Shown: piece by piece, positions 1-64,000 of the stretch
How the letters are laid out: each line of letters opens with the position of its first letter
Position numbering within the stretch: the stretch's first letter is position 1
NCBI GenBank assembly: GCA_016208305.1
Contig: JACQYI010000018.1
Span: 1-64,000, forward strand
Length of the DNA: 64,000 bases
Source: Oscillatoriophycideae cyanobacterium NC_groundwater_1537_Pr4_S-0.65um_50_18
Lineage (GTDB): Bacteria; Cyanobacteriota; Cyanobacteriia; Elainellales; Elainellaceae
Direction: 5' to 3'
The notes under the pieces: generated by a model
The model's input: only the letters and a program-made list of their open reading frames with translations
Told to the model about the DNA's origin: nothing
The model's database searches: none
Position numbers and translations under genes: made by a program

Positions 1-125
1 ATCAGGGTGGGGATCATCAGAACGCCGAACCAGCCGATGTACAGGCGGTTGTCGGTGGAGGTGACCCACTCACAGAATCGCGCCCACAGGTTGGCGCTTT
101 CGCGCTGCTGTAGTGTTGTTGTCAT
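1..125 (-). CDS. psbA: Photosystem II D1 protein, N-terminal fragment (runs off left edge)
   Basis: Reading the minus strand from the ATG at 123-125 gives [20 protein letters not shown] followed by [20 protein letters not shown]. This is the conserved stromal N-terminus and start of the first membrane helix of D1, the PSII reaction-centre subunit that binds the plastoquinone QB and part of the manganese cluster. Only about 41 codons are inside the window; the rest lies to the left. The [17 protein letters not shown] block is nearly invariant in cyanobacterial D1, so the identification is firm despite the short length. A good sigma-70-like promoter lies 60-90 bases upstream. Cyanobacteria usually carry several psbA copies, and this fragment cannot say which D1 isoform this is. 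Confidence 0.96.
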
Positions 126-185
126 GATTGATGAGTGCTTGGATTAATTTGCTTGAATGATGTAGGGCTTTCCGCCCATGTCAGT

Positions 186-214
186 AATGTAACGGTTTTT
201 TTGAGATTTGTAAA
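186..214 (-). promoter_or_regulatory. Probable psbA promoter (-35/-10)
   Basis: On the minus strand TTTACA (209-214) is followed after exactly 17 bases by TACATT (186-191), a close match to a housekeeping sigma-70 promoter. The psbA ATG lies about 60 bases downstream, giving a leader of ordinary length. The assignment rests on motif and spacing only. Confidence 0.6.
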
Positions 215-249
215 GCAATGTTCTCAGATTTCCGTTTCCCTTAAGGCTT

Positions 250-274
250 GTAAAGGAGCGATCGCCCTCTTTAC
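250..274 (-). terminator. Hairpin at the 3' end of the HIT gene
   Basis: GTAAAG (250-255) and CTTTAC (269-274) form inverted arms around a HIP1-type GCGATCGC core. The structure overlaps the stop codon of the HIT gene and lies between it and the psbA promoter. There is no clear U-run, so it may be only a weak terminator. Confidence 0.3.
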
Positions 275-636
275 CCTGGCGGCCACTGCAGCGAACGACC
301 GCCTAAAAGGTGCAAATGCAGGTGATAAACGGTTTGTCCACCATCTGCCCCTGTGTTGATTACCACACGATAGCCTTTGCTCAGTTCAAGCTGTTCTGCT
401 ACACGCTTAACAGTTAGCAATAAATGACCCATGAGGGCGTGATGCTGCGACTCGGCATCTGCAAGCTTGGCGATCGGTTCTTTGGGAATAATTAGAACAT
501 GTACTGGAGCCTGAGGATTAACATCTCGGAATGCCAGACAAAGGTTGTCTTCATAGACAATATCAGCCGGGATTTCGCGTCGGATGATTTTGCCGAAGAT
601 GGTATCCGAACTCTCGCTCATAAGATTCTTACCCAT
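271..636 (-). CDS. HIT family (histidine triad) nucleotide-binding protein
   Basis: A 121-residue protein with the signature YHLHLHLLGGR near its C-terminus: the histidine triad H105-x-H107-x-H109, of which the middle His attacks the phosphate. The N-terminal part (TIFGKIIRREIPADIVYED) is typical of Hint/PKCI-like members. These are small dimeric hydrolases of purine nucleotide phosphoramidates and related adenylates in the cytosol. Length matches the family. An alternative start at Met6 (position 621), giving MSESSDTIFGKI, is as likely as the first Met and fits the usual family N-terminus better. It sits 295 bases downstream of the DUF2791 gene with a hairpin between, so it is probably a separate transcript. 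Physiological substrate unknown. Confidence 0.93.
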   Translation of the reverse strand: MGKNLMSESSDTIFGKIIRREIPADIVYEDNLCLAFRDVNPQAPVHVLIIPKEPIAKLADAESQHHALMGHLLLTVKRVAEQLELSKGYRVVINTGADGGQTVYHLHLHLLGGRSLQWPPG

Positions 637-832
637 AAAATTAGTTCACAATTCGGTTCACAAAATGAAATCGAAAATGCCGTCATTTGCTGCAATTCTA
701 AGGGGAGAGTGGGTACAGTGAGTCTGCTCACCTTGAATGATTTAGCATTTCAATGGTGTACATCGGCAATGGTGGCCTGTTGTAGTGCGTGAGCATATGG
801 GTTGGCCTTACTCAAATTTGCGATGAGTGCTT

Positions 833-871
833 AAAGTCCTCTGGCCGTAAATCATGGTTTGAGGGCTTTTT
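833..871 (-). terminator. Probable terminator of the TerB/DUF2791 operon
   Basis: AAAGTCCTC (833-841) and GAGGGCTTT (861-869) form a stem with one G-U pair and a loop of about 19 bases, with T-rich tails on both strands, so it could act in both directions. It lies about 60 bases past the DUF2791 stop codon. Confidence 0.45.
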
Positions 872-876
872 CGTGG

Positions 877-914
877 CTCGCCCAATTTCTTTAACCTCGC
901 CCAATTTCTTTAAC
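877..914. repeat. Perfect 19-bp tandem duplication
   Basis: CTCGCCCAATTTCTTTAAC occurs at 877-895 and again immediately at 896-914, with no mismatch. It lies in the short gap after the DUF2791 gene, between its stop and the hairpin at 833-871. It looks like a replication-slippage duplication; no function is evident. Confidence 0.85.
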
Positions 915-931
915 AATGCCTAGACAGAAGC

Positions 932-2266
932 CTAGAGCCTGAAAGAAGCGAGATCATCATCGCTCGTCTCTACGGCAGCAGTCAGATTCCCATTGCCTTT
1001 GACGAGCAGAGATAGCCCGTCAGGATTCGCCTCTTGGGGGATACTCAGTTGCGTCACTAAGTCTTTCCAAGAGATCTGCGGATTTTGTTGCAACACAGAA
1101 AGCAGATCCACAAAAGCCTTCACCGTGTTGCGGGGTGTCCGGAAATACGCTTCACCAATGCATTGAGAACAGTGATTCATAAAAGCCTGAATGCCTTCAT
1201 CTGGCAAAAGATATTGTGCCCGATCGCCAAAGGCAAAAACATGACGGATTTTGGTCAGCAGCACGAATAGATCCTCAGGGCTGAGGTTGCCGAGCCGTAA
1301 GACCGGATTGTTGTAGTCTACTAATCCATTCACCGCAAAACTATTTTCTGCCAAGCGGGTCTGGAGAGCCGCATAGCTATAAAGTCCGCGTCGGGTATCC
1401 ATGAGAAAATCTGGCGTACCGCCCATGATGAAGCCTAGACCCACCGATGATCCCTGAAGACAATCATTTAGGATACGCAAAATCTGCTCATAATTACTCT
1501 TTCGAGCCTGGGTATTGGCAAGCTTATAGAGGTTGACGAGTTCATCTAAGCAGATCAAAAACCCTGAGTATCCAGCCAATTTGACAAGCTGTGTTAATAG
1601 CTTCAGCTGATCGTAGACATTGGCATCATCAACAATGGTGCGCACGCCTAACGCCTGTTTCGCATCTGTCTTCGTTGTAAATTCTCCGCGCAGCCAGCGA
1701 ATTGCGTTTGCCTTTAAAGTCTCATCGCCATTGTCATGGCCTTTCCAGTAAGCGGCAATCACCTCGGCAAAGTCATAGCCCCCGATCATTTCTGACAAAT
1801 GGGCTAGCCGTTCCCGAATCACAATTTCTGGATCAATGTCTCGATCGCGCCCTTCACTCATGGCCGAAGTGACAAATCGTTCGACGATACTGGGCAAAGC
1901 CCCGCCCTCAGGCTTGGTGCGGGTTGCCAAATTTTGCATTAATTCTGCATAGAGCGATCGCGCTTGCCCTCCTGTAGCATGCAAACGGCGATCGGGAGTG
2001 AGATCAGCATGCGCCGTAACCAGCTTTTTCTCTAACGCGATCGAGCGTACCAACGAGAGAAAGAAAGTCTTGCCTGAGCCATATTCCCCGATGACAAATC
2101 GAATGCCAGAGCCACCTTCAGCCATGCGATCGAGGTCGCGGATCACGGCTTTGGTTTCTTCGACCCGCCCTACCTGAATTAAGTGCTGTCCCCGACGAGG
2201 CACGACCCCAGCTTGCAGCGATTGAATAATGGTGTCCCGGTCTTTTGCCTTAATTGTGTCTGTCAT
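932..2266 (-). CDS. DUF2791-type P-loop ATPase (BrxD-like), partner of TerB protein
   Basis: A 444-residue protein with a Walker A motif GEYGSGKT at residues 60-67 and a Walker B stretch LICLDEL with Asp241-Glu242, the layout of DUF2791 (BREX system ATP-binding/BrxD-like) ATPases. The N-terminus (RDTIIQSLQAGVVPRRGQHL) and the phrase IVDDANVYDQL are typical of the family. The ATG overlaps the stop of the upstream TerB gene by four bases (ATGA, 2263-2266), so the two are translationally coupled. DUF2791 ATPases occur in BREX variants and, with TerB-N/TerB-C proteins and a superfamily-2 helicase, in Ter-linked DNA-processing systems proposed to act in phage restriction or stress. No helicase, methylase or PglZ is present in the window. 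Role in ATP-driven nucleic-acid remodelling is inferred. Confidence 0.85.
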   Translation of the reverse strand: MTDTIKAKDRDTIIQSLQAGVVPRRGQHLIQVGRVEETKAVIRDLDRMAEGGSGIRFVIGEYGSGKTFFLSLVRSIALEKKLVTAHADLTPDRRLHATGGQARSLYAELMQNLATRTKPEGGALPSIVERFVTSAMSEGRDRDIDPEIVIRERLAHLSEMIGGYDFAEVIAAYWKGHDNGDETLKANAIRWLRGEFTTKTDAKQALGVRTIVDDANVYDQLKLLTQLVKLAGYSGFLICLDELVNLYKLANTQARKSNYEQILRILNDCLQGSSVGLGFIMGGTPDFLMDTRRGLYSYAALQTRLAENSFAVNGLVDYNNPVLRLGNLSPEDLFVLLTKIRHVFAFGDRAQYLLPDEGIQAFMNHCSQCIGEAYFRTPRNTVKAFVDLLSVLQQNPQISWKDLVTQLSIPQEANPDGLSLLVKGNGNLTAAVETSDDDLASFRL

Positions 2267-4761
2267 GCCAGCATCTCCCGCAACACGTCTGCATTGACCT
2301 CTATTGAATCATGCCCTTCAGTCACGGCCTCGTCACTGCGATCGAAGGCTGCTTCGTTGATCACTTCTAGCGCGCCATCCAGCATTAACCCCTGTTGAGT
2401 CGCGATCGCCTCTAAGGCTTCCCGTTGCCAAACCTGCTGCTGGGCGATCGCCAATAGCAAAGCAGAATGGGGCACATCTAAACCCGCAATTTCTCGAAAC
2501 ACATGAGACTTTTTGCCGCGTTTTTGAGACTTTTGAGTCTGCACTTTCTCTTTGCCCAAAGAAGCTGGAATCTGAGAAGTTTGCCCCTGAGAAGCCCGAT
2601 TGGCGGGTGTCCCTTCGGTGTCAACGAAGATATCGGCCAGTAAGTTAGAGATCTCCTGTGACTCTACCAGCTTCGATTCCACTAACCCCATATCGAGGGC
2701 AAAAGCAGCTTGCTTTTTTTTCGGCTGCGGTGGAATGGCATGTCCCGCAGTCGGCACAGCTTGGCGAACGGTAATAGGCTGATTTAGATCTGCGGCAGGC
2801 TGAGCAGACTTGCTAACAGGTCTGCCCCCTGCCGTGCTAAGACTATACATGCTAAGACTGTGAATGTCGCTGTAGAGCGTTTGGGTATCCAACTCTAGCA
2901 GTCCATAGACCTTCTCTAAAAGCTGCACTTCCTTAGGATTTACCGATCCATCCGCAGCAGCCACCCGAACCACAAATTGCCCGATCGCGCCTCGATCTTG
3001 AAGTTCAATTTGCTCCACTCTTGCCTTGAGGCTGCGCAGGGTTAGCTTATCGCTTAGCAAAACTTGAATATGGGCAGCGAGACGCGATCGCTCTGGCTCC
3101 TCTAAGGCAACCCACTCTGCCAGATGCGTCAAGAGGTACTGCTGCTCTGTGGCGCTAGGAGGCGCATCACCACTTGCTGCCACGATCGCCAGATGTGCCA
3201 ACAGGGTTGCTTCTAGGTAAGCATTGGATAATGAGAGCGGATTAGGGGCAGGCAGACGAAACAGCCCCAGGTAATTTTTTTGCGACGGGGCAGCCCCGCC
3301 CAGGCGCATGTCAGGCTCTATGCCGTAGCCTAGCAGCTCTAGAAATTTGCTCAGCCCAGTCGTTTCTGCCTTGGTCAGCTTTTCGGAGTTTGCACCCGAC
3401 CATTGCTGGATGAGCTCTTGGCCAGAAACAACAGCGATCGGTAAGGCCAGTTTGGCAATTTCGGGTTTGGAAAATTTTTGGTCTAGCCATGTCTGCAGTT
3501 TTTTGACCCATTCCCCCCCGTGGGTTGTCAGCAGGTCAGGCGGTAGTAGGGCGATCGCGCCAGGAGTGTTGCGTCCTTCGGGATTGCGCCCCAAATATCG
3601 GCTCAAAGGCTCTAGCTCGACTCGGCAAGTTTCTACGACCTCCCCAATTTTTTTTGTTTTGGCGGCAAATCGGGTGATATCAGGCAAATTGCCGATCGGC
3701 ACGACTACCGATCGACTCCAAAACGACTGACTTGCAGGGTAGTAAACAGTCGTTAGCTTCGACTTGCCCGTTTTTATCTTCATCCCTTCGCCGTATTTCT
3801 GGCCGTAGCGCAACTGAAACAGCGCTTCAAACTCGTCTTTACAGCGAGTTGTCGCCGTAGGAAGCCGAAAGCTCGACAATCTGGAGTACCAGGCCAAAGC
3901 CCAATGGGCAGGAATCGGTTGGTTTTGCTCAACGAGTTGCCCCAAACCGACTTGAAGCGAAAGTGCCTTTGCCGTCATTGGGTCAATAGTCTTGCTTAAA
4001 TCTGTTGAACACATCACCTGGCAGGTTTCCAGGAATGTTTCTGTTTTATAGCGAATGCCGCCACTGAGCGAGCTACCGCCATAACGGGCGTTTAGCCGCT
4101 CTACCTCTGCCATAATTTGTTCTAGCTCTTGGCGTTTGGCCTCGTCATGCTTCAAATCTGCCCTCAGCAGATCATGAAAAACCCGGCGTTCTAGACCATA
4201 GAAAAACAGCCAAATGTAGCCTATGTAGATATTAGGCTCACACCTTCCTGTCGAGAGCCAATGCAGGTAAGCCGCCCGACAGGCCGGGGGCATCTGGCTG
4301 TAGGAGACGGAATAGGGCATTTGCTTGCCTTCATAGTCAGGGCGATCGCGCTTCACCTTGAGCCGAGGGTTAATCAAGCTAGTCTCTGAAGCGCGGCTAT
4401 TGTTAACGGCGGCCAGTTCTTCGCCAACGTAAACCATTCCCGGAATCTTGTATCCCTCTATCTCTATGGTTTGGTTAGGGGGAATCCAACAGCGATCGCC
4501 TGACAAACCAGGCGGCATCCTCTTTTTCTCCAGCCTGGTTCCTAGGTATTCTTCTGCTGTCAGATCTGCAAGATCGGATTGCGCCAGCTCCGACAGCAGT
4601 TCCAACAGATCTTGGGGACTGCTAATTGAGTGTGGCGATCGAGCGCTATGAATACCGTCAGAAGGGCTAAGCCTATCGCGTAGCTTGCCCTTGAGTTTTT
4701 CTGGATCAGGCAGGACGATGCCTAAGTCAGCGATGAGTTCCCAAAAAGGTCTAAATTTCAT
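2263..4761 (-). CDS. TerB-N / TerB / TerB-C domain protein
   Basis: An 832-residue protein. Residues about 85-195 match the TerB-N domain (IPGMVYVGEEL, KRDRPDYEGKQMPYSVSYS, AAYLHWLSTGR, IGYIWLFFYGLERR). A small helical TerB-like core follows at about 590-650 (VRVAAADGSVNPKEVQLLEK, an acidic metal-binding-type helix pair). TerB-C occupies the end (DMGLVESKLVESQEISNLLA then GLDVPHSALLLAIAQQ and SIEVNADVLREMLA). A low-complexity linker rich in Gln/Ser/Lys lies between. It is the first gene of a two-gene operon with the DUF2791 ATPase, with which it overlaps by four bases. TerB-N and TerB-C are described as partners of helicases and ATPases in Ter-related systems. Its biochemical role is unknown; metal sensing or scaffolding of the ATPase is inference. 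Confidence 0.86.
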   Translation of the reverse strand: MKFRPFWELIADLGIVLPDPEKLKGKLRDRLSPSDGIHSARSPHSISSPQDLLELLSELAQSDLADLTAEEYLGTRLEKKRMPPGLSGDRCWIPPNQTIEIEGYKIPGMVYVGEELAAVNNSRASETSLINPRLKVKRDRPDYEGKQMPYSVSYSQMPPACRAAYLHWLSTGRCEPNIYIGYIWLFFYGLERRVFHDLLRADLKHDEAKRQELEQIMAEVERLNARYGGSSLSGGIRYKTETFLETCQVMCSTDLSKTIDPMTAKALSLQVGLGQLVEQNQPIPAHWALAWYSRLSSFRLPTATTRCKDEFEALFQLRYGQKYGEGMKIKTGKSKLTTVYYPASQSFWSRSVVVPIGNLPDITRFAAKTKKIGEVVETCRVELEPLSRYLGRNPEGRNTPGAIALLPPDLLTTHGGEWVKKLQTWLDQKFSKPEIAKLALPIAVVSGQELIQQWSGANSEKLTKAETTGLSKFLELLGYGIEPDMRLGGAAPSQKNYLGLFRLPAPNPLSLSNAYLEATLLAHLAIVAASGDAPPSATEQQYLLTHLAEWVALEEPERSRLAAHIQVLLSDKLTLRSLKARVEQIELQDRGAIGQFVVRVAAADGSVNPKEVQLLEKVYGLLELDTQTLYSDIHSLSMYSLSTAGGRPVSKSAQPAADLNQPITVRQAVPTAGHAIPPQPKKKQAAFALDMGLVESKLVESQEISNLLADIFVDTEGTPANRASQGQTSQIPASLGKEKVQTQKSQKRGKKSHVFREIAGLDVPHSALLLAIAQQQVWQREALEAIATQQGLMLDGALEVINEAAFDRSDEAVTEGHDSIEVNADVLREMLA

Positions 4762-4811
4762 CAGAAGATGCAGTCGAAACGCGATTTGACTTAGTTTATC
4801 GTTTTATGCTT

Positions 4812-4856
4812 ATTGCAAGCGTGTAGATGATTGCAAGCCTATAGAAGATTGCCTCT
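4812..4856. promoter_or_regulatory. 18-bp iterated direct repeats upstream of TerB operon
   Basis: ATTGCAAGC appears at 4812-4820 and 4830-4838, and a partial ATTGC at 4848-4852, giving an exact 18-base period (TAGATG/TAGAAG also repeats). The repeats sit 50-95 bases upstream of the TerB ATG and 110 bases upstream of the divergent Rieske gene. Directly repeated binding sites of this kind could bind a regulator; this is inferred from position and periodicity only. Confidence 0.35.
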
Positions 4857-4968
4857 AGACTCTAGAATCGTCATTAGGTGAGAGATTACACAGAAACCGA
4901 CTCCCTGACCTCGTAGCCTTTAGCTTTGAAGAGGATATTTCTAGAGACAAATTAGGTACAAAACTTAG

Positions 4969-6012
4969 ATGCAAACTATGCCTAAAACTGGGGACTTACC
5001 CCGCAATTGCACCTTCACAGAAACCGACTGGCACGCACTTGCCCCCTTTTGGTATCCCGTTGCCTTTTCGAGTGAAATCACAACTGAGAAACCCTACGGC
5101 ACTCGCCTACTAGACGAACGGGTTGTGCTCTATCGCCTCTCGGATGGAGCGATCGTCGCTGCTCGCGACATTTGCCTCCATCGCGGCGTGCCCCTCAGTA
5201 TTGGTCGCCTAGATGGTGATGAGCTAGTCTGCGCCTATCATGGCATTCGATATAACAAGGAAGGGCGATGTGTTTGTATCCCTGCTTACACGGAATCCAC
5301 GATTCCATCTCGGCTTAGACTCAAGACTTTCCCCGTTATGGAACGCTATGGACTGGTCTGGATCAGGCTAGTAGACAATGGCGATGTGCCCTTTCCTGAT
5401 CTGAGCGAATGGGATGACCCAGACTACCTCTGCGTTTTGCCTGACAGCGTTGAAATGAATGCCTCTGCGGGTCGTCAGATGGAAGGCTTTTTGGATGTGA
5501 GCCACTTTGCGTTTGTGCATACGGCATCCTTCGGCAGTAGCGACAATGCACAAGTGCCCCCTTACCCCGTTGAGCTAACGCCAGCCGGATTTCGCGCAGA
5601 CTATGTGAGCACAGTCAGCAACTACCCTGTTGCGCTCAGGCATCTCAACCCGCCTGGGTTTCTCTGGCGCAGGCTGTTTGAGGTTTGGCTTCCCTTCACG
5701 GCAAAGCTGACCGTTTTCTTTCCCAACGGCGGCCTTTTGCATATTCTCAATGCTGCATCGCCCATGTCTGCCCGCAAAACGCGCTTGTTTGTGCCCATTT
5801 GTCGAAATTTTGACAAAGATGCGCCTGTGCAAGCCACGCTTGATTTTAATCATCAGGTGTTTGCTGAAGACAAAGCGATGGTTGAAGAACAATATCCCGA
5901 AGATTTGCCGCTTAACCTGCAAGATGAGATTCACATCAGCAGCGATAAAAGTTCTATTACCTATCGGAAACAGCTAGCGGCTCTGGGTCTGGGGCGATCG
6001 TTCACAACTTGA
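4969..6012 (+). CDS. Rieske [2Fe-2S] non-haem iron oxygenase, alpha-subunit type
   Basis: A 347-residue protein. The Rieske cluster ligands are Cys69-x-His71 (CLHRG) and Cys88-x2-His91 (CAYHG). The mononuclear iron site follows as Asp176-x2-His179-x4-His184 (DVSHFAFVH), the Asp serving as the electron bridge between neighbouring subunits. Size and architecture match VanA/TsaM-like demethylating oxygenases or related cyanobacterial Rieske enzymes rather than the longer, membrane-anchored pheophorbide oxygenase group. No reductase or ferredoxin gene is adjacent, so it presumably draws electrons from a shared ferredoxin. Substrate cannot be read from sequence. The start could also be Met4 (4978). 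A strong hairpin terminator follows 28 bases after the stop. Confidence 0.9.
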   Translation: MQTMPKTGDLPRNCTFTETDWHALAPFWYPVAFSSEITTEKPYGTRLLDERVVLYRLSDGAIVAARDICLHRGVPLSIGRLDGDELVCAYHGIRYNKEGRCVCIPAYTESTIPSRLRLKTFPVMERYGLVWIRLVDNGDVPFPDLSEWDDPDYLCVLPDSVEMNASAGRQMEGFLDVSHFAFVHTASFGSSDNAQVPPYPVELTPAGFRADYVSTVSNYPVALRHLNPPGFLWRRLFEVWLPFTAKLTVFFPNGGLLHILNAASPMSARKTRLFVPICRNFDKDAPVQATLDFNHQVFAEDKAMVEEQYPEDLPLNLQDEIHISSDKSSITYRKQLAALGLGRSFTT

Positions 6013-6039
6013 CCAACCCGTTGAGACAAAGCAACCCCT

Positions 6040-6091
6040 CAGTCCCCTAACTTTAGAGACATAGGCTCCTGAAATTAGGGGGCTGGTTTTT
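6040..6091 (+). terminator. Rho-independent terminator after Rieske gene
   Basis: CAGTCCCCTAA (6040-6050) pairs with TTAGGGGGCTG (6075-6085) through 11 pairs including one G-U, with a 24-base loop, followed by GTTTTT. It lies between the converging Rieske and Ctp genes and would stop transcription of the Rieske gene. Confidence 0.75.
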
Positions 6092-6122
6092 GCTCGTCTC
6101 AACTGGCCTATGAACTTGCCGC

Positions 6123-7421
6123 TTAGGGGCGAGGCGAAGCAGCCGTCTGTCCTAGATACTGGATGGCTCTCTGATACTGAGGATCTTGAGCCGTACCGAT
6201 CTGATCTGGATTAGCAGCCAGATCTTGCTTTTGCTGCTCAGTCAGGTCAACCACAATATCAGGCGTGATGCCCGTATGGTTAATATCCAAACCAGACGGG
6301 GTAAAGTACCGAGCGATCGTCACATTTAAGCCTGACCCATCGGCAAGCTGGTTAACTTGTTGCACCAAGGCTTTGCCAAACGTTTGAGAGCCGATGACCA
6401 CGGCTCGGTGATCATCTTTCAGCGCACCTGCGACAATTTCGCTGGCGCTAGCAGAACTGCCATCAACTAATACAGCCAGCGGTAGGTCGGTCAATGCGCT
6501 GTTGGTTGCTCGAATTTGCTCAGCGGAGCCATCGCGATCGACTGTACGTACAATATCGCCACTATTGATCCACATGCGGGCGATCGCCACCCCTTGATCC
6601 AGTCTGCCCCCTGGGTTTCCCCGCAAATCTAGGACAAATTGATCAACTTTTTGGCTCTGCAAGTCTGTAATAGCCTGCTTCATCTGCTCGGCAGCATGGG
6701 CGCTAAATTCGTTGAGGCGAATATAGCCAATCCGACGCTGACCTTCAAGTTGCAGTGATGAGCGAACCGCTGGAATGCTGATGCGCGCGCGGGTTAGCGT
6801 CAGCTCAAAGGGTTCTCCTCCCTGACGTTGAAACTGAAGGCGCACCTGGGTATCGGGTTCACCACGAATCAGGCCAGCCGCCGTTTCGACCGTCATGTCT
6901 TGCGTAGAGCGCCCATCAATTTGCAGGATGAGATCTCCTGGCAGCACACCTGCGGTTAAAGCAGGAGAATTCTCAATAGGTTTGACGACCGTCAGCGCTT
7001 TGGTTGTTTCATCTTGCTTGAGCTGCATGCCAACACCTGTTAGCTCCCCTGCCATGCCGCGATTCAGCGCCTGAAACTCCTCAGGATTCATGAAGCGCGT
7101 GTAGGGGTCGTCTAGCTTTTCAAGAGCAGTACGCAGTGCTGTGTACGCTTCTTCGGGCGAGGCGTAGGAGCGCGAAAGCAGCGTTTGCCGCTCTTGCTGC
7201 CAATCGACTTGGTTAAATTTGGGATCAACAAACTCGCGATCGACAATCTGCCATGCCTGATCAATGACTGCTTTAGGACTCGCCTGTAGCTGAGCAAAGG
7301 CTCGCAGGGCCACAGCCGGAACGGCAATGAGCGCTAGAGCTGTAACGGCAAAGAGGGTTCGCGATTGAGGCGTGGCGTGCATACGATTGAAGCTGACATG
7401 CAGACGATTCAATAAAGTCAT
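6123..7421 (-). CDS. Carboxyl-terminal processing protease (S41 family, PDZ domain)
   Basis: A 432-residue periplasmic/lumenal protease. Residues about 20-45 form a hydrophobic signal anchor. A PDZ domain spans about 125-200 (GVGMQL, AGVLPGDLILQIDG). The S41 catalytic core has the LDLRGNPGG motif and the Ser-Lys dyad: Ser325 in SASASEIVAGAL and Lys350 in QTFGK, 25 residues apart as in structurally known CtpA. Family members clip C-terminal extensions; in cyanobacteria CtpA matures the D1 precursor, while CtpB and CtpC paralogues have other targets. I cannot tell which paralogue this is from the sequence alone; its N-terminus and C-terminus differ from classical CtpA. It is a single gene, convergent with the Rieske gene and divergent from truB. 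Confidence 0.93.
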   Translation of the reverse strand: MTLLNRLHVSFNRMHATPQSRTLFAVTALALIAVPAVALRAFAQLQASPKAVIDQAWQIVDREFVDPKFNQVDWQQERQTLLSRSYASPEEAYTALRTALEKLDDPYTRFMNPEEFQALNRGMAGELTGVGMQLKQDETTKALTVVKPIENSPALTAGVLPGDLILQIDGRSTQDMTVETAAGLIRGEPDTQVRLQFQRQGGEPFELTLTRARISIPAVRSSLQLEGQRRIGYIRLNEFSAHAAEQMKQAITDLQSQKVDQFVLDLRGNPGGRLDQGVAIARMWINSGDIVRTVDRDGSAEQIRATNSALTDLPLAVLVDGSSASASEIVAGALKDDHRAVVIGSQTFGKALVQQVNQLADGSGLNVTIARYFTPSGLDINHTGITPDIVVDLTEQQKQDLAANPDQIGTAQDPQYQRAIQYLGQTAASPRP

Positions 7422-7645
7422 AGGGTCATCAAATCAGAGGAGTGTTGCCATAAATTCCAGTATGGAGGGTTTCAAAAAGAACCGCTCTTTTTTTCAATCT
7501 GTCTTCACGTCGTGAATACTAGTAGGAAGTAATGATTAACCGGTAGCTATGATTTTTTTGTAGAGCGCACTCTAGAAAGATTCGGACTTGAAACTATCAA
7601 TGCCAATCATGAGCTTCAATTGTAGTAACTCTATGTGTCAGGCGT

Positions 7646-8581
7646 ATGACAAGCGCTTTGCAATCTCCTGTGAATGGTTTCTTAAACTTAGACAAGCCTG
7701 CCGGACTGACTTCCCACGATTGTGTGGCACGCGTCAGACGGCTGCTGCACATGAAGCGAGTTGGGCATGGCGGCACGCTCGATCCAGCGGCAACGGGCGT
7801 ATTGCCGATCGCTTTAGGCAAAGCCACCCGCCTCTTGCCCTACCTTCAGCATGACAAAGCCTATCGCGGCACTGTGCGGTTTGGCATCAGAACTGCCACT
7901 GACGACCTAGAAGGTGAAGTCTTAACGTCGAGTCCTGCCTCAGCACTTACCCTGGCCCAGGTTCAATCCTATTTGCCTAAATTCGTGGGGCAGATTCAAC
8001 AAATTCCCCCCAGCTACAGCGCTATTCAGGTGGGGGGGCGGCGGCTGTACGAGTTAGCCCGTGCAGGAGAGGCCATCGAAGCTCCGATCCGATCCGTAGA
8101 GGTCTATAGTATTGAAGCGTTAGGCTGGCGATCGGGCGAATTTCCCGAACTCGACTTGGAAATTTCTTGTGGCACAGGAACCTACATCCGGGCGATCGCG
8201 CGCGATTTGGGAGATTGGGTCGAAACAGGGGGCACTTTAGCAGCCTTGACCCGCACCCGCAGCAATGGGTTTGTTCTAGAGAACAGCCTGACGCTGGAAG
8301 CGCTAGAAGCAGAAATTCAGGCTGAGCAGTTTGTGCCCATTTCACCGCAAGCCGCCTTGCACTGGAAGACGATCGCCTTACCGCAAGCCTTGGCCAAGCG
8401 TTGGCAGCAAGGACAGCGCATTGCCGGAGAAGAAATCTCACCCGCTTGGCCTTCAGATATTGCAGAGGGTCTGCCAGCTTTTTACCAGATACACCATGAG
8501 GATGGGCGTTTTTTGGGCATGGGAGAGGCGATCGCGACTCCGCTAGGACATCTGCTGGTTCCTAAGCTAGTGTGGGATTAA
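7646..8581 (+). CDS. truB: tRNA pseudouridine(55) synthase TruB
   Basis: A 311-residue protein that begins with the family block GFLNLDKPAGLTSHDCV and carries the catalytic motif GHGGTLDPAATGVLPIA with Asp46 as the nucleophile. Further conserved elements are YRGTVRFGIRTATDD, QIPPSYSAIQVGGRRLYE and CGTGTYIRAIARDLG. The enzyme isomerises U55 in the T-loop of tRNAs. Length matches other bacterial TruB proteins and the C-terminal PUA-like part is present. The upstream 224-base gap to the divergent Ctp gene holds both promoters; no operon partner is evident. Confidence 0.97.
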   Translation: MTSALQSPVNGFLNLDKPAGLTSHDCVARVRRLLHMKRVGHGGTLDPAATGVLPIALGKATRLLPYLQHDKAYRGTVRFGIRTATDDLEGEVLTSSPASALTLAQVQSYLPKFVGQIQQIPPSYSAIQVGGRRLYELARAGEAIEAPIRSVEVYSIEALGWRSGEFPELDLEISCGTGTYIRAIARDLGDWVETGGTLAALTRTRSNGFVLENSLTLEALEAEIQAEQFVPISPQAALHWKTIALPQALAKRWQQGQRIAGEEISPAWPSDIAEGLPAFYQIHHEDGRFLGMGEAIATPLGHLLVPKLVWD

Positions 8582-8685
8582 ATTCCTGTGATAGTTTTTT
8601 GCAAGTGCCGCGCTTTCAAAAAATTACTGGGTTTTCTTTAGTGTTCTAACGCGTTCTCTTTATCACTTCCTCTTTATCACTTCCC

Positions 8686-9699
8686 ATGCAGCTATCGCCC
8701 AAACCAGCCCAGCCCATCAATCGGGGTCTTGGCAGCTTACTGAGTGGTGCTACTTATCCACTCCGCGCCCTCAGCCTATTTGTCACCACACCCAAACTGC
8801 GCAGCTATATCCTGTTCCCAATTTTAATTAACTTAGTGGTGGGCATTACCCTCTATGCAGGGCTGCTGTTTGCGGGTCTGGAGGCGATCGACAGCATTAT
8901 TGCCAACGTGCCGACTTGGACGGCCAGCTTTCCCCATTGGGCGATCGATCTGCCTGACTGGAAACTGACGGCTCCCGGTTGGCTCTCAGGCTGGCTCACG
9001 CATCTTCCTGCTTGGAACCTTCATTTGCCGCATCTCTCACTTCCTAATTTCTCACTCCCCCATCTCTCATTACCCCATCTCTCACTCCCAACCTGGCGAC
9101 CGAGTCTGCCCGACTGGATCGCCTTCCTCCCTACTTGGGCGGCCATGTTCTTTATCTGGGTTTTGCGCTTGGTACTGACGATCGCCTTGCTGCTGTTGAC
9201 GGGCTTCGTCTTCCTGCAATTTGGCGGTCTGCTGGGCGCACCCTGGTATGGCAAGCTTTCAGAAGAGTTAGAGCGGATGAAAACGGGCAAGGTGACGCTG
9301 GTGGAGGTGGGTTTGGCAGGCGATATCTCGCGCGCCATTTTCTATGAACTAAAAAAGCTGCTGTTGACCATTAGCGTGGGTATTCCGCTCTTGCTGCTCA
9401 ACTTTTTCCCAGGCGTAGGCACAGCGATCGCCACCTTCACCGGGATTGCCTTTGCTGCCACGATCGTCTGCATGGATTTTATGGATGCAGCCGTCGAACG
9501 TCGCCGCCCTGGCTTTCGGGAAAAACTGGGAATTGTTTGGCGCAGTTTGCCCGCTAGCGGCTCCTTTGGACTAGTGTGCTTAGGCTTAGTCAGCATTCCG
9601 CTGATTAACCTGCTGGCAGTGCCGATATGTGTCGCCGCAGGGACGCTGTTTTTTTGCGATCGGGTTTTGCCTTGGTATGAACCCGATCAACCTCAGTAA
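8686..9699 (+). CDS. EI24/CysZ-like membrane protein with SLPHL repeat loop
   Basis: A 337-residue membrane protein with the EI24 domain pattern: an N-terminal helix (SYILFPILINLVVGITLYAG), a pair of helices around residues 150-180, and conserved LGAPWYGKLSEELE and FFPGVGTAI segments. Relatives include CysZ sulfate channels and uncharacterised cyanobacterial EI24 proteins; sulfate transport is not shown here. Its oddity is an extended loop at about residues 75-145 made of Trp/Pro/Leu-rich repeats (SFPHW, DLPDW, HLPAW, then LPHLSLP and LPNFSLP several times), encoded by near-identical 15-base units at about 9028-9095. This loop is absent from standard EI24 domains and lies between the first two membrane segments. 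Single gene 104 bases after truB. Confidence 0.8.
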   Translation: MQLSPKPAQPINRGLGSLLSGATYPLRALSLFVTTPKLRSYILFPILINLVVGITLYAGLLFAGLEAIDSIIANVPTWTASFPHWAIDLPDWKLTAPGWLSGWLTHLPAWNLHLPHLSLPNFSLPHLSLPHLSLPTWRPSLPDWIAFLPTWAAMFFIWVLRLVLTIALLLLTGFVFLQFGGLLGAPWYGKLSEELERMKTGKVTLVEVGLAGDISRAIFYELKKLLLTISVGIPLLLLNFFPGVGTAIATFTGIAFAATIVCMDFMDAAVERRRPGFREKLGIVWRSLPASGSFGLVCLGLVSIPLINLLAVPICVAAGTLFFCDRVLPWYEPDQPQ

Positions 9700-9753
9700 G
9701 GAAGCTAGACATAACGTTAGCCAAGCCTAAAGTCCCTGATTCAAGCTCTGGGC

Positions 9754-10710
9754 TTAGTCTCTTTGGGGAATACCGCTGACCTTGAGCAAGTCACTCAGCG
9801 AGGCACAATAATTCGTTAGGCCAAAGCTTGCAGGACTGATAGGGTGCTGATACGTAAAGTGAGGGTCACTCAAGCAGAATCGATCCCACTCTGCCATTTG
9901 GATGCGAAAAAGCTTAATAAAAATATCTGCTAGTTGCAGCGACAGCGGAATCCGAAAGTAGATGCGCTCCTTCAGGTAAGCGCAAATTTCTTCAACCGTT
10001 TGGTTAACCGTCAGCGGCGGATTGCCCAATACTAATTCGCGCGGCTCATCGGGTTGCAGCGGATGATCGATCAGGTACAAAACCACCTGTGCAATGTCTT
10101 GAGCATGAAGGAAATGGAAACTGCCCTCTGCCTGAAAAAATCGAATCAGCTTCGATAGTTTCACAACATCCTTGATTCCGGCTGAAATGTGAGAATAAGG
10201 TTTTTGGTCATCTCCCCCAAAAACCAGCGTTGGAAACAGCGTAATGATTTGAGGAGCGATCGCCAGTTTTCCCAGCTGCTCGTGACATTGATACTTTGAC
10301 TTGATGTAGTCTGTGCCAATTTCACCTGCTTGCTTCAGAGGTTGGTTTTGGCGATCGAGAATGCTCGCCGTCGAAAAATAGATCACCTGCTTACAGAGAG
10401 TCGGATCGAGCAAGTTCAGCAAGCGAATCGTTTTGGTCACGTTTGTGTCGTAGGTTTCTTCTGCGCCTCCCCAAGCCGTAGCTGACAATACTGCACAGTC
10501 GATCGTCTTTAGCAACCTGCCGACCCGCTCTATCTCCCGGAGATCACCTTGAATCACGGTGACTCCAGGACGAGAATTGTAGTTAAATTTCAGCTTTGCC
10601 GGATCTCGCACCAAAAAAAACAGGTCATGGTCTGTTTTCTGAATCAGTAGATCGGCAAGATAGTGACCGATACAGCCACTGGCTCCTGTGATAAAAATTC
10701 TCTTAGGCAT
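9754..10710 (-). CDS. NAD-dependent epimerase/dehydratase family protein
   Basis: A 318-residue extended short-chain dehydrogenase. The N-terminus KRIFITGASGCIGHYLADL gives the GxxGxxG Rossmann motif. The catalytic Tyr-x3-Lys is seen as YIKSK (about residue 135), after STAS, and a C-terminal substrate-binding part follows. It reads like an NAD(P)-dependent sugar-nucleotide epimerase or a related reductase; the substrate cannot be assigned. It lies downstream of hemE on the same strand with a hairpin between, so it is probably a separate unit, and is convergent with the EI24 gene. Confidence 0.82.
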   Translation of the reverse strand: MPKRIFITGASGCIGHYLADLLIQKTDHDLFFLVRDPAKLKFNYNSRPGVTVIQGDLREIERVGRLLKTIDCAVLSATAWGGAEETYDTNVTKTIRLLNLLDPTLCKQVIYFSTASILDRQNQPLKQAGEIGTDYIKSKYQCHEQLGKLAIAPQIITLFPTLVFGGDDQKPYSHISAGIKDVVKLSKLIRFFQAEGSFHFLHAQDIAQVVLYLIDHPLQPDEPRELVLGNPPLTVNQTVEEICAYLKERIYFRIPLSLQLADIFIKLFRIQMAEWDRFCLSDPHFTYQHPISPASFGLTNYCASLSDLLKVSGIPQRD

Positions 10711-10756
10711 AGCAATTTCTTAGTCATGGCAATGATCAAGAAGGATACAAGACAAC

Positions 10757-10785
10757 CTGTGGGACAGGCACAGCCCATCCCACAG
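10757..10785 (-). terminator. Hairpin after hemE
   Basis: CTGTGGGA (10757-10764) and TCCCACAG (10778-10785) are perfect 8-base arms with a 13-base loop, about 60 bases past the hemE stop on the minus strand. The U-run is poor, so termination is likely but not certain. Confidence 0.5.
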
Positions 10786-10845
10786 AAAATCATGACAAGA
10801 TTAAACAGGAATGAATCAAGCAATCACGAATCAGACGATTGCAGG

Positions 10846-11907
10846 CTACGCTGGAACCGCCATTTGATTGATTTGTTTAGCTGTCTCAAAGAAGAAAGCA
10901 ACATTCTCTTCAGGAGTGTTGGGCAAAACGCCATGACCCAAGTTGAGGATATGTCCCCGATTGCCTGCCTTCTGAACGGTATCGAGAATGCGATCGCGAA
11001 TAAATGGCTTCGAGCCAAACAGCACGCCTGGATCGAGGTTGCCTTGGACTTTCATTTGAGAGCCAAGACGGGCACGCGCATCAGCCATATCCACAGTCCA
11101 ATCGACCGTGACAATATCCGCACCCGATCGCCCCATGCGCTCCAACACGCCAGCGCTGCCGCTCACTAGCAAAATCAGCGGTGTATCAGGATGGGTTTGG
11201 CGCACTTGCCGGAAAACGCGCTGCTGATAAGGCAATGCAAAGGTGTCATAGTCTTGGGGGCTGAGCTGACCTGCCCAAGAGTCAAACATCTGCACTACTT
11301 GTGCGCCGCAATCGATTTGATAGCGAATATAGGTCGCGATCGAGTCTGACAATTTCTCTAGAAGCTGGTGCAGAATCGTTGGATCAGAAAAAGCCATGTT
11401 TTTGATTACGGCATAATCCTTAGAGCCTTTACCCTCGACCGTGTAAGCAGCCAGCGTCCAGGGTGCGCCCACAAAGCCCAAGACCGTAGACTGATTGCCG
11501 ACTTCTTGACGCAGCGATTGCAGAATGGTTTTGATGAAGGGCAGCGCCTCCTCTGGCTCCAATGGGCGCAGGGCGTCTACCTGTTCTTGAGAGCGAATCG
11601 GCGAGAAGATGATTGGCCCTTTGCCTTCTGCAATATCCATATCGATCCCCATACCGGGCAGCGGCGTGACGATATCAGAGAACAAAATCACGCCATCGGG
11701 CTGAAAGGCTTTCCAGGGTTGCAGAGACACCTCGATCGCCACCTCTGGAATTTCTGAGCGCTCTCGAAATGACGGATACTTCTCTCGCAGATCCCGGTAT
11801 GCCTTCATATAGCGACCCGCCTGCCGCATCATCCAAACAGGAGGTCGATCGAGCGCTTCTCCACGCGCAGCTCTGAGCAATAAAGGAACCTGGTTTAATC
11901 CGGTCAT
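10846..11907 (-). CDS. hemE: Uroporphyrinogen decarboxylase
   Basis: A 353-residue protein with the N-terminal signature [20 protein letters not shown], the active-site arginine/aspartate region ([15 protein letters not shown]) and [16 protein letters not shown]. It removes the four acetate carboxyl groups of uroporphyrinogen III to give coproporphyrinogen III, a shared step of haem and chlorophyll synthesis. It is full length. It stands alone, divergent from crtW with a 306-base gap that must hold both promoters. Confidence 0.98.
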
Positions 11908-12213
11908 TTTAACTCCGCCATTAGAATAAATCGTTTTTCTAAGCGCAACTCTTCAGCGCATTTGCTAGCTTACCATTCAGCGATCGCCCTCCTAGGGTAG
12001 AGAAGCGCTAAACCGTTACAAATATTCAGAATGAACAACCGATACCCCAGGGCAAAATCGATCGCATGGCTAAACCAGTCGCTCGACAAAGTCGGCTCAG
12101 CAAAGTTCACTTAACGAAGCTCACCGCTAATATCCGCTGATGATGTCCGCCAATTAGTCCGTTACTTTCCTTTACAATAACGAGGTGAATGTTAACCTAG
12201 CTGAGATGACCGC
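11908..12213. other. Divergent hemE-crtW intergenic region
   Basis: The 306-base gap carries the promoters of both genes. A TACAAT hexamer at 12173-12178, about 40 bases upstream of the crtW GTG, could be its -10 box, but no good -35 is seen. HIP1-type cores are present. No RNA gene or further ORF was recognised. Confidence 0.4.
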
Positions 12214-12990
12214 GTGAGTCTACCGCAACAACCCCTGGCTTTGTCCATAGCGCTGCCAACAGCTCCCCATGTTCGTGAAACAGGTCTGCTAGGGCTAGCA
12301 ATCGCCTGTTTGATCATTACAGTCTGGGCAACGAGTTTGGCGCTGCTGATGGCCTGGACAACAGCTGAGCAACATTTATCTTGGACTATCCTGGCCGTGT
12401 TTTGGCAGGCTTTCCTCTACACGGGGCTTTTCATTACGGCTCATGACGCCATGCATCGAGCCGTTTTCCCTAGGCATCCCCAAATTAATCACTTTATTGG
12501 GGCCTTCGCACTGTTGATCTATGGCCTATTTTCCTACAAGTATTTGCTCAAAGCCCACTGGCAACACCATGATCATCCCGCTAGCCCTCTTGACCCAGAC
12601 TTTCACGATGGCAAACACAAAAATGGTTTTGCCTGGTATTTCTATTTCGTCAAACGCTACTGGAGTTGGTGGCGTCTGCTGGGTTTAATTGTGGTCTATC
12701 ACGCGATGCATCAGCTACTGCATGTTCCTGAGTACAACCTGCGCTGGTTTTGGGTAGTGCCTTCTCTGCTCAGCTCTGTACAGCTCTTTTACTTCGGCAC
12801 CTTTGTGCCCCATCGTGAGCCTGCTACAGGCTACTGGAACAGCTTTCGCGCCCAAAGCACCTATCGCCCTTGGCTTTTGTCATTCTTAGCTTGTTATCAT
12901 TTTGGATACCACTTAGAGCATCATGAGCAGCCTCATGTTCCCTGGTGGCGTCTCCCAGCGATCGCCCAACAAGGCAAAGCCCTTCAGTAA
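12214..12990 (+). CDS. crtW: Beta-carotene ketolase (CrtW type)
   Basis: A 258-residue integral membrane di-iron enzyme that adds keto groups to the ionone rings of carotenoids (towards echinenone/canthaxanthin). His-box motifs are HDAMH (77-81), HWQHHDH (115-121) and YHFGYHLEHHEQPH near the C-terminus. The phrases FLYTGLFITAHDAMH and SSVQLFYFGTFVPHR match Nostoc-type CrtW closely. The start is GTG at 12214; no in-frame ATG nearby gives a full-length protein. Single gene. It could in principle be another carotenoid desaturase-like hydroxylase, but the motif agreement makes CrtW the best call. Confidence 0.93.
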   Translation: MSLPQQPLALSIALPTAPHVRETGLLGLAIACLIITVWATSLALLMAWTTAEQHLSWTILAVFWQAFLYTGLFITAHDAMHRAVFPRHPQINHFIGAFALLIYGLFSYKYLLKAHWQHHDHPASPLDPDFHDGKHKNGFAWYFYFVKRYWSWWRLLGLIVVYHAMHQLLHVPEYNLRWFWVVPSLLSSVQLFYFGTFVPHREPATGYWNSFRAQSTYRPWLLSFLACYHFGYHLEHHEQPHVPWWRLPAIAQQGKALQ

Positions 12991-13021
12991 CCCAAAGAAA
13001 ATCTAGCAGCAGAAAATCCAT

Positions 13022-13044
13022 TAGGGAGTAGATTATGCTCCCTA
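13022..13044. terminator. Hairpin between convergent crtW and hmpF
   Basis: TAGGGAG (13022-13028) and CTCCCTA (13038-13044) form a 7-base stem with a 9-base loop between two converging genes. There is no strong U-run on either side; a bidirectional terminator is plausible. Confidence 0.35.
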
Positions 13045-13086
13045 CATGGAGTAAGCGTATGAAATAAACAAGTAGCGACCTTTGAC

Positions 13087-14808
13087 CTACGGACTGACCA
13101 ACCGTTGAAGGGTTTCTCGCAGTTCATTCAAGGTTTGCCCCTGAGCTCCCCCTGCCTCTTGAGTCTGCATTAGAGAGTTGACGATCGCTTCTGTCTTTTG
13201 CCGCAGTTGGCTCAAGCTGTCCTGTATCGGCTGTAGCGTCTCCTGATAGGCATTAACCTTGCCCCACAGTTCGGCTGCTGCTGCCACCTGCGTCTGAAGC
13301 TGCTGCTCCAGCTGCCGCAATTCTTCACGCCCAGAATCTTGCGCTGTTGATTGTTGGTTAACCCCACTCTGAAGCGACTCAATCTGAGAGCGTAGCTGCT
13401 GAATTTGTCCTTCCAGAGCCTGTAGCTCTTGAGCTTGCTGCTGTCGCACCTGCTCAACCTGCGCCAAGATGGGTTCTAGATCGACAGACTTAGGCTCACT
13501 TTCAACTGGATAACCTTGCCGCTTTGCCAGCACTGCCTGATGCTGCTTAATCACAGCCTCTCGCTCCTGAAGGTTGCGCCGCTGACCCACCAGCGTTTCG
13601 TTCAACATTTGATAGCGATCTTGTTCATCGGCCAGTTCGGTTTCGAGCCGCATCCGATCGTACTCGCTGGCCTGCTGAATCTGCTGATTTAACTCATCGA
13701 TCGCTTCTTGCTGGAGCGTGAGTTCTTCTTCCTGGCTCTGGACAAACCGAGACATCTTTTCTAGATCTTTCTCCAGATCTTTTATTGCCCCTTGCAAGGC
13801 TTCCAGGGACATACTTTCTAGCCCTCCCAGATCAACCTTGCTAGATGCACCTGCCAATTGGGCAATCTGCTGCAATAGATCTTCTTGGCTTTGCAGTTTC
13901 ACCGTCAGCGTTTTCGCATATTCCTGATTTAGACTCAAAGCTTCAGACTTGGCGCTTAGGTCAGCTTTAGCTTGTTCCAAAGCAGACTGCGCCTGATGCC
14001 AAGCATGCCAGCGATCGCGCATTTCCTGCGTTTTCCAATCCACTTCGCCTTGAATCTGCTGTGCAGAGGCTTGCTGCTGCTGCAAGTTTTGCCAGTGGTT
14101 ATCTAGCAGGCTTTGCTGCTGGTTCACTAGCTCAAAGGCTGAGGTGATCTGCTCCTGAATTAGGTCTGTAGGGGATGCTGCCCCTGAGAGGCGATCGAGC
14201 AATTCTTGCAGATAGCGCGCCTGCTCAGCATCCAGACCCACTGACTGTTGCAGCTCAGCCTGGCGCTCTTCTAGCCGATTGGTTTCTCCGCGTAAATGTG
14301 CCCAAGCCCCTTGCAGTTCTTCTGTCTTGCGTTCAAACTCTTCACGGAGGCGTTCAACTTCTTGCCGAGCAGTGTCAATTTCCTGCCGTTGCTCCTCAAA
14401 CTTTTCAACTTCGGCCTCTATCTGTTGCAGTTCTTCTTGTCGGGCTTCCATTTCCATTTCCCGACGGTTCAGCTCTTGGCTTTGGTAGGTCAGAGATTCC
14501 TTCCACTGCTCAATTTCTTCTTCCTGAGTTTTTGCTTTCTCCTGAAGCCGAGAGAAACCTTGCAAAATGCTGACCAACTGGCGACCTGCTTCAAAGTGGC
14601 GCTGTACCTGCTTACTGCCAGACAAATCCACCATGACCAAAACTCCCGTGCCATAGCTGTTGGCATCATCGGGAGCTGAAATCAGTTCCTCTCCAGGTAC
14701 AGCACTCCAGGTTTGCTCTCCACGCTGACAGGCCAGCAACTTAAACTCTGGTTTGCCACCCCCCATGACTCCTCTTCGGTTTCTCTGTACTTCCGCTAAA
14801 TACAGCAC
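13087..14808 (-). CDS. hmpF: Pilus motility taxis protein HmpF
   Basis: A 573-residue protein. The N-terminal 90 residues form a small conserved head (MLYLAEVQRNRRG, KLLACQRGEQTWSAVPGEE); the rest is nearly continuous coiled coil rich in Gln/Glu with heptad spacing. The start is GTG at 14806-14808, fixed by the conserved MLYLAEVQ beginning. In Nostoc punctiforme HmpF localises to cell poles and controls type IV pilus activity and direction of movement; the gene there also lies next to the hmp chemotaxis operon in divergent orientation, as here. It probably acts as a polar scaffold or motor regulator. Role here is by homology and synteny. Confidence 0.92.
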   Translation of the reverse strand: MLYLAEVQRNRRGVMGGGKPEFKLLACQRGEQTWSAVPGEELISAPDDANSYGTGVLVMVDLSGSKQVQRHFEAGRQLVSILQGFSRLQEKAKTQEEEIEQWKESLTYQSQELNRREMEMEARQEELQQIEAEVEKFEEQRQEIDTARQEVERLREEFERKTEELQGAWAHLRGETNRLEERQAELQQSVGLDAEQARYLQELLDRLSGAASPTDLIQEQITSAFELVNQQQSLLDNHWQNLQQQQASAQQIQGEVDWKTQEMRDRWHAWHQAQSALEQAKADLSAKSEALSLNQEYAKTLTVKLQSQEDLLQQIAQLAGASSKVDLGGLESMSLEALQGAIKDLEKDLEKMSRFVQSQEEELTLQQEAIDELNQQIQQASEYDRMRLETELADEQDRYQMLNETLVGQRRNLQEREAVIKQHQAVLAKRQGYPVESEPKSVDLEPILAQVEQVRQQQAQELQALEGQIQQLRSQIESLQSGVNQQSTAQDSGREELRQLEQQLQTQVAAAAELWGKVNAYQETLQPIQDSLSQLRQKTEAIVNSLMQTQEAGGAQGQTLNELRETLQRLVSP

Positions 14809-15645
14809 GCTGACAATCCCCTTCTGTGTCTAAGCTCAATCCAAAATCAGCTTTCCAGCTCTCAGGCTTTCCCGACTATTTTATTCATGAAAAAAATCGT
14901 GACGCAATAACGCTACTAGCCTACTCAATTTCTAGCGATCTGACTCTTAATCTACTTTTGTGCGACGTTCCTGGAGGTGCGATCGCGCTAAAGAACCTTG
15001 GCATTACGGAGTCAGGGAATATTTTGTTGTAAGGAAAAATGCCGCGCTTCCTTAATTTAGACCCTTTCTAAAAATGTCTCTGAGTAGCACTCGCCCCTTT
15101 GCCTCAAGAGCTAGAGAATTTGAACGGCAGTGGACAAAATATACTAATATTTCCAGTCAACTGTATCATTGATTCTTTAATCACAGAGGGTAATTGCAAA
15201 GAGTCAGGCCATAGAAGACTTACATCCTAAGGTTTAAGTCTTGCAGGCCAGTAGCTTGTAGCGTATTTTCAGAGTTCCCTAGAATTGCAGCGCTCCAACA
15301 ACGCTGGCTCAAGATCCGCATAATTTCGCAGGATATTGCAGAACAGTAGTTTAACCCGCTTATTTTTACTGTTACAGCGGTAGCCGTTATTCTGAGGGCA
15401 GTGGGTACTAGAACTTAACAACCCCTTTTTCTTAACAACCCCTCTTTAAATAAAGAGGACAAGAAGCTTTGCACTCTCCCTTAAAAAACTATGGACAGGT
15501 TAATTCATTTGTGACCCTCAGCAGGACTAACAGCCAGTAGGGAAAACTCCTGAGAGAGGTACTAAGCCCAGAAGAAAGTTACAGGGGACAGAGAAAATGG
15601 GCAGAATGGACTCAGATGCAGTTTCTGGGAGCGTATTGGATCTGA
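14809..15645. other. 837-bp divergent hmpF-hmpA regulatory gap
   Basis: No convincing gene. The region is AT-richer than its flanks. It contains a tandem CTTAACAACCCC (15414-15425 and 15431-15442) followed at once by a perfect palindrome, CCTCTTTA (15441-15448) and TAAAGAGG (15451-15458). These lie about 190-230 bases upstream of the hmpA start and could be operator elements or part of a long leader. The gap must hold promoters for both the hmpF and hmpA-E units. Confidence 0.5.
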
Positions 15646-16914
15646 ATGCAGGGCAAGCTGAGCGAAATTGACATTCGCAGCATCTTACAGCTAATTGAGT
15701 TGGGCCAGCGCACGGGCGAACTGTTCGTGGAAGCACATGGCTCACCAACGGCAGGGGGCATCAGCGACCCTAGCGGATCGGCAACTCGCAATCGCAAAGC
15801 TTTGGCACAACCCTCTCAGTCTTGGTTTGTTTTCTTTCTCAATGGTCAAATTATTTACGCAGGCAGCAGCAGCAGCAATCTCTCGCGCCTACGAGATCAT
15901 CTGCGCCGCTATCGAGTTCATAAGGCTCTCGACCAAACCTACGCCTCGGCGATCGCGACTTTGAATACCCCTGAATATGGCTATCTTTGGGCATTGCTAG
16001 AAAATCAGGTTTTGACGCCTGCCCAAGGCCGTGACGTCATTCAAAGCATGGTTTATGAAACACTATTTGACCTGCTGAGCCTGCACCAAGGTTCTTTTGT
16101 ATTTGAGCTGGGTTCAGCACTTTCCCCCCAGCTAACCACGCTAGAAATTGCGCCTATGATGGCTCGCAGCATGAAGCAAGTTCAGGAGTGGAAGCAGTTT
16201 CATCCTCACATTCAGTCACCGGATCAATGTCCGGCGATCGCTGATGCCAATCATCTACGCGAAACCGTATCAGAAGCAACTTTTAAGATCTTGGAGCGCT
16301 GGGCAGATGGCAAAACTTCGCTACGGCAAATGGCACGCTATCTCAACCGCGATATTCTCACCGTAGCGCGTGCGGTCTATCCTCACGTTCGAGATGGCTC
16401 GGTGCAGTTGCTTAATCCACTGGCTGAGGGTGAGGCGCTTGCTCAAAAGCGGGAGATGCAAATTCATCAGGAGCGCGTGCCCCGGATTGTCTGTATTGAT
16501 GATGGTTTAACGGTGCGTCAAGCGGTAGAAGATATTCTCAACCGTCATGGCTATGAGGTAACGGCGATTAGCAACCCTCTGAGAGCCTTGAGCTTGGTGT
16601 TTCAGCTTAAACCGGATTTGATCTTGTGTGACATTACCATGCCAGAACTGGATGGATATGAGCTATGTGCCATGCTGCGGCGATCGACCGCATTTCGGGG
16701 TACCCCCATCGTCATGCTTACGGGCAAGGATGGCTTTATCGATCGCGTCAAAGCTCGTATGGTCGGCGCAACAGACTATTTAACCAAGCCATTCGGTGAG
16801 GGAGAACTGCTCATGCTGGTCGAAAAATATGTGGGGATTGGCGATCTGAATCGCCCGAAGCCTGAAAAATTGCTGGCAGAAGCTTTGGAAGATGAGCTAG
16901 AAGTTGGAAGATAA
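15646..16914 (+). CDS. pilG: PatA/PilG-type response regulator (DUF4388 + receiver), HmpA
   Basis: A 422-residue protein. The N-terminal DUF4388/PATAN-type domain starts GKLSEIDIRSILQLIELGQR. A helical middle part follows, and a C-terminal receiver domain spans about 280-400 with the acidic pair in IVCIDDG, the phospho-acceptor Asp in LILCDITMPELDG, the Thr in VMLTGK and Lys in YLTKPFG. All key receiver residues are intact. It is the first gene of the five-gene taxis cluster and corresponds to PilG of Synechocystis and HmpA of Nostoc, output regulators acting on type IV pili. The stop codon lies inside a 19-bp tandem repeat (16899-16936). Confidence 0.9.
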   Translation: MQGKLSEIDIRSILQLIELGQRTGELFVEAHGSPTAGGISDPSGSATRNRKALAQPSQSWFVFFLNGQIIYAGSSSSNLSRLRDHLRRYRVHKALDQTYASAIATLNTPEYGYLWALLENQVLTPAQGRDVIQSMVYETLFDLLSLHQGSFVFELGSALSPQLTTLEIAPMMARSMKQVQEWKQFHPHIQSPDQCPAIADANHLRETVSEATFKILERWADGKTSLRQMARYLNRDILTVARAVYPHVRDGSVQLLNPLAEGEALAQKREMQIHQERVPRIVCIDDGLTVRQAVEDILNRHGYEVTAISNPLRALSLVFQLKPDLILCDITMPELDGYELCAMLRRSTAFRGTPIVMLTGKDGFIDRVKARMVGATDYLTKPFGEGELLMLVEKYVGIGDLNRPKPEKLLAEALEDELEVGR

Positions 16915-16936
16915 GCCAGAAGTTGCAAGATAAGCT
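16899..16936. repeat. 19-bp tandem repeat across the hmpA stop codon
   Basis: AGAAGTTGGAAGATAAGCC (16899-16917) is followed directly by AGAAGTTGCAAGATAAGCT (16918-16936), two mismatches. The first unit contains the TAA stop of the upstream gene. It looks like a local duplication without evident function. Confidence 0.7.
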
Positions 16937-17372
16937 AAAACTGTGAAGCATGTGTGACGCTATGGACAGTCGTGAAGCGAGGCAGCAGCACGATGGCAGC
17001 TTGTCTTAGAATCAAAGATCAAGCAAAATCCAATGTTTTTTGGGAAAGGCCGCGCGGCTCTTCCCAGAAAATTGCAGGTTAATTCATTGCGATCCTTAAC
17101 GATAAATGGGTTGATGGATGGCGCAACGGTTCAATATTCGCTGATAGGTGACAATTCGCTGAAAATCAAGGGTACGCTAGTCTTGGTAGGAAACAAATTT
17201 TGAACCATACCCTGACTAATCATCAATCTAGCTGCACAAGTCCAGTGAAAGAGATCCGCCCTGTGGCTGTTTGCACTATCATCTTTTGTACTGCCTTTCG
17301 CACCGCCGCCCTTCGCACCATCATTTCTAGCAAGTTCTTCCCGATTAAGTCGCATCTGGCAGGTAGAGCGTT
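16915..17372. other. 458-bp gap between hmpA and hmpB
   Basis: No gene supported. Apart from the short tandem repeat at its start, I see no clear hairpin terminator. The size suggests that hmpB-E may have an additional promoter here rather than relying wholly on readthrough from hmpA. Confidence 0.4.
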
Positions 17373-17738
17373 ATGAGTACGGTTTTAGTAGTGGAAGACA
17401 GCGTCACCCAACGGGAAATGATCACGGATCTGCTCAAGGGGAGTGGCCTGAGTGTTACGGTTGCCAGCGATGGCGTAGAAGCTTTAGAAAAAATCCAGGG
17501 ACAGCAGCCTGATTTGGTCGTGCTGGATATTGTCATGCCCCGCATGAATGGCTATGAGGTTTGCCGTCGGCTCAAAGCTGATCCCAAAACCCAAAATGTG
17601 CCTGTTGTTATGTGCTCTTCTAAAGGCGAAGAGTTCGATCGCTATTGGGGCATGAAACAAGGCGCAGATGCCTATATTGCTAAGCCTTTTCAGCCTACTG
17701 AATTGGTGGGAACCGTCAAGCAATTGCTCAGAAGATAA
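17373..17738 (+). CDS. pilH: CheY-like response regulator PilH/HmpB
   Basis: A 121-residue stand-alone receiver. The acidic pair is in VVEDSVT, the phospho-Asp in LVVLDIVMPRMNGYE, the switch Ser in VVMCSSKG and the Lys in YIAKPF. The block KPFQPTELVGTVKQLL is typical of PilH. In type IV pilus taxis systems this protein accepts phosphate from the CheA-like kinase and, with PilG, sets motor bias. It is followed by the CheW gene after 132 bases. Confidence 0.93.
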   Translation: MSTVLVVEDSVTQREMITDLLKGSGLSVTVASDGVEALEKIQGQQPDLVVLDIVMPRMNGYEVCRRLKADPKTQNVPVVMCSSKGEEFDRYWGMKQGADAYIAKPFQPTELVGTVKQLLRR

Positions 17739-17870
17739 ACTTAACAAAACCAGTGTAAAAATTGAGTTAAATACAAGCCTTGCATCATAAAGTGTTATGG
17801 AATTCTATAACAGGGGTAGTTTAAGGGTGAAAGTATCGCAATAGTCCCCTTGCGTAGGTAGATTAGATTC

Positions 17871-18401
17871 ATGATTGGGAATTCAGATTTTTTAACCGGA
17901 AGAGGACAAGATCAAGCCCCAGAGCTTCAGGAGCTAGAAAGCCCTGAGGGTGAGCTGCATCTCAAATTTTTTGTCGCTTCGGGAGATGAGTTTGCTCTGC
18001 CTGCGACCGGAATTAGAGAAGTAATTTCATCGCCTCCCGATCGCATTACCCCCATTCCCAATGTTTCTCCGCTGCTGTTGGGTACGCTAAATGTGCGAGG
18101 TCGCGTTATTTGGGTTGCAGATCTGGGTCAGTTTTTAGGAAGCCCGGTACTATTGAGTACCGATCGCCCAGAAATTTCTGTAATCGCCGTAGAAGATCAA
18201 GACACAATGTTAGGGCTGGCGATCGATCGGATTGTGGGAATGGACTGGCTGGATATTGAAGACATTCAAATTCCAACCAATGTCCCAGACGGCATGGCTC
18301 CTTTTTTGCGAGGAGAATGGACGCAAGGACGAGAAAGCGATCACTATCTTCGGCTTCTGGATCAGGTGGCAATTCTACGTTCAGCCCGCTGGGCCGCATA
18401 A
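17871..18401 (+). CDS. pilI: CheW-like adaptor PilI/HmpC
   Basis: A 176-residue CheW-fold protein: KFFVASGDEFALPATGIREV at the start of the domain, PLLLGTLNVRGRVIWVADLG in the middle and LGLAIDRIVGM later. It couples the chemoreceptor (next gene) to the hybrid kinase. Residues 1-30 are a charged, probably disordered leader. Position between the CheY and MCP genes is the same as in other cyanobacterial pil/hmp loci. Confidence 0.92.
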   Translation: MIGNSDFLTGRGQDQAPELQELESPEGELHLKFFVASGDEFALPATGIREVISSPPDRITPIPNVSPLLLGTLNVRGRVIWVADLGQFLGSPVLLSTDRPEISVIAVEDQDTMLGLAIDRIVGMDWLDIEDIQIPTNVPDGMAPFLRGEWTQGRESDHYLRLLDQVAILRSARWAA

Positions 18402-18483
18402 GCACTCTAATACAGCTCAGACACAGCGCAAAAATACAGCTCGATTAGACAACTTGGATCATTGCATGGGCAGGAGAAACTAA

Positions 18484-21318
18484 ATGGGATCAGTCACCGG
18501 ATTCGCAAGTGAATATCAACAAGCCGAAAGAGCCTACATGCTTGGCAGCTACGAGGAAGCAGCGGCGATTATTGATCGGCTAGTCGAAGCACAGCCCAGC
18601 GATCCGAGCGTGCGATTGCTGCGAGGCCATATTTACTGCTACGGATTACAGCAATTTGATGTGGCCTGCGAGCAGTACCAATCTGTTCTGAGCTTGACCG
18701 ACGATACTGAGTTTGTGAACTACGCTAACAATGGGCTGGCCTATGCCGACCAGTTTGTAACGGCTGAAAGTTTTGAGGAGCAGTCTGAATCTGAGCCGTT
18801 TTCAGCACAAGATTTTGCCGATCGCGGTGCCTCGCAGCAAAACTCCGCAGATCCCGGCTTTGCTAAGCAAAATTCAGCAGAAACGTTTACAGACCCTGAT
18901 TTCTCAGACATTGATTCAGATTTCGTCAGTACTTTCGATGCTCAATCACCCTTCGATCAATCATCCAGCTCACCCTCAGGCCCATCGTCTCAAGCCGCAG
19001 ATCTGGTTGATGATTTTGATTTTGCCGATCTGAGTCTCGACAGCACGAGCAACGCTGCATCTAACGCTTACTCAGACAATCCTTTTGGGGCACAAGATGA
19101 GTCTCCTTTCTCCAATCCTTTTGCCGAAACCGAATCTCCGTTTCCAGAATATGGTTCAAATGCCGACCAGCCTTTTACGATCGCTCAGTCTGTAACAGAC
19201 ATTCATTCCAGCGATGCGCCTTTCTCATTAGACGAGCTGGATGACTTTGACGATGTTAGCTTTCCGCCCCTGGAAGATTTAGACGCTCCCTACACGGAGC
19301 CGATAGAGCCGCAAGGAGGATTTAACCTACGCTCCTCTGAAGATGCAACGCTGTTTATGGGCGCAGAGGATTTAAACCCGGTCGATCGCTCTCCTGGTGG
19401 CTTCTCAGACAATGAGCAAACCTATGGTGCTCAATCACCCTATGGAGAAAATCTCTACGAGCAAGCTGACGATCGCACCTTTGTTTCAGGAGGCAACAGC
19501 TTTGATTTTGATGACCTGGAAGATCAGGGGTTTGCCACTGGGCAAGGTGCCGCGCGCAATAACGCCTCTGCGCCAGGTCACAGCAGCGTTGATTTTCTAG
19601 ATGAATTTGATGAGTTTGATGACCTGGGCAGCCTACCTGATTTTGACTTGTCCGATAATTCTGTGGACTTTACCAGCCCCTCAATTGGCACTTCAGGCAT
19701 GCACTCATCGGCAAGCGCATCCCTGACCACAAGCGCCGTTAACTTTGATTTCAGCGATAGCGGCAGTGATAATTCCGTCATCCGAGAAGATGAGGTCTTT
19801 CCGCTCTCAAACACCTCAGATCATCTGCCCTCTTTTGCAACCTCTGAAGGCAAAGCCGAAACGGATGCCAATGTAGAGCAAGGCTGGACAGCTCCTTTAG
19901 AAAATGCACCTCTAGCCACGAAAAAGTGGATTATTGCGGGGGCAACAGGGGTGGTTTCGGCGCTGGCAGCCGCAACAGTCTATTTCGGCTTTGCGACAAC
20001 TGTGCCTCAGGAACGCAAAGAAGCCGTTTTACCTTACCTCACGCCTGCGGGTCTGTTGATGAGTGTGGCAGCCGGAGTGGCAGGGTTTGGCGTATCGGCA
20101 GGGTTAGGAAGCTTTTTGACAAAGCAAGTCCAGCAAACCGCAGCCGATTTGCAGCAGCAATTTGATGCGGTGTCGCAAGGAAACCTCAATGCCAGAGCTA
20201 CCGTGCTTTCTGAGGATGAGTTTGGGCAGTTAGCTACAGGTTTTAACCAGATGGCGCGGGTTATTTTGACCACGACCAGCGAGGCTCAGCGTAAGGCAGA
20301 AGAGCAAGAGCAGGCGAAGGAAGACTTGCAGCGTCAGGTGATTCGCCTGCTGGATGATGTAGAAGGCGCAGCCAGAGGAGATTTGACCGTGCAGGCAGAG
20401 GTGACGGCCGATGTACTGGGAGCAGTGGCTGACTCCTTTAACCTCACGATTCAAAACCTGCGGGAAATTGTGCAGCAGGTGAAAATGGCGGCTCGTCAGG
20501 TGACGAAAAGCTCTACTGAGAATGAAATCTTTGCGCGATCGCTCTCTTCTGATGCGCTGCGTCAGGCTGAAGAGCTAGCTGTCACCCTCAACTCGGTACA
20601 GGTGATGACAGACTCGATTCAGCGGGTGGCCGAAAGTGCCCGCGAAGCAGAGGAAGTGGCAAGATCAGCATCGGCAACTGCGCTCAAGGGTGGTGAGGCC
20701 GTAGAACGGACAGTGTCAGGTATTTTGGAAATCCGAGAGACAGTGGCAGAAACGACCCGCAAGGTGAAGCGACTGGCCGAGTCTTCGCAGGAAATTTCTA
20801 AGATTGTCGCTCTGATTTCTCAAATTGCATCTCGAACCAACTTGCTGGCGTTGAACGCCAGTATTGAGGCGGCAAGAGCAGGTGAGGCAGGACGAGGCTT
20901 TGCCATCGTTGCTGACGAAGTGCGGCAGTTGGCCGATCGGGCTGCCAAAGCTTCTAAAGAAATCGAGCAAATCGTGCTGCAGATTCAGGGTGAAACGGGT
21001 TCGGTAATGACGGCTATGGAAGAAGGGACGCAGCAGGTAATTGAAGGGACGCGACTGGCAGAGCAAGCCAAGCGATCGCTAGAAGATATCATTCAGGTTT
21101 CTAACCGGATTGATGTACTGGTGCGTTCAATTACTGCTGACACCGTCGAGCAAACCGAAACCTCCCGTAACGTGGCGCAAGTCATGCAGTCAGTAGAACT
21201 TACCGCCCAAGAGACTTCTCAAGAAGCTCAGCGGGTGTCGGGTTCTCTGCAAAACCAGGTAGGCGTTGCCCGCGACCTGCTGGCTTCTGTAGAGCGGTTT
21301 AGAGTTGAGAAAGTTTGA
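18484..21318 (+). CDS. pilJ: Methyl-accepting chemotaxis protein PilJ/HmpD
   Basis: A 944-residue receptor. Residues 1-95 contain TPR-like helices ([20 protein letters not shown]). Residues about 95-470 are an acidic, Ser/Phe/Asp-rich disordered stretch with many DDF/DFDDL motifs. Two hydrophobic helices (about 480-505 and 518-540) are separated by only some 12-15 residues, so there is no periplasmic ligand domain. HAMP-like segments follow ([19 protein letters not shown]), then the signalling hairpin with [20 protein letters not shown] at its tip. The start gives an N-terminal cytoplasmic sensor region, consistent with sensing of internal or protein cues. Known homologues (PilJ, HmpD) are needed for pilus-driven motility or phototaxis. 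Confidence 0.93.
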
Positions 21319-21478
21319 CAAAACCTTGAAGCGAGTGCTCAACTTTGGGAGCGATCGTTTTATCAAGCGCGCACCACCCTTAAATTTAGTTGGCTCATTC
21401 GTAGTTAGCTCATTCAGTCTAGTTGGGTAACTTTTAGCTAAGGGCGATCGCCCATCACCACACAGAGGAATCAAGGCT

Positions 21479-24400
21479 ATGCTGTCGGAACAACAACAGC
21501 GGATCATGGGCTACTTCATTGAGGAGGCAAAAGACCACCTCAATACCCTTGAGCAAGGATTGTTGAATCTCCAAAGCACGATTGCCGATCCAGAAATGGT
21601 GAGTGAAGTCTTTCGAGCCGCCCACTCAGTCAAGGGGGGGGCTGCCATGCTGGGGCTGAGCAGTATTCAGCATACGGCTCACCGATTAGAAGACTATTTC
21701 AAAATCCTGAAAGAATGTCCGGTCAAAGTCGATCAGCGGCTGGAATCCCTCTTTCTGAGAGTGTTCGACACTCTGCAAGAGCTGGTAGATCAGCTCCAAG
21801 GGCCGTTTGGTTTGACAGAAGACCGCGCCCAAGAGGCAATGGCCGAGGTTGAGCCAGTGTTTGCTGAACTGGGACAACATCTGAGTCTGTTGGTAAATCA
21901 GTCTGGCAGCACGCTCCCAGAAGATGTGGAACTACCGATCGCTGTGCCTATCAAAGCTGCACCCGCTCAGCAAAAGTCGATCGCTCGAGAAGAAAGCGCG
22001 CTTCAGCTAATTTTTCAAAGCGATGTACCTGCCCAGTTGCGTGAGATGCTGCAATGGTTCAAACAATCAGATACGGCTGATAGTCGCCAGCATTTGCAGC
22101 GAATTTGTCGTAGTCTGTCGCAGCCCGGAGAGCAGCTTGATTTGCCCAACTGGTGTGCGCTACTGAGAAAGGCAGAACAGGCGATCGGTAATTCTGATAA
22201 CACGTACCGCACCCTAGCGCCTGTCATCATCAAAGAAATTAAACAGGCTCAAGAACAGGTTTTGGCGGGTCATCACGCGGATATTGCAGCAGGGCAGGCG
22301 TTGCTGGAGCTGATGCCGCCAGAGGAAGAGCTGCAAGAGCAAGACATCACGGATACTGCGTTTGACGATTTGCTGGCAGCCGTGGATACTGCTGAGTCTG
22401 TTGGCGAATTGCCTGTGTTGGAGTCTTCGCCGCTGTTTGATCCAGAAGGGTTTGATGCAGAAGATTTTGGCTCCGAAGGGTTTGAAGATTTTGAAGACTT
22501 TGAAGCCTCTGATTTTGAACCTGCTCCATTTTCAACTCCAAACTCCTCTGAAACAGCCGATGCGACCGTCGATTTAACCAATAGTTGGTTTGATAACGAG
22601 TTAGCTCAGCAAGGGGTGAGTCCTGGAGATTCTCATCAAGAGATGGCTTCAGATGCCATGTTCGACGCTTTTGACTTGGGTCTAGAAGCAGTTCCTGAAG
22701 CCAGTGCCGAAACGAATCTTTTGGGGGAAGAGGATCATACAGGCCCTGAAATGGGTGCTGCCGAGCTTAACTCCTTGGCTGATTTGTTTGAAGGTGAGGT
22801 GCCTGAGTTAGGTTTCTCCTGGGAAGAGGAAACGGTGGATAGCGTCACAGATGGGTTTTCAGAGCCTTCAGCCATCGATGCCTCCAGCGATTTGTCTGAT
22901 TTTCTGTTTGAGCAAGATTCAGATAGCACAGAAGAGTTGGTGCTAGAAGGGTTTGAAGAAGAAGACTTGTCAGGGTTGTTGAATAGTTCAGCGGCGTCCC
23001 TCAGGTTCTCAGAATCTTCCAGAACTGAGTCGAGCCATGAATCCCATGAAGCTGATAGTCTGTTTGATGCAATCGGAGAATCCAGTGAAGATTTGCAGTT
23101 CAGTCTTGACTCGCCTCAGACAGAAGATTTTGAAGATGCCTTGTTTGGATCTGCGACTGCTCAGGCGTTTGGCACAGAAAACGATCTGAACCCTCCAGCC
23201 TCCAGCCCCAGAAGCGTAGAAACCTTTGAAAATCTGGACGATCTGTTGTCCGGGTTAGAAATTGAAACTCCCACAACAGGTTTACCCGATAACGAAACAA
23301 TTTCCGAGTTGGGCGAGCTAGATGCCATTTTTGGTGAGGCGCTGGCAGAGTCTGATTCGCTCTTTGAAGATGAACTAGGTTTTGAAGATGAACTGGGATT
23401 TGGAGATGTGCTGGGGCTAGAAAATTCCTCAGAGTTATCTCTAACTCAGGCGTCTAGTGTAGAGCTGGGAAGCAATCCTGAGCCAGTTGACCTACCCTGG
23501 GAACTGCCAGATCTGTCAGCCGATGTTTGGGAAGATTCTGCGACCCAGACGCTAACCGATCTCGATTTTCTAGAACAGCAGACAGAAGCAGGCTCAGCCC
23601 CCGAAGATTCTGAGATGGATCTCGACAGTTTCTTTATGAGCGAAAGCGCTAGCTCTACAGCAGAGGCGATCGCCCCTCCTGAAGAAAACGGAGCGGAGTT
23701 GTTTGATCTATCCGCAGCAGGCTTATCGGAATTTGAGGAAAGCTGGGCGAGTGAGCCTAATTTGACCTCATCTGAAACCTCATTTGAAAACAGTCTGGGG
23801 CTGGAGGAGTTAGACACCCTCAGTTTAGACAGCGCCGAGCTAGACAGCCTGGATACAATTTTCAGCTCAGGTTCAGAATCTTTGTCAGAACACCCTGCTG
23901 AGCCCTCCCCAGATGAAGTTGATCAGGAGTCTTTACCCTTCGACTTTAATTTTGGAGAGAGTGAGCTAGAGCAGAGTGCTTTCAACAGCCATGCGCCTGA
24001 ATCTGCGCTTGAATCTGAATCAGCAAACTTTCTCTTAGTAGAACAAAGCGAACTGCCAGAGGAGGGGTTTGATGTTGATTTGGCGGGAGAAGTTGAGCTA
24101 TCCGAGCCTATTTTCGCAGCGTTAGAGGACGACTTTGATTGGACAGGATCTTCGGCGGCAGAAGCGCTCGATGCGGTAGACCCAATTCTAGAACCCTCCA
24201 ATGCTTCAGACTCAGTGGCGCAACAGGACGACTTCGATCCCTTTTCCTTGATAGATCCTGAAGTTTCCATTCAAGAAGACTTCCAGGGCATTAGACCTTC
24301 TGAAGACGAAATAGCGGAACTTGAGGACGGCTTGACGGAGGCGATCGCGCCAGAAGAGCAGGATGAGTTTGGCGATTTAGAAGCCATGCTGGGCGAAAAC

Positions 24401-26731
24401 TTTCCTGAGGAGGGGATCGCAGATACCTATGATTCCGCAGAGGATTCCGCAGAGTCTGAAATAGATGACTTTGCCGATCTAGAAGCCATGCTGGGCGATA
24501 GTGCCTCTGATGCGGCGACGGGCGCAGTCACAGGAGCAATGGCTCCCGATGCGACAGAAGATGACTTTGCCGACTTAGAAGCCATGCTGGGCGAAGATCA
24601 AGCTGACGTTTCAGCCACGATCGCCCAGCCGCAAACCGAGCTATCTCAGACCGAAGACGAATTTGGTGATCTGGAAGAACTTCTAGAGGATGTCAAGCAA
24701 AAATTGGGAGGTTCTTCGTCTCAGCGCGGTGCCCGTCAAACTTCGACCCCCGCCAACCGTCGCACTAACCGCCGCAATGTCCTTAATGATCAAACGATGC
24801 GGGTTTCGGTCAAGCATCTCGACAACCTCAACAACCTTGTCGGGGAAATGGTGGTCAACCGGAATAGCCTAGAGCAGGCTCAAGAGCGACTGCGCCAGTT
24901 TTTGGATAACTTGCTGTATCAGGTACAGCAGCTTAGTGATGTAGGGCAGCGAATGCGCGACTTGTATGAGCGATCGCTCTTAGAAAGCTCTCTCTTGTCA
25001 AACCGCCGCAGCTATCATCTTTCTCCCCAAAGCAGCTTCGCCCCGGCGCAGTCAAATCACGCGACAGGAGCCAGCTTTGATGCGCTTGAGATGGATCGTT
25101 TCACGGGTTTCCATACGCTGTCGCAGGAAATGATTGAGCTGATCGTCCGCGTGCGGGAGTCTGCCTCTGACATCGACTTTGTGGTAGAAGAGAGCGATCA
25201 GGTGACGCGGAATTTCCGCCAGATCACGACTCAGTTGCAGGAGGGCTTGACCCGCTCTCGCATGGTGCCCTTTGCCCAAACAGCCGACCGCTTGCCCAGA
25301 GGCGTGCGTGACAACTCCCTCAAATACGGCAAGCAGTCGGAGTTGCACATCGAAGGTCGCGATACGCTGATTGACAAAATGATTGTTGAGCAGCTTTATG
25401 ATCCGATGACACATCTGGTGAATAACGCTGTCGCTCATGGTATTGAAACTCCGGCTGTGCGAGTGGCCGCAGGCAAACCGCCCACGGGCAAGATCACCAT
25501 CCGAGCGTTTCACCAGGGTAACCAAACCATTATTTCTGTGAGCGACGATGGCGGCGGCATTGACCCAGACTATGTCAAGTCCAAGGCTGTCGCGAGAGGG
25601 CTGATCACCGCAGCCGAAGCGAAAGAAATGACTCGGTTGGATATGTACGATTTGCTCTTTCACCACGGCTTTAGCACCGCTGATCAAGTCGATGATTTGC
25701 GCGGGCGAGGCGTCGGGTTAGATGTGGTGCGGAGCAACCTCAATGAAATTCGCGGGGTCATCAGTATCGATTCCGTCATTGGCAAAGGCACGACGTTTAC
25801 CATTCGACTACCGCTGACATTGAGCATTTCAAAAGCGTTGTGCTGCATCAGCAATCGGGCAAGGGTTGCCTTTCCGATGGATGGGGTAGAGGACATGCTG
25901 GATGTGCCCAAAGAGCGGATTCAAATCGATGAGGAAGGAAAGACCAGCATCTACTGGCGCGATGCCCTGCTGCCGTTTCAGCCACTCTCGACGCTCTTGG
26001 GCTATAACCGCATTCTCGGACGCGGCAGCGTCTATGGAGGCAACCAGGAAGACGATATTGTCTCGATCGTTGTGCTGCGTAGCGCGGGCAATTACTTAGC
26101 GCTCCAGGTCGATCAGGTCTTGGGCGAACAGGAAATTGTAATTAAACAGCTTGAAGGCCCCATTCCTAAGCCTGTAGGTGTTGCTGGGGCAACGGTGTTA
26201 GGGGATGGCCGGATTATGCCGATCGCCGATGTCTTAGAACTCATTGATCTCTCGGAAGGCCGCATCCGTAGAGAGGCAGGCAGCTCACTCTGGGATAAGA
26301 GCGATGAGCTACCGCCAGAACCCGCTGACCTGAAGACAGAGCCAACCGTGCTGATTGTGGATGACTCGATTACAGTACGTGAGCTACTCTCTATGACCTT
26401 CAACAAGGTAGGCTACCGGGTTGAGCAAGCCCGTGACGGACAGGAAGCTTGGGAGAAGCTACGGTCAGGGCTGCCCTGCGATCTCGTCTTTTGCGACATT
26501 GAAATGCCGCGTATGGATGGGTTAGAGCTATTGTCCCGCATCCAGAAAGATCCGACGCTGGCTCATTTACCGATCGCCATGCTGACTTCTAGAGGAGCCG
26601 ATCGCCACCGCCAGATGGCGGTTCAATTGGGTGCCAAGGGCTATTTCACGAAGCCGTACCTAGAAGAAGGACTGCTGGATGCTGCTCAGCGCATGCTGAA
26701 GGGTGAAGTACTGGTCAACACTAACGTTTAG
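21479..26731 (+). CDS. pilL: Hybrid CheA-type histidine kinase PilL/HmpE
   Basis: A 1750-residue kinase. Domains in order: Hpt (residues 1-110; phospho-acceptor His49 in AAHSVKGGA), a roughly 800-residue acidic disordered linker, the dimerisation region (about 1100-1140), the ATPase domain (HLVNNAVAHGIE; DDGGGIDPDYVKS; LRGRGVGLDVVRSNL), a CheW-like domain (about 1430-1590) and a C-terminal receiver (about 1620-1735; LIVDDS, VFCDIEMPRMDG, MLTSRG, FTKPY). It phosphorylates PilG/PilH-type regulators. In Synechocystis the kinase is split into two genes; here it is one. The linker ends in four DDFADLEAMLG-like repeats (about residues 960-1070). It is the last gene of the cluster. Confidence 0.94.
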   Translation: MLSEQQQRIMGYFIEEAKDHLNTLEQGLLNLQSTIADPEMVSEVFRAAHSVKGGAAMLGLSSIQHTAHRLEDYFKILKECPVKVDQRLESLFLRVFDTLQELVDQLQGPFGLTEDRAQEAMAEVEPVFAELGQHLSLLVNQSGSTLPEDVELPIAVPIKAAPAQQKSIAREESALQLIFQSDVPAQLREMLQWFKQSDTADSRQHLQRICRSLSQPGEQLDLPNWCALLRKAEQAIGNSDNTYRTLAPVIIKEIKQAQEQVLAGHHADIAAGQALLELMPPEEELQEQDITDTAFDDLLAAVDTAESVGELPVLESSPLFDPEGFDAEDFGSEGFEDFEDFEASDFEPAPFSTPNSSETADATVDLTNSWFDNELAQQGVSPGDSHQEMASDAMFDAFDLGLEAVPEASAETNLLGEEDHTGPEMGAAELNSLADLFEGEVPELGFSWEEETVDSVTDGFSEPSAIDASSDLSDFLFEQDSDSTEELVLEGFEEEDLSGLLNSSAASLRFSESSRTESSHESHEADSLFDAIGESSEDLQFSLDSPQTEDFEDALFGSATAQAFGTENDLNPPASSPRSVETFENLDDLLSGLEIETPTTGLPDNETISELGELDAIFGEALAESDSLFEDELGFEDELGFGDVLGLENSSELSLTQASSVELGSNPEPVDLPWELPDLSADVWEDSATQTLTDLDFLEQQTEAGSAPEDSEMDLDSFFMSESASSTAEAIAPPEENGAELFDLSAAGLSEFEESWASEPNLTSSETSFENSLGLEELDTLSLDSAELDSLDTIFSSGSESLSEHPAEPSPDEVDQESLPFDFNFGESELEQSAFNSHAPESALESESANFLLVEQSELPEEGFDVDLAGEVELSEPIFAALEDDFDWTGSSAAEALDAVDPILEPSNASDSVAQQDDFDPFSLIDPEVSIQEDFQGIRPSEDEIAELEDGLTEAIAPEEQDEFGDLEAMLGENFPEEGIADTYDSAEDSAESEIDDFADLEAMLGDSASDAATGAVTGAMAPDATEDDFADLEAMLGEDQADVSATIAQPQTELSQTEDEFGDLEELLEDVKQKLGGSSSQRGARQTSTPANRRTNRRNVLNDQTMRVSVKHLDNLNNLVGEMVVNRNSLEQAQERLRQFLDNLLYQVQQLSDVGQRMRDLYERSLLESSLLSNRRSYHLSPQSSFAPAQSNHATGASFDALEMDRFTGFHTLSQEMIELIVRVRESASDIDFVVEESDQVTRNFRQITTQLQEGLTRSRMVPFAQTADRLPRGVRDNSLKYGKQSELHIEGRDTLIDKMIVEQLYDPMTHLVNNAVAHGIETPAVRVAAGKPPTGKITIRAFHQGNQTIISVSDDGGGIDPDYVKSKAVARGLITAAEAKEMTRLDMYDLLFHHGFSTADQVDDLRGRGVGLDVVRSNLNEIRGVISIDSVIGKGTTFTIRLPLTLSISKALCCISNRARVAFPMDGVEDMLDVPKERIQIDEEGKTSIYWRDALLPFQPLSTLLGYNRILGRGSVYGGNQEDDIVSIVVLRSAGNYLALQVDQVLGEQEIVIKQLEGPIPKPVGVAGATVLGDGRIMPIADVLELIDLSEGRIRREAGSSLWDKSDELPPEPADLKTEPTVLIVDDSITVRELLSMTFNKVGYRVEQARDGQEAWEKLRSGLPCDLVFCDIEMPRMDGLELLSRIQKDPTLAHLPIAMLTSRGADRHRQMAVQLGAKGYFTKPYLEEGLLDAAQRMLKGEVLVNTNV

Positions 26732-26763
26732 CGTTGCTATAGCTAGAGTGGCAAGTGTTAGAA

Positions 26764-26812
26764 CGGGGACGTTTTTATAGGCACGCTCCGCGCACCCACA
26801 ATAAATGTCCCA
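26764..26812. repeat. Imperfect inverted repeat downstream of pilL
   Basis: GGGACG with a T-rich arm and AATAAATGTCCC close an imperfect stem around a GC-rich centre (CACGCTCCGCGC). The element resembles in layout the 38.5-kb hairpin (GGGAC, AT-rich arm, CGCGGAGCGCG-like core), suggesting a dispersed hairpin family. It may also serve as a terminator for the taxis operon. Confidence 0.35.
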
Positions 26813-26957
26813 AAGTAATGGTTGCGGCTTTGTGCAGACGCTTCGGTAGCTCTAGACAAGCGTCCAAACACAGGCATTTCTAAAATCTGTCCCACAGGCA
26901 GCCTTAGGGGCGATCGCCTCGTCTATGGTGGAAATAATCGAGCTGATCAGCCTGTCT

Positions 26958-27575
26958 ATGAATTCAACCCTTCGCCGCAATCCTGTTGTTCTAATTCACG
27001 GAATCGATGATACCAGCGCTATTTTTGAGAGGGTGACTCCTGCTTTAGAAAACCTGGGCTGGTCAGTTCATGGGATTGATTTGGTACCTAACAATGGCGA
27101 TGTCGGACTCGATCGCTTGGCTCAGCAGGTAGCCCATTATATTGATCAGACCTTTGCACCTGACCAAGCCATCGATCTGGTGGGGTATAGCATGGGTGGC
27201 ATTGTCAGTCGCTACTACATCCAGCGACTGGGCGGATTGCGGCGCGTACAACGGTTGGTCACTCTGGCTTCGCCCCATTACGGCACTTGGTCAGCGCTGT
27301 TGCGTCCCAATTTGGGAGCCAGCCAGATGCGAGTCAACAGTGAATTTCTCAATGATCTCAACCGCGATGTCTGGCAGCTTGAGCGGCTTAACTTCACCTC
27401 CATTTGGACTCCCTTCGATTCGATGATTGTGCCAGCCAATAGCTCTGAAATGTCAGTTGGCAAAAACCGTCAGATCTGGGTAGGCGGCCATGTCTGGATG
27501 GTGAGGGATGCAAAAAGTCTATCGGCGATCGCCGAAGCGCTTGCAGAACCTTTGAGGATTCCTCAACCCTGCTAA
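26958..27575 (+). CDS. Alpha/beta hydrolase, lipase-like
   Basis: About 205 residues from the preferred ATG at 26958 (MNSTLRRNPVVLIHGIDD); an upstream in-frame start at 26925 adds 11 residues of no family character. The oxyanion-hole motif VVLIHG, the nucleophile elbow GYSMGGIVSRYY, an acidic residue in the WTPFDSMIVP segment and a late His in GGHVWMVRD complete a plausible Ser-Asp-His triad. The family includes small bacterial triacylglycerol lipases and cutinase-like esterases; substrate unknown. No signal peptide is evident. Single gene. Confidence 0.85.
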   Translation: MNSTLRRNPVVLIHGIDDTSAIFERVTPALENLGWSVHGIDLVPNNGDVGLDRLAQQVAHYIDQTFAPDQAIDLVGYSMGGIVSRYYIQRLGGLRRVQRLVTLASPHYGTWSALLRPNLGASQMRVNSEFLNDLNRDVWQLERLNFTSIWTPFDSMIVPANSSEMSVGKNRQIWVGGHVWMVRDAKSLSAIAEALAEPLRIPQPC

Positions 27576-28105
27576 GGCGCATGAGCCTTACATTCGAGCA
27601 CGAATCGCTACGTAACCATATCTATTGCTAGGTAGCCACTACTGGTTAGACATTTTCGCGAGCGCACCCATAAAAGTGTTCAAACAACTGCATACCTCAG
27701 GAACAACACCTGGCTAGACGCGTCATAGCGTCTTAGTTCACAGCGCCCCAATAACTTTTTTCCTAGCGTTTCTTTTTTCCTGGCGTTTCTTTGCAGCAAT
27801 TTTGAGCAGAAGATTTATAGCTCCATCTTGTGGCTCTATTCGGCCTACACACATCTGGCTTACCCAATCGTGGTAGATTCGGAGCGACACAAAAAGCCCG
27901 ACAGTCTCCTATCGGGCGAACAAACTGCTTAGGTATCAGATAACCCTTACGATAGCGATCGTGTCTCCACAATACTATCCCCCTAAAGGGGGATATTTTG
28001 GCACGCTTGGTTTAACTTGAGGCAACTCAAAACAGAGCTGAACATTACCAGGCCGCTCTGCCTACGCAAATGTCAAGATAGAGTTGGCCTCTAGACACCG
28101 CCCGT
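27576..28105. other. 530-bp intergenic region with hairpins
   Basis: No protein gene supported. It holds a 17-bp tandem repeat of the TTTTTTCCTAGCGTTTC type at about 27757-27790, a minus-strand terminator-like hairpin at 27891-27917 and a perfect small hairpin (TATCCCCC/GGGGGATA) at about 27976-27996, described separately. Promoter elements of the WD40 kinase gene must also lie here. Confidence 0.45.
27891..27998 (-). ncRNA. Candidate small RNA ending in a terminator hairpin
   Basis: On the minus strand a strong 8-base-pair hairpin (TATCCCCC-TTTA-GGGGGATA, about 27976-27996) is followed after about 60 bases by GCCCGA (27912-27917) and TCGGGC (27896-27901) with a 10-base loop and then TTTTT. 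A Rho-independent terminator with no protein gene upstream of it on that strand suggests a short antisense-oriented RNA of about 100 bases. I do not recognise it as 6S RNA, tmRNA or a Yfr family member. The overlapping 69-codon frame is judged not coding. Confidence 0.3.
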
Positions 28106-29944
28106 ATGAGCTATTGCCTGAATCCCGTTTGCCAGAAGCCTCGTAATCCAGAGGATGCGAAGTTCTGTCAAAACTGCGGGGCAAAGCTGTGGGTAGGCGA
28201 TCGCTACCAAGCCTTAGATTTAATTGGGCAAGGGGGATTTGGCAGAACTTTTCTGGCAACCGATCGGCAGGGACAGCCAAGCGATCGCTGCGTCATTAAA
28301 CAGCTCTTGCCGCGCAGCTTAAACTTGACTGCTCCTAACACCCCCAAAGTGAGCGATTTGTTTGAGCGAGAAGTGGCTCAACTCTCCGAATTAGGGCAAC
28401 ATCCGCAGATTCCGAAGCTGCTGGATCACCTAAAATGGGACGATGCACTCTACCTGATTCAGCAATACATAGAGGGGCTGAACCTAGAGCAGGTTTTAGA
28501 GAAAGAGGACACCTGGAACGAGGCTCAAATCTGGGATCTATTGGCAGATCTGCTGCCCGTTCTGCAATTTGTCCATAGCCGCCAGGTGATTCACCGAGAC
28601 ATTAAGCCCGAAAACATTGTCCGTCCGCGATCGGGCGGCAAGCTGGTACTAGTCGATTTTGGCGCATCGAAATACACAGATAAAACGCCTGCCCGTACCG
28701 GAACCCTCATTGGCAGCGCTGGATACGTCGCACCCGAACAGGCAATGGGAAAAGCGGTCTTTGCCAGCGACCTCTACAGCTTAGGAGTGACCTGCGTTCA
28801 CCTGCTGACGGGAATGCACCCTTTTGATCTCTATTCCGTCAGTCAGGATGCTTGGGTGTGGCAGCAGTATTTGACGCAAGCGGTCACGAGCCGTCTGCGA
28901 AAAGTGATGGATAAGCTGCTGCAAAGAGGCATTAATCAGCGCTATCAAACCGCCTCTGAGGTGCTGCAAGATTTACCTGCCGCCCATCAAAGCCGTCCGG
29001 CAAAGAGCGGCAGTCTGCCAGCCTCGTCCTGGATTTGCGATCGCACCTTAACCGGACATGAAGGCGAAGTGACGGCCTTGAGCATCAGCCCCAGCGGCCG
29101 CACATTAGCCAGCGGCAGCAGTGACAAAACTATCCGGTTGTGGCGGCTAGATTCAGGAGAGCTTCTACACACCTTTGGGGGGCGATCGCTTTGGCCTAAC
29201 CCTTGGTCAAACACAGGGCACCAAGACCGCATTAGCGCCCTGACCTTTAGCCGCAACGGTCGTATTTTGATTAGCGGCAGCAGTGACGGCAGCATTAAGC
29301 TGTGGGATCTGGCAAATCTGTCCTTAATTAGCACCCTGCCAGGGCATGGTTGGGAGATTTCAGCGATCGCTCTTGATCCCCAGGGCTATTTACTGGCCAG
29401 CGGCAGTGGCGATGGGCTAATTCAGCTCTGGGAGCCAGAAACCGATGAACTGATTGCCAACCTTTCGGAGCATCAAGATCGGATTAGTGCTCTGCTGATT
29501 CATCCCCAAAAGCAGATCATGATTAGCGGTAGCTATGACAAAACCATTCGGCTATGGGATCTGAGTCGGGATCAGGTCATCCAAACTTTGAAAGGGCATG
29601 TCGATCGCGTTAGCGCTCTGGCCATGACGGCAGATGGCTCAATGTTAGTCAGCGCAGGCTGGGACAGAACCCTGAAGCTGTGGGATTCTCAGCACTGGGA
29701 GCAAGTGCGGGTGATTTCGGCTCATCGCGATCGCATCAACTGTCTAGCCATGCACCCTACAAACCAACTATTTGCCAGCGGTAGTGAAGACAGCAGCATC
29801 AAAATCTGGGAATTGGCCTCTGGCAGCCGCATTGCCCTTTTGCAGCACTCTTGGGGAGTGAATGCGATCGCCTTTAGCCCCGATGGCAGACGGCTAGTGA
29901 GTGGCAGTGCCGATGAGACGATCAAAATTTGGCGGCGTACTTAA
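28106..29944 (+). CDS. Ser/Thr protein kinase with N-terminal zinc ribbon and seven WD40 repeats
   Basis: A 612-residue cytosolic protein. Residues 1-25 form a four-Cys zinc ribbon (Cys4, Cys9, Cys21, Cys24). The kinase domain spans about 33-290: glycine loop IGQGGFGRTF, Lys65, catalytic HRDIKPEN (Asp165) and DFG (184-186) are all present, so it should be active. Seven WD40 units follow from about residue 310 to the end (for example TLASGSSDKTIRLW, MISGSYDKTIRLW), enough for one complete propeller. Such kinase-WD40 fusions are common in cyanobacteria; the propeller presumably binds partners or substrates. The first blade has an insertion (RSLWPNPWSNT). Single gene. Confidence 0.94.
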   Translation: MSYCLNPVCQKPRNPEDAKFCQNCGAKLWVGDRYQALDLIGQGGFGRTFLATDRQGQPSDRCVIKQLLPRSLNLTAPNTPKVSDLFEREVAQLSELGQHPQIPKLLDHLKWDDALYLIQQYIEGLNLEQVLEKEDTWNEAQIWDLLADLLPVLQFVHSRQVIHRDIKPENIVRPRSGGKLVLVDFGASKYTDKTPARTGTLIGSAGYVAPEQAMGKAVFASDLYSLGVTCVHLLTGMHPFDLYSVSQDAWVWQQYLTQAVTSRLRKVMDKLLQRGINQRYQTASEVLQDLPAAHQSRPAKSGSLPASSWICDRTLTGHEGEVTALSISPSGRTLASGSSDKTIRLWRLDSGELLHTFGGRSLWPNPWSNTGHQDRISALTFSRNGRILISGSSDGSIKLWDLANLSLISTLPGHGWEISAIALDPQGYLLASGSGDGLIQLWEPETDELIANLSEHQDRISALLIHPQKQIMISGSYDKTIRLWDLSRDQVIQTLKGHVDRVSALAMTADGSMLVSAGWDRTLKLWDSQHWEQVRVISAHRDRINCLAMHPTNQLFASGSEDSSIKIWELASGSRIALLQHSWGVNAIAFSPDGRRLVSGSADETIKIWRRT

Positions 29945-30241
29945 GTAGCTCACGCTGTAACTTAAACAATTCGCAATTTAAATGTAAAGTTTACGTAGGA
30001 ATTTTATGAAGCCGCGACCGGAAGCTTGTACTTTCACGTAACACACGTTTACAGTTTGAGTCAGGTGTTTCAGCAATTGCCCGAGTTTTTACTGCTATCG
30101 CTCTGATACCAACTCTTAAGAATAGAAACGACAGAGGTTTGCCGAAAACACTTGCACCTAGAGGGTTTCGCGATCCAAAATCGCAAATCTAAAGTCTGAA
30201 GGGGTATCACCTGAGTCAGCCAGAAGTTCAAAGGGTCATTC

Positions 30242-31102
30242 ATGCCAAGGCAGTCGCATCTATCCGAGATTACCTACACGCCAGAAAGCCAACTCCGTCG
30301 TCCTGGGCGCCTGTTTCGAGCTATGGGGCGTGATTTGTTAGCTTCACGAGAGCTAGCTTGGAGGCTTTTCGTTCGAGACATTAATACGCAGTATCGTCAG
30401 TCGCTATTAGGCATTTTTTGGGCGTTTGTTCCCCCGATTGCTGCTGCCGTGGGGCTTACCTTAGCCAGCAGTGCCAAAGTTTTGAATGTCGGGGCAACTG
30501 ACCTTCCCTATCCGGCTTACATTGTGTTTAGTATGGCGCTGTGGCAAACCTTCACTGAATCAGTGACAGGGCCGATTCAAGCCGTAACGGCTGCAAAACC
30601 AATGCTGGCCAAGATCAACTTTCCGCGTGAAGCCATCATCCTGTCGCAGCTAGGGCAGGTCGGTTTTAACTTCGGCATCAAGCTGATTTTGATTATTGGA
30701 CTGTTTCTCTGGTTCAAAATCCCCATCACTTGGGCGGTGATGTTGGCTCCCGTAGCGCTGCTGCACTTAATCGCTCTAGGGACTGCGGTGGGGCTGGTAT
30801 TGGCTCCGCTGGGTGCGCTCTATGAAGATGTGACGCGGGGTTTAACTTTGGCTATGGGCGTTTGGCTGTTTTTTACGCCCGTCATTTACCCTTTGCCCAA
30901 GGAAGGTAACTTTGCCCAAATCGTTCGTTTAAACCCAGTCACGCCTCTCCTATCGGCTGTGCGGGAATTGGCGACCACGGGCCAGATTGCCGACCCCCAG
31001 AGCTTTTGGCTGGCGAGTTTGATCGCAGGTGTAGGGCTGCTCTTGGCTTGGCTGGTCTATCGGGTCGCAATGCCTTTTGTGATTGAACGGATGAGTTCCT
31101 GA
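30242..31102 (+). CDS. Polysaccharide ABC exporter, permease subunit (Wzm type)
   Basis: A 286-residue inner-membrane permease with six predicted helices and the ABC-2/TagG-type N-terminal motif (FVRDINTQYRQSLLGIFWAF). It would carry an undecaprenyl-linked polysaccharide across the membrane together with the ATPase encoded next. The stop codon and the next start share one base (TGATG at 31100-31104), showing translational coupling. It opens a seven-gene polysaccharide cluster. Confidence 0.92.
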   Translation: MPRQSHLSEITYTPESQLRRPGRLFRAMGRDLLASRELAWRLFVRDINTQYRQSLLGIFWAFVPPIAAAVGLTLASSAKVLNVGATDLPYPAYIVFSMALWQTFTESVTGPIQAVTAAKPMLAKINFPREAIILSQLGQVGFNFGIKLILIIGLFLWFKIPITWAVMLAPVALLHLIALGTAVGLVLAPLGALYEDVTRGLTLAMGVWLFFTPVIYPLPKEGNFAQIVRLNPVTPLLSAVRELATTGQIADPQSFWLASLIAGVGLLLAWLVYRVAMPFVIERMSS

Positions 31103-32418
31103 TGAAAAATATGAATACCAACGGCTCCCCTAGCCTGAAGTCGCTTTCGGAAAGCGATACCAATGATGATGTTGTGCTTTCGGTGCAGGGGGTATCCAAA
31201 AAGTTCTGTCGTAGCTTGAAGCGATCGCTCTTCTACGGCATTCAAGACATTGGCTCAGAGCTGACGGGTAAGCGCCAATCTAGTGACACCCTGCGTCCGA
31301 ATGAATTTTGGGCGCTCAAGGATGTCAATTTAAAACTGCGGCGTGGTGAAGGTTTGGGGCTAATTGGGGTGAATGGCAGCGGCAAAACTACCCTATTGCG
31401 CATCATTAGCGGCCTGATTAAACCCGATTCAGGTAGCGTGCGCGTGCGGGGCAGGGTGGCACCCTTGATCGCTTTGGGGGCAGGGTTTAGCCCGGTGCTG
31501 ACAGGGCGTGAAAATATTTACGCCAATATGTCGATTTTGGGACTCTCAACTCAAGAGATCGAAGATCGGTTTGAAGAAGTGGTGGATTTTGCTGAAATTG
31601 GGGATGCGATCGATGCTCCCGTACAAACCTACAGTTCTGGGATGGGGGCAAGGCTGGGGTTTGCTTGCGCTATCCATACCGATCCAGAAATCCTGCTAAT
31701 TGATGAAGTGCTAGCTGTCGGAGACATTCAGTTTCTAGGCAAATGCCATCGGCGGCTGCATGCGTTGCGCAAACAAGGGACGGCCTTTGTGCTGGTTTCA
31801 CACAATCCTCAAGCTATTTTGTCGATGTGCCAAGATGCCATCTACCTGCATAAAGGCAAGGGAATAGCCGTAGGCGATGCCGAAACCGTAATGTCTCAGT
31901 ATGAGTCTGACTTGTTTTATGGGAATGTCAGCAAAACGGCAGGCGTAATGCAGTTTCCCAAACGATCTCGATCGGAATCGCTGGGTCTAGATCTGGTCAG
32001 GCTCTGTTTCCAAAATCCTGCGGGTCAGCCGCTAGAAATCCTGACCACGGGCGAGCCTGTGCAGATTAACATCCAGTTTTTTGTCCATGAAGCGATCGCC
32101 ACGCTCAATCTACGCATCTCTCTGATGAAAGAAGGGCAAACGGTAGTTTATCTGGGTGGCTCCAACGACAAACAGATGTTTCAGGTGTCTCCAGGCCATC
32201 ATGAACTTCAGGTCGATCTACCCCAGATGGGTTTGGCTCCTGGCACTTACACCATGCGGGTAGACATGCGAAAAGATGCGCTGTTTATTCTAGATATCTG
32301 TGAGTCTTTTCACTTTACGGTTCAGTCTAATGGCAGCATGAGTAAGTCTATCTACTATCAGCCGCGCACTTGGAAGCTGCGATCGGTAGAGAGCCAAGAA
32401 ACTGCCATCAGGAGTTAA
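31102..32418 (+). CDS. Polysaccharide ABC exporter, ATPase with C-terminal carbohydrate-binding domain (Wzt type)
   Basis: A 438-residue protein. The ATPase half has Walker A GVNGSGKTT, signature YSSGMGARLGF and Walker B ILLIDEVLAVGD. Residues about 285-438 form a separate beta-rich domain (for example FFVHEAIATLNLRISLMKEG) like the Wzt C-terminal domain that, in E. coli O9a-type systems, recognises the capped non-reducing end of the glycan. Its presence predicts that the exported chain carries a terminal modification, in agreement with the methyltransferase gene two bases downstream. Confidence 0.93.
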   Translation: MKNMNTNGSPSLKSLSESDTNDDVVLSVQGVSKKFCRSLKRSLFYGIQDIGSELTGKRQSSDTLRPNEFWALKDVNLKLRRGEGLGLIGVNGSGKTTLLRIISGLIKPDSGSVRVRGRVAPLIALGAGFSPVLTGRENIYANMSILGLSTQEIEDRFEEVVDFAEIGDAIDAPVQTYSSGMGARLGFACAIHTDPEILLIDEVLAVGDIQFLGKCHRRLHALRKQGTAFVLVSHNPQAILSMCQDAIYLHKGKGIAVGDAETVMSQYESDLFYGNVSKTAGVMQFPKRSRSESLGLDLVRLCFQNPAGQPLEILTTGEPVQINIQFFVHEAIATLNLRISLMKEGQTVVYLGGSNDKQMFQVSPGHHELQVDLPQMGLAPGTYTMRVDMRKDALFILDICESFHFTVQSNGSMSKSIYYQPRTWKLRSVESQETAIRS

Positions 32419-32420
32419 GC
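32410..32420 (+). promoter_or_regulatory. Shine-Dalgarno that fixes the methyltransferase start
   Basis: AGGAG (32410-32414) lies 6 bases before the ATG at 32421, straddling the stop of the Wzt gene. It favours 32421 over the in-frame start at 32370, which lies inside the Wzt reading frame. Confidence 0.7.
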
Positions 32421-33392
32421 ATGTCTTTGGAAACGCTCAGCATCAAAGCTCAGTCGATCGAGAAATCGGCAAGTATGCCAAGAACGCTGTGGCTGTGCGG
32501 CACATTGCAGGTCGCTGTGCTGGCAATTTTATGGAGTTTGGGGCTGCCTCAGCCGGAATTGATTCTGTCGGCTCTGTTGTCAATGCTGGTGATTTTAGCG
32601 ATCGCCATCCAGCTCGAAAGCTACTACAGAACGCAGTCGAACGTGGCTAATCTTCTGCAACTAACCCATCGGCTGATCCATCGGCAAGACGAACAGATCA
32701 CCCGTCAACAAGACGAACAGATCTTAGCGTTGCTCCAGCAAAATTCTGCTCAAAGGCGGCAAGACTATCGACAAATTGAGTCTCTGTTTTCAGTTTTTGC
32801 GCTGCTCAAACTCAGTCATCCCTTGCCTTCGATGCGCGAGTGGGCCATTTCGCCCGATATGGCAGCTTTAATCATTGCCTTGGTGCATGAGCGTAAACCC
32901 AAGCGGGTTGTCGAAGTTAGCAGCGGCATTTCAACGCTGATGGTTGCCTACTGCTTGCAGCAAATTGGCGAGGGCAGCGTCGTTTCTCTAGAGCACGAGG
33001 CGCAATTTGCGGACGCTTCCAGAGAGCAAGTTGGGCGTCACGGTCTGCAAAACATTGCCAAAGTCATTCACGCGCCCCTGGTGCCTGTGACGATCGCGGA
33101 TCAGACCTGGCAATGGTATGACATTGCGCCGCACCAGGCTATTTTGCACCCGATCGATCTGCTGATTATTGATGGGCCACCCGGAGATTTGCAGCATCAG
33201 TCTCGCTATCCTGCTCTGCCACAGTTATTTGATGCCCTGAGTGCCGATGCAATGGTTGTGCTAGATGATGGCGATCGCGCCGATGAACAGGCGATCGTTG
33301 CTCGCTGGCAGCAGGAATTTCCGGGAATACAGGTGCAGCGCATCGCCAATGAGAAGGGAGCTTTTGTCCTGCATGTGAGGAAAGTATCGTAA
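32421..33392 (+). CDS. Membrane-anchored class I SAM methyltransferase with coiled coil
   Basis: A 323-residue protein from the ATG at 32421. Two N-terminal hydrophobic helices (TLWLCGTLQVAVLAILWSLG; LILSALLSMLVILAIAIQL) are followed by a Gln/Glu-rich predicted coiled coil of about 45 residues (with a DEQITRQQDEQILALLQQ repeat), then a Methyltransf_24-like domain (VVEVSSGISTLMVAYCL as the SAM loop; LLIIDGPPG). It ends one base into the next start codon (TAATG). In Wzm/Wzt systems chain length and termination can be set by a capping methyltransferase joined to a coiled coil; the same logic is possible here, though this protein is not a WbdD homologue in architecture. Substrate is inferred. Confidence 0.82.
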   Translation: MSLETLSIKAQSIEKSASMPRTLWLCGTLQVAVLAILWSLGLPQPELILSALLSMLVILAIAIQLESYYRTQSNVANLLQLTHRLIHRQDEQITRQQDEQILALLQQNSAQRRQDYRQIESLFSVFALLKLSHPLPSMREWAISPDMAALIIALVHERKPKRVVEVSSGISTLMVAYCLQQIGEGSVVSLEHEAQFADASREQVGRHGLQNIAKVIHAPLVPVTIADQTWQWYDIAPHQAILHPIDLLIIDGPPGDLQHQSRYPALPQLFDALSADAMVVLDDGDRADEQAIVARWQQEFPGIQVQRIANEKGAFVLHVRKVS

Positions 33393-34342
33393 TGTCATCC
33401 ACCTTGCCTTCCCCTGCACCCCCCACCCTGAGCGTGGCTCTGGCCGTATACAACAGCGATCGCTACCTGCCTGCCTGTCTAGACAGTATTTTGGCGCAAA
33501 CCTTTACAGACTTTGAGTTTCTGATTATTGACGACGGCTCGACGGATCGCGCCCTGCAAATTTTGCAGCAGTATGCGGCTCAAGATCAGCGAATTAAGCT
33601 AATCAGCCGAGAAAATCGCGGCATTGCCAAAACCCGCAACGAGCTGCTGGCGATGGCAACCGGAGAGTTTGTTGCGGTCATGGATGGAGATGATGTAGCC
33701 ATGCCCGATCGCTTTGCCCGTCAGATAGAGTTTTTGCGCACCCACGGAGAAGTCGTCTGTGTGGGCAGTGCCGTCAACTGGATCGATCCGCAGGGGCGCT
33801 ATCTGGGGCATTGCCCAATGCCAGAGTCGGATGAGGAGATTCAGCGGCTGATGCTGGGCGGCATTTCTCTGCTGCATCATCCCTGCACGATGGCTAGACG
33901 CGAGGCGCTGCTGCGGGCGGGCGGCTATGACGAGTCAATGATTGCCTCTGTTGATCTAGACCTGTGGCTGCGGCTGGGAGAGCTAGGTCAGCTAGCAAAC
34001 CTGCCTGAGGTGCTGCTTCACTATCGGCTGCATCCACGATCGATCACCAACGCCCAGCAGCAGCGCCAAACCGACGATGCCCGTCAGTCTTGTGAGCGAG
34101 CCTGGAAACGGCGCGGCATTCAGGGGCAGTTCATTCGCCAGCCTGCTGACCACCTGCACCAAGCCGACTTTTGGCTCCGATGCGGCTGGCTTGGCTTTAA
34201 TGACGGCTTGCGCGACGTGGCGCGGCGATGTGGCCTACGGGCGATCGCCACCCAGCCAGGGCTGCTCGAAGCCTGGAAACTGCTGGTCTGTGCTTTGATC
34301 AAACCTCTGCCTGACAAAACGCTGCGTCAGCCAACGCTATGA
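33392..34342 (+). CDS. Glycosyltransferase family 2 (copy 1)
   Basis: A 316-residue GT-A enzyme. The nucleotide-sugar motifs are SVALAVYNSDRYL, FLIIDDGSTDRAL and the metal-binding VMDGDDVAM, followed by a conserved second half (GGYDESM, DLDLWLRLGELG). It should add a sugar to the lipid-linked glycan on the cytoplasmic face. It overlaps both neighbours by 1-4 bases. Together with the next two genes it forms a tandem paralogue set. Sugar and linkage cannot be read. Confidence 0.92.
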   Translation: MSSTLPSPAPPTLSVALAVYNSDRYLPACLDSILAQTFTDFEFLIIDDGSTDRALQILQQYAAQDQRIKLISRENRGIAKTRNELLAMATGEFVAVMDGDDVAMPDRFARQIEFLRTHGEVVCVGSAVNWIDPQGRYLGHCPMPESDEEIQRLMLGGISLLHHPCTMARREALLRAGGYDESMIASVDLDLWLRLGELGQLANLPEVLLHYRLHPRSITNAQQQRQTDDARQSCERAWKRRGIQGQFIRQPADHLHQADFWLRCGWLGFNDGLRDVARRCGLRAIATQPGLLEAWKLLVCALIKPLPDKTLRQPTL

Positions 34343-35259
34343 AACCACCTGCCATCTCCGTTTTAATGCCTGTATACAATGGCGATCGCTACCTAACAGA
34401 AGCGGTAGAAAGCGTCTTGGCACAGACGTTTACAGACTTTGAGTTCCTGATCATTGACGATGGCTCGACAGATCGATCGCTGCAAATTTTGCAGCAGTAT
34501 GCCGCCCAAGACGATCGGATTCGGCTAATCAGCCGAGAAAATCGCGGGCTAATTGCCACTCTAAATCAGATGCTGGAGCTAGCACAGGGCGAATTTTTGG
34601 CGCGAATGGATGCCGATGACATTGCCGTAGGCGATCGGTTTGCAGCCCAGCTTGAGTTTCTGCGGCAGCACCCTGACTATGTTTGCGTGGGCGGGGCCTT
34701 TGCCCTCATGGATGCCCAAGGCCGCACGGTATTGCCGCTAGAAATGCCCGAAACCAATGACGAAATTCAGCAGGCTATTCTCTCTGGGCGCACCATTATT
34801 AACCATCCTTGCGCCATGATTCGCCGTCAGGCTTTAGAGGCGATCGGCGGCTATGATACGGCTATGGTGACTGTGGAAGATCTGGATATGCTGCTGCGGC
34901 TAGGGGAGGTCGGAAAGTTGGCCAATCTCAAGCAGATGGTGCTGAAATACCGCTTTCACATGGAGTCTGTTAGCGCTAAACGCAGCGAATTTCAGCATCA
35001 GATGGCGCAAGAAGCCTGCCGTCGGGCATGGCAGCGACGGGGCATTACCGGAGAGTTTGCCGCAGAAATGCCCTGGTATCGCCCAGGACGCGATCGTCCC
35101 TCACGCCAATCTTTCTTTCATCGCTATGGTTGGTGGGCGTTTAACAACGGCTGGCGCAGTACGGCAGCCAGCTCGGCACTCCGAGCGATTGCCCTACAGC
35201 CCATCACCCCCGAAAGCTGGAAACTCCTTGCCTGTGCCCTGATTAAACCTATTCCTTAA
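34339..35259 (+). CDS. Glycosyltransferase family 2 (copy 2)
   Basis: A 306-residue GT-A enzyme, start codon overlapping the previous stop (ATGA). Motifs SVLMPVYNGDRYL, FLIIDDGSTDRSL and RMDADDIAV; DLDMLLRLGEVGKLANLK in the second half. Shares long nearly identical stretches with copies 1 and 3, including TFTDFEFLI, LQILQQYAAQD and LISRENRG, showing recent duplication. Its DADD metal motif differs from the DGDD of copy 1, so donor preference may have diverged. Confidence 0.92.
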   Translation: MKPPAISVLMPVYNGDRYLTEAVESVLAQTFTDFEFLIIDDGSTDRSLQILQQYAAQDDRIRLISRENRGLIATLNQMLELAQGEFLARMDADDIAVGDRFAAQLEFLRQHPDYVCVGGAFALMDAQGRTVLPLEMPETNDEIQQAILSGRTIINHPCAMIRRQALEAIGGYDTAMVTVEDLDMLLRLGEVGKLANLKQMVLKYRFHMESVSAKRSEFQHQMAQEACRRAWQRRGITGEFAAEMPWYRPGRDRPSRQSFFHRYGWWAFNNGWRSTAASSALRAIALQPITPESWKLLACALIKPIP

Positions 35260-35351
35260 TTGATATTGCTTCTGATCCGGTTTCGGTCTATTTTCGATCT
35301 GTTCCCGACTTCTGACTCCAACCTCTGATCTGTAATCCCCCGATTAGCCTC

Positions 35352-36281
35352 ATGAGTGTTCCCAGCGTTTCTGTTCTCATGCCCGTTTACAACGCCGAAG
35401 CCTATGTGGCTGAAGCGATTGAGAGTATCCTGCGCCAAAGCTTTACTGACTTTGAGTTCTTGATTGTCAACGATGGCTCTACTGATAGCTCATTGGCTAT
35501 CCTAGAGCGCTATGCCGCACAAGATGCCCGAATTCGGTTGATCAGCCGCGCCAACACGGGTTATGTGGCAGCGCTGAACGAAATGGTACAGCTTGCCCAA
35601 GGTGAGTTTTTAGCCCGCATGGATGCCGATGACGTTGCCATGAGCGATCGCTTTAAGCTTCAAGTCATGCGGTTGCGGCAAGAGCCAGATCTGGTTTGTC
35701 TGGGGGGTGCGCATGGCATGATCGACGAGAAAGGGCGCTGGCTCACCTGTCTGGCCATGCCTGAGGAAAATGAGGAGATTCAAAACCTGGCGCTGAAAGG
35801 ACATACCCCGATTAACCACCCCTGCGTGATGATGCGGCGATCGGCAGTGCTTCAGGTGGGAGCCTATGACACGCATCTCAACCCTTGCGAAGATTTGGAC
35901 TTGTGGCTCAGGTTGGGCGAGGTCGGCAAACTGGCGAACTTAAAAGAAATGGTGCTGAAATATCGGCTCCACTCCAACTCGGTGAGTGAAAAGCAGGGTG
36001 AGTTACAGAACCAAAAAGCGCGCGAAGCCTGTCAGCGGGCTTGGCAACGGCGAAAAATGAACGGCACCTTTGAGGCTTCAGAGCTATGGCGACCGGGACG
36101 CGATCGCCCTTCTCGCTACAGGTTTATGCTGCGGTATGGCTGGTGGGCGTTTAACAGTGGGCAGCGGCAGACAGCCATGCTGTATGGATATAGAGCTATT
36201 CAGGCACTTCCTTGGCAGGGGGAGGGGTGGCGGCTGTTGGCCAGTGCAGCCTTGAAGCCCATTGAAGTAGGCGAACGATGA
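35352..36281 (+). CDS. Glycosyltransferase family 2 (copy 3)
   Basis: A 309-residue GT-A enzyme (SVLMPVYNAEAYV, FLIVNDGSTDSSL, RMDADDVAM, DLDLWLRLGEVGKLANLKE). It is most like copy 2. A 92-base gap without a clear terminator separates it from copy 2, and its stop overlaps copy 4 by four bases. Confidence 0.92.
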   Translation: MSVPSVSVLMPVYNAEAYVAEAIESILRQSFTDFEFLIVNDGSTDSSLAILERYAAQDARIRLISRANTGYVAALNEMVQLAQGEFLARMDADDVAMSDRFKLQVMRLRQEPDLVCLGGAHGMIDEKGRWLTCLAMPEENEEIQNLALKGHTPINHPCVMMRRSAVLQVGAYDTHLNPCEDLDLWLRLGEVGKLANLKEMVLKYRLHSNSVSEKQGELQNQKAREACQRAWQRRKMNGTFEASELWRPGRDRPSRYRFMLRYGWWAFNSGQRQTAMLYGYRAIQALPWQGEGWRLLASAALKPIEVGER

Positions 36282-37315
36282 GGAGATCGGCAACGTCTGT
36301 TCAATCTCAGTCAGAGGAACGACTCATGGTGCATTTTGACCGACCCCCCGTACTTGTGAGCATTTTAATGCCCCTGTACAACGCAGAACCGTTTGTTGCA
36401 GCAGCGCTGACTTCTATTTTGCAGGAGCGCAGCCTGCCGTTAGAAGTCATCATCATCAATGATGGCTCCACGGATGACTCGCTCAGTCGAGTCCGCAAAA
36501 TTCGAGACGATCGCGTTCGAGTGGTGGACAATGTTGGGACGGGCATTGCGGCAGCGCTAAACGCAGGTTTGGCCATAGCCAGAGGACAAATTATCGCCCG
36601 TTGCGATGCAGATGATCTCTATCCTCACCAGCGACTGAGCCGCCAGATTGATTGGCTTTTGCACCATCCAGAATATGGAGCCGTCTGCGGCGGCTATGCA
36701 GCGATCGATCCCAAGGGCCATCCCATCATTCGGCTAGACTGCGGCGGTGAGTCCGAAGATATTACAGAAGAACTGCGCCAGGGGACGACGCGCACCCATC
36801 TATGTACCTTCGCCATCCGAGCTGAAGTGCTGCGATCGCTAGGCGGCTTTCGAGACTATTTTTGCACCGGAGAAGACGTTGATTTTCAACTACGTTTAGG
36901 CGAAATCGCTCAAGTTTGGTATATCCCAGAAGTGCAGTACCACTATCGGCTGCATGGGTCTTCTATCACCCATACCCAAAGCTCGGCCGAGCGAGAATTT
37001 TTTAATGCGATCGCCCGCGAGTTTCAAAAACAGCGCTATACCTACGGCGAAGACGATATTCAGCGCGGCTGTCCGCCCGTGCCACCCAAGAAAAATGACA
37101 AGCCCCTCACCGCAGACCTGCATATTCAAAGCTTTTTGCTGAGCCAAGCCTGGAGAGAATATCACTGTGGACAGCTCCTCAAGGCTGTCGGTACAGGCGT
37201 GCGATCGCTATTGACCAAACCCAGTAACTGGAGCATCTGGCGGAGTTTGCTGGCGCTGTTGCTCAAAACCGTGGGCGGTAGCGGTGGATTAATGGGTAAG
37301 GTGCTGCGCCCCTGA
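36278..37315 (+). CDS. Glycosyltransferase family 2 (copy 4, divergent)
   Basis: A 345-residue GT-A enzyme (VSILMPLYNAEPFV, VIIINDGSTDDSL, RCDADDLYP). It is more distant from copies 1-3 and has a longer C-terminus. Met17 (MVHFDRPPVLV) is an alternative start; the first Met was kept because it overlaps the preceding stop (ATGA), as in the rest of the cluster. It ends the polysaccharide operon, 70 bases before gcvT. Confidence 0.91.
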   Translation: MRRSATSVQSQSEERLMVHFDRPPVLVSILMPLYNAEPFVAAALTSILQERSLPLEVIIINDGSTDDSLSRVRKIRDDRVRVVDNVGTGIAAALNAGLAIARGQIIARCDADDLYPHQRLSRQIDWLLHHPEYGAVCGGYAAIDPKGHPIIRLDCGGESEDITEELRQGTTRTHLCTFAIRAEVLRSLGGFRDYFCTGEDVDFQLRLGEIAQVWYIPEVQYHYRLHGSSITHTQSSAEREFFNAIAREFQKQRYTYGEDDIQRGCPPVPPKKNDKPLTADLHIQSFLLSQAWREYHCGQLLKAVGTGVRSLLTKPSNWSIWRSLLALLLKTVGGSGGLMGKVLRP

Positions 37316-37385
37316 TTTGTGTCTAGCGGTTAAAATTCATAGCTGCGGCTCTACAACATGAAAAGCAGGGACACAATTCGCCACC

Positions 37386-38510
37386 ATGACAGATTCTAAT
37401 CAGGCTGAAGCAGCCCTATCGCGGACACCGCTCTATCCCCTACATCTAGAACTCAAGGCTCGCATGGTTCCCTTTTCCGGCTGGGAAATGCCCGTGCAGT
37501 ATAGCAGCATCAGCCAAGAACACCAGGCTGTGCGCCAGCAGTCGGGGCTATTTGATATTTCCCATATGGGTAAGTTTGTGCTGAGCGGCGCAGATTTAAT
37601 TGCTCAGCTGCAAAACCTAGTGCCCTCTGATCTCAGCACATTGCAGCCTGGAGAAGCACAATATACAGTATTGCTCAATTCAGAAGCGGGAATTGTTGAT
37701 GATCTGATTATTTACTATCAGGGAGAATCGGCGGGAGAACAGAAAATTACCACGATCGTTAATGCAGCTACTACTGAAAAAGACAAGAGCTGGATATTAT
37801 CTCATCTCAATCCTTCACAGATAAAGTTCCAAGATCTTTCCCTTAGCAAAGCCCTGATTGCGGTGCAGGGGGCAACGGCAGTGCAGTCCCTTCAAGCCTT
37901 TGTCCAGGAAGACCTGGCTGCCGTCAAACGATTTGGTCATTTGGAAGGGACGGTGCTGGGTCAGCCCGGATTTCTGGCACGGACTGGCTATACCGGGGAA
38001 GATGGCTTTGAGGTCATGGTAGATCCCGAAGTGGCCGCCTCTCTCTGGCGATCGCTCCTGCAAGCGGGAGCTGTACCCTGCGGTTTAGGCGCACGCGACA
38101 CGCTGCGGCTAGAAGCGGCTATGGCGCTTTATGGGCAAGACATTAACGATGCTACAACGCCGCTAGAGGCCGGATTGGGCTGGCTGGTGCATCTCGATCG
38201 CAAAGGCGAATTTATCGGGCGATCGCGATTGGAACAACAGAAGCAAGCAGGAGTCGATCGCCGTTTGGTTGGGCTGCAAATGGCAGGGCGCAACATTGCC
38301 CGCCATGATTACCCGGTGTTGCACAATGGCGAACCCGTGGGAATTGTCACCAGCGGCACGCTATCGCAAACGCTGGGCTACCCGATCGCTCTGGCCTATG
38401 TGCCTACTGCGCTGGCAAAGCTGGGTCAAGGGCTAGAAGTTGAGATTCGCGGCAAGGGCTATCCAGCAACGGTAGTAAAGCGACCTTTCTACAAAAGCCC
38501 CCATTTCTAA
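37386..38510 (+). CDS. gcvT: Glycine cleavage system aminomethyltransferase (T protein)
   Basis: A 374-residue folate-dependent enzyme. Family signatures: LHLELKARMVPFSGWEMPVQ, GLFDISHMGK, YTVLLNSEAGIVDDLI, RTGYTGEDGFEV, GLGARDTLRLEAAM. It moves the methylene unit from the aminomethyl-lipoyl H protein to tetrahydrofolate in glycine cleavage and photorespiration. The partner genes gcvH and gcvP are not adjacent, as is usual in cyanobacteria. Full length. Confidence 0.97.
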   Translation: MTDSNQAEAALSRTPLYPLHLELKARMVPFSGWEMPVQYSSISQEHQAVRQQSGLFDISHMGKFVLSGADLIAQLQNLVPSDLSTLQPGEAQYTVLLNSEAGIVDDLIIYYQGESAGEQKITTIVNAATTEKDKSWILSHLNPSQIKFQDLSLSKALIAVQGATAVQSLQAFVQEDLAAVKRFGHLEGTVLGQPGFLARTGYTGEDGFEVMVDPEVAASLWRSLLQAGAVPCGLGARDTLRLEAAMALYGQDINDATTPLEAGLGWLVHLDRKGEFIGRSRLEQQKQAGVDRRLVGLQMAGRNIARHDYPVLHNGEPVGIVTSGTLSQTLGYPIALAYVPTALAKLGQGLEVEIRGKGYPATVVKRPFYKSPHF

Positions 38511-38536
38511 GCGCGCTTAGTCATCAGGACGGGGAC

Positions 38537-38571
38537 ATTATTGAGGGCGCGCGGAGCGCGCCTTCAATAAT
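38537..38571. repeat. Perfect-stem hairpin element
   Basis: Left arm 38537-38552 and right arm 38556-38571 are 16-base inverted copies with a single G-U/one-base difference and a 3-base GGA loop; the centre reads GGCGCGC-GGA-GCGCGCC. It lies between converging gcvT and the PepSY gene and could be a terminator, but the absence of a U-run and its resemblance to the 26.8-kb repeat point to a dispersed palindromic element. Confidence 0.75.
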
Positions 38572-38644
38572 CACCTTCAAAAGTGTCGTAAGCCCGACGA
38601 TTACGCTATAAATCTCCGAAGCGTCCCTACCAGCGATCAAACCT

Positions 38645-40078
38645 CTAGCCCAGCAGGCGTCTTAAGGCAGGAATACGCGAAAACACTCCATAATCCAGCA
38701 GTAAGACCGTCACCAGCGACAAGCCCACCAGCGGAAAAGCAAGACCCGAAATGGCGACGATCGCTAACGGTATTCTCCATTGCTGCACATGCTCCGGCAA
38801 AGGCGGCGCACCCAGGCGATCGGCAGGACGGCGCTTCCACCAGAGCACGACTCCGCTGACGCACAGCAGCAGAATCACCAAACAGGCAAAAAGCATTAAG
38901 AGCTGGTTCGCCAGTCCAAAATATTTGCCCATATGAATGGCAATGCCTAGCTCAACGGCTTTGGGCACCAGGCCATACTGCTGCCAGCGTACATCGGCCA
39001 GCACTGCGCCGCTGTATTGGTCAATATGCAACGTGGCTTCCTGTGCAGGGTTATCGGGAAACGCTGACACCGTGTACACGCCCGTTTCGCCGCCAGGCAA
39101 GGTGACATTGAACCCCGGCACAACGCCTTTAGTCTGTGCCAAAGCTATAACAGAATTCAAAGTGACGGGCGCAGCTTCAGCATGGCCTGAGGCGCTATGT
39201 CCTGCGCTGTGGTCATGGGACTGACTCGGCATCTGGCTCGGCTTTTGGCTCAGAGGCAGGGGCATTTGCTCGACCGCCCAGGGCACATTTTGCCCATTCT
39301 GATTCAGCGATCCGGTTAGCTGCGTAGATTGGGGCACATCATTCCACATTTGCGCCGGAAACTGGTTCCAGACTTGAGCAAAAGTTTCGCCCCAGAAGCC
39401 CGTCCAGGGTAAGCCCGTCAAGATTAAAAACCCAATGAGCAGCCCTCCATACAGGCCAGGAACCGCATGTAAATCGCGCCAAAAAATTCGCCTGTTACGG
39501 TTGCCCAAGCGCGGCAGCAGCGTCCCCCAAACCGATAAACCTTTGCGTGGCAGCCAGAGATAAAGCCCTGTAATCAACAGCACCAATCCCCAACAGGCAG
39601 CTAGCTCAATCAAATAATCGCCCACTTTGCCGATCATCAGTTCGCCATGAAGCTTGCGGGCAATGCTTTGAAGATTCTGGTTTTCGTCGCGATCGCCCAA
39701 TACTTTACCTGTGTAGGGATTAACGAATACCATTAAGGTGCGATCGCCCGCTTTAATCTCCACTTCGGTGCTGCGGTTGGCCGCGACGCTAGGGATAATT
39801 TTTGAGATCGCTGCGTCTGGATAGAGAGCTTTGGCGGCATCGACCTGTTGGGTATAGGGCAAAACCGCACCCCCAGGCTGGACAAACATGAGATTGCGAT
39901 ACATGGCGGCATCTAACTGTGGCTTAAACAGGTAAATTATCCCCGTGAGCGCCAGCATTAGCATAAAGGGAATGACAAACAGCCCTGCATAAAAATGCCA
40001 TCGCCAAACCGTGCGATAGAAGCGATTGGACGGAGACTCTACGCTAGGGCGATCGGTGGTGATGTTCGCGGTAGACAT
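38645..40078 (-). CDS. PepSY-domain membrane protein with His-rich loop
   Basis: A 477-residue protein of the PepSY-associated membrane helix (PiuB-like) family: WRWHFYAGLFVIPFMLMLALTG at the start, TGLYLWLPRK and WRDLHAVPGLYGGLLIGFLIL in the middle, and a C-terminal helix pair ending LLLCVSGVVLWWKRRP. Four main membrane segments are seen. Members are linked to iron-siderophore uptake and reductive metal release, often beside TonB receptors, but none is adjacent here. A His-rich segment at about residues 281-300 (SHDHSAGHSASGHAEA) in the large periplasmic domain suggests metal binding. Start at 40078 (ATG) followed by a hydrophilic leader. Confidence 0.87.
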   Translation of the reverse strand: MSTANITTDRPSVESPSNRFYRTVWRWHFYAGLFVIPFMLMLALTGIIYLFKPQLDAAMYRNLMFVQPGGAVLPYTQQVDAAKALYPDAAISKIIPSVAANRSTEVEIKAGDRTLMVFVNPYTGKVLGDRDENQNLQSIARKLHGELMIGKVGDYLIELAACWGLVLLITGLYLWLPRKGLSVWGTLLPRLGNRNRRIFWRDLHAVPGLYGGLLIGFLILTGLPWTGFWGETFAQVWNQFPAQMWNDVPQSTQLTGSLNQNGQNVPWAVEQMPLPLSQKPSQMPSQSHDHSAGHSASGHAEAAPVTLNSVIALAQTKGVVPGFNVTLPGGETGVYTVSAFPDNPAQEATLHIDQYSGAVLADVRWQQYGLVPKAVELGIAIHMGKYFGLANQLLMLFACLVILLLCVSGVVLWWKRRPADRLGAPPLPEHVQQWRIPLAIVAISGLAFPLVGLSLVTVLLLDYGVFSRIPALRRLLG

Positions 40079-40235
40079 GCGCTGCGGAGATATAAGGACT
40101 TAAAGGACTAGACTGCGGCTCTGTCATGGCTCGTGAACCCTGACTGAATCGACGGTTAAATCCTGTTCGATTTATCTCCAAAGATCAAAAGACGACCTGT
40201 AAAACATTGCCGCTTTGTTACAAAGCCGTTTTAGC

Positions 40236-42425
40236 TTAAGTCACGCCGTCGGGCTGGCTTAAGGGCAAAGTAAACCAAAAAGTCGTGCCCTCGCCCAGCT
40301 TGCTCTGCACATCAATCTCGCCGCCATGCGCCTGAACAATTTGCCGACAAAGATATAGCCCTAGCCCCAATCCCACCGATTTGGGCTTTTGGTCGCCTCG
40401 GAAGTAAGGATCAAACAGCCGATCGCGCTGGTTCGGGTGAATGCCCACTCCATTGTCAGTCACGGTGCAGCGCAGCCAGTCGCCGTCCGGCTGGGCATCT
40501 AGCGTCAAAATTAGACCGGGCGGATTGTGTTTCAGAGCATTGGCAATCAGGTTTTGATAGACGCGAGACACCTGAAGAGCGTCGGCAGAAATGAGCGGCA
40601 GATCGGCAAAGATGCGGTTATCTAACGTCGCCCGCTCTCTGTCTAGAATAGGCTGGAGGTCAGCGATCGTCCCATTCACTACCTGTTGCAGCGAAGTCGG
40701 CTGGCGCTGCACTGATATTCCCCAAATTTCAGCCGCGTGAGTATCAATCAAAGAATTGATCAGCTCAAGCTGATGCTGATTGCTGTTGATCATCCGTTCT
40801 AGAACTCTACGGGACAGCTTTAGGTCATCCCCAGGCTGAGTTTTGATCGTGTTGAGCACCAGCGAAGTGCCAATTACCGGGTTGCGCAAGTCATGAGAAA
40901 CCGCATGGAGAAAGAGATTAAGCTGGCGGCGCAGCTCAGCCTCCAGCGTTTCTAGCTGCTCATTTTTCTGCTCTAGCCCCCAAGAGTACTGCTCAAGCTG
41001 GTGGTGAGATTGCTTAAGCTGCTGCCGCATATGGTTAAAGGCATGGCTCAAGGTGCCTAGCTCATCGGGCGATCGAATCAACACCTGCCGATCCCAGTCG
41101 CCTTGAGCCAGAGCCTCAGCAGCATGGCTGAGCTGACGGATCGATCGCGTGATCCAGCGGTTAATGCTGGTGCCAATGGCGATCGCCACCCCTAGAGCCA
41201 GCAGACATAGCAGCCCTGTATTGCGGGTGTTTTGATTAATTTGCGCCATGAAATCTTCTTGGGGCACCACCACCACCACTAGCCAATTTAGCCCTTGAAA
41301 CTCAGCGCGCAGTGAGCCGGGAAAGGGGAAAATTTTAACAAAATGGCGATCGCCCTCTAGCCACAGATCGGGAACCTGGCGACCGTTGGTGCTGTTGATG
41401 CTGCCAAAATTGCCGAAGGTCTTTTGCAAATGCAGCGCCGTTGCCCGCGTTAGCGGATCTTCGCTTTGCAGAACGTTGAGATCGCGGCTGTCGGCCTGAC
41501 AAAGGCTTTGATTGTTAGAAGAGCCAATTAATTGGGCGATCGGGTTACCCTGCCCATCGCGCGCTATTTCGCCGTTTGCATCTTTGCCGTTGGGCTGCAA
41601 GATGAACACCTGCCCTGTTTTGCCCACTTTCAGCCGACGCAAAAACTCGCTCACACCCGACAAGCTCAGCGTCGCATCGGCAACGCCAATCAGCTCACCT
41701 TGCGGGTTAAAAATGGGGCGATCGACTGAGATAATCCAATCGTTGTAGGGCAAGAGCAGATAGGGATCAAGCCAGACAACCTTTCCGGTTTGAGCCGCTT
41801 TTTGATACCAGGGACGACTCTGCGGCTTGTAGTCGGGAATGGTGTCTAAAAAGTCACCCCGTTTACCCCAAGGATTCACCTGCCAAATCCGAGTAATGTC
41901 ATCTCTGCTGCGATCTCGAAGGGTCGTTTCTAAATTACCGCTAGGGTTGTAGCCCAGATCGATATAGTTGCCTGTTTCACTCGCGAGGGCAATGTAGGTC
42001 AGCTTGCTCGGAGGCGGTTTGGGACAAGAAGCCGGATCAGACTGACGCGCTTCTCCATAGCGAATGCTGTCTTGGAGATTGTTAAACTGCCAAAATTGGC
42101 TTTGAAAATGGCGCTCTAGCGTCGGAATATCTTCTAGATCTAGAAAGCCCAGACGGACGGCATCGGCATTGATTTGGGTAACGAGTTGGGGCGTTTTTAG
42201 ATAGTCTCCCAGCTTTTGCACGACCCGATCGCCCACTTGCTGCTCTAGCTGCCCAACCAAATCTCGCACGGCATTTTGCCCGTTGAGATAAGACAAATAG
42301 CCCGTCAGCCCCACCACAAAGACAATGAGCAACACGAAAGGAACAATCAGAACGGCTCGCAGGGGAACTTTTCTGAAAAGCTTTGCTATCCAATGAGTAG
42401 ACGAGAACTGGAGCAAGTTGCCCAT
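40236..42425 (-). CDS. Sensor histidine kinase with dCache, HAMP, HisKA and HATPase domains
   Basis: A 729-residue membrane kinase. TM1 lies at about 25-48; a periplasmic dCache-type sensor follows (RPWYQKAAQTGKVVWLDPYL, VADATLSLSGVSEFL), TM2 at about 405-425, then HAMP, a short coiled coil and the phospho-acceptor His in LHAVSHDLRNPV. The ATPase has NLIANALKHN, TDNGVGIHPNQRD and GLGLGLYLC. dCache sensors of this shape bind small organic ligands; ligand unknown. No response regulator is adjacent, so it is an orphan kinase. Confidence 0.93.
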   Translation of the reverse strand: MGNLLQFSSTHWIAKLFRKVPLRAVLIVPFVLLIVFVVGLTGYLSYLNGQNAVRDLVGQLEQQVGDRVVQKLGDYLKTPQLVTQINADAVRLGFLDLEDIPTLERHFQSQFWQFNNLQDSIRYGEARQSDPASCPKPPPSKLTYIALASETGNYIDLGYNPSGNLETTLRDRSRDDITRIWQVNPWGKRGDFLDTIPDYKPQSRPWYQKAAQTGKVVWLDPYLLLPYNDWIISVDRPIFNPQGELIGVADATLSLSGVSEFLRRLKVGKTGQVFILQPNGKDANGEIARDGQGNPIAQLIGSSNNQSLCQADSRDLNVLQSEDPLTRATALHLQKTFGNFGSINSTNGRQVPDLWLEGDRHFVKIFPFPGSLRAEFQGLNWLVVVVVPQEDFMAQINQNTRNTGLLCLLALGVAIAIGTSINRWITRSIRQLSHAAEALAQGDWDRQVLIRSPDELGTLSHAFNHMRQQLKQSHHQLEQYSWGLEQKNEQLETLEAELRRQLNLFLHAVSHDLRNPVIGTSLVLNTIKTQPGDDLKLSRRVLERMINSNQHQLELINSLIDTHAAEIWGISVQRQPTSLQQVVNGTIADLQPILDRERATLDNRIFADLPLISADALQVSRVYQNLIANALKHNPPGLILTLDAQPDGDWLRCTVTDNGVGIHPNQRDRLFDPYFRGDQKPKSVGLGLGLYLCRQIVQAHGGEIDVQSKLGEGTTFWFTLPLSQPDGVT

Positions 42426-42475
42426 CGTGTAGTGATTGATCTTGTAGCAGTATTTGAGTTTACGGCTGATAGCGA

Positions 42476-43027
42476 TCAGAAAAGGTGATCTAGATCTTGA
42501 ATAACCCGTAAAAGGGCTTGGTCGATCGCCGCATCGGATGAAACATCCTCAGCCAGGATAGCGGCAACTTGCGTCACCTCAACCCACCGCCAATCGCTAT
42601 ATTCTTCAGGGATGAGCACAATTGCCCCCTGCTCTGCCTCAGTCAATTCCAGTTGGTAGGTTAGGTTAAGGCTATGGAGTCCATGATGTTGAGGGGGCTG
42701 ATGGCGCGTCGCGAAACAAGTCGAATAGGCACCCACATAACGCAGGCGATCGGCAGTCAAATCCTGCAAATTAGCTTCCTCGGAAGCTTTGCGCAGGGCG
42801 GCTTCGGTCGGAGCCTCTCCCGCCATCATTCGGCCTCCAATCAGCCACCAGGAAGCTCGCGGCGGGCGCTGGCGCTGGGTGAGCAGCACCCGATTTTGAT
42901 AGGTTAATACCAGGTCTACACAGGTAATCACGAGATGATCTAAGGCCATGCCGTAGGCATCTGCCATCATGCGATCGCCTGCTGCAACAGGATTTATGCG
43001 ACCCTTTTCCTGAAAGTGTAAAACCAT
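42476..43027 (-). CDS. Nudix hydrolase, GDP-mannose-hydrolase-like
   Basis: A 183-residue protein with a Nudix box beginning WWLIGGRMMAGE and continuing AALRKASEEANL. Compared with the canonical G-x5-E-x7-REUxEExGU, the RE pair is RK and the final glycine is Asn, while the EE metal pair is kept. Members with altered boxes include GDP-mannose mannosyl hydrolases, and the WW-I-GGRM environment is similar, which would fit the nearby glycan genes, but this is inference. Start may lie further in (Met at about 42970). It is 50 bases upstream of the histidine kinase on the same strand. Confidence 0.82.
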   Translation of the reverse strand: MVLHFQEKGRINPVAAGDRMMADAYGMALDHLVITCVDLVLTYQNRVLLTQRQRPPRASWWLIGGRMMAGEAPTEAALRKASEEANLQDLTADRLRYVGAYSTCFATRHQPPQHHGLHSLNLTYQLELTEAEQGAIVLIPEEYSDWRWVEVTQVAAILAEDVSSDAAIDQALLRVIQDLDHLF

Positions 43028-43230
43028 ATTGAATTCATATTCCTCAGGAAAAAATTTATAGCCAGATTAATGTACCCTCAAAACATCATCCTGTGCCTGC
43101 ACATCTCCCGACAGAGCATAAAATGAGCTTTACCAGGCGTGTGATCTTTTTAGTCCAAGGCGCAGTGCGCTTTGCCCAAAATAAACCCCGAATTAACGGG
43201 TCATGATCCCTTCAACCCCCCATTTCCGAT

Positions 43231-44442
43231 ATGCGTCCTCGGCAAAGTTTGGTTGAACAGTTCTCGACGTTTCTCCAATTTGATGGCGATCGCTTTCGCA
43301 ATTGGGCCACGGATGGACGGCTGCGGCGAAGTATGGAGCAGCGGCTGGAAAAAGCGCAGCGGCAAGAGCCAGAGAACTTCTGGGCGCTCTATTGGCATAA
43401 GCTCTGGCGAGCAGAACCCGATCGCTTGGGTCAATTGGCGCAGGCTCACCTGACAGCCTATGTGCAAGAGCCTTGCTACTGGGTTGCCCAAAAGACGGCA
43501 AACAGCTTTGCTAGCTCGCAGTTTACGCTGGCGGACTGCTTTCAGATGGCGATTGCCCAAGCCGATCGCGTGCTCAGAGGCTTTGACGCGCAGCAAGGTT
43601 TCAATTTCAAAAGCTATGCCAGCGCCACGCTCAACAGCCTGATTCGCGAGAATCTACGGCAGCGGCAGGCTGTTGATATCTGCACAGACTGGGCGCTTCT
43701 GCGTAAGATCAGCCAAAAGCGCCTCACAGAAGCCTTGCGCAGTGCCGGAGCCTCAGAATCTGCGATCGCCACCTCTATCCTGGCCTGGACAGGGTTTAAA
43801 TTGATCTATGTGCCGCAGCAAACGACCGGAACCCGCAAGCTGTCTAAGCCTGAGCGAGACACCTGGGAAGCGATCGCCCGCTATTACAACTCTGCTAATA
43901 GCGAAGCTGGCAGCGACAATGCTGAGCAATCGCAGCGAACGGCCACGCCTGAAACCGTCGAGAAATGGCTAGCGACCTGTGCCAAAGCTGCGCGAGCCTA
44001 CCTCTATCCCAACGTGATTTCTATCAACCGACCCAAGCCAGGGCAGGAGTCGGGGGAATTTTTGGATGATCTGTCAGAAACCTCTAAAACAGAGTCTCTG
44101 CTGACCGAACTGATTGCCGCCGAAGAGGCAGAGACACGCAAAGCATGGCGATCGCAGCTTGGAGAAGTGTTGGAATCTGCCATTCGTCAGCTTGAGCCAA
44201 CCCTTCAGGAGCTAGTTGCCCTTTACTATGCGGGAGATCTGACGCAGCAGCAAATTGCCGATCGCTTGCAGATGAAGCAATACACGATTTCGCGGCGGCT
44301 GACTAAAGTCCGAGAATCGCTGCTCAAGGCGCTGGCCATCTGGGGAGAAGAAACCCTGCATATTGTGCCGACTTCAGACCTACTCAAGGCTACGAGCGCA
44401 GCACTCGAAGAATGGCTGGTCGGGCGCTATGGCAAAAGCTAG
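43231..44442 (+). CDS. Sigma-70 family RNA polymerase sigma factor
   Basis: A 403-residue protein. A region-2-like block (GFDAQQGFNFKSYASATLNSL) and a C-terminal region-4 helix-turn-helix (LTQQQIADRLQMKQYTISRR) define it as a sigma factor or close relative. Between them is an unusual long insert with a Ser/Asn/Gln-rich stretch. It is larger than typical extracytoplasmic sigma factors. It is followed by a DUF1822 gene, a pairing seen in cyanobacteria, so DUF1822 may be its regulator or target. Group assignment is uncertain. Confidence 0.85.
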   Translation: MRPRQSLVEQFSTFLQFDGDRFRNWATDGRLRRSMEQRLEKAQRQEPENFWALYWHKLWRAEPDRLGQLAQAHLTAYVQEPCYWVAQKTANSFASSQFTLADCFQMAIAQADRVLRGFDAQQGFNFKSYASATLNSLIRENLRQRQAVDICTDWALLRKISQKRLTEALRSAGASESAIATSILAWTGFKLIYVPQQTTGTRKLSKPERDTWEAIARYYNSANSEAGSDNAEQSQRTATPETVEKWLATCAKAARAYLYPNVISINRPKPGQESGEFLDDLSETSKTESLLTELIAAEEAETRKAWRSQLGEVLESAIRQLEPTLQELVALYYAGDLTQQQIADRLQMKQYTISRRLTKVRESLLKALAIWGEETLHIVPTSDLLKATSAALEEWLVGRYGKS

Positions 44443-44478
44443 AAATCGCAGGACATCTCTCCCCTTCATTTGAAAAAT

Positions 44479-44541
44479 GGTTTGTTTGAAACAAAGAGAC
44501 GCTTTTCTCGAACAAACCAGATCTTGAACAAAACAAGATCT
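44479..44541 (+). promoter_or_regulatory. Two consecutive hairpins between sigma factor and DUF1822 genes
   Basis: Hairpin 1: GGTTTGTTTGA (44479-44489) with TCGAACAAACC (44508-44518), one G-U pair. Hairpin 2: AGATCTTG (44519-44526) with CAAGATCT (44534-44541), perfect. They abut with no U-run. They could attenuate or process the transcript between the two genes. Confidence 0.4.
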
Positions 44542-44592
44542 CGAAAACACCTCCGATAGAGAATTGCAGCAAAAGGTTTGAGGACAGGAATT

Positions 44593-45771
44593 ATGAGCTA
44601 CGGTTCGGGGGTTTTTGAGTCAACACAAGTCTGGTTAGAAATAGACGAGCCGAGCCGGACAGCAGCATGGCAGAGCAGTCGAGCCTTGGGCAATGCCGCT
44701 AGCCAATGGAACGGATACCTGAATCGGCTCTGTGTACAGGCCGTTCAAAGCTGGCTACAGGAAGACTATGGCGCTTCAGCAGCGGTACCCAATGCAGCGG
44801 CCTTGCCTAGCTTTTGGGAACTGGTGAATGGTACGGCGACCGCCTTGGCTGGACGACGGCTGATCCTGATTCCCTCTGAAGCGATCGATGCAGACGAGCT
44901 GCGTGTACCGCAAGAATGGGTCGATATTCCGAATTGGCTGGGCGATTATTACCTGGCTGTGCAGGTGAATGAAGACGAGGGCTGGGTCAGACTCAACGGT
45001 TTCGCCACCCATCGGCAGCTCAAGCAGCAGGGGCATTATGACTGGCGCGATCGCACCTACAGTTTGGCCGACTCCGAGCTAATCGCAGATTTTGGGGTGC
45101 TGTGGGTGTCGCAGCAGTTGGCACCCCAGGAAGTCACTCGTGTCACCGTGCCCGATTTGGCGGCTCTGCCGATCGCCCAAGCCAAAAATTTAATCGAGCG
45201 ACTCAGTCACCCCAGCTTGATTAATCCGCGTTTGGCGATTCCATTTGCGACTTGGGGAGCGCTGGTGGGGCATGGTGGCTGGCGGCAAAGACTGGCAGAG
45301 CGGCGGCAGGGTTTACCCGAACAGCGATCGCTGCTGCAATGGTTGCAATCGGGCATTTCCGATCTGGCACAGCAGGCGGGTTGGGGACAGGTGGCGTTTC
45401 AGCCCAGCGCAGCCGGGGCAAGAGGCGATCAGCTGGACGCAGACGCAGGCGGCATTGCCCTGTCTCGGCGGCTGGAGATTGCAGAGCAGCCCTATGAGCT
45501 ACTGATCACGCCAGCCGATGGCGCAGGCAGGGTTTGGCGGTTCACCTTGCGGAGTCTGGTCACGGGCGGCAGCATTCCGGCGGGGTTCGTGCTGCGGCTG
45601 CTGACGGAAGATTTACAGTCTTTTGAAGGCAATGAGGACAGAGCAGAAGCTGCGATCGATTCGCTGTTTATTGAGGTTGCCCTAGAGCCGGACGAAGGCG
45701 TTGTTTGGGAAATAGAGCCAACGCCTGAGGGATACGATCGCGAGATCTTGAACCTTGCAGGACTGCCATAG
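44593..45771 (+). CDS. DUF1822 family protein
   Basis: About 392 residues from the preferred ATG at 44593, preceded by AGGA; an upstream in-frame ATG at 44578 adds five residues. Cyanobacteria-specific DUF1822 proteins show the pattern LNRLCVQAVQSWLQEDY near the N-terminus and VPQEWVDIPNWLGDYYLAVQ in the middle. No catalytic motif or membrane segment is recognised. It follows the sigma factor gene by 150 bases; a role in the sigma pathway is a guess based on recurring proximity. Confidence 0.86.
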   Translation: MSYGSGVFESTQVWLEIDEPSRTAAWQSSRALGNAASQWNGYLNRLCVQAVQSWLQEDYGASAAVPNAAALPSFWELVNGTATALAGRRLILIPSEAIDADELRVPQEWVDIPNWLGDYYLAVQVNEDEGWVRLNGFATHRQLKQQGHYDWRDRTYSLADSELIADFGVLWVSQQLAPQEVTRVTVPDLAALPIAQAKNLIERLSHPSLINPRLAIPFATWGALVGHGGWRQRLAERRQGLPEQRSLLQWLQSGISDLAQQAGWGQVAFQPSAAGARGDQLDADAGGIALSRRLEIAEQPYELLITPADGAGRVWRFTLRSLVTGGSIPAGFVLRLLTEDLQSFEGNEDRAEAAIDSLFIEVALEPDEGVVWEIEPTPEGYDREILNLAGLP

Positions 45772-45835
45772 CCAAGACTCCCATCATCGCACTGCCATAG
45801 AATAGAAGTAGCGTCACAGCCAGCGCGATCCTGAT

Positions 45836-46591
45836 GTGTTAAATCCTATGCTCGAAGCCATCCAACTCCAACTCTATCAACTTGGGCATTTTGCCGATGC
45901 TTTGGTTGCCAACCAACTGACGCATCTCACCCCGGTTAGCGTGGGCATCATCTTTCTGGCAGGGCTGCTCACCAGCCTTACGCCCTGTATGCTCTCTATG
46001 CTGCCCATCACGATCGGCTATATCGGCGGCTATGAGGCCAAGACTCGGATTCAGGCGGCGGCACAATCGACTTGGTTTGCCTTGGGGTTAGCGACCACCT
46101 TGGCGGCTTTGGGGATTTTGGCAGCGATCGCGGGCAAAATTTACGGTCAGGTGGGCATTGGCTTGCCGATCGTAGTTAGCATCATCGCTATTTTGATGGG
46201 GCTTAATCTACTGGATGCGCTCCCTATTCAGCTTCCCAACTGGGGCGGCATGGATTGGATTTCTAAAGACCTGCCAGAAGGCGTGCGATCGTATCTGATT
46301 GGGCTAACCTTTGGGCTGGTGGCTTCTCCCTGTAGCACTCCCGTTTTGGCAACGTTGCTGGCCTGGACTGCGACTACTCAAGATCCGTTTCTGGGGGGAG
46401 TCTTGCTGATTTCCTATACGGCAGGCTATGTCGCCCCGTTAATTTTGGCAGGCACCTTTACGGCTTCTGTGAAAAAGCTTCTAGAACTACGCCGCTGGTC
46501 AAGCTGGATTACGCCAGCTAGCGGCGCATTGCTGGTGGGGTTTGGCGTATTCACCCTGCTGTTCCGACTCTTCCCCTCCGGCACAGTCTGA
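45836..46591 (+). CDS. ccdA: Cytochrome c biogenesis protein CcdA
   Basis: A 251-residue thylakoid/plasma membrane protein with six helices and the two redox cysteines in LTSLTPCMLSMLP and GLVASPCSTPVLATLL. It carries reducing power from cytosolic thioredoxin to the lumen for reduction of apocytochrome c in System II maturation, with CcsA/CcsB partners not adjacent here. Start at 45836 (MLNPMLEAIQ) or four codons later. Full length. Confidence 0.95.
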   Translation: MLNPMLEAIQLQLYQLGHFADALVANQLTHLTPVSVGIIFLAGLLTSLTPCMLSMLPITIGYIGGYEAKTRIQAAAQSTWFALGLATTLAALGILAAIAGKIYGQVGIGLPIVVSIIAILMGLNLLDALPIQLPNWGGMDWISKDLPEGVRSYLIGLTFGLVASPCSTPVLATLLAWTATTQDPFLGGVLLISYTAGYVAPLILAGTFTASVKKLLELRRWSSWITPASGALLVGFGVFTLLFRLFPSGTV

Positions 46592-46645
46592 GGCGGATCA
46601 CTCTCTTTGGGCGAATCCATTCGTGATGTTGGTAGCGATCGGCTC

Positions 46646-47215
46646 CTAAGTCTGAGTCCCTTCTAGCCAAGCTATTAGCTCCGATCGCTCTGTGAAGTCC
46701 AGCAAGACTTCGCTCAGGGCTTCCAGTTGGGGAATCTTCAGCGCCTGAATCTGGGCTTGAAGAGAAGGATCGATCGCCCCTAATCGACGATTCAACAGCC
46801 GCAGGACGATCGCTACTTCTCCCTCCTGGCGGCCTTCCTGGCGGCCTTCCTGGCGACCTTCCTGGCGGCCTTCCTGCAAGATTTCTTGATAAACGCTAGA
46901 TTCCCGCATGAGTCCCTCCTGAAGGAATTGCTTGATAAAACGGGGGCTGAACCGTAACCCGGCTAGCATCTGGCTACAGGTGAGGGTTTCTTGTCGCTCC
47001 TCGGCTGATTCTATTCTACTCACGGCCTCCGCTACCTGAGTCAGGATTTGTTCGGGCGATCGCGTTGTGGTTAGGGTTGCGAGTAGCATCCTTAGATCCC
47101 CCCTAACCCCCCTTAAAAAAGGGGGAACCGGAATCTTGAAAAAGGGGGCTTCAGCACTCAAAGTCCCCCTTAAAAAAGGGGGATTTAGGGGGATCCCAAA
47201 CGTTTCGCTACCCAC
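46646..47215 (-). pseudogene. Decapitated Rpn/DUF4351-type nuclease remnant
   Basis: Only the C-terminal half of the family is present: a helical region (LTTTRSPEQILTQVAEAV), the QEGR tandem linker and the end block IPQLEALSEVLLDFTERSEL. The N-terminal PD-(D/E)XK nuclease domain is absent. The first about 42 codons of the open frame (PPFLRG, FFKIPVPPFLRG) are a translation of the inverted-repeat element at 47095-47195, so the true remnant starts near Met43 (47089). The QEGR run is encoded by a 12-base tandem repeat at about 46818-46877. A transcribed remnant is possible; nuclease activity is not. Confidence 0.7.
47095..47195. repeat. CCCCCTT/AAGGGGG inverted-repeat element (copy A)
   Basis: GATCCCCCCTAA with CCCCCCTT at one side and AAGGGGG with TTTAGGGGGATC at the other form terminal inverted repeats of about 30 bases around a short core. 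It shares its end sequence with the MITE at 48511-48643. It forms the first codons of the remnant nuclease frame. Confidence 0.65.
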
Positions 47216-47571
47216 AGTAGGGCTTGATTAAACGCGATCGCCTGACCCTTCACCGAAGTTAACCCAGAAATGACGCAGTACGCTTGTGCTGTGTCGAGGT
47301 TTCCCCTATAGTATCCGATACTGGTTTTTCCGTTCCGGGAGTCCAGTGTATTCAAGCTTAAGGTGAGGACGCTGATTAGGGAAGTTACCAGCAACCCTAA
47401 CCAGCTAACCCCGCTCTCTGATGTAGGCAGAGGGCAGGGCTTTGATGATTTTAGATCGAAAGGTCAAGAGTCGGATGCCTTGCTAATGCAAACAAGTGAT
47501 TGGGACTACTCTCACCTTGAGCTTTTCTTCTCGAATGTCTCTTCTTAACCTGCATTAGCAAAGGAATAATC
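47216..47571. other. 356-bp gap beside nuclease remnant
   Basis: No supported gene. Two open frames (47185-47394 minus and 47363-47548 plus) lack family character and overlap. The stretch probably represents decayed sequence of the missing nuclease 5' end plus a promoter for the small gene at 47572. Confidence 0.4.
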
Positions 47572-47772
47572 ATGACTACAGAATTCAATGAATTGCTGCC
47601 TGTTTCGTCTGAAGACAAAGCGCAGATCTGGATCATCGGCAGTCGCGAACAGATAACGCATCTGATGAATGAGTTTTACGTGCGCAATATTGCCAGCGAT
47701 CGCCTTTTATTCACGCCCATCATTCCCTGTCCGTTTGCTAACGGTAAATATATGACGATGCTAGAGCGGTAA
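47572..47772 (+). CDS. Small conserved cyanobacterial protein
   Basis: A 66-residue protein (MTTEFNELLPVSSEDKAQIW, GSREQITHLMNEFYV, FTPIIPCPFANGKYMTMLER). ATG is preceded by AAGGAATA. The composition and the regular hydrophobic spacing look like a real small globular protein, and I recall similar short proteins in other cyanobacteria, but no function is known to me. It stands alone in plus orientation among minus-strand accessory genes. Confidence 0.65.
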   Translation: MTTEFNELLPVSSEDKAQIWIIGSREQITHLMNEFYVRNIASDRLLFTPIIPCPFANGKYMTMLER

Positions 47773-47872
47773 CGATCGCGGTTACAGTTGCAGCGTTAAT
47801 TGCGATCGCGCTAGCGGTTGCGGTTAACGTTGCAGCAGTCGTTGAGTAGGTAATGTTAGGACGCATTACAGA

Positions 47873-48487
47873 TTATTCTGCTTCCATAAAGCCTTTGACT
47901 AAAGCGACGACAGGCTTGACGGCAGGATGATCGATCGCCTCTTCTAGTGCAGTGGTACCGCCTTCTTTGAGGGCGTTGATAATTCGGGCTTTGAGGGTGG
48001 GATTCTTTTCGATCGATTCGATCGCCTTGGCGCTGATCAGGGCTTGACCTGTGGGTGTGGTGCGATCGTAGGTCTGGTCGAGATGATTCAGCAGCTCTTG
48101 GATGTCTTGGGCAGCTTGAGCTAGGTTTTGGCTGTTATTGATTTGGGTACCAATCTTGTCGCCCATAATTTTATCGCCGCCAATTTTGTCTCCCCCAATC
48201 TTGTCGCCGCCAATTTTGTCTCCTGCAATCCGATCGCCGTACCAGTTATAGTTCTTGTCGTTACTCATGTCGTTACTCAGAGAGTCAGGTGAAATATACT
48301 GCGTTGTGGAAGTGCCATTTTCGTGATGAACGGTAACGGAGTAGCCTTGACGCATTGCATCAGCGTATTTGCCCCGATCACCCTGAGCTAACTGACTCAA
48401 GTCGTATTCTGGCAGCATTTCGTCATCGGGTTCGGCGTTGCTTGTTTCCGAGTAGGGTGGAGTAAGGCGATCGTCAGCTTGGGTCAT
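47873..48487 (-). CDS. Antitoxin-like N-terminus fused to GDKIG repeats and helical C-terminus
   Basis: A 204-residue protein in three parts. Residues 25-65 (LPEYDLSQLAQGDRGKYADA, then a short beta stretch) resemble the EYDFS-GxRGKY antitoxins that usually accompany toxin genes such as brnT. Residues 84-113 are five or six GDKIG pentapeptides (48149-48238), introduced by NYNWYGDRIAGDKIG. Residues 118-204 are helical (AQDIQELLNHLDQTY, NPTLKARIINALKEGG, DHPAVKPVVALVKGF), a tail I associate with other cyanobacterial effector-like proteins. It is the last gene of a minus-strand unit with the Roco GTPase and BrnT remnant. The pentapeptides match the Roco C-terminus, suggesting direct interaction (inference). 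Confidence 0.75.
   Translation of the reverse strand: MTQADDRLTPPYSETSNAEPDDEMLPEYDLSQLAQGDRGKYADAMRQGYSVTVHHENGTSTTQYISPDSLSNDMSNDKNYNWYGDRIAGDKIGGDKIGGDKIGGDKIMGDKIGTQINNSQNLAQAAQDIQELLNHLDQTYDRTTPTGQALISAKAIESIEKNPTLKARIINALKEGGTTALEEAIDHPAVKPVVALVKGFMEAE
48149..48238 (-). repeat. GDKIG pentapeptide-encoding repeat
   Basis: A 15-base unit (GGCGGCGACAAGATT-like with silent variation) is repeated five to six times in frame, encoding G-D-K-I-G. Repeats differ at third positions, so they are maintained at protein level rather than newly slipped. Confidence 0.75.
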
Positions 48488-48505
48488 AGAACTTTTCTCA
48501 ATATA

Positions 48506-48648
48506 GCGTTACGCGATGTACAACTTTCCTATCAAAGTCCCCCTTTTGAAGGGGGATTTAGGGGGATCTGCCCAGGTCAACCTTGAAAACCGATCCCCCA
48601 AACCCCCTTCAAAAGGGGGCTTCAGGATGGTTGTACATCGCGTGCGTT
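48506..48648. mobile_element. 133-bp MITE with 5-bp target site duplication
   Basis: The element occupies 48511-48643. Terminal inverted repeats start ACGCGATGTACAAC on the left and GTTGTACATCGCGT on the right, and similarity continues inwards through CCCCCTTTTGAAGGGGG on both sides for about 50 bases. GCGTT flanks it directly at 48506-48510 and 48644-48648. It has no coding capacity. Removing it restores the reading frame from the BrnT remnant straight into the antitoxin-like gene. Confidence 0.85.
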
Positions 48649-48784
48649 CTTCTATTTCTGAATGGATAACGTCGGCAAGCGTAATGGCATTGGCATCTAG
48701 AAAGACAGTGGTGGCTTCTTCAAATCGGACACCGTGTTTTTTGAAGTTGCGATCGCCTTTCTCTTCATCCCACTCAAATTGCAT
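48509..48784 (-). pseudogene. brnT: BrnT toxin remnant, interrupted by MITE
   Basis: The first 45 codons (48649-48784) encode MQFEWDEEKGDRNFKKHGVR then FEEATTVFLDANAITLADVI, the N-terminal half of BrnT ribonuclease toxins. The rest of the open frame is MITE sequence. Even after excision the frame runs into the antitoxin-like gene without the BrnT C-terminal half (which should contain the conserved RIISAR block), so the toxin was already truncated. Non-functional as a toxin. Confidence 0.8.
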
Positions 48785-48790
48785 CTGATG

Positions 48791-51298
48791 CTACCCAGTT
48801 TTATCGCGCCCGATTTTGTCATTGCCGACTTTATCGTTCCCGACTTTGTCGCCGTGGATGACATCGCCGTAATAGTGGTATTCAAATCGTTCTGCCTCAC
48901 CGCGATCGCCCATGCGTCTCTGCTGCCGATCTACGATCGATTCGTAGCCGTCTAGGAGCTGGCGCAGATCGACTCGGAGTTTGAGTTTGCCGATCGTGAC
49001 GGTGCGATCGCCCATTTCTTCGAGTCCCAAAAGCTCTTGGTAGTCGAGGGGCGGGTGGTCGGGATGACCGGGGACGGGTACCCATTCGCTGATGTCGGGG
49101 TTGGCGAAGGAGCGGTGAATTTTTTGGAAGGTGTCGCGGATGAGGAAGAGAAACGATCGCCTTGTTGATTCGCGTCCGCTGATGGAGATGAAGATCTTTT
49201 TGTCTTCGGGGTCGGCTTTGATGCGGGCGATGTTGCAGGTTTCGCTGCCTTCGGTGTGAGCCAGCATGACGCCGCTGCGCCAGTAGGTATCTTGGTGAAT
49301 TTTGTCGTGGGTGAGGACGATGAAACGGGAAATGATGCTTTCGGGCAGGATGCGGTAGTGGTACTGGAAGTCTAGGGTGTCGCCTTCGAGTGCGGTATCG
49401 GCGGGTTCTTCTTTGGGCAGGAGTCCGGGAATGAGGTAGGTGTTAGCGCCAAGGGGGAAGCAGAGCTGAAATTCTTGCATCAGCTCAGTGAGGTAGCTGT
49501 GGCGGTTGGACGGATAGCGATCGCTATCGAGAACGCGGCTGAGATCGACGGGGGTGAGGATGCCTTTGGTGACGGTCTTCAAGGTTTCGTCGCTGAGCAG
49601 GGCATAAATGCCTTGCGTTACCCAGTCGGGTTTGAGGACGTTGGTGTTTTGCAGGATGGGGTGTTCGCGGAAGTTGAGCACTAGCCCCAGGTTGTGCAAC
49701 AGCCCGATGAGCTGCTGCTGATCGGCTTCGGAGTCGATCGCTTGCGCTTCGCAGATGCAGGCGTATTTGGAGTAGCTGATGCAGTCTTGGTCGAGGGCTT
49801 CGAGGTGCTGTTTGACTTCAAACCAGGAGAGGGGCAGCAGGTTGTAGACTTCGCGGAGTTGGGCGATCTCTTGGGTGATGGCGCTGCGGAGTGCGTCGAT
49901 GCCGTCGTTGGTTTCGCAGGAGGTTTCCAGGATGGCTTTGATGTTGGGATATTTGTCGCGCAGAGCCTTGCGGTTGATGTCGAGGGGCTGTTCGTCTTTT
50001 TTGTTGCCGACGATGATAACGGGAGACTGATCGCCAAAGCTTTCGATTAGCTTGAGCCAGTATTCGATGCGGTTTTGGTCTTCGCTGATGCGGCAGTCGC
50101 AAACGAGCAGATAGAGGCTGCGTTTGGTGAGGAAAAACTGATGGGTGGCATGGTAGATTTCTTGACCGCCAAAATCCCAGACGTTGAGGCGGATGTCTTT
50201 ACTGTTGACCTGGATGTTCCAGGTTTTAACGCTGAGTCCATCGGTTTGGGGTTGGAGAGGATTGTAGCGATCGTGCAGCAGTCGCTCGATCAGGGAGGTT
50301 TTGCCGACGCTGCCTTGACCGACCAGAAGGAGTTTAGCTTCGTTGAGGGGACGGACTTTGCCGCTGCGGAGTTGGCGGCAGTAGTTGAAGATGTCTTCTA
50401 CAGAACCGGGATCTTCTTCTAAGTTGGGTGAACCTAAGATCTCTGGAGAAATGGGTAGCGGATTGCGGCGTAAATCTAGTTTTTTCAGGTTAGGTAAGTG
50501 TTCTAGGCAATCAGGGAGTAAGTTGATTTGGTTACTTTCAAGGTCAAGTTCTTCTAGATTGGAGAGTTGAGCGATTGACTCTGGAATGGCGCTGATTTGG
50601 TTGCTAGAGAGATCAAGCTCCGTCAGATTAGTCAGTTGGGCGATCGACTTGGGGATAACTGTGATTTGGTTGCCAGAAAGGGAAAGCCCCGTCAGATTGG
50701 TCAGTTGGGCGATCGACTTGGGGATAACTGTGACTTGGTTGTCCCAGAGGTAAAGCCCCGTCAAATTGGTTAATTGGGCGATCGACTCTGGGATAACTGT
50801 GATTTGGTTGCTCCCGATGTCAAGTACCATCAGGTTTGTCAGTTGGGCGATCGAGTCTGGGATGGCGGTGATTTGGTTGCCAGAGAGGGAAAACCTGGTC
50901 AGACTGGTCAGTTGGGCGATCGAGTCTGGGATAGCTGGGATTTGGTTGCTATAAAGGTAAAGCTCCGTCAAATTGGTTAATTGGGCGATCGAGTCTGGGA
51001 TGGCTGGGATTCGGTTAAAAGAGAGGTTAAGGTCCGTTAGATTGGTCAGTTGGGCGATCGAATCTAGGATAGCGGTGATTTGGTTGCCAGAGAGGTTGAG
51101 CTTCGTCAGATTGGTCAGTTGGGCGATCGAGTCTGGGACGGCTGGGATTTGGTTAAAAAAGAGGTTAAGCACCGTCAGATTAGTCAGTTGGGCGATCTCT
51201 GAAGGTAGATCTGTCAGCCCTTTGCCAGAAAGATCTAGCTCTGTCCAGCCCTCATCCGCAGCGCGATCGATCAGCTCCAGCAATTCCTCACGGGTCAT
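48791..51298 (-). CDS. LRR-Roco GTPase with C-terminal GDK pentapeptide repeats
   Basis: About 835 residues from the preferred ATG at 51298 (MTREELLELIDRAADEGWTE); an in-frame ATG at 51373 adds 25 residues. Eleven LRRs of 23 residues (LTNLTxLxLxxNQIxxIPxSIAQ) span roughly 50450-51230. Then the Roc GTPase: P-loop GQGSVGKTSL, switch DFGGQE, NKKD. A COR-type region follows, then a C-terminal beta-rich part. The last 29 residues (48794-48880) read YHYYGDVIHGDKVGNDKVG and onwards, a GDK repeat. Roco proteins are dimeric GTPases used as switches. Seven bases after the stop comes the BrnT remnant, so the genes are one transcription unit. Confidence 0.9.
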   Translation of the reverse strand: MTREELLELIDRAADEGWTELDLSGKGLTDLPSEIAQLTNLTVLNLFFNQIPAVPDSIAQLTNLTKLNLSGNQITAILDSIAQLTNLTDLNLSFNRIPAIPDSIAQLTNLTELYLYSNQIPAIPDSIAQLTSLTRFSLSGNQITAIPDSIAQLTNLMVLDIGSNQITVIPESIAQLTNLTGLYLWDNQVTVIPKSIAQLTNLTGLSLSGNQITVIPKSIAQLTNLTELDLSSNQISAIPESIAQLSNLEELDLESNQINLLPDCLEHLPNLKKLDLRRNPLPISPEILGSPNLEEDPGSVEDIFNYCRQLRSGKVRPLNEAKLLLVGQGSVGKTSLIERLLHDRYNPLQPQTDGLSVKTWNIQVNSKDIRLNVWDFGGQEIYHATHQFFLTKRSLYLLVCDCRISEDQNRIEYWLKLIESFGDQSPVIIVGNKKDEQPLDINRKALRDKYPNIKAILETSCETNDGIDALRSAITQEIAQLREVYNLLPLSWFEVKQHLEALDQDCISYSKYACICEAQAIDSEADQQQLIGLLHNLGLVLNFREHPILQNTNVLKPDWVTQGIYALLSDETLKTVTKGILTPVDLSRVLDSDRYPSNRHSYLTELMQEFQLCFPLGANTYLIPGLLPKEEPADTALEGDTLDFQYHYRILPESIISRFIVLTHDKIHQDTYWRSGVMLAHTEGSETCNIARIKADPEDKKIFISISGRESTRRSFLFLIRDTFQKIHRSFANPDISEWVPVPGHPDHPPLDYQELLGLEEMGDRTVTIGKLKLRVDLRQLLDGYESIVDRQQRRMGDRGEAERFEYHYYGDVIHGDKVGNDKVGNDKIGRDKTG
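50450..51230 (-). repeat. 69-bp tandem repeats encoding LRRs
   Basis: Eleven direct repeats of 69 bases, most sharing GTTGGGCGATCGA and ATTTGGTTG blocks nearly unchanged. The DNA-level identity shows recent expansion or gene conversion within the LRR array, so the number of repeats may vary between strains. Confidence 0.85.
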
Positions 51299-51449
51299 GG
51301 GGTGTCTCTTGAGTGGTGCTTTTATTTTGGCAAAGCTTTTGGGGATGTGCTTTAAGTTCAAAGTATCGCGCATGAGCCTCAGACGATCGGGGAGTCACAC
51401 AGCTCAAAGCATTAATTGAATATCAAAATATTAGGGTGATAGGCGTTTC

Positions 51450-51482
51450 AGACCTCCGAGGTTTTCAAAACCTCGGAGGTCT
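51450..51482. repeat. Perfect 33-bp palindromic element
   Basis: AGACCTCCGAGGTTTT (51450-51465) and AAAACCTCGGAGGTCT (51467-51482) are perfect 16-base arms around one C. It lies between the divergent Roco gene and the 172-residue protein gene. This sequence type is a dispersed palindromic repeat in several bacterial groups; function unknown. Confidence 0.9.
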
Positions 51483-51580
51483 TGGGGTGCTGAAACCGCA
51501 ATTGGGCAACCCAACTTCACTCTGTTCTCACCGATCGCCTTTGGGGAATCCTACAGAAAACCCATTTGGAGCCTCTCACC

Positions 51581-52084
51581 ATGTCCTACCCAGAGATCAA
51601 AGCCACCCTCTCCGACGCAGAACTGCAAGAAATCAAGCAGGCGATCGCCACCATTCAGCAAAATTTGCCCTTCCTGATTACCCTCAGCGCCGATGAGCGC
51701 AAGCGCCTCTACAAAATGGGCGACAAACGCCTCGCCTTTGTACAAAACAGCCTCAACGCTGCCCAAAGCAACCGCAACATTCTACCCGCCAGCTTCGATC
51801 TCGAAGGCTTCGCCAACGACTATCGCCTTACCCTCAGCCTCAATGAACTGCTGATGCTGTTGCACCAGTTGACCGAGCAAGTAGACGATACCCTGGTAGC
51901 AGTCAGCAGCGAAGCCATGAGCAGCAGCCTCACCGTCTATGATTACGTCAAAACTGCCGCCAAAAAAACGCCAGGACTGAAAGCGATCGCTGAACAACTC
52001 GGCACCCTATTCAAAGCCATGAAGAGCAAGTCTCCAAAGGCGATCGCTGCACCTGCCGCTGAAACTTTTAAGCAAGCAAGTTAG
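51581..52084 (+). CDS. Conserved hypothetical protein, mostly helical
   Basis: About 167 residues from the ATG at 51581 (MSYPEIKATLSDAELQEIKQ). The in-frame start at 51566 adds five residues. Pattern is entirely helical: a four-helix segment (AIATIQQNLPFLITLSADER, RLYKMGDKRLAFVQNSLNAA), a second block (LSLNELLMLLHQLTEQVDDT) and VYDYVKTAAKKTPGLKAIAE. I recognise it as a recurrent conserved hypothetical of cyanobacteria and Bacteroidetes, without known function. The gene is divergent from the Roco unit. Confidence 0.8.
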   Translation: MSYPEIKATLSDAELQEIKQAIATIQQNLPFLITLSADERKRLYKMGDKRLAFVQNSLNAAQSNRNILPASFDLEGFANDYRLTLSLNELLMLLHQLTEQVDDTLVAVSSEAMSSSLTVYDYVKTAAKKTPGLKAIAEQLGTLFKAMKSKSPKAIAAPAAETFKQAS

Positions 52085-52511
52085 GTCAGCCCTCTGCTGA
52101 GCATGGCGCACACATGATTTGACATCCCGCTTTCAGCGCAGAGGTTCAGGCGAGTAGCGGCATACATGGCGCTTTCAACCGCAAGCTACGCCGCCGTACC
52201 TCGTCACAGGGCGCTCGTAGGTCAAAACTGCCATCGGGTAGCGGCATACATGGCGCTTTCAGCCGCAAGCTACGCTGTCGTACCTCATCGCAGGGCGCTT
52301 GTAGGTCAAAGCTTCAGCGCTGAACCTTGAAAGAGGAAGCGTTATGCTCAGAACAGAGATTGTTTTGTTTTAAAGGCGATCGCCCTCCCTCAAAGCTTCT
52401 CGTTTAATAAGGAGAGTCATCCCTGAGCCAAAATTGCCATGCTCACCCCAAATTTGCGCTATACCTGATCACACAGCTTACTCTGCTCTCGTAACGCTAG
52501 AAACGCCCGCA
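52085..52511. other. 427-bp gap with 84-bp tandem repeat
   Basis: No supported gene. It contains two copies of an 84-base repeat (52154-52237 and 52238-52310, the second incomplete) that read GTAGCGGCATACATGGCGC at the start. A palindromic TTCAGCGCTGAA lies at about 52314-52325. It precedes the hydrolase gene. Confidence 0.5.
52154..52310. repeat. Two-copy 84-bp tandem repeat
   Basis: Copy 1 starts at 52154 and copy 2 at 52238, both with GTAGCGGCATACATGGCGC, CGCAAGCTACG and GTAGGTCAAA at matching offsets. The copies differ at scattered sites, so the duplication is not very recent. Non-coding by frame. Confidence 0.75.
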
Positions 52512-53441
52512 ATGCCCGAAACGCATCCCCCCAAGTCCGCTACATCGGCACAGGCCACCCCATCGCACCCTACCCGTCTTGGCTCCCAGCGCGACTGGAT
52601 TTGGCGAGGCTGGCGAGTGCGCTACACCTTTGTGCGATCGGCTGCACCCACCCACAAGCCCCCCGTTTTGTTCGTGCATGGGTTCGGCTCCTCTTTGGCG
52701 CAATGGCAAGAAAACTTGCAGCCGCTGAGCCAGTCTCACGCCGTCTATGCGATCGATCTGGTGGGCTTTGGCGCTTCCGAAAAAGCCGATACCTCTTACA
52801 AAGTTGAGCTATGGGCTGACCAGGTCTATGATTTTTGGCGCACCTTTATCGGGCAGCCGATCGTCCTGCTGGGTCATTCTTTAGGAGCGTTGGTGGCTCT
52901 CACCGCTGCCGTTGCCTATCCCGAAATGGTGAAAAACCTGGCGCTGCTGACGCTGCCTGCCGCTCGCCAAGAGTTGCTGAGCGGTTCGCTGCAAGCCTGG
53001 ATGGGCAAAATCGAGAGTCTTTTCACCACCTCGCTGATTATTCGACCGCTGTTTGGTCTAGTGCGTCGTCCCGGCATTATTCGCTCGATCCTCAAAGCCG
53101 TCTATGTCAACCCCGATCGCGTCACCGACGAGCTAATCACCACCTTCCTCACGCCAGGATTCGATCGCGGCGCTTCCAAAGCCTTTTATCGCCTCTCAAA
53201 AGCCAGAACGCAGCTCGATTTCAGCCTCAAAACCGAGGATCTCTTGCCCCAGGTGACGGTTCCCATTTTGGTGATGTGGGGAGAACGCGATCGCGTCATT
53301 CCCATTGACCGAGGGCGCAAACTCCCCGATCTCAACCCTCGGCTGAGGCTGGTCGAACTGCCCGAAGCCGGACATTGCCTCTACGACGAAGCCGCCGACT
53401 GTATGAATGCAGAGGTTTTGGCATGGCTAGGAGAGGCGTAG
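52512..53441 (+). CDS. Alpha/beta fold hydrolase
   Basis: About 309 residues from the ATG at 52512 (MPETHPPKSATSAQATPSHP). The upstream extension from a TTG at 52434 is poor in family character. Catalytic elements: VLFVHGFGSS (oxyanion), GHSLGALVAL (Ser), WGERDRVIP (Asp) and GHCLYDEAA (His). Resembles cyanobacterial alpha/beta hydrolases of unknown substrate. It has no signal peptide. Single gene. Confidence 0.88.
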   Translation: MPETHPPKSATSAQATPSHPTRLGSQRDWIWRGWRVRYTFVRSAAPTHKPPVLFVHGFGSSLAQWQENLQPLSQSHAVYAIDLVGFGASEKADTSYKVELWADQVYDFWRTFIGQPIVLLGHSLGALVALTAAVAYPEMVKNLALLTLPAARQELLSGSLQAWMGKIESLFTTSLIIRPLFGLVRRPGIIRSILKAVYVNPDRVTDELITTFLTPGFDRGASKAFYRLSKARTQLDFSLKTEDLLPQVTVPILVMWGERDRVIPIDRGRKLPDLNPRLRLVELPEAGHCLYDEAADCMNAEVLAWLGEA

Positions 53442-53629
53442 GAACGCCTTAGCGCTGCGCGTTCAGAGGATGGCTGAGAAGCCAGAATTGGGGGGTTGGG
53501 GGGCAAATGCAGAACATTGGATACGTTTCAGACACCCTTCAGGAGATTTTAGATTTTGGATTAGAGCTACAGTAGATGAGCAATTCAAAATCGCCAATCT
53601 ACAGTTGAGAAGGGTATGGGTCTTTTGGC

Positions 53630-54439
53630 ATGAGCAGTTCTTTCGACAATTCGCCGACTGATCCCCTCCGAGAAAACCGCGATCGCCCCACCGATCAGCG
53701 CAGCCTCGCTGAAGAACTCGCTGAAGTAGAAGCCAGCCTGTCTCGCCCCACGGTCACCCCAATCGCCTCACCCCAGGTAAGAGGCTTTGGCGACATCAAG
53801 ACCCCGCCCCTCACCCTAGTAGAAGTGGCATTTTTAGCCAGCACCTGTAGCCTGCTGTGGCTGGTGAGCTACTACCTCAGCATTGGGCCTTGGATGCGGA
53901 TTTTGTTTCCCTTACCGATCGCGCTAGTGTATCTGCGCTGGGGGTATCGCGCCTCTTGGATGTCAGCCGTTGTCTGTGGGTTGCTGCTGTCAGTGCTGAT
54001 GGGGCCTTATCTCAGCCTGCTGTTTATGGTGCCCTATGCCTTGCTCGGCGTCCAGTTGGGCATGATGTGGCGGCGGCGATCGCCCTGGTTGCCCTCCATT
54101 GCGTTGGGCACCTTACTCTCTACCTTGGGGTTCTTCTTTCGGCTGGGGATCTTGTCTATTTTTCTGGGAGAAGATCTATGGGCCTACTCCACCAATCGGG
54201 TTGCAGACTTGATTCAGTGGTTGCTGTCGGTGTTGGTCGGCTGGGGCTGGCTGGGGCTAGAGGTTTTGGGGCAAACCAACCTAACGGCTATACAGGTGGC
54301 GACCGTTGGCCTAATTTTATGTAGCGATGTGGTCTATCTGTTTACGGTACATTTGGCGGCATGGCTGCTGCTAGAGCGCTTGGGCAATCCCATTCCAGAG
54401 CCGCCTCAGTGGGTGCAGGTCTTGCTGGAGGAGGAGTGA
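53630..54439 (+). CDS. DUF2232 membrane protein
   Basis: A 269-residue protein with an acidic N-terminal tail (about 60 residues) and seven or so hydrophobic helices from residue 65 on (TPPLTLVEVAFLASTCSLLW; AWLLLERLGNPIPEPPQW at the end). DUF2232 is a membrane family without defined function. It overlaps the next gene: GTG at 54436 lies in its last codons, GTGA. Confidence 0.85.
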   Translation: MSSSFDNSPTDPLRENRDRPTDQRSLAEELAEVEASLSRPTVTPIASPQVRGFGDIKTPPLTLVEVAFLASTCSLLWLVSYYLSIGPWMRILFPLPIALVYLRWGYRASWMSAVVCGLLLSVLMGPYLSLLFMVPYALLGVQLGMMWRRRSPWLPSIALGTLLSTLGFFFRLGILSIFLGEDLWAYSTNRVADLIQWLLSVLVGWGWLGLEVLGQTNLTAIQVATVGLILCSDVVYLFTVHLAAWLLLERLGNPIPEPPQWVQVLLEEE

Positions 54440-55539
54440 TTAAAGCCTACAGCCAGATCGAACGCGCTACCGCCTGGATGCAGCAGTTTCGAGGCGTCGC
54501 GCCGCTGTTTGCCTGCGTTTTAGGATTTACCGACACAGGGCTGATCCCCGGCATTTCTGCGGCAGGAGCCACCCCCACCGATCGCCGCTATACCGCCGTT
54601 GCCGATGCCGAATTTTTGATGCTGGGCGTGCATCCTCACCCCACCTATGCCCTACCGCCCTTGCAGGCAGGAGCTTCCCCGGTGCTAATTACACGAGCGA
54701 TCGTCACTGCTCAGCAGATTCCGGTTTACTTGTTCAATGCCGGATTGCCCCAACTGCCTGCCGTTGCCGCCATTGATCTGGGAGGTCAGCCCGCCCACTG
54801 CCTCAGTCAGGGAGACGCACTTGACCTAGCTGTTGTCCATCATTTGCTGCAACAGGGGCTAACGTGGGGCGCAAAGCTGGCGGCTGAAGTGCCCCAGGCA
54901 TACCTTATTTTGGGAGAATGCGTCGTGGGCGGCACCACGACAGCCCTGGCCGTACTGACGGGTCTGGGTTGGGAGGCGATCGGCAAGGTCAACAGCAGCC
55001 ACCCCACCTGCAATCATCAGCAAAAGTGGGAGGTAGTACAGCAGGGGCTAAAGCAGGTTAAGGGGCTAGAGCAGGTTAAGAGAAAGTGGGATGCGATCGT
55101 GGCGGCTGTGGGCGATCCGATGCAGATTGTAGTGGCAGGGATGGCGATCGCGGCGAGCCGATCTTGTGGCGTTTTGCTGGCAGGTGGCACGCAAATGCTG
55201 GCGGTTTATGCCCTGATCCAGGCCGTAGCTGAAACTGAATGTTTGGATTACCGACTCGATCAGATCGTGGTGGGAACCACCCGTTGGGTTGCGGAAGATC
55301 CGACGGGTGACACAGTTGGCTTAGCCCAAATGCTGAAGGCTCCGCTGTTAGCTACCCAACTCAGCTTTGCTGAGTCTCGCTACGAGCAGCTACGCGCCTA
55401 CGAAAAGGGCTTTGTCAAAGAGGGCGTGGGAGCAGGTGGGGGCGCGATCGCAGCGTCTCTTTACCAAAACTGGGATCAACGGCAGCTTTTGGAAGCGATC
55501 GAAACACTGGTCGGTCAATACGCTAACCAATCTGTGTAG
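54436..55539 (+). CDS. cobT: CobT-like nicotinate-nucleotide phosphoribosyltransferase
   Basis: About 367 residues from the GTG at 54436 (IKAYSQIERATAWMQQFRG), preceded by GGAGGAGG and overlapping the DUF2232 stop; the open frame starting at 54361 is inside that gene and is rejected. Family motifs: FTDTGLIPGISAAGATPTDR, GECVVGGTTTALAVLTGLG and GMAIAASRSCGVLLAGGTQM. Related proteins (TIGR00303 type) activate the lower ligand of cobamides; in cyanobacteria this would fit pseudocobalamin assembly. Identification as the CobT family is firm; exact substrate is not. Confidence 0.86.
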   Translation: MIKAYSQIERATAWMQQFRGVAPLFACVLGFTDTGLIPGISAAGATPTDRRYTAVADAEFLMLGVHPHPTYALPPLQAGASPVLITRAIVTAQQIPVYLFNAGLPQLPAVAAIDLGGQPAHCLSQGDALDLAVVHHLLQQGLTWGAKLAAEVPQAYLILGECVVGGTTTALAVLTGLGWEAIGKVNSSHPTCNHQQKWEVVQQGLKQVKGLEQVKRKWDAIVAAVGDPMQIVVAGMAIAASRSCGVLLAGGTQMLAVYALIQAVAETECLDYRLDQIVVGTTRWVAEDPTGDTVGLAQMLKAPLLATQLSFAESRYEQLRAYEKGFVKEGVGAGGGAIAASLYQNWDQRQLLEAIETLVGQYANQSV

Positions 55540-55648
55540 ATTCCTGTAGAAATGGCTCTGTTCCTGTGGCTCTGTCCCTGCGATTCACACATTTTAGAGT
55601 TGCACAGGGTCTTGTCAGCACCAGCCACCGGGAAGCTCTAGCCAGAAT

Positions 55649-56020
55649 CTACATGACCCGCCTTGCCATGAGCTGCTCTTCGAGAGCGGCAATGCGGTTG
55701 TAGGCTGCCGTGAGCTGTGCCGTCAGCCGCTGGATCTGCACTTCGGGTGCCAAGACGCGATCGCCACTCTGAGAATCAGACTCAGGGTAGGTGTCATCTG
55801 CTAGTACGTCTTTGTGCTCCATCTCAGCCCCAAAGCTGCTGCGATGTACAGGAGAATACCGCCCTTGGTTCATGCTGGTAGAAGAGACTGAATGCGGGCG
55901 CTCCTTGCCTTTGAGTTCTGAGAGAACGTCATTGAGCCGCCTTTCCACTTGCTCAAGGCTGCCGTGTAGTGCATCAACCTTGGTGTTTAAATTAGACATT
56001 TGCTCCTGAAGTGGATCCAT
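55649..56020 (-). CDS. Small coiled-coil conserved cyanobacterial protein
   Basis: A 123-residue protein with coiled-coil ends (MSNLNTKVDALHGSLEQVER and RLTAQLTAAYNRIAALEEQL) and a polar centre (GRYSPVHRSSFGAEMEHKDV). The ATG at residue 8 (MSNLNTK) is an alternative start. Same pattern is known to me from other cyanobacterial hypotheticals. Function unknown. Confidence 0.8.
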   Translation of the reverse strand: MDPLQEQMSNLNTKVDALHGSLEQVERRLNDVLSELKGKERPHSVSSTSMNQGRYSPVHRSSFGAEMEHKDVLADDTYPESDSQSGDRVLAPEVQIQRLTAQLTAAYNRIAALEEQLMARRVM

Positions 56021-56669
56021 TCGGTGCCCTGCTTTTCTAAAGAATTATGTCTATATCTTAAGAACCAAATTTAGAAATTGAGTGAATACTCCTGAATCAT
56101 TTAACTTTTATTATGAATTTACAAGAAGCCTACAGTTAGAGAAAATGTTTAACTCTTCTAACTAAAGAAAATTTATTCCTGTATTTCAGCAGCAGAGGGC
56201 AAAAGTCTTTCTCTGCTCTCATCGATAGGGTCTTGAGAACTGATTTTGAGAACGATGGAATAAAGGGACTTAAACAACATCTCTCCAGATATTAAACCCA
56301 ACTTAGCCCCTAAATTACCATCAGAATTGTTTCAAATCGTGACATGAAATTCACCCATGAATCCTACACCGATCGATCAACAATAGCGATCGTCATTGAG
56401 ACCATTGAATAAAATCAGGGTGCTGTCATTTTCATCTATGAGATACCTTGTAAATCAGTCTCTTAATTTAAGTAATTTTTAAGGATTCAAGAGTCTTTGA
56501 AAGCCTTTCACATAAGAATTAATGCCTAGGCTACAAACAGTTAAACCGCTTGTTTTAGGCTGTCGAGAAATACCAATCTCCTACTAAAATTAGGACTGAA
56601 GCCCGATTGCGTCACAAACCTGGTTAACTGACAAAACTCCGTATCGAAACTGAAAAACACTAGAGGCTG
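56021..56669. other. 649-bp AT-rich gap
   Basis: No gene or RNA recognised. The stretch is clearly more AT-rich than its neighbours, without long inverted repeats. It separates the coiled-coil protein gene from the SDR gene, both on the minus strand. Confidence 0.5.
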
Positions 56670-57428
56670 TTAAGTGAGGTTTAGCCCGCCATCACAAATT
56701 ACAATCTCACCCGTCAGATAATGACTCGCAATTAGCATAGAGGCGACTTGAGCAATTTCTGCGGGCTGCGCTCCTCGACCCATTGGCGATCGCTCCTGCC
56801 AAAGCGTTTGGGCTGCCGTCCAGTTAAGCGTCATTGGCGTATTGACCAAGCCAGGGGCGATCGCATTGACGCGAATCTCTGGCGCGAGATTCATGGCCAA
56901 TAGCTTTGTCATATGGTTTAACGCAGCTTTGCTGGCAGCATAGGGAATTGAAGCACCTTTAGGGCGAACGCCCGCATGAGAACTAATGTTGAGAATGCAG
57001 CTGGGGCATTGCTGACTTGATGCGGCTCTTAGGGCTGCTTCAGCCTCTGCAATTAATATCCAAGGGGCAATGACATTCACCTCGTAGAGCTGTCGCCAAA
57101 TCTCTGCTGTGGCCTCTTTGAGCGCGGTATGGGGAATCACGGCATTAATGCCCGCATTATTGACCAATACATCAAGACGATTGTGATGCAATAACACATC
57201 CTTTATCAAACGACGAACTTGATTTTGATCAGCCAGATCGGCTTGAGTATAGGATGCACCTATATAGGCTTGCGCTAATTTCTCACCTGCTTTGACCGAA
57301 GATTTGGAATGAAATGCGATCGTAAATCCATCTAAGGCGAGCTGTTGTGCAATAGCCATGCCAATACCCGATGTCGAACCTGTAACGAGAGCCACCCTCT
57401 GTTTGCTTCTATTTTGAGCGCTATTCAT
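56670..57428 (-). CDS. SDR family oxidoreductase
   Basis: A 252-residue classical short-chain dehydrogenase: cofactor motif TGSTSGIG, NNAG, active Ser in ILNISSHAG, Tyr-x3-Lys as YAASK and the late RVNAIAPGLVNTPM. The fold and length resemble FabG-like 3-oxoacyl reductases, but an acyl-carrier partner is not nearby, so substrate is open. The last gene of a tight run with the LysE-like exporter (7-base gap). Confidence 0.9.
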   Translation of the reverse strand: MNSAQNRSKQRVALVTGSTSGIGMAIAQQLALDGFTIAFHSKSSVKAGEKLAQAYIGASYTQADLADQNQVRRLIKDVLLHHNRLDVLVNNAGINAVIPHTALKEATAEIWRQLYEVNVIAPWILIAEAEAALRAASSQQCPSCILNISSHAGVRPKGASIPYAASKAALNHMTKLLAMNLAPEIRVNAIAPGLVNTPMTLNWTAAQTLWQERSPMGRGAQPAEIAQVASMLIASHYLTGEIVICDGGLNLT

Positions 57429-57435
57429 GTACTGC

Positions 57436-58062
57436 CTAATTCATGATCAAAAATATTCCAACTGCAACCATGACGCAGCCAGCAGCCCTATTTATATTCT
57501 TTCTTATCCTGTTGTTGATCAATAATCTAGCTCTATCCGCCATGCATGCGTAACCTATTTTTACGCCCCCAACGGAGACTGTCGCGATCGCAAGAATGAT
57601 CACAGTGTCCAGATAAGATACGTTGGAAATATCAATAAAAGCTGGAAAGAAGCCTAGATAAAATAGAGTTGCTTTTTGATCAGCCAACGTAATGAAAAGT
57701 CCGGTTAAAAAGCTGGATAGCAAAGAGGATTTTACCTCTTCTGGTCTGTCCAAATCCTGTGATTTCGATCGCCATAATCCGATTCCTAACAGGATCAAGT
57801 AAGCCGCACCCAGGTATTGAATCAAGAAGAATAGACTACCCATTGTTTCGGCCAGCAGCGATAAACCCCAAATGGCGATAACGATAAAAACGATGTCACC
57901 CACGACGATTCCCAAGCTGGTAAAAATGCCGTGAATCAAGCCGGAAGTGGCCGATCGGGTAGAGACAGCCAGGACACTAACGCTAGGAATAGCCGCCAAA
58001 ACAAACATGGCGCTGAATAAAGCAATCATACTGCCAAGGGTCATACTGCTTTGCATAGGCAT
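57436..58062 (-). CDS. LysE/RhtB-family amino acid exporter
   Basis: About 208 residues from Met at 58062 (MPMQSSMTLGSMIALFSAMF); the upstream extension is Cys/Arg-rich and unlike the family. Six membrane helices, with FVLAAIPSVSVLAVSTRSAT and GIVVGDIVFIVIAIWGLSLL in the first half, typical of LysE translocators that export basic or neutral amino acids or small amines. It lies close to the SDR gene and behind the TPR gene; with the aspartoacylase nearby it may export a product of amino acid metabolism (inference). Confidence 0.87.
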   Translation of the reverse strand: MPMQSSMTLGSMIALFSAMFVLAAIPSVSVLAVSTRSATSGLIHGIFTSLGIVVGDIVFIVIAIWGLSLLAETMGSLFFLIQYLGAAYLILLGIGLWRSKSQDLDRPEEVKSSLLSSFLTGLFITLADQKATLFYLGFFPAFIDISNVSYLDTVIILAIATVSVGGVKIGYACMADRARLLINNRIRKNINRAAGCVMVAVGIFLIMN

Positions 58063-58169
58063 CCCAATGCAACGAGAGGCAACCTTTCCAACAACTCGAC
58101 AGCACCACAGACGACGAATGCAAAGACAAACGTGTCTTGGGGCATGAATAGCATTGTAATTATGCAAAG

Positions 58170-59180
58170 CTATTTTAATCGCTCTAAAATCTGCTGAGCC
58201 TCAGCTTCGCGATTCTGCTGAGTCAGGAGATTAGCTAATAATCGGTAGTCATCTGCAAAGGAATCAACGTAAGATTTTTGCATCTGAGGTGGGAGCTGCT
58301 GATTAGCTGCGCGGATCGATTCACGGACTTCTAAAGATTGCTGAAGGAACTGAATGGCAGATTGAGGGCTGTCATAATCGACGTACAACCTGCCAATACT
58401 GGCAAGGAGATTTCCTTCCATGTCCCGATTGTCTAGCTCTCGAAAGATGGGTAAGGCTTGCCGATAGTAGTCGATCGCTTGCTGATATTCTCTCAGGCTT
58501 CCGTAAATAACTGCCAAGTTGGTTAGCGTCAATGCTTCGTCCTGACGATTACGTATTTCCTGTTGAATAGTTAAGGCTTGTTGAAAATAGTCGATTGCCT
58601 GTTGAGATTGGTCTAATCGATTGAAGCTAGCGCCCAAGTTCATTAATGTCTTTGCTTCCCCCTCGCGATCGCTGACGGCTCGAAAGATCGGTAAGGCTTG
58701 TTGCAAATGCTCGATCGCTTTTTGGTCTTGATTCAACTCTGCATAGGAAACACCTAAATTCATCAGCACTCCGGCTTCCCCGATACGGCTACCCACAGAT
58801 TGAAAGATCGGCAGAGCTTGCTGAAAATATTCTAGAGCTTGCTGATTTTGGTTGACATGCCAATACAAAGTGCCAATGCTATTTAATGCCGATGCTTCGC
58901 CAAAACTACTTTCTTGTGGATTGAAAGCGCGAGTCAAGTCTCCTCGATAGATCCTCAATGCTGATTGAAAAGACGAAAATGCTTCTTGGTAGTAGCTTGT
59001 CTTTCGCTGCTGCTCTCCCTGCGCCAGTAAACGTCTTGCTTCAGTCCAAGGATCGCTGGCAGTCTGTGCTGTGGCTGAAGCCAATAGCGATCGCGTATTT
59101 GGAGCAACAGGCAGATCTAGCCCAACCCAGTTGAGGGTGAGGGCAGCGGCAACTACAACACTCAATCGAGAAAATTGCAT
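58170..59180 (-). CDS. Secreted TPR protein (CHAT-type repeat module without CHAT domain)
   Basis: About 336 residues from the ATG at 59180 (MQFSRLSVVVAAALTLNWVG), which gives a plain signal peptide. Six or seven TPR units follow with QALPIFR and YQQAIDYYRQAL patterns. The last lines (YVDSFADDYRLLANLLTQQN, REAEAQQILERLK) equal the linker that in larger proteins leads into a CHAT protease domain, but the frame stops right there. It may be a stand-alone TPR protein or a truncated CHAT protein. Confidence 0.84.
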   Translation of the reverse strand: MQFSRLSVVVAAALTLNWVGLDLPVAPNTRSLLASATAQTASDPWTEARRLLAQGEQQRKTSYYQEAFSSFQSALRIYRGDLTRAFNPQESSFGEASALNSIGTLYWHVNQNQQALEYFQQALPIFQSVGSRIGEAGVLMNLGVSYAELNQDQKAIEHLQQALPIFRAVSDREGEAKTLMNLGASFNRLDQSQQAIDYFQQALTIQQEIRNRQDEALTLTNLAVIYGSLREYQQAIDYYRQALPIFRELDNRDMEGNLLASIGRLYVDYDSPQSAIQFLQQSLEVRESIRAANQQLPPQMQKSYVDSFADDYRLLANLLTQQNREAEAQQILERLK

Positions 59181-59376
59181 GTTTCTACTTAATAGGAAAG
59201 TTAATATGAAAGAGCTGTAAAAATGTAGCGTTCTTACCATTTATCCTCTCACCTCTTACGCCAATTCCGAATGGATTGAAACTGCGGTAGCAGCCTATAA
59301 TAGCGACAAATTTTGTCCTGCCAGCTTATGATTAAAGCTGCAAGATTTGAGTCTATTAAAATTATGAAAATTTGCT

Positions 59377-60261
59377 TTATAACCCAGATTCAATGTTGAT
59401 TTTCGTCAGGCACATGGCAATGCCTTTCTCGTAATAGGCAGCTTCGTTGATGAAAACTGGGTAGACGACCGATTCACCTGTATACATAATCGACGCATAA
59501 TCAAAAGTTAGAAACATGGGGTCACCGGGGTGCAATGCCTCATAATCTCTAGACTGAAGTTGTGGGTGAATCATGGCTTGAATATTTCCAGCTTCATCTC
59601 TGGGGTAATCAATAGATTCTAAATACTGATAAATCTTCAATTCACCTTTGTGTATCTTCAAGCTTCCTCGATTATATTCTTCTAAATAATTCAAAATCTT
59701 GTAGACGAGATTTTCGGTATTTTGAAATAGCTCTGCGTTCAAAGTACCTTGGGCTAATGAACCAATCTCAATGGCTAAACCAAACTTGCTAAGCGATCGC
59801 AGAGAATCGCGGTTCCGTCCAGAATGCTCTGAGCTATACACTTTAAGGGATGGAATCTCTGAACTGAGATAAGCTGCTAACTGCAAATTGAACGCATCGT
59901 GATTATTTAGAATCAGTGTCAATCCCATGTTGGCAGTCGTGCTATGGATGTCTATGATGACTGTTGTAGAAGCATCAAAATTTGCCTCAAAGCTTTGAGA
60001 GATTTCTCTTGCCCGCTGACTTTCATAATTTGAGTGGTCAGCATTTTGTAAGCATGGGCGATCGAAGCTGCGATTTAGATCTTGATCGATATACCGCACC
60101 CCTTTTGCAAAAGCCTTAGGATTACCCAATAGCGTTTGGACTTGGAAGCTGCGATTTTCCAGTAAGTGAGGAGATTGCTGAAATTTCTGAGTTAAATATG
60201 CACCTGTCAACTCGTTACCGTGAGTTCCACCAACAATTAAGACGTGACTCATCTTGTTCAT
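59377..60261 (-). CDS. Aspartoacylase (N-acyl-aspartate amidohydrolase family)
   Basis: A 294-residue zinc enzyme: zinc ligands in GGTHGNE (His and Glu) and DIHST, catalytic Glu in LAIEIGSLAQG, and RYIDQDLNRSF. Family members release aspartate or other acids from N-acyl derivatives. Met4 (MSHVLIVGG) is an alternative start. It is divergent from the LysR gene, 100 bases away, which may control it. Confidence 0.92.
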   Translation of the reverse strand: MNKMSHVLIVGGTHGNELTGAYLTQKFQQSPHLLENRSFQVQTLLGNPKAFAKGVRYIDQDLNRSFDRPCLQNADHSNYESQRAREISQSFEANFDASTTVIIDIHSTTANMGLTLILNNHDAFNLQLAAYLSSEIPSLKVYSSEHSGRNRDSLRSLSKFGLAIEIGSLAQGTLNAELFQNTENLVYKILNYLEEYNRGSLKIHKGELKIYQYLESIDYPRDEAGNIQAMIHPQLQSRDYEALHPGDPMFLTFDYASIMYTGESVVYPVFINEAAYYEKGIAMCLTKINIESGL

Positions 60262-60324
60262 GTTGACCTTGGAGAGAAAGGGTTAACTTGCTCTAAGAAT
60301 ATGACGGAAATCTATGTCGATAAG

Positions 60325-60341
60325 ACTATAGTTAGAATAGT
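60325..60341. promoter_or_regulatory. LysR-type operator candidate
   Basis: ACTAT-N7-ATAGT (60325-60341) is a dyad with the T-N11-A spacing usual for LysR regulators, in the divergent gap between the aspartoacylase gene and the LysR gene. A second, looser dyad follows (TATAG...TTATA, to about 60361). Activity is inferred from layout. Confidence 0.5.
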
Positions 60342-60361
60342 TTTATAGCTAAAACGTTATA

Positions 60362-61315
60362 GTGATGGTGGTCAAAGGAAAACCTGTCACCCCTAAACAG
60401 CCCCCTTGGACATGGCTTGACATCCGCCAGCTCAAATATTTGGTGACTTTGGCAGACGAACAGAGCTTCAGTCGGGCAGCCGATCGCCTGGGAATTATGC
60501 AGCCTTTTTTGAGCAAACAAGTAGGCTTGCTAGAGAAAAAACTGGGATTTCAATTATTTGAACGCAAGCATCGTCCATTAGAGCTAACGGCAGCAGGACA
60601 AGCCTTTTTGAGGGAAGCTCGCCTCATCTTAATCCAGGCTGAGCAAGCAGTTGAATCGGCGTATCGCGCCAGTCAGGGCGAAACTGGGCGCTTGCTGCTG
60701 GGGATTAACACTTCGATCGCTAACAGTAAGCTGCCAGACATTCTGCGGACATTTCAGCACCATTTACCAGATGTGGAATTAGTCCTGAATGAATTAGCAT
60801 CCTATGATCAAATTAAGCTGCTGCAAAAACAACAGCTCGACGTCGGTTTTTTTCACCTGCACAGCTTACTGAATTCTGCACCTGAAGATCATGACCTGCT
60901 AAATTCGATGGTCGTTGTTCAAGAGCCGCTCGTGTTGGTACTTCCTGAGCGACATCGCTTCACAAAACAAACAACCATTTCGATAGCAGGTTTAGCCAAC
61001 GAAAACTTTGTGCTTCCACCCTCAAACCTTTTGTATGGACTGAGGGATCACATTGATCAGTTATGTCTAGCAGCAGGCTTTAAACCTAAAGTGACACAAG
61101 AAGCTGCCTGGATTTCGACCGTCTTGAGTTTAGTCTCAGGTGGAGTGGGTGTTTCATTACTTCCGGCAAATGTTAAAAATCTTCAGCGAACGGGTGTTGT
61201 TTATCGATCGCTAGAAGGAAATTTCCCGACATTAGAAATTGGCGCTGTTTGGAGAAAAGATAATCCGTCTGTTGTGCTCCAGAATTTTCTCACCATACTG
61301 CAAAATCTTATCTAG
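60362..61315 (+). CDS. LysR family transcriptional regulator
   Basis: A 317-residue regulator. The DNA-binding helix-turn-helix is in QLKYLVTLADEQSFSRAADR and LGIMQPFLSKQVGLLEKKLG; the effector domain follows (LLLGINTSIANSKLPDILRT, VSLVSGGVGVSLLPANV-like end). GTG at 60362 or ATG at 60365 are both possible. Its position, divergent from the aspartoacylase gene with dyads between, suggests regulation of that gene and perhaps of the downstream export run. Confidence 0.93.
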   Translation: MMVVKGKPVTPKQPPWTWLDIRQLKYLVTLADEQSFSRAADRLGIMQPFLSKQVGLLEKKLGFQLFERKHRPLELTAAGQAFLREARLILIQAEQAVESAYRASQGETGRLLLGINTSIANSKLPDILRTFQHHLPDVELVLNELASYDQIKLLQKQQLDVGFFHLHSLLNSAPEDHDLLNSMVVVQEPLVLVLPERHRFTKQTTISIAGLANENFVLPPSNLLYGLRDHIDQLCLAAGFKPKVTQEAAWISTVLSLVSGGVGVSLLPANVKNLQRTGVVYRSLEGNFPTLEIGAVWRKDNPSVVLQNFLTILQNLI

Positions 61316-61596
61316 CCATAGTCCAGACAGTGAATTGGGGGTGCTGGCGAATGCACAATCTTAAAAATTTATCCGGATTTTAGTGAAATGATGAAAATCA
61401 TTCTCAGCGTAAAAACTACTGACCTATTTCTGCTAGGATGGCAAATCTGATTGCTTCTGGAACTTGTGTTGGACGAGGTTGGGGGTTAGAGCCTGTGAGG
61501 AACATCCGCTGGCTCTGCATCTTCTAGATTTGAATCTTCTTCAAATCTTGTGCCATCTGTGATTTCTGTCGAAGACAGCAAGGAGAAACCGCAACC

Positions 61597-63150
61597 GTGA
61601 AACATGACTGGCTATGGCCGGATAAGCAGCACCCCGCACTGTTGACCGCTAAACTACTGCCCCTGCTTTTGGGGGCGATGTTGCTGCCTGCGTCTCCAGC
61701 GGAGGCCGGTCGGCTGCAATCCTGGGAGTTTAGCACGCGCGAAAACCGTCTGACCTTTACCACCGACGAGAGCGTGTTGCCTAGCGTTCAGCTCGTGCCT
61801 GACCCAACGCGGTTGGTCATTGACCTACCCGGAACGACGCTAGGACGATCGCGGGTTAATCAATTAATTGGAGGCAGCATTCGTGAGGTGCGTGTGGCGC
61901 AGTTCAATGCTCAAACCACCCGAATTGTGATCGAGCTAAATCCGGGATACACCCTTGATCCAGAACAGGTGCAGGTGCAGGGCAGCACAAACGAAAATTG
62001 GACTGTGCAACTGCCTGCACCGCAGCAGAGCGAGGTCTCTTTCTCTAGCTCGGCTTCCAATCGCCCATCTGCATCTCTGGCTCAGGCTGATGCGGTTGTC
62101 GATCCGGCAGATGTGGGCACACAGCTCGAAGGCGTGCGGATTACGCAAGATGGCTTCTTTTTTCGCACGACTGGAGAAAAACCCAATGTAGTGCAGGAAT
62201 ATAGTGACGATCGCCGCCAGTTGACGCTAGAGCTAGAAGACACGGCTCTTTCTCCTCGCCTAACCGATCGCGATATTGCAGTCGATCGCTACCAGGTCAG
62301 CCGGATTCAGCTGGCCCCGATGGAGGGCAAAAATCCACCTGCTGTACAGATTGTGCTGGAACTAACCGCAGATGCCCCAGAGTGGAGAGCTACGGCCACC
62401 AATCTAGGGGGTGTTGTTTTGGTGCCCACAGGGGGGCTGGCAGCAGCACCTCCGGGCGATCGCACCAGCCAATCGCTCACGAACCCGACCCGCCAAACGC
62501 AGTCTGTGGCAGAGCCAAGAATACCCGTCACCCTGCCCAGTGCGGATCGAAGCAACACCGATCTCATGAGTACACCCATTGAGTTGCCCGATGTATCCGA
62601 TCGGCGGGTGCGGATAGCCATTGATCCGGGGCATGGCGGGCGCGATCCGGGTGCAGTCGGCATCAACGGACTCCAAGAAAAAATCGTTGTTCTCGACATT
62701 TCGCAAAAGGTAGCGCAGCTTTTAGAGCAGCAGGGCGCACAGGTGATTTTGACCCGCCGTGACGATACCGAAATTGAGTTAGAGCCTCGCGTTCGGGATG
62801 CCAATCAGGGCAATGCCAATTTGTTCGTCAGCATTCACGCCAATGCGATCGACCTAGATCATCCCGGCACAAATGGCACTGAAACCTACTACTATTCGTC
62901 GAGTGCGGGCTACCAGCTGGCACAGACGATTCAGACTAGCGTGGCTGAGGGCACAGGAATGCGAAACATCGGCGTCAAAGAAGCCCGATTTTATGTACTG
63001 CGCAATACTCACATGCCTGCGGCTCTGGTCGAGGTCGGGTTTGTCACAGGGCAAGTCGATGCTCCTCGCCTCGCCGATCCGGTGTTTCGCGAACGCATGG
63101 CAGAGGCGATCGCTCGCGGCATTCTACAATACGTGCAGCAACGTCTCTAG
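61597..63150 (+). CDS. N-acetylmuramoyl-L-alanine amidase with AMIN domains
   Basis: A 517-residue periplasmic cell-wall hydrolase. The GTG start at 61597 follows AAGGAG. A signal peptide ends near residue 38 (SPAEAGRLQ). Two AMIN domains (about 40-130 and 190-275) are followed by a disordered linker and a C-terminal Amidase_3 domain (about 345-515) with the zinc ligands in DPGHGG, LQEK and SIHAN, and the catalytic Glu in LVEVGF. It splits the bond between MurNAc and the peptide stem, used in septum splitting and, in filamentous species, nanopore formation. Closest in layout to AmiC-type enzymes. Confidence 0.94.
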   Translation: MKHDWLWPDKQHPALLTAKLLPLLLGAMLLPASPAEAGRLQSWEFSTRENRLTFTTDESVLPSVQLVPDPTRLVIDLPGTTLGRSRVNQLIGGSIREVRVAQFNAQTTRIVIELNPGYTLDPEQVQVQGSTNENWTVQLPAPQQSEVSFSSSASNRPSASLAQADAVVDPADVGTQLEGVRITQDGFFFRTTGEKPNVVQEYSDDRRQLTLELEDTALSPRLTDRDIAVDRYQVSRIQLAPMEGKNPPAVQIVLELTADAPEWRATATNLGGVVLVPTGGLAAAPPGDRTSQSLTNPTRQTQSVAEPRIPVTLPSADRSNTDLMSTPIELPDVSDRRVRIAIDPGHGGRDPGAVGINGLQEKIVVLDISQKVAQLLEQQGAQVILTRRDDTEIELEPRVRDANQGNANLFVSIHANAIDLDHPGTNGTETYYYSSSAGYQLAQTIQTSVAEGTGMRNIGVKEARFYVLRNTHMPAALVEVGFVTGQVDAPRLADPVFRERMAEAIARGILQYVQQRL

Positions 63151-63164
63151 GTTCGAGTATTTTC

Positions 63165-64000
63165 ATGCATCTCTCCGCCGACCAGCGCCACTCTATTCAG
63201 CAACTCATCCGAGATTGCGGGCAACAGGCACAACGGATGGCCGTAGAAAAGTTTCAAGTCTACGAGAAAGGGCGAGATGACTATGTCACGGATGTCGATC
63301 GCGCCCTGGATGCCCAACTCACCGAGGGATTTTCTCAACTTTTCCCCCAGGATGGCGTCATCACCGAAGAAAATTCTGCGTCTTGGCAAATCTTGGGGCA
63401 AGACGATCGCCGCCTGTGGCTGATTGACCCGATTGACGGCACAGATGACTTTATTCAAGGAAAACCCCACTACTCGGTCATGGTGGGTTTGTTGGCCGCT
63501 CATCAGCCGATCGCAGGCTGGGTCTACGCGCCAGAGTTTGATCAGCTTTACTGTGGGGGCAAGGGCTGGAGTTCAGAGGGAGATCTGTTTCAGCGATCGG
63601 GCGAGGAAGAACTAACCCCCTTAATTCCCACCTTGCCAGCCCCTTTATCCAAAACGTCTTGCCCCATGCTCATGGGCTACAAAGATCAGCGGCGCTATGG
63701 GCAAGCCATTACGCAACTCATTCCAGGGGTGCAGTTTGACTGTATCGGCAGCTTTGGGCTAAAGGTGATGCGTGTGATTTGCGGTCAGGCGGGGCTGTAT
63801 GTCTACCTCAACGGTCGCGTTAAACTTTGGGACACGGTGGGGCCTTTGGCATTGGCACAGGCCGCAGGGCTAGTCTGCTGTGATCTCGAAGGCAATCCGC
63901 TGCAATTTACTCCTGATGCGCTTAATCTCACCAGTCTGGCGCACCGTCAGCCGATTCTGATTGGCTGGGCGAGCTATGTTGAAGCCTTGCGATCGCCCCT
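63165..64000 (+). CDS. cysQ: CysQ-like 3'(2'),5'-bisphosphate nucleotidase (runs off right edge)
   Basis: 278 codons from the ATG at 63165 are inside the window. The inositol-monophosphatase-fold motifs are VITEENS (metal-binding EE), LIDPIDGTDDF and later LWDTVGPLALAQAAG (WD motif). The order and spacing match CysQ-type enzymes that remove the 3'-phosphate of PAP from sulfate assimilation; an inositol phosphatase function cannot be excluded. The start is 14 bases after the amidase stop, so the two genes are likely cotranscribed. The C-terminus lies outside. Confidence 0.88.
   Translation, partial: MHLSADQRHSIQQLIRDCGQQAQRMAVEKFQVYEKGRDDYVTDVDRALDAQLTEGFSQLFPQDGVITEENSASWQILGQDDRRLWLIDPIDGTDDFIQGKPHYSVMVGLLAAHQPIAGWVYAPEFDQLYCGGKGWSSEGDLFQRSGEEELTPLIPTLPAPLSKTSCPMLMGYKDQRRYGQAITQLIPGVQFDCIGSFGLKVMRVICGQAGLYVYLNGRVKLWDTVGPLALAQAAGLVCCDLEGNPLQFTPDALNLTSLAHRQPILIGWASYVEALRSP

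What the first reader, a model, noticed from the sequence alone, without database searches (positions are those of the whole stretch)
932..4761. Two-gene TerB / DUF2791 ATPase operon without its usual helicase
TerB-N/TerB/TerB-C and a DUF2791 ATPase with intact Walker motifs overlap by ATGA. Known: such pairs are described with a superfamily-2 helicase in Ter-linked, possibly antiphage, systems; BREX types carry DUF2791 with methylase and PglZ. Here no helicase or other partner is adjacent: the next gene is a HIT protein after a terminator and the other side is a Rieske enzyme. It may be a minimal version or rely on a helicase in trans.
Basis: partly seen in the sequence, partly recalled or inferred. 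Interest (0 to 1): 0.6.

Follow-up and report, generated by a model that had tools for sequence, protein, structure and literature searches.

The report
Dispersed Shango defence genes in cyanobacteria
The two genes are the first two of a known three-gene phage-defence system (Shango), and the third, a helicase, is not missing but sits far away on the same genome, a scattering seen in many cyanobacteria that nevertheless tend to keep or lose the parts together.

Summary
The two genes are real: SngA (TerB_N/TerB/TerB_C) and SngB (BrxD-like ATPase) of Shango, a named three-gene anti-phage system. The helicase is not lost: a full-length SngC (915 bits) stands alone on another contig of the same genome. 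In Drouetiella hepatica both loci occupy the same separate sites. Of 291 genomes of the class, 73 have B and C, 2 only B, 3 only C, 213 neither; in 45 of the 73, B and C are on different contigs or over 20 kb apart. The association holds on an RpoB tree when linked carriers are dropped, and B and C trees match. In the class of Trichlorobacter all 7 B carriers have C next to B. So this is most likely a dispersed Shango whose parts work in trans, not a minimal two-gene system. A second cyanobacterial group has, in place of SngA, a TerB_C protein with an N-terminal hydrophobic segment. Not tested: phage defence, physical complex, mechanism.

The parts
932..2266 (-). SngB: BrxD-like AAA+ ATPase (PF10923), 444 aa
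   Evidence: Pfam E 9.3e-156; PADLOC SngB E 3e-180 against BrxD 7.9e-49
2066..2089 (-). Walker A motif GEYGSGKT of SngB
   Evidence: translation; pattern found in 62 of 62 SngB rows over 380 aa
2263..2266 (-). ATGA stop/start overlap of sngA and sngB
2263..4761 (-). SngA: TerB_N - TerB - TerB_C protein, 832 aa
   Evidence: PADLOC SngA E 1.8e-78
3862..4482 (-). TerB_N domain of SngA (aa 94-300)
   Evidence: whole-protein E 9.1e-43
2881..3198 (-). TerB domain of SngA (aa 522-627)
   Evidence: E 3.2e-8; the predicted model matches the solved Nostoc TerB 2ou3, Z 13.1, 145 residues, rmsd 7.5
2275..2727 (-). TerB_C domain of SngA (aa 679-829)
   Evidence: E 6.8e-25
4781..4810 (-). about 30-bp stretch upstream of sngA that is nearly identical in the sister species G077; possible promoter or operator
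   Evidence: read by eye from the sequences printed; not tested for function

Best explanation
This is a dispersed Shango system. SngA and SngB are made from the window operon and SngC from a gene on another contig (match G000:C60:132731-134911), and the three proteins act as one machine in trans. Shown: the genes, their intact motifs, their dispersal, their co-retention and matched ancestry. Inferred: SngB, an AAA+ ATPase like BrxD, loads or switches the Lhr/BrxHI-like helicase SngC on foreign or abnormal DNA, while SngA is the TerB adaptor/sensor that docks through its C-terminal TerB_C domain, the one SngA part kept in the cyanobacterial versions examined. In cyanobacteria the system is a long-resident chromosomal trait that is kept or lost as a unit although its genes are scattered.
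For: Full-length SngC in the own genome, the only strong one. B and C both in 73 of 291, one alone in 5, neither in 213. Dependent against independent gain/loss on an RpoB tree: LR 95.2 with 109 genomes; LR 72.6 (p 6e-15) with the 82 left after dropping 27 linked carriers (own code). Independent pairs: 7-8 same, 0 opposite, 1-2 no difference; linked carriers dropped 4-5/0/1-2. B and C distances in 27 unlinked genomes r 0.985, partial r given RpoB 0.979; partial r 0.63 and 0.60 inside groups 1 (n 12) and 2 (n 15), permutation p 0.001 each. In genus g97, G178 and G289 keep a DUF815-A' site but lack B there and lack C, while G205 has B and C on different contigs. Both sites conserved between the window genome and D. 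hepatica. BrxD-BrxHI is described as a tightly linked dyad with a possible loader role for BrxD (PMC12839542, passages); SngC groups with BrxHI, DruE and DpdJ helicases (PMC12278908, passages).
Against: No experiment. Co-retention does not prove a complex; a shared selective pressure could keep separate functions together. With linked carriers dropped, the independent-pairs test on supported branches is not significant (median p 0.06). Five of 78 carriers break the rule: G082 and G279 (B only), G163, G195, G240 (C only); for G240 the SngA contig ends just after A, the others are remnants, incomplete genomes or unexplained (G163 is 99% complete, in 440 contigs). In the Trichlorobacter class 2 of 9 C carriers have no B. 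SngA-model matches without B or C occur in G073, G124, G136, G178 and G289. No sequence shared by the sngA and sngC upstream regions was found. Whether scattering is special to Shango or general in these genomes was not tested.
Confidence: 0.75

Rival explanations
1. A working minimal two-gene system: SngAB act without any helicase, and SngC at C60 has its own separate job.
For: A-B overlap by ATGA and form a unit of their own here and in D. hepatica; C stands alone next to unrelated genes.
Against: B without strong C in 2 of 75 carriers, one a remnant and one an incomplete MAG; unlinked B and C gained and lost together; C is the matching orthologue, not a stray helicase. Genomes whose only SngC-model match at E <= 1e-100 is of the weaker type (about 440-485 bits) have no B (9 of 9).
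Confidence: 0.1
2. The same trans-assembled machine, but for genome maintenance rather than phage defence: in cyanobacteria SngABC processes damaged or stalled DNA, and the mobile Shango cassettes elsewhere are relatives used for defence. (This overlaps with the best explanation; it differs only in the purpose.)
For: Scattered among ordinary-looking genes, with one B match in 73 of the 75 carriers; B and C distances of group 2 follow RpoB (r 0.905 and 0.908). Elsewhere SngB- or BrxD-like genes sit on 681 plasmid records, 540 predicted conjugative. SngC's closest solved relatives by sequence are annotated as ATP-dependent DNA helicases (5v9x, 7lhl; Lhr by recall) and YprA.
Against: Patchy: absent from 21 of 36 genomes of the own family and variable inside genera, unusual for housekeeping; the same families are anti-phage in Pseudomonas (PMC10250203, passages).
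Confidence: 0.3
3. The unlinked pattern is an assembly or decay artefact: the operon is broken by contig ends or is falling apart.
For: 38 of 45 separated cases lie on different contigs; G249 has broken A and B; in G086 B and C both end at contig edges, so adjacency is undecided.
Against: 7 cases are on one contig, 52 kb to 5.1 Mb apart in linear coordinates; in the window genome the genes next to B (HIT) and to C are inside the contigs. Gene neighbours were inspected in 34 of the 38 and exclude adjacency in 33; the 4 not inspected (G006, G062, G170, G235) lie by coordinates away from contig edges on the side that matters. Motifs intact.
Confidence: 0.02
4. A BREX fragment: SngB is a BrxD left over from a type 2 BREX island.
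For: Same Pfam family; BrxD and BrxHI models also match.
Against: SngB model 598 bits against BrxD 165; under the NCBIfam BrxD cut-off, 161.6 < 350; no second PF10923 protein in the genome at E <= 0.001 (whether that model catches every BrxC was not checked).
Confidence: 0.02

Closest known systems
Shango (SngABC), Pseudomonas aeruginosa PA14 cDHS1, also in E. coli islands (PMC10250203, passages read)
   Same: SngB and SngC match their models over nearly full length, SngA over positions 30-523 of 528.
   Different: sngC is on another contig here; no other defence gene was recognised next to the genes; anti-phage activity untested here.
BREX type 2 BrxD-BrxHI dyad (PMC12839542, passages read)
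   Same: BrxD-like ATPase paired with an Lhr-like SF2 helicase; SngC also matches a BrxHI model at 417 bits.
   Different: TerB protein as partner; no second PF10923 protein in the genome; the dyad is unlinked.
Ter-linked DNA-processing systems with TerB_N/TerB_C, DUF2791 and helicase (recalled, no paper seen)
   Same: Domain combination.
   Different: Described, by recall, as gene neighbourhoods; here one member is elsewhere.

Membership tests
Shango | SngA (TerB protein) | tested here: met
   PADLOC SngA E 1.8e-78; TerB_N, TerB, TerB_C over cut-off
Shango | SngB ATPase with Walker motifs | tested here: met
   PADLOC SngB E 3e-180; Walker A and B patterns present
Shango | SngC helicase present in the genome, motifs intact | tested here: met
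   G000:C60, 914.6 bits, 3-718/720; GKT, DELH, SAT, QRLGRSGR
Shango | The three genes form one cluster | tested here: not met
   A-B adjacent in the window, C on another contig; therefore filed as a variant
Shango | Anti-phage activity | not testable with these tools
   needs plaque assays
BREX type 2 | BrxC ATPase | tested here: inconclusive
   only one PF10923 match in the whole genome, and it is SngB; coverage of all BrxC by this model not checked
BREX type 2 | BrxD equivalog | tested here: not met
   161.6 bits against a cut-off of 350
BREX type 2 | PglX methylase and PglZ | not tested
   not searched genome-wide

The most novel reading that the evidence does not exclude
In cyanobacteria the Shango machine is a chromosomal, trans-assembled system: its genes have been separated repeatedly (at least 12 changes of linkage state on the RpoB tree) yet are kept and lost as a unit, and one large branch has, in place of SngA, a probably membrane-anchored TerB_C coiled-coil protein. 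If so, TerB_C is the constant docking module, SngB-SngC the obligate engine, and cluster-based defence finders overlook much of the system.
Probability: 0.5. Interest if true: 0.75.

Novelty: new variant of a known kind. Interest (0 to 1): 0.6.

Why it matters
Defence systems are usually found by gene neighbourhood. Here a named system keeps its parts through at least 12 changes of linkage, so neighbourhood rules would see an orphan pair and an orphan helicase. Natural separation of AB from C gives ready-made strains for testing each part alone, and the different N-terminal part of the SngA counterpart in a second group points to TerB_C as the docking domain. The patchy but coupled retention makes the defence-or-housekeeping question directly testable by two clean knock-outs.

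Tried and rejected
Rejected: minimal two-gene system, BREX fragment and assembly artefact (see rivals). The promoter/terminator scan gave no more than shuffles. A shared element upstream of sngA and sngC was sought in two species and not found (best 14-mer score reached by 44 and 36 of 60 shuffles). PDB by sequence gave nothing for SngB at E <= 0.01 and one weak hit for the SngA alignment (2h5n, E 0.0017). Foldseek with the SngA model (mean pLDDT 75) had no match at E <= 0.001 (best 2ou3, 1.7e-3). VIA-align gave TerB 2ou3 (Z 13.1) and a weak winged-helix resemblance of TerB_C to MAGE-G1/NSE-1 and MukBEF chains (Z 6.6-7.8, which may be only a common arrangement). No clear relative of TerB_N appeared; the list tests that part poorly.

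Literature: 'Shango' with 'cyanobacteria' gave 15 papers, all listed, none on this by title. The other searches showed no such title either, but several lists were capped (20 of 292, 30 of 38, 15 of 24, 30 of 165, 12 of 62). The library holds only open-licence papers. The first Shango paper (Millman et al. 2022, recalled) was not read. Passages only were read of PMC10250203, PMC12278908, PMC11096173, PMC10952713, PMC12839542, PMC12458937.

Full report
What is there. The window is the start of contig G000:C39 of a 6.94-Mb genome in 85 contigs. ORF 2263-4761(-) encodes 832 aa with TerB_N, TerB and TerB_C; ORF 932-2266(-) encodes 444 aa of PF10923 BrxC_BrxD; they overlap by ATGA. Against PADLOC-DB they are SngA (1.8e-78) and SngB (3e-180) of Shango; BrxD is far weaker (7.9e-49) and the NCBIfam BrxD cut-off is missed (161.6 < 350). 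Shango is a three-gene TerB/ATPase/helicase system with modest activity against many phages in P. aeruginosa (PMC10250203, passages read). The flanks are HIT and Rieske genes, then protease- and TruB-like genes (these two named by reading the translations). No terminator before HIT was detected.

The helicase is in the same genome. A search with the SngC model finds one strong match, G000:C60:132731-134911, 914.6 bits over positions 3-718 of 720; the next is 78.5 bits. Its 744-aa product has DEAD and Helicase_C domains and intact helicase motifs. Its best solved relatives by sequence are 5v9x and 7lhl (ATP-dependent DNA helicases, Lhr by recall) and YprA 6znp. It stands alone between an isochorismatase-like and an aldo/keto-reductase-like gene (names by reading). 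There too AB lies beside the protease/TruB genes and C beside the isochorismatase-like gene. The split is therefore shared within the genus.

The operon is the common form elsewhere. In 10 of 10 non-cyanobacterial loci from the named-genome scan C directly follows B, and 8 of 10 show SngA upstream. In 277 genomes of the class of Trichlorobacter thiogenes, 7 have SngB (E <= 1e-120) and in all 7 the SngC match begins 8-27 bp from it; two more have C without B. Within the window's own family, A, B and C are together in G125, G159, G200 and G207.

Co-retention. Among 291 genomes of the window's class, SngB occurs in 75 (E <= 1e-60) and strong SngC in 76 (three counted by hand as fragmented); both in 73, B only in 2 (G082, G279), C only in 3 (G163, G195, G240), neither in 213 (Fisher p 2e-62, which ignores relatedness). 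Nine further genomes have only a weaker SngC match (about 440-485 bits) and none of them has B. Of the 73, B and C lie within 0.5 kb in 16, 0.5-20 kb in 12, over 20 kb apart on one contig in 7, and on different contigs in 38. For the 38, gene neighbours were inspected in 34: adjacency is excluded in 33 and undecided in G086, where both genes end at contig edges; the other 4 lie by coordinates away from contig edges. In the own family (36 genomes): both 12 (8 of them unlinked), B only 2 (MAGs 68% and 72% complete), C only 1, neither 21. SngA matches (E <= 1e-10) are in 80 of 291 and in 72 of the 75 B carriers; of the 8 without B, 3 have C and 5 have neither (counted by reading).

Relatedness. 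On an RpoB tree of 109 of the genomes (61 with B, 62 with C) B and C each need at least 19 changes and linkage at least 12. A dependent gain/loss model beats an independent one by LR 95.2 (all) and LR 72.6, p 6e-15 (82 genomes after dropping 27 linked carriers; own code). The independent-pairs test agrees in direction (7-8 same, 0 opposite, 1-2 no difference); without linked carriers it stays at median p 0.06 because only 6 pairs lie on well-supported branches. Examples: genus g7 has both unlinked genes in 2 of 5 genomes and neither in 3. In g97, G205 has B and C on different contigs, while G178 and G289 keep the DUF815-A' site without B and have no C. G082 holds a 272-aa B remnant and no C.

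Ancestry. B and C trees both split the cyanobacteria into group 1 (f1, f13, f26, with the window) and group 2 (f16, f32, f25 and others); no genome with both proteins in the two trees mixes the groups. The window's SngB is closer to Geobacter-like and Chlorobiaceae proteins (66-70% identity) than to group 2 (about 40%). B and C distances correlate at r 0.985 in 27 unlinked genomes, partial r given RpoB 0.979, and partial r 0.63 and 0.60 within unlinked groups 1 and 2. The unlinked helicase is thus the matching orthologue.

A variant partner. In group 2 the SngA counterpart (A') is a 391-501-aa protein (909-935 aa in f25) with an N-terminal hydrophobic segment (17 of 17 rows tested), coiled coil by appearance, and TerB_C as its confident SngA domain in the f32 example scanned. 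In f25 it carries WD40 repeats. In several f16 genomes it is itself away from B. In f26 genus g112 (G188, G222, G229) SngA is separate from both B and C.

Mechanism. Shown: intact motifs, co-retention, matched ancestry. Inferred: SngB loads or gates SngC on DNA, as proposed for the BrxD-BrxHI dyad (PMC12839542, passages), with TerB_C as docking module and the rest of SngA as sensor or tether. Whether the target is phage DNA, plasmids or the cell's own damaged DNA is not decided by these data; my guess is about two to one for defence.

Verdict. Ordinary in its parts, unusual in its arrangement: a known defence system whose genes have come apart repeatedly in cyanobacteria and are still inherited as a set.

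Noticed in passing
L121:3640-4980, L176:421-1926, L177:891-2066 and others: SngA counterpart A': N-terminal hydrophobic segment, coiled coil by appearance, TerB_C; no TerB_N or TerB match in the scanned f32 example; in f25 genomes also with WD40 repeats (L123:3248-6055).
   Followed up: partly
L307 (G015:C24:18000-36000): A group 2 SngB follows a DUF815-type AAA ATPase gene shortly downstream of the gene run that begins with rpoB, i.e. near core transcription genes.
   Followed up: no
L289, L290 (G178, G289): DUF815 AAA ATPase and A' remain together where SngB and SngC are absent, so A' may have a role of its own.
   Followed up: partly
class genomes G076, G083, G103, G108, G151, G158, G161, G169, G253, also G207 and G258: A second, weaker SngC-model helicase (about 440-485 bits), possibly BrxHI-like, found without SngB except in G207 and G258, which also have the strong SngC.
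   Followed up: no
window 4781-4810: About 30 bp upstream of sngA nearly identical in the sister species although the surrounding intergenic DNA differs; possible regulatory site.
   Followed up: partly
SngA model, aa 757-832 (window about 2266-2493): TerB_C is predicted as a winged-helix-like fold with weak resemblance to MAGE-G1/NSE-1 and MukBEF chains (Z 6.6-7.8).
   Followed up: no
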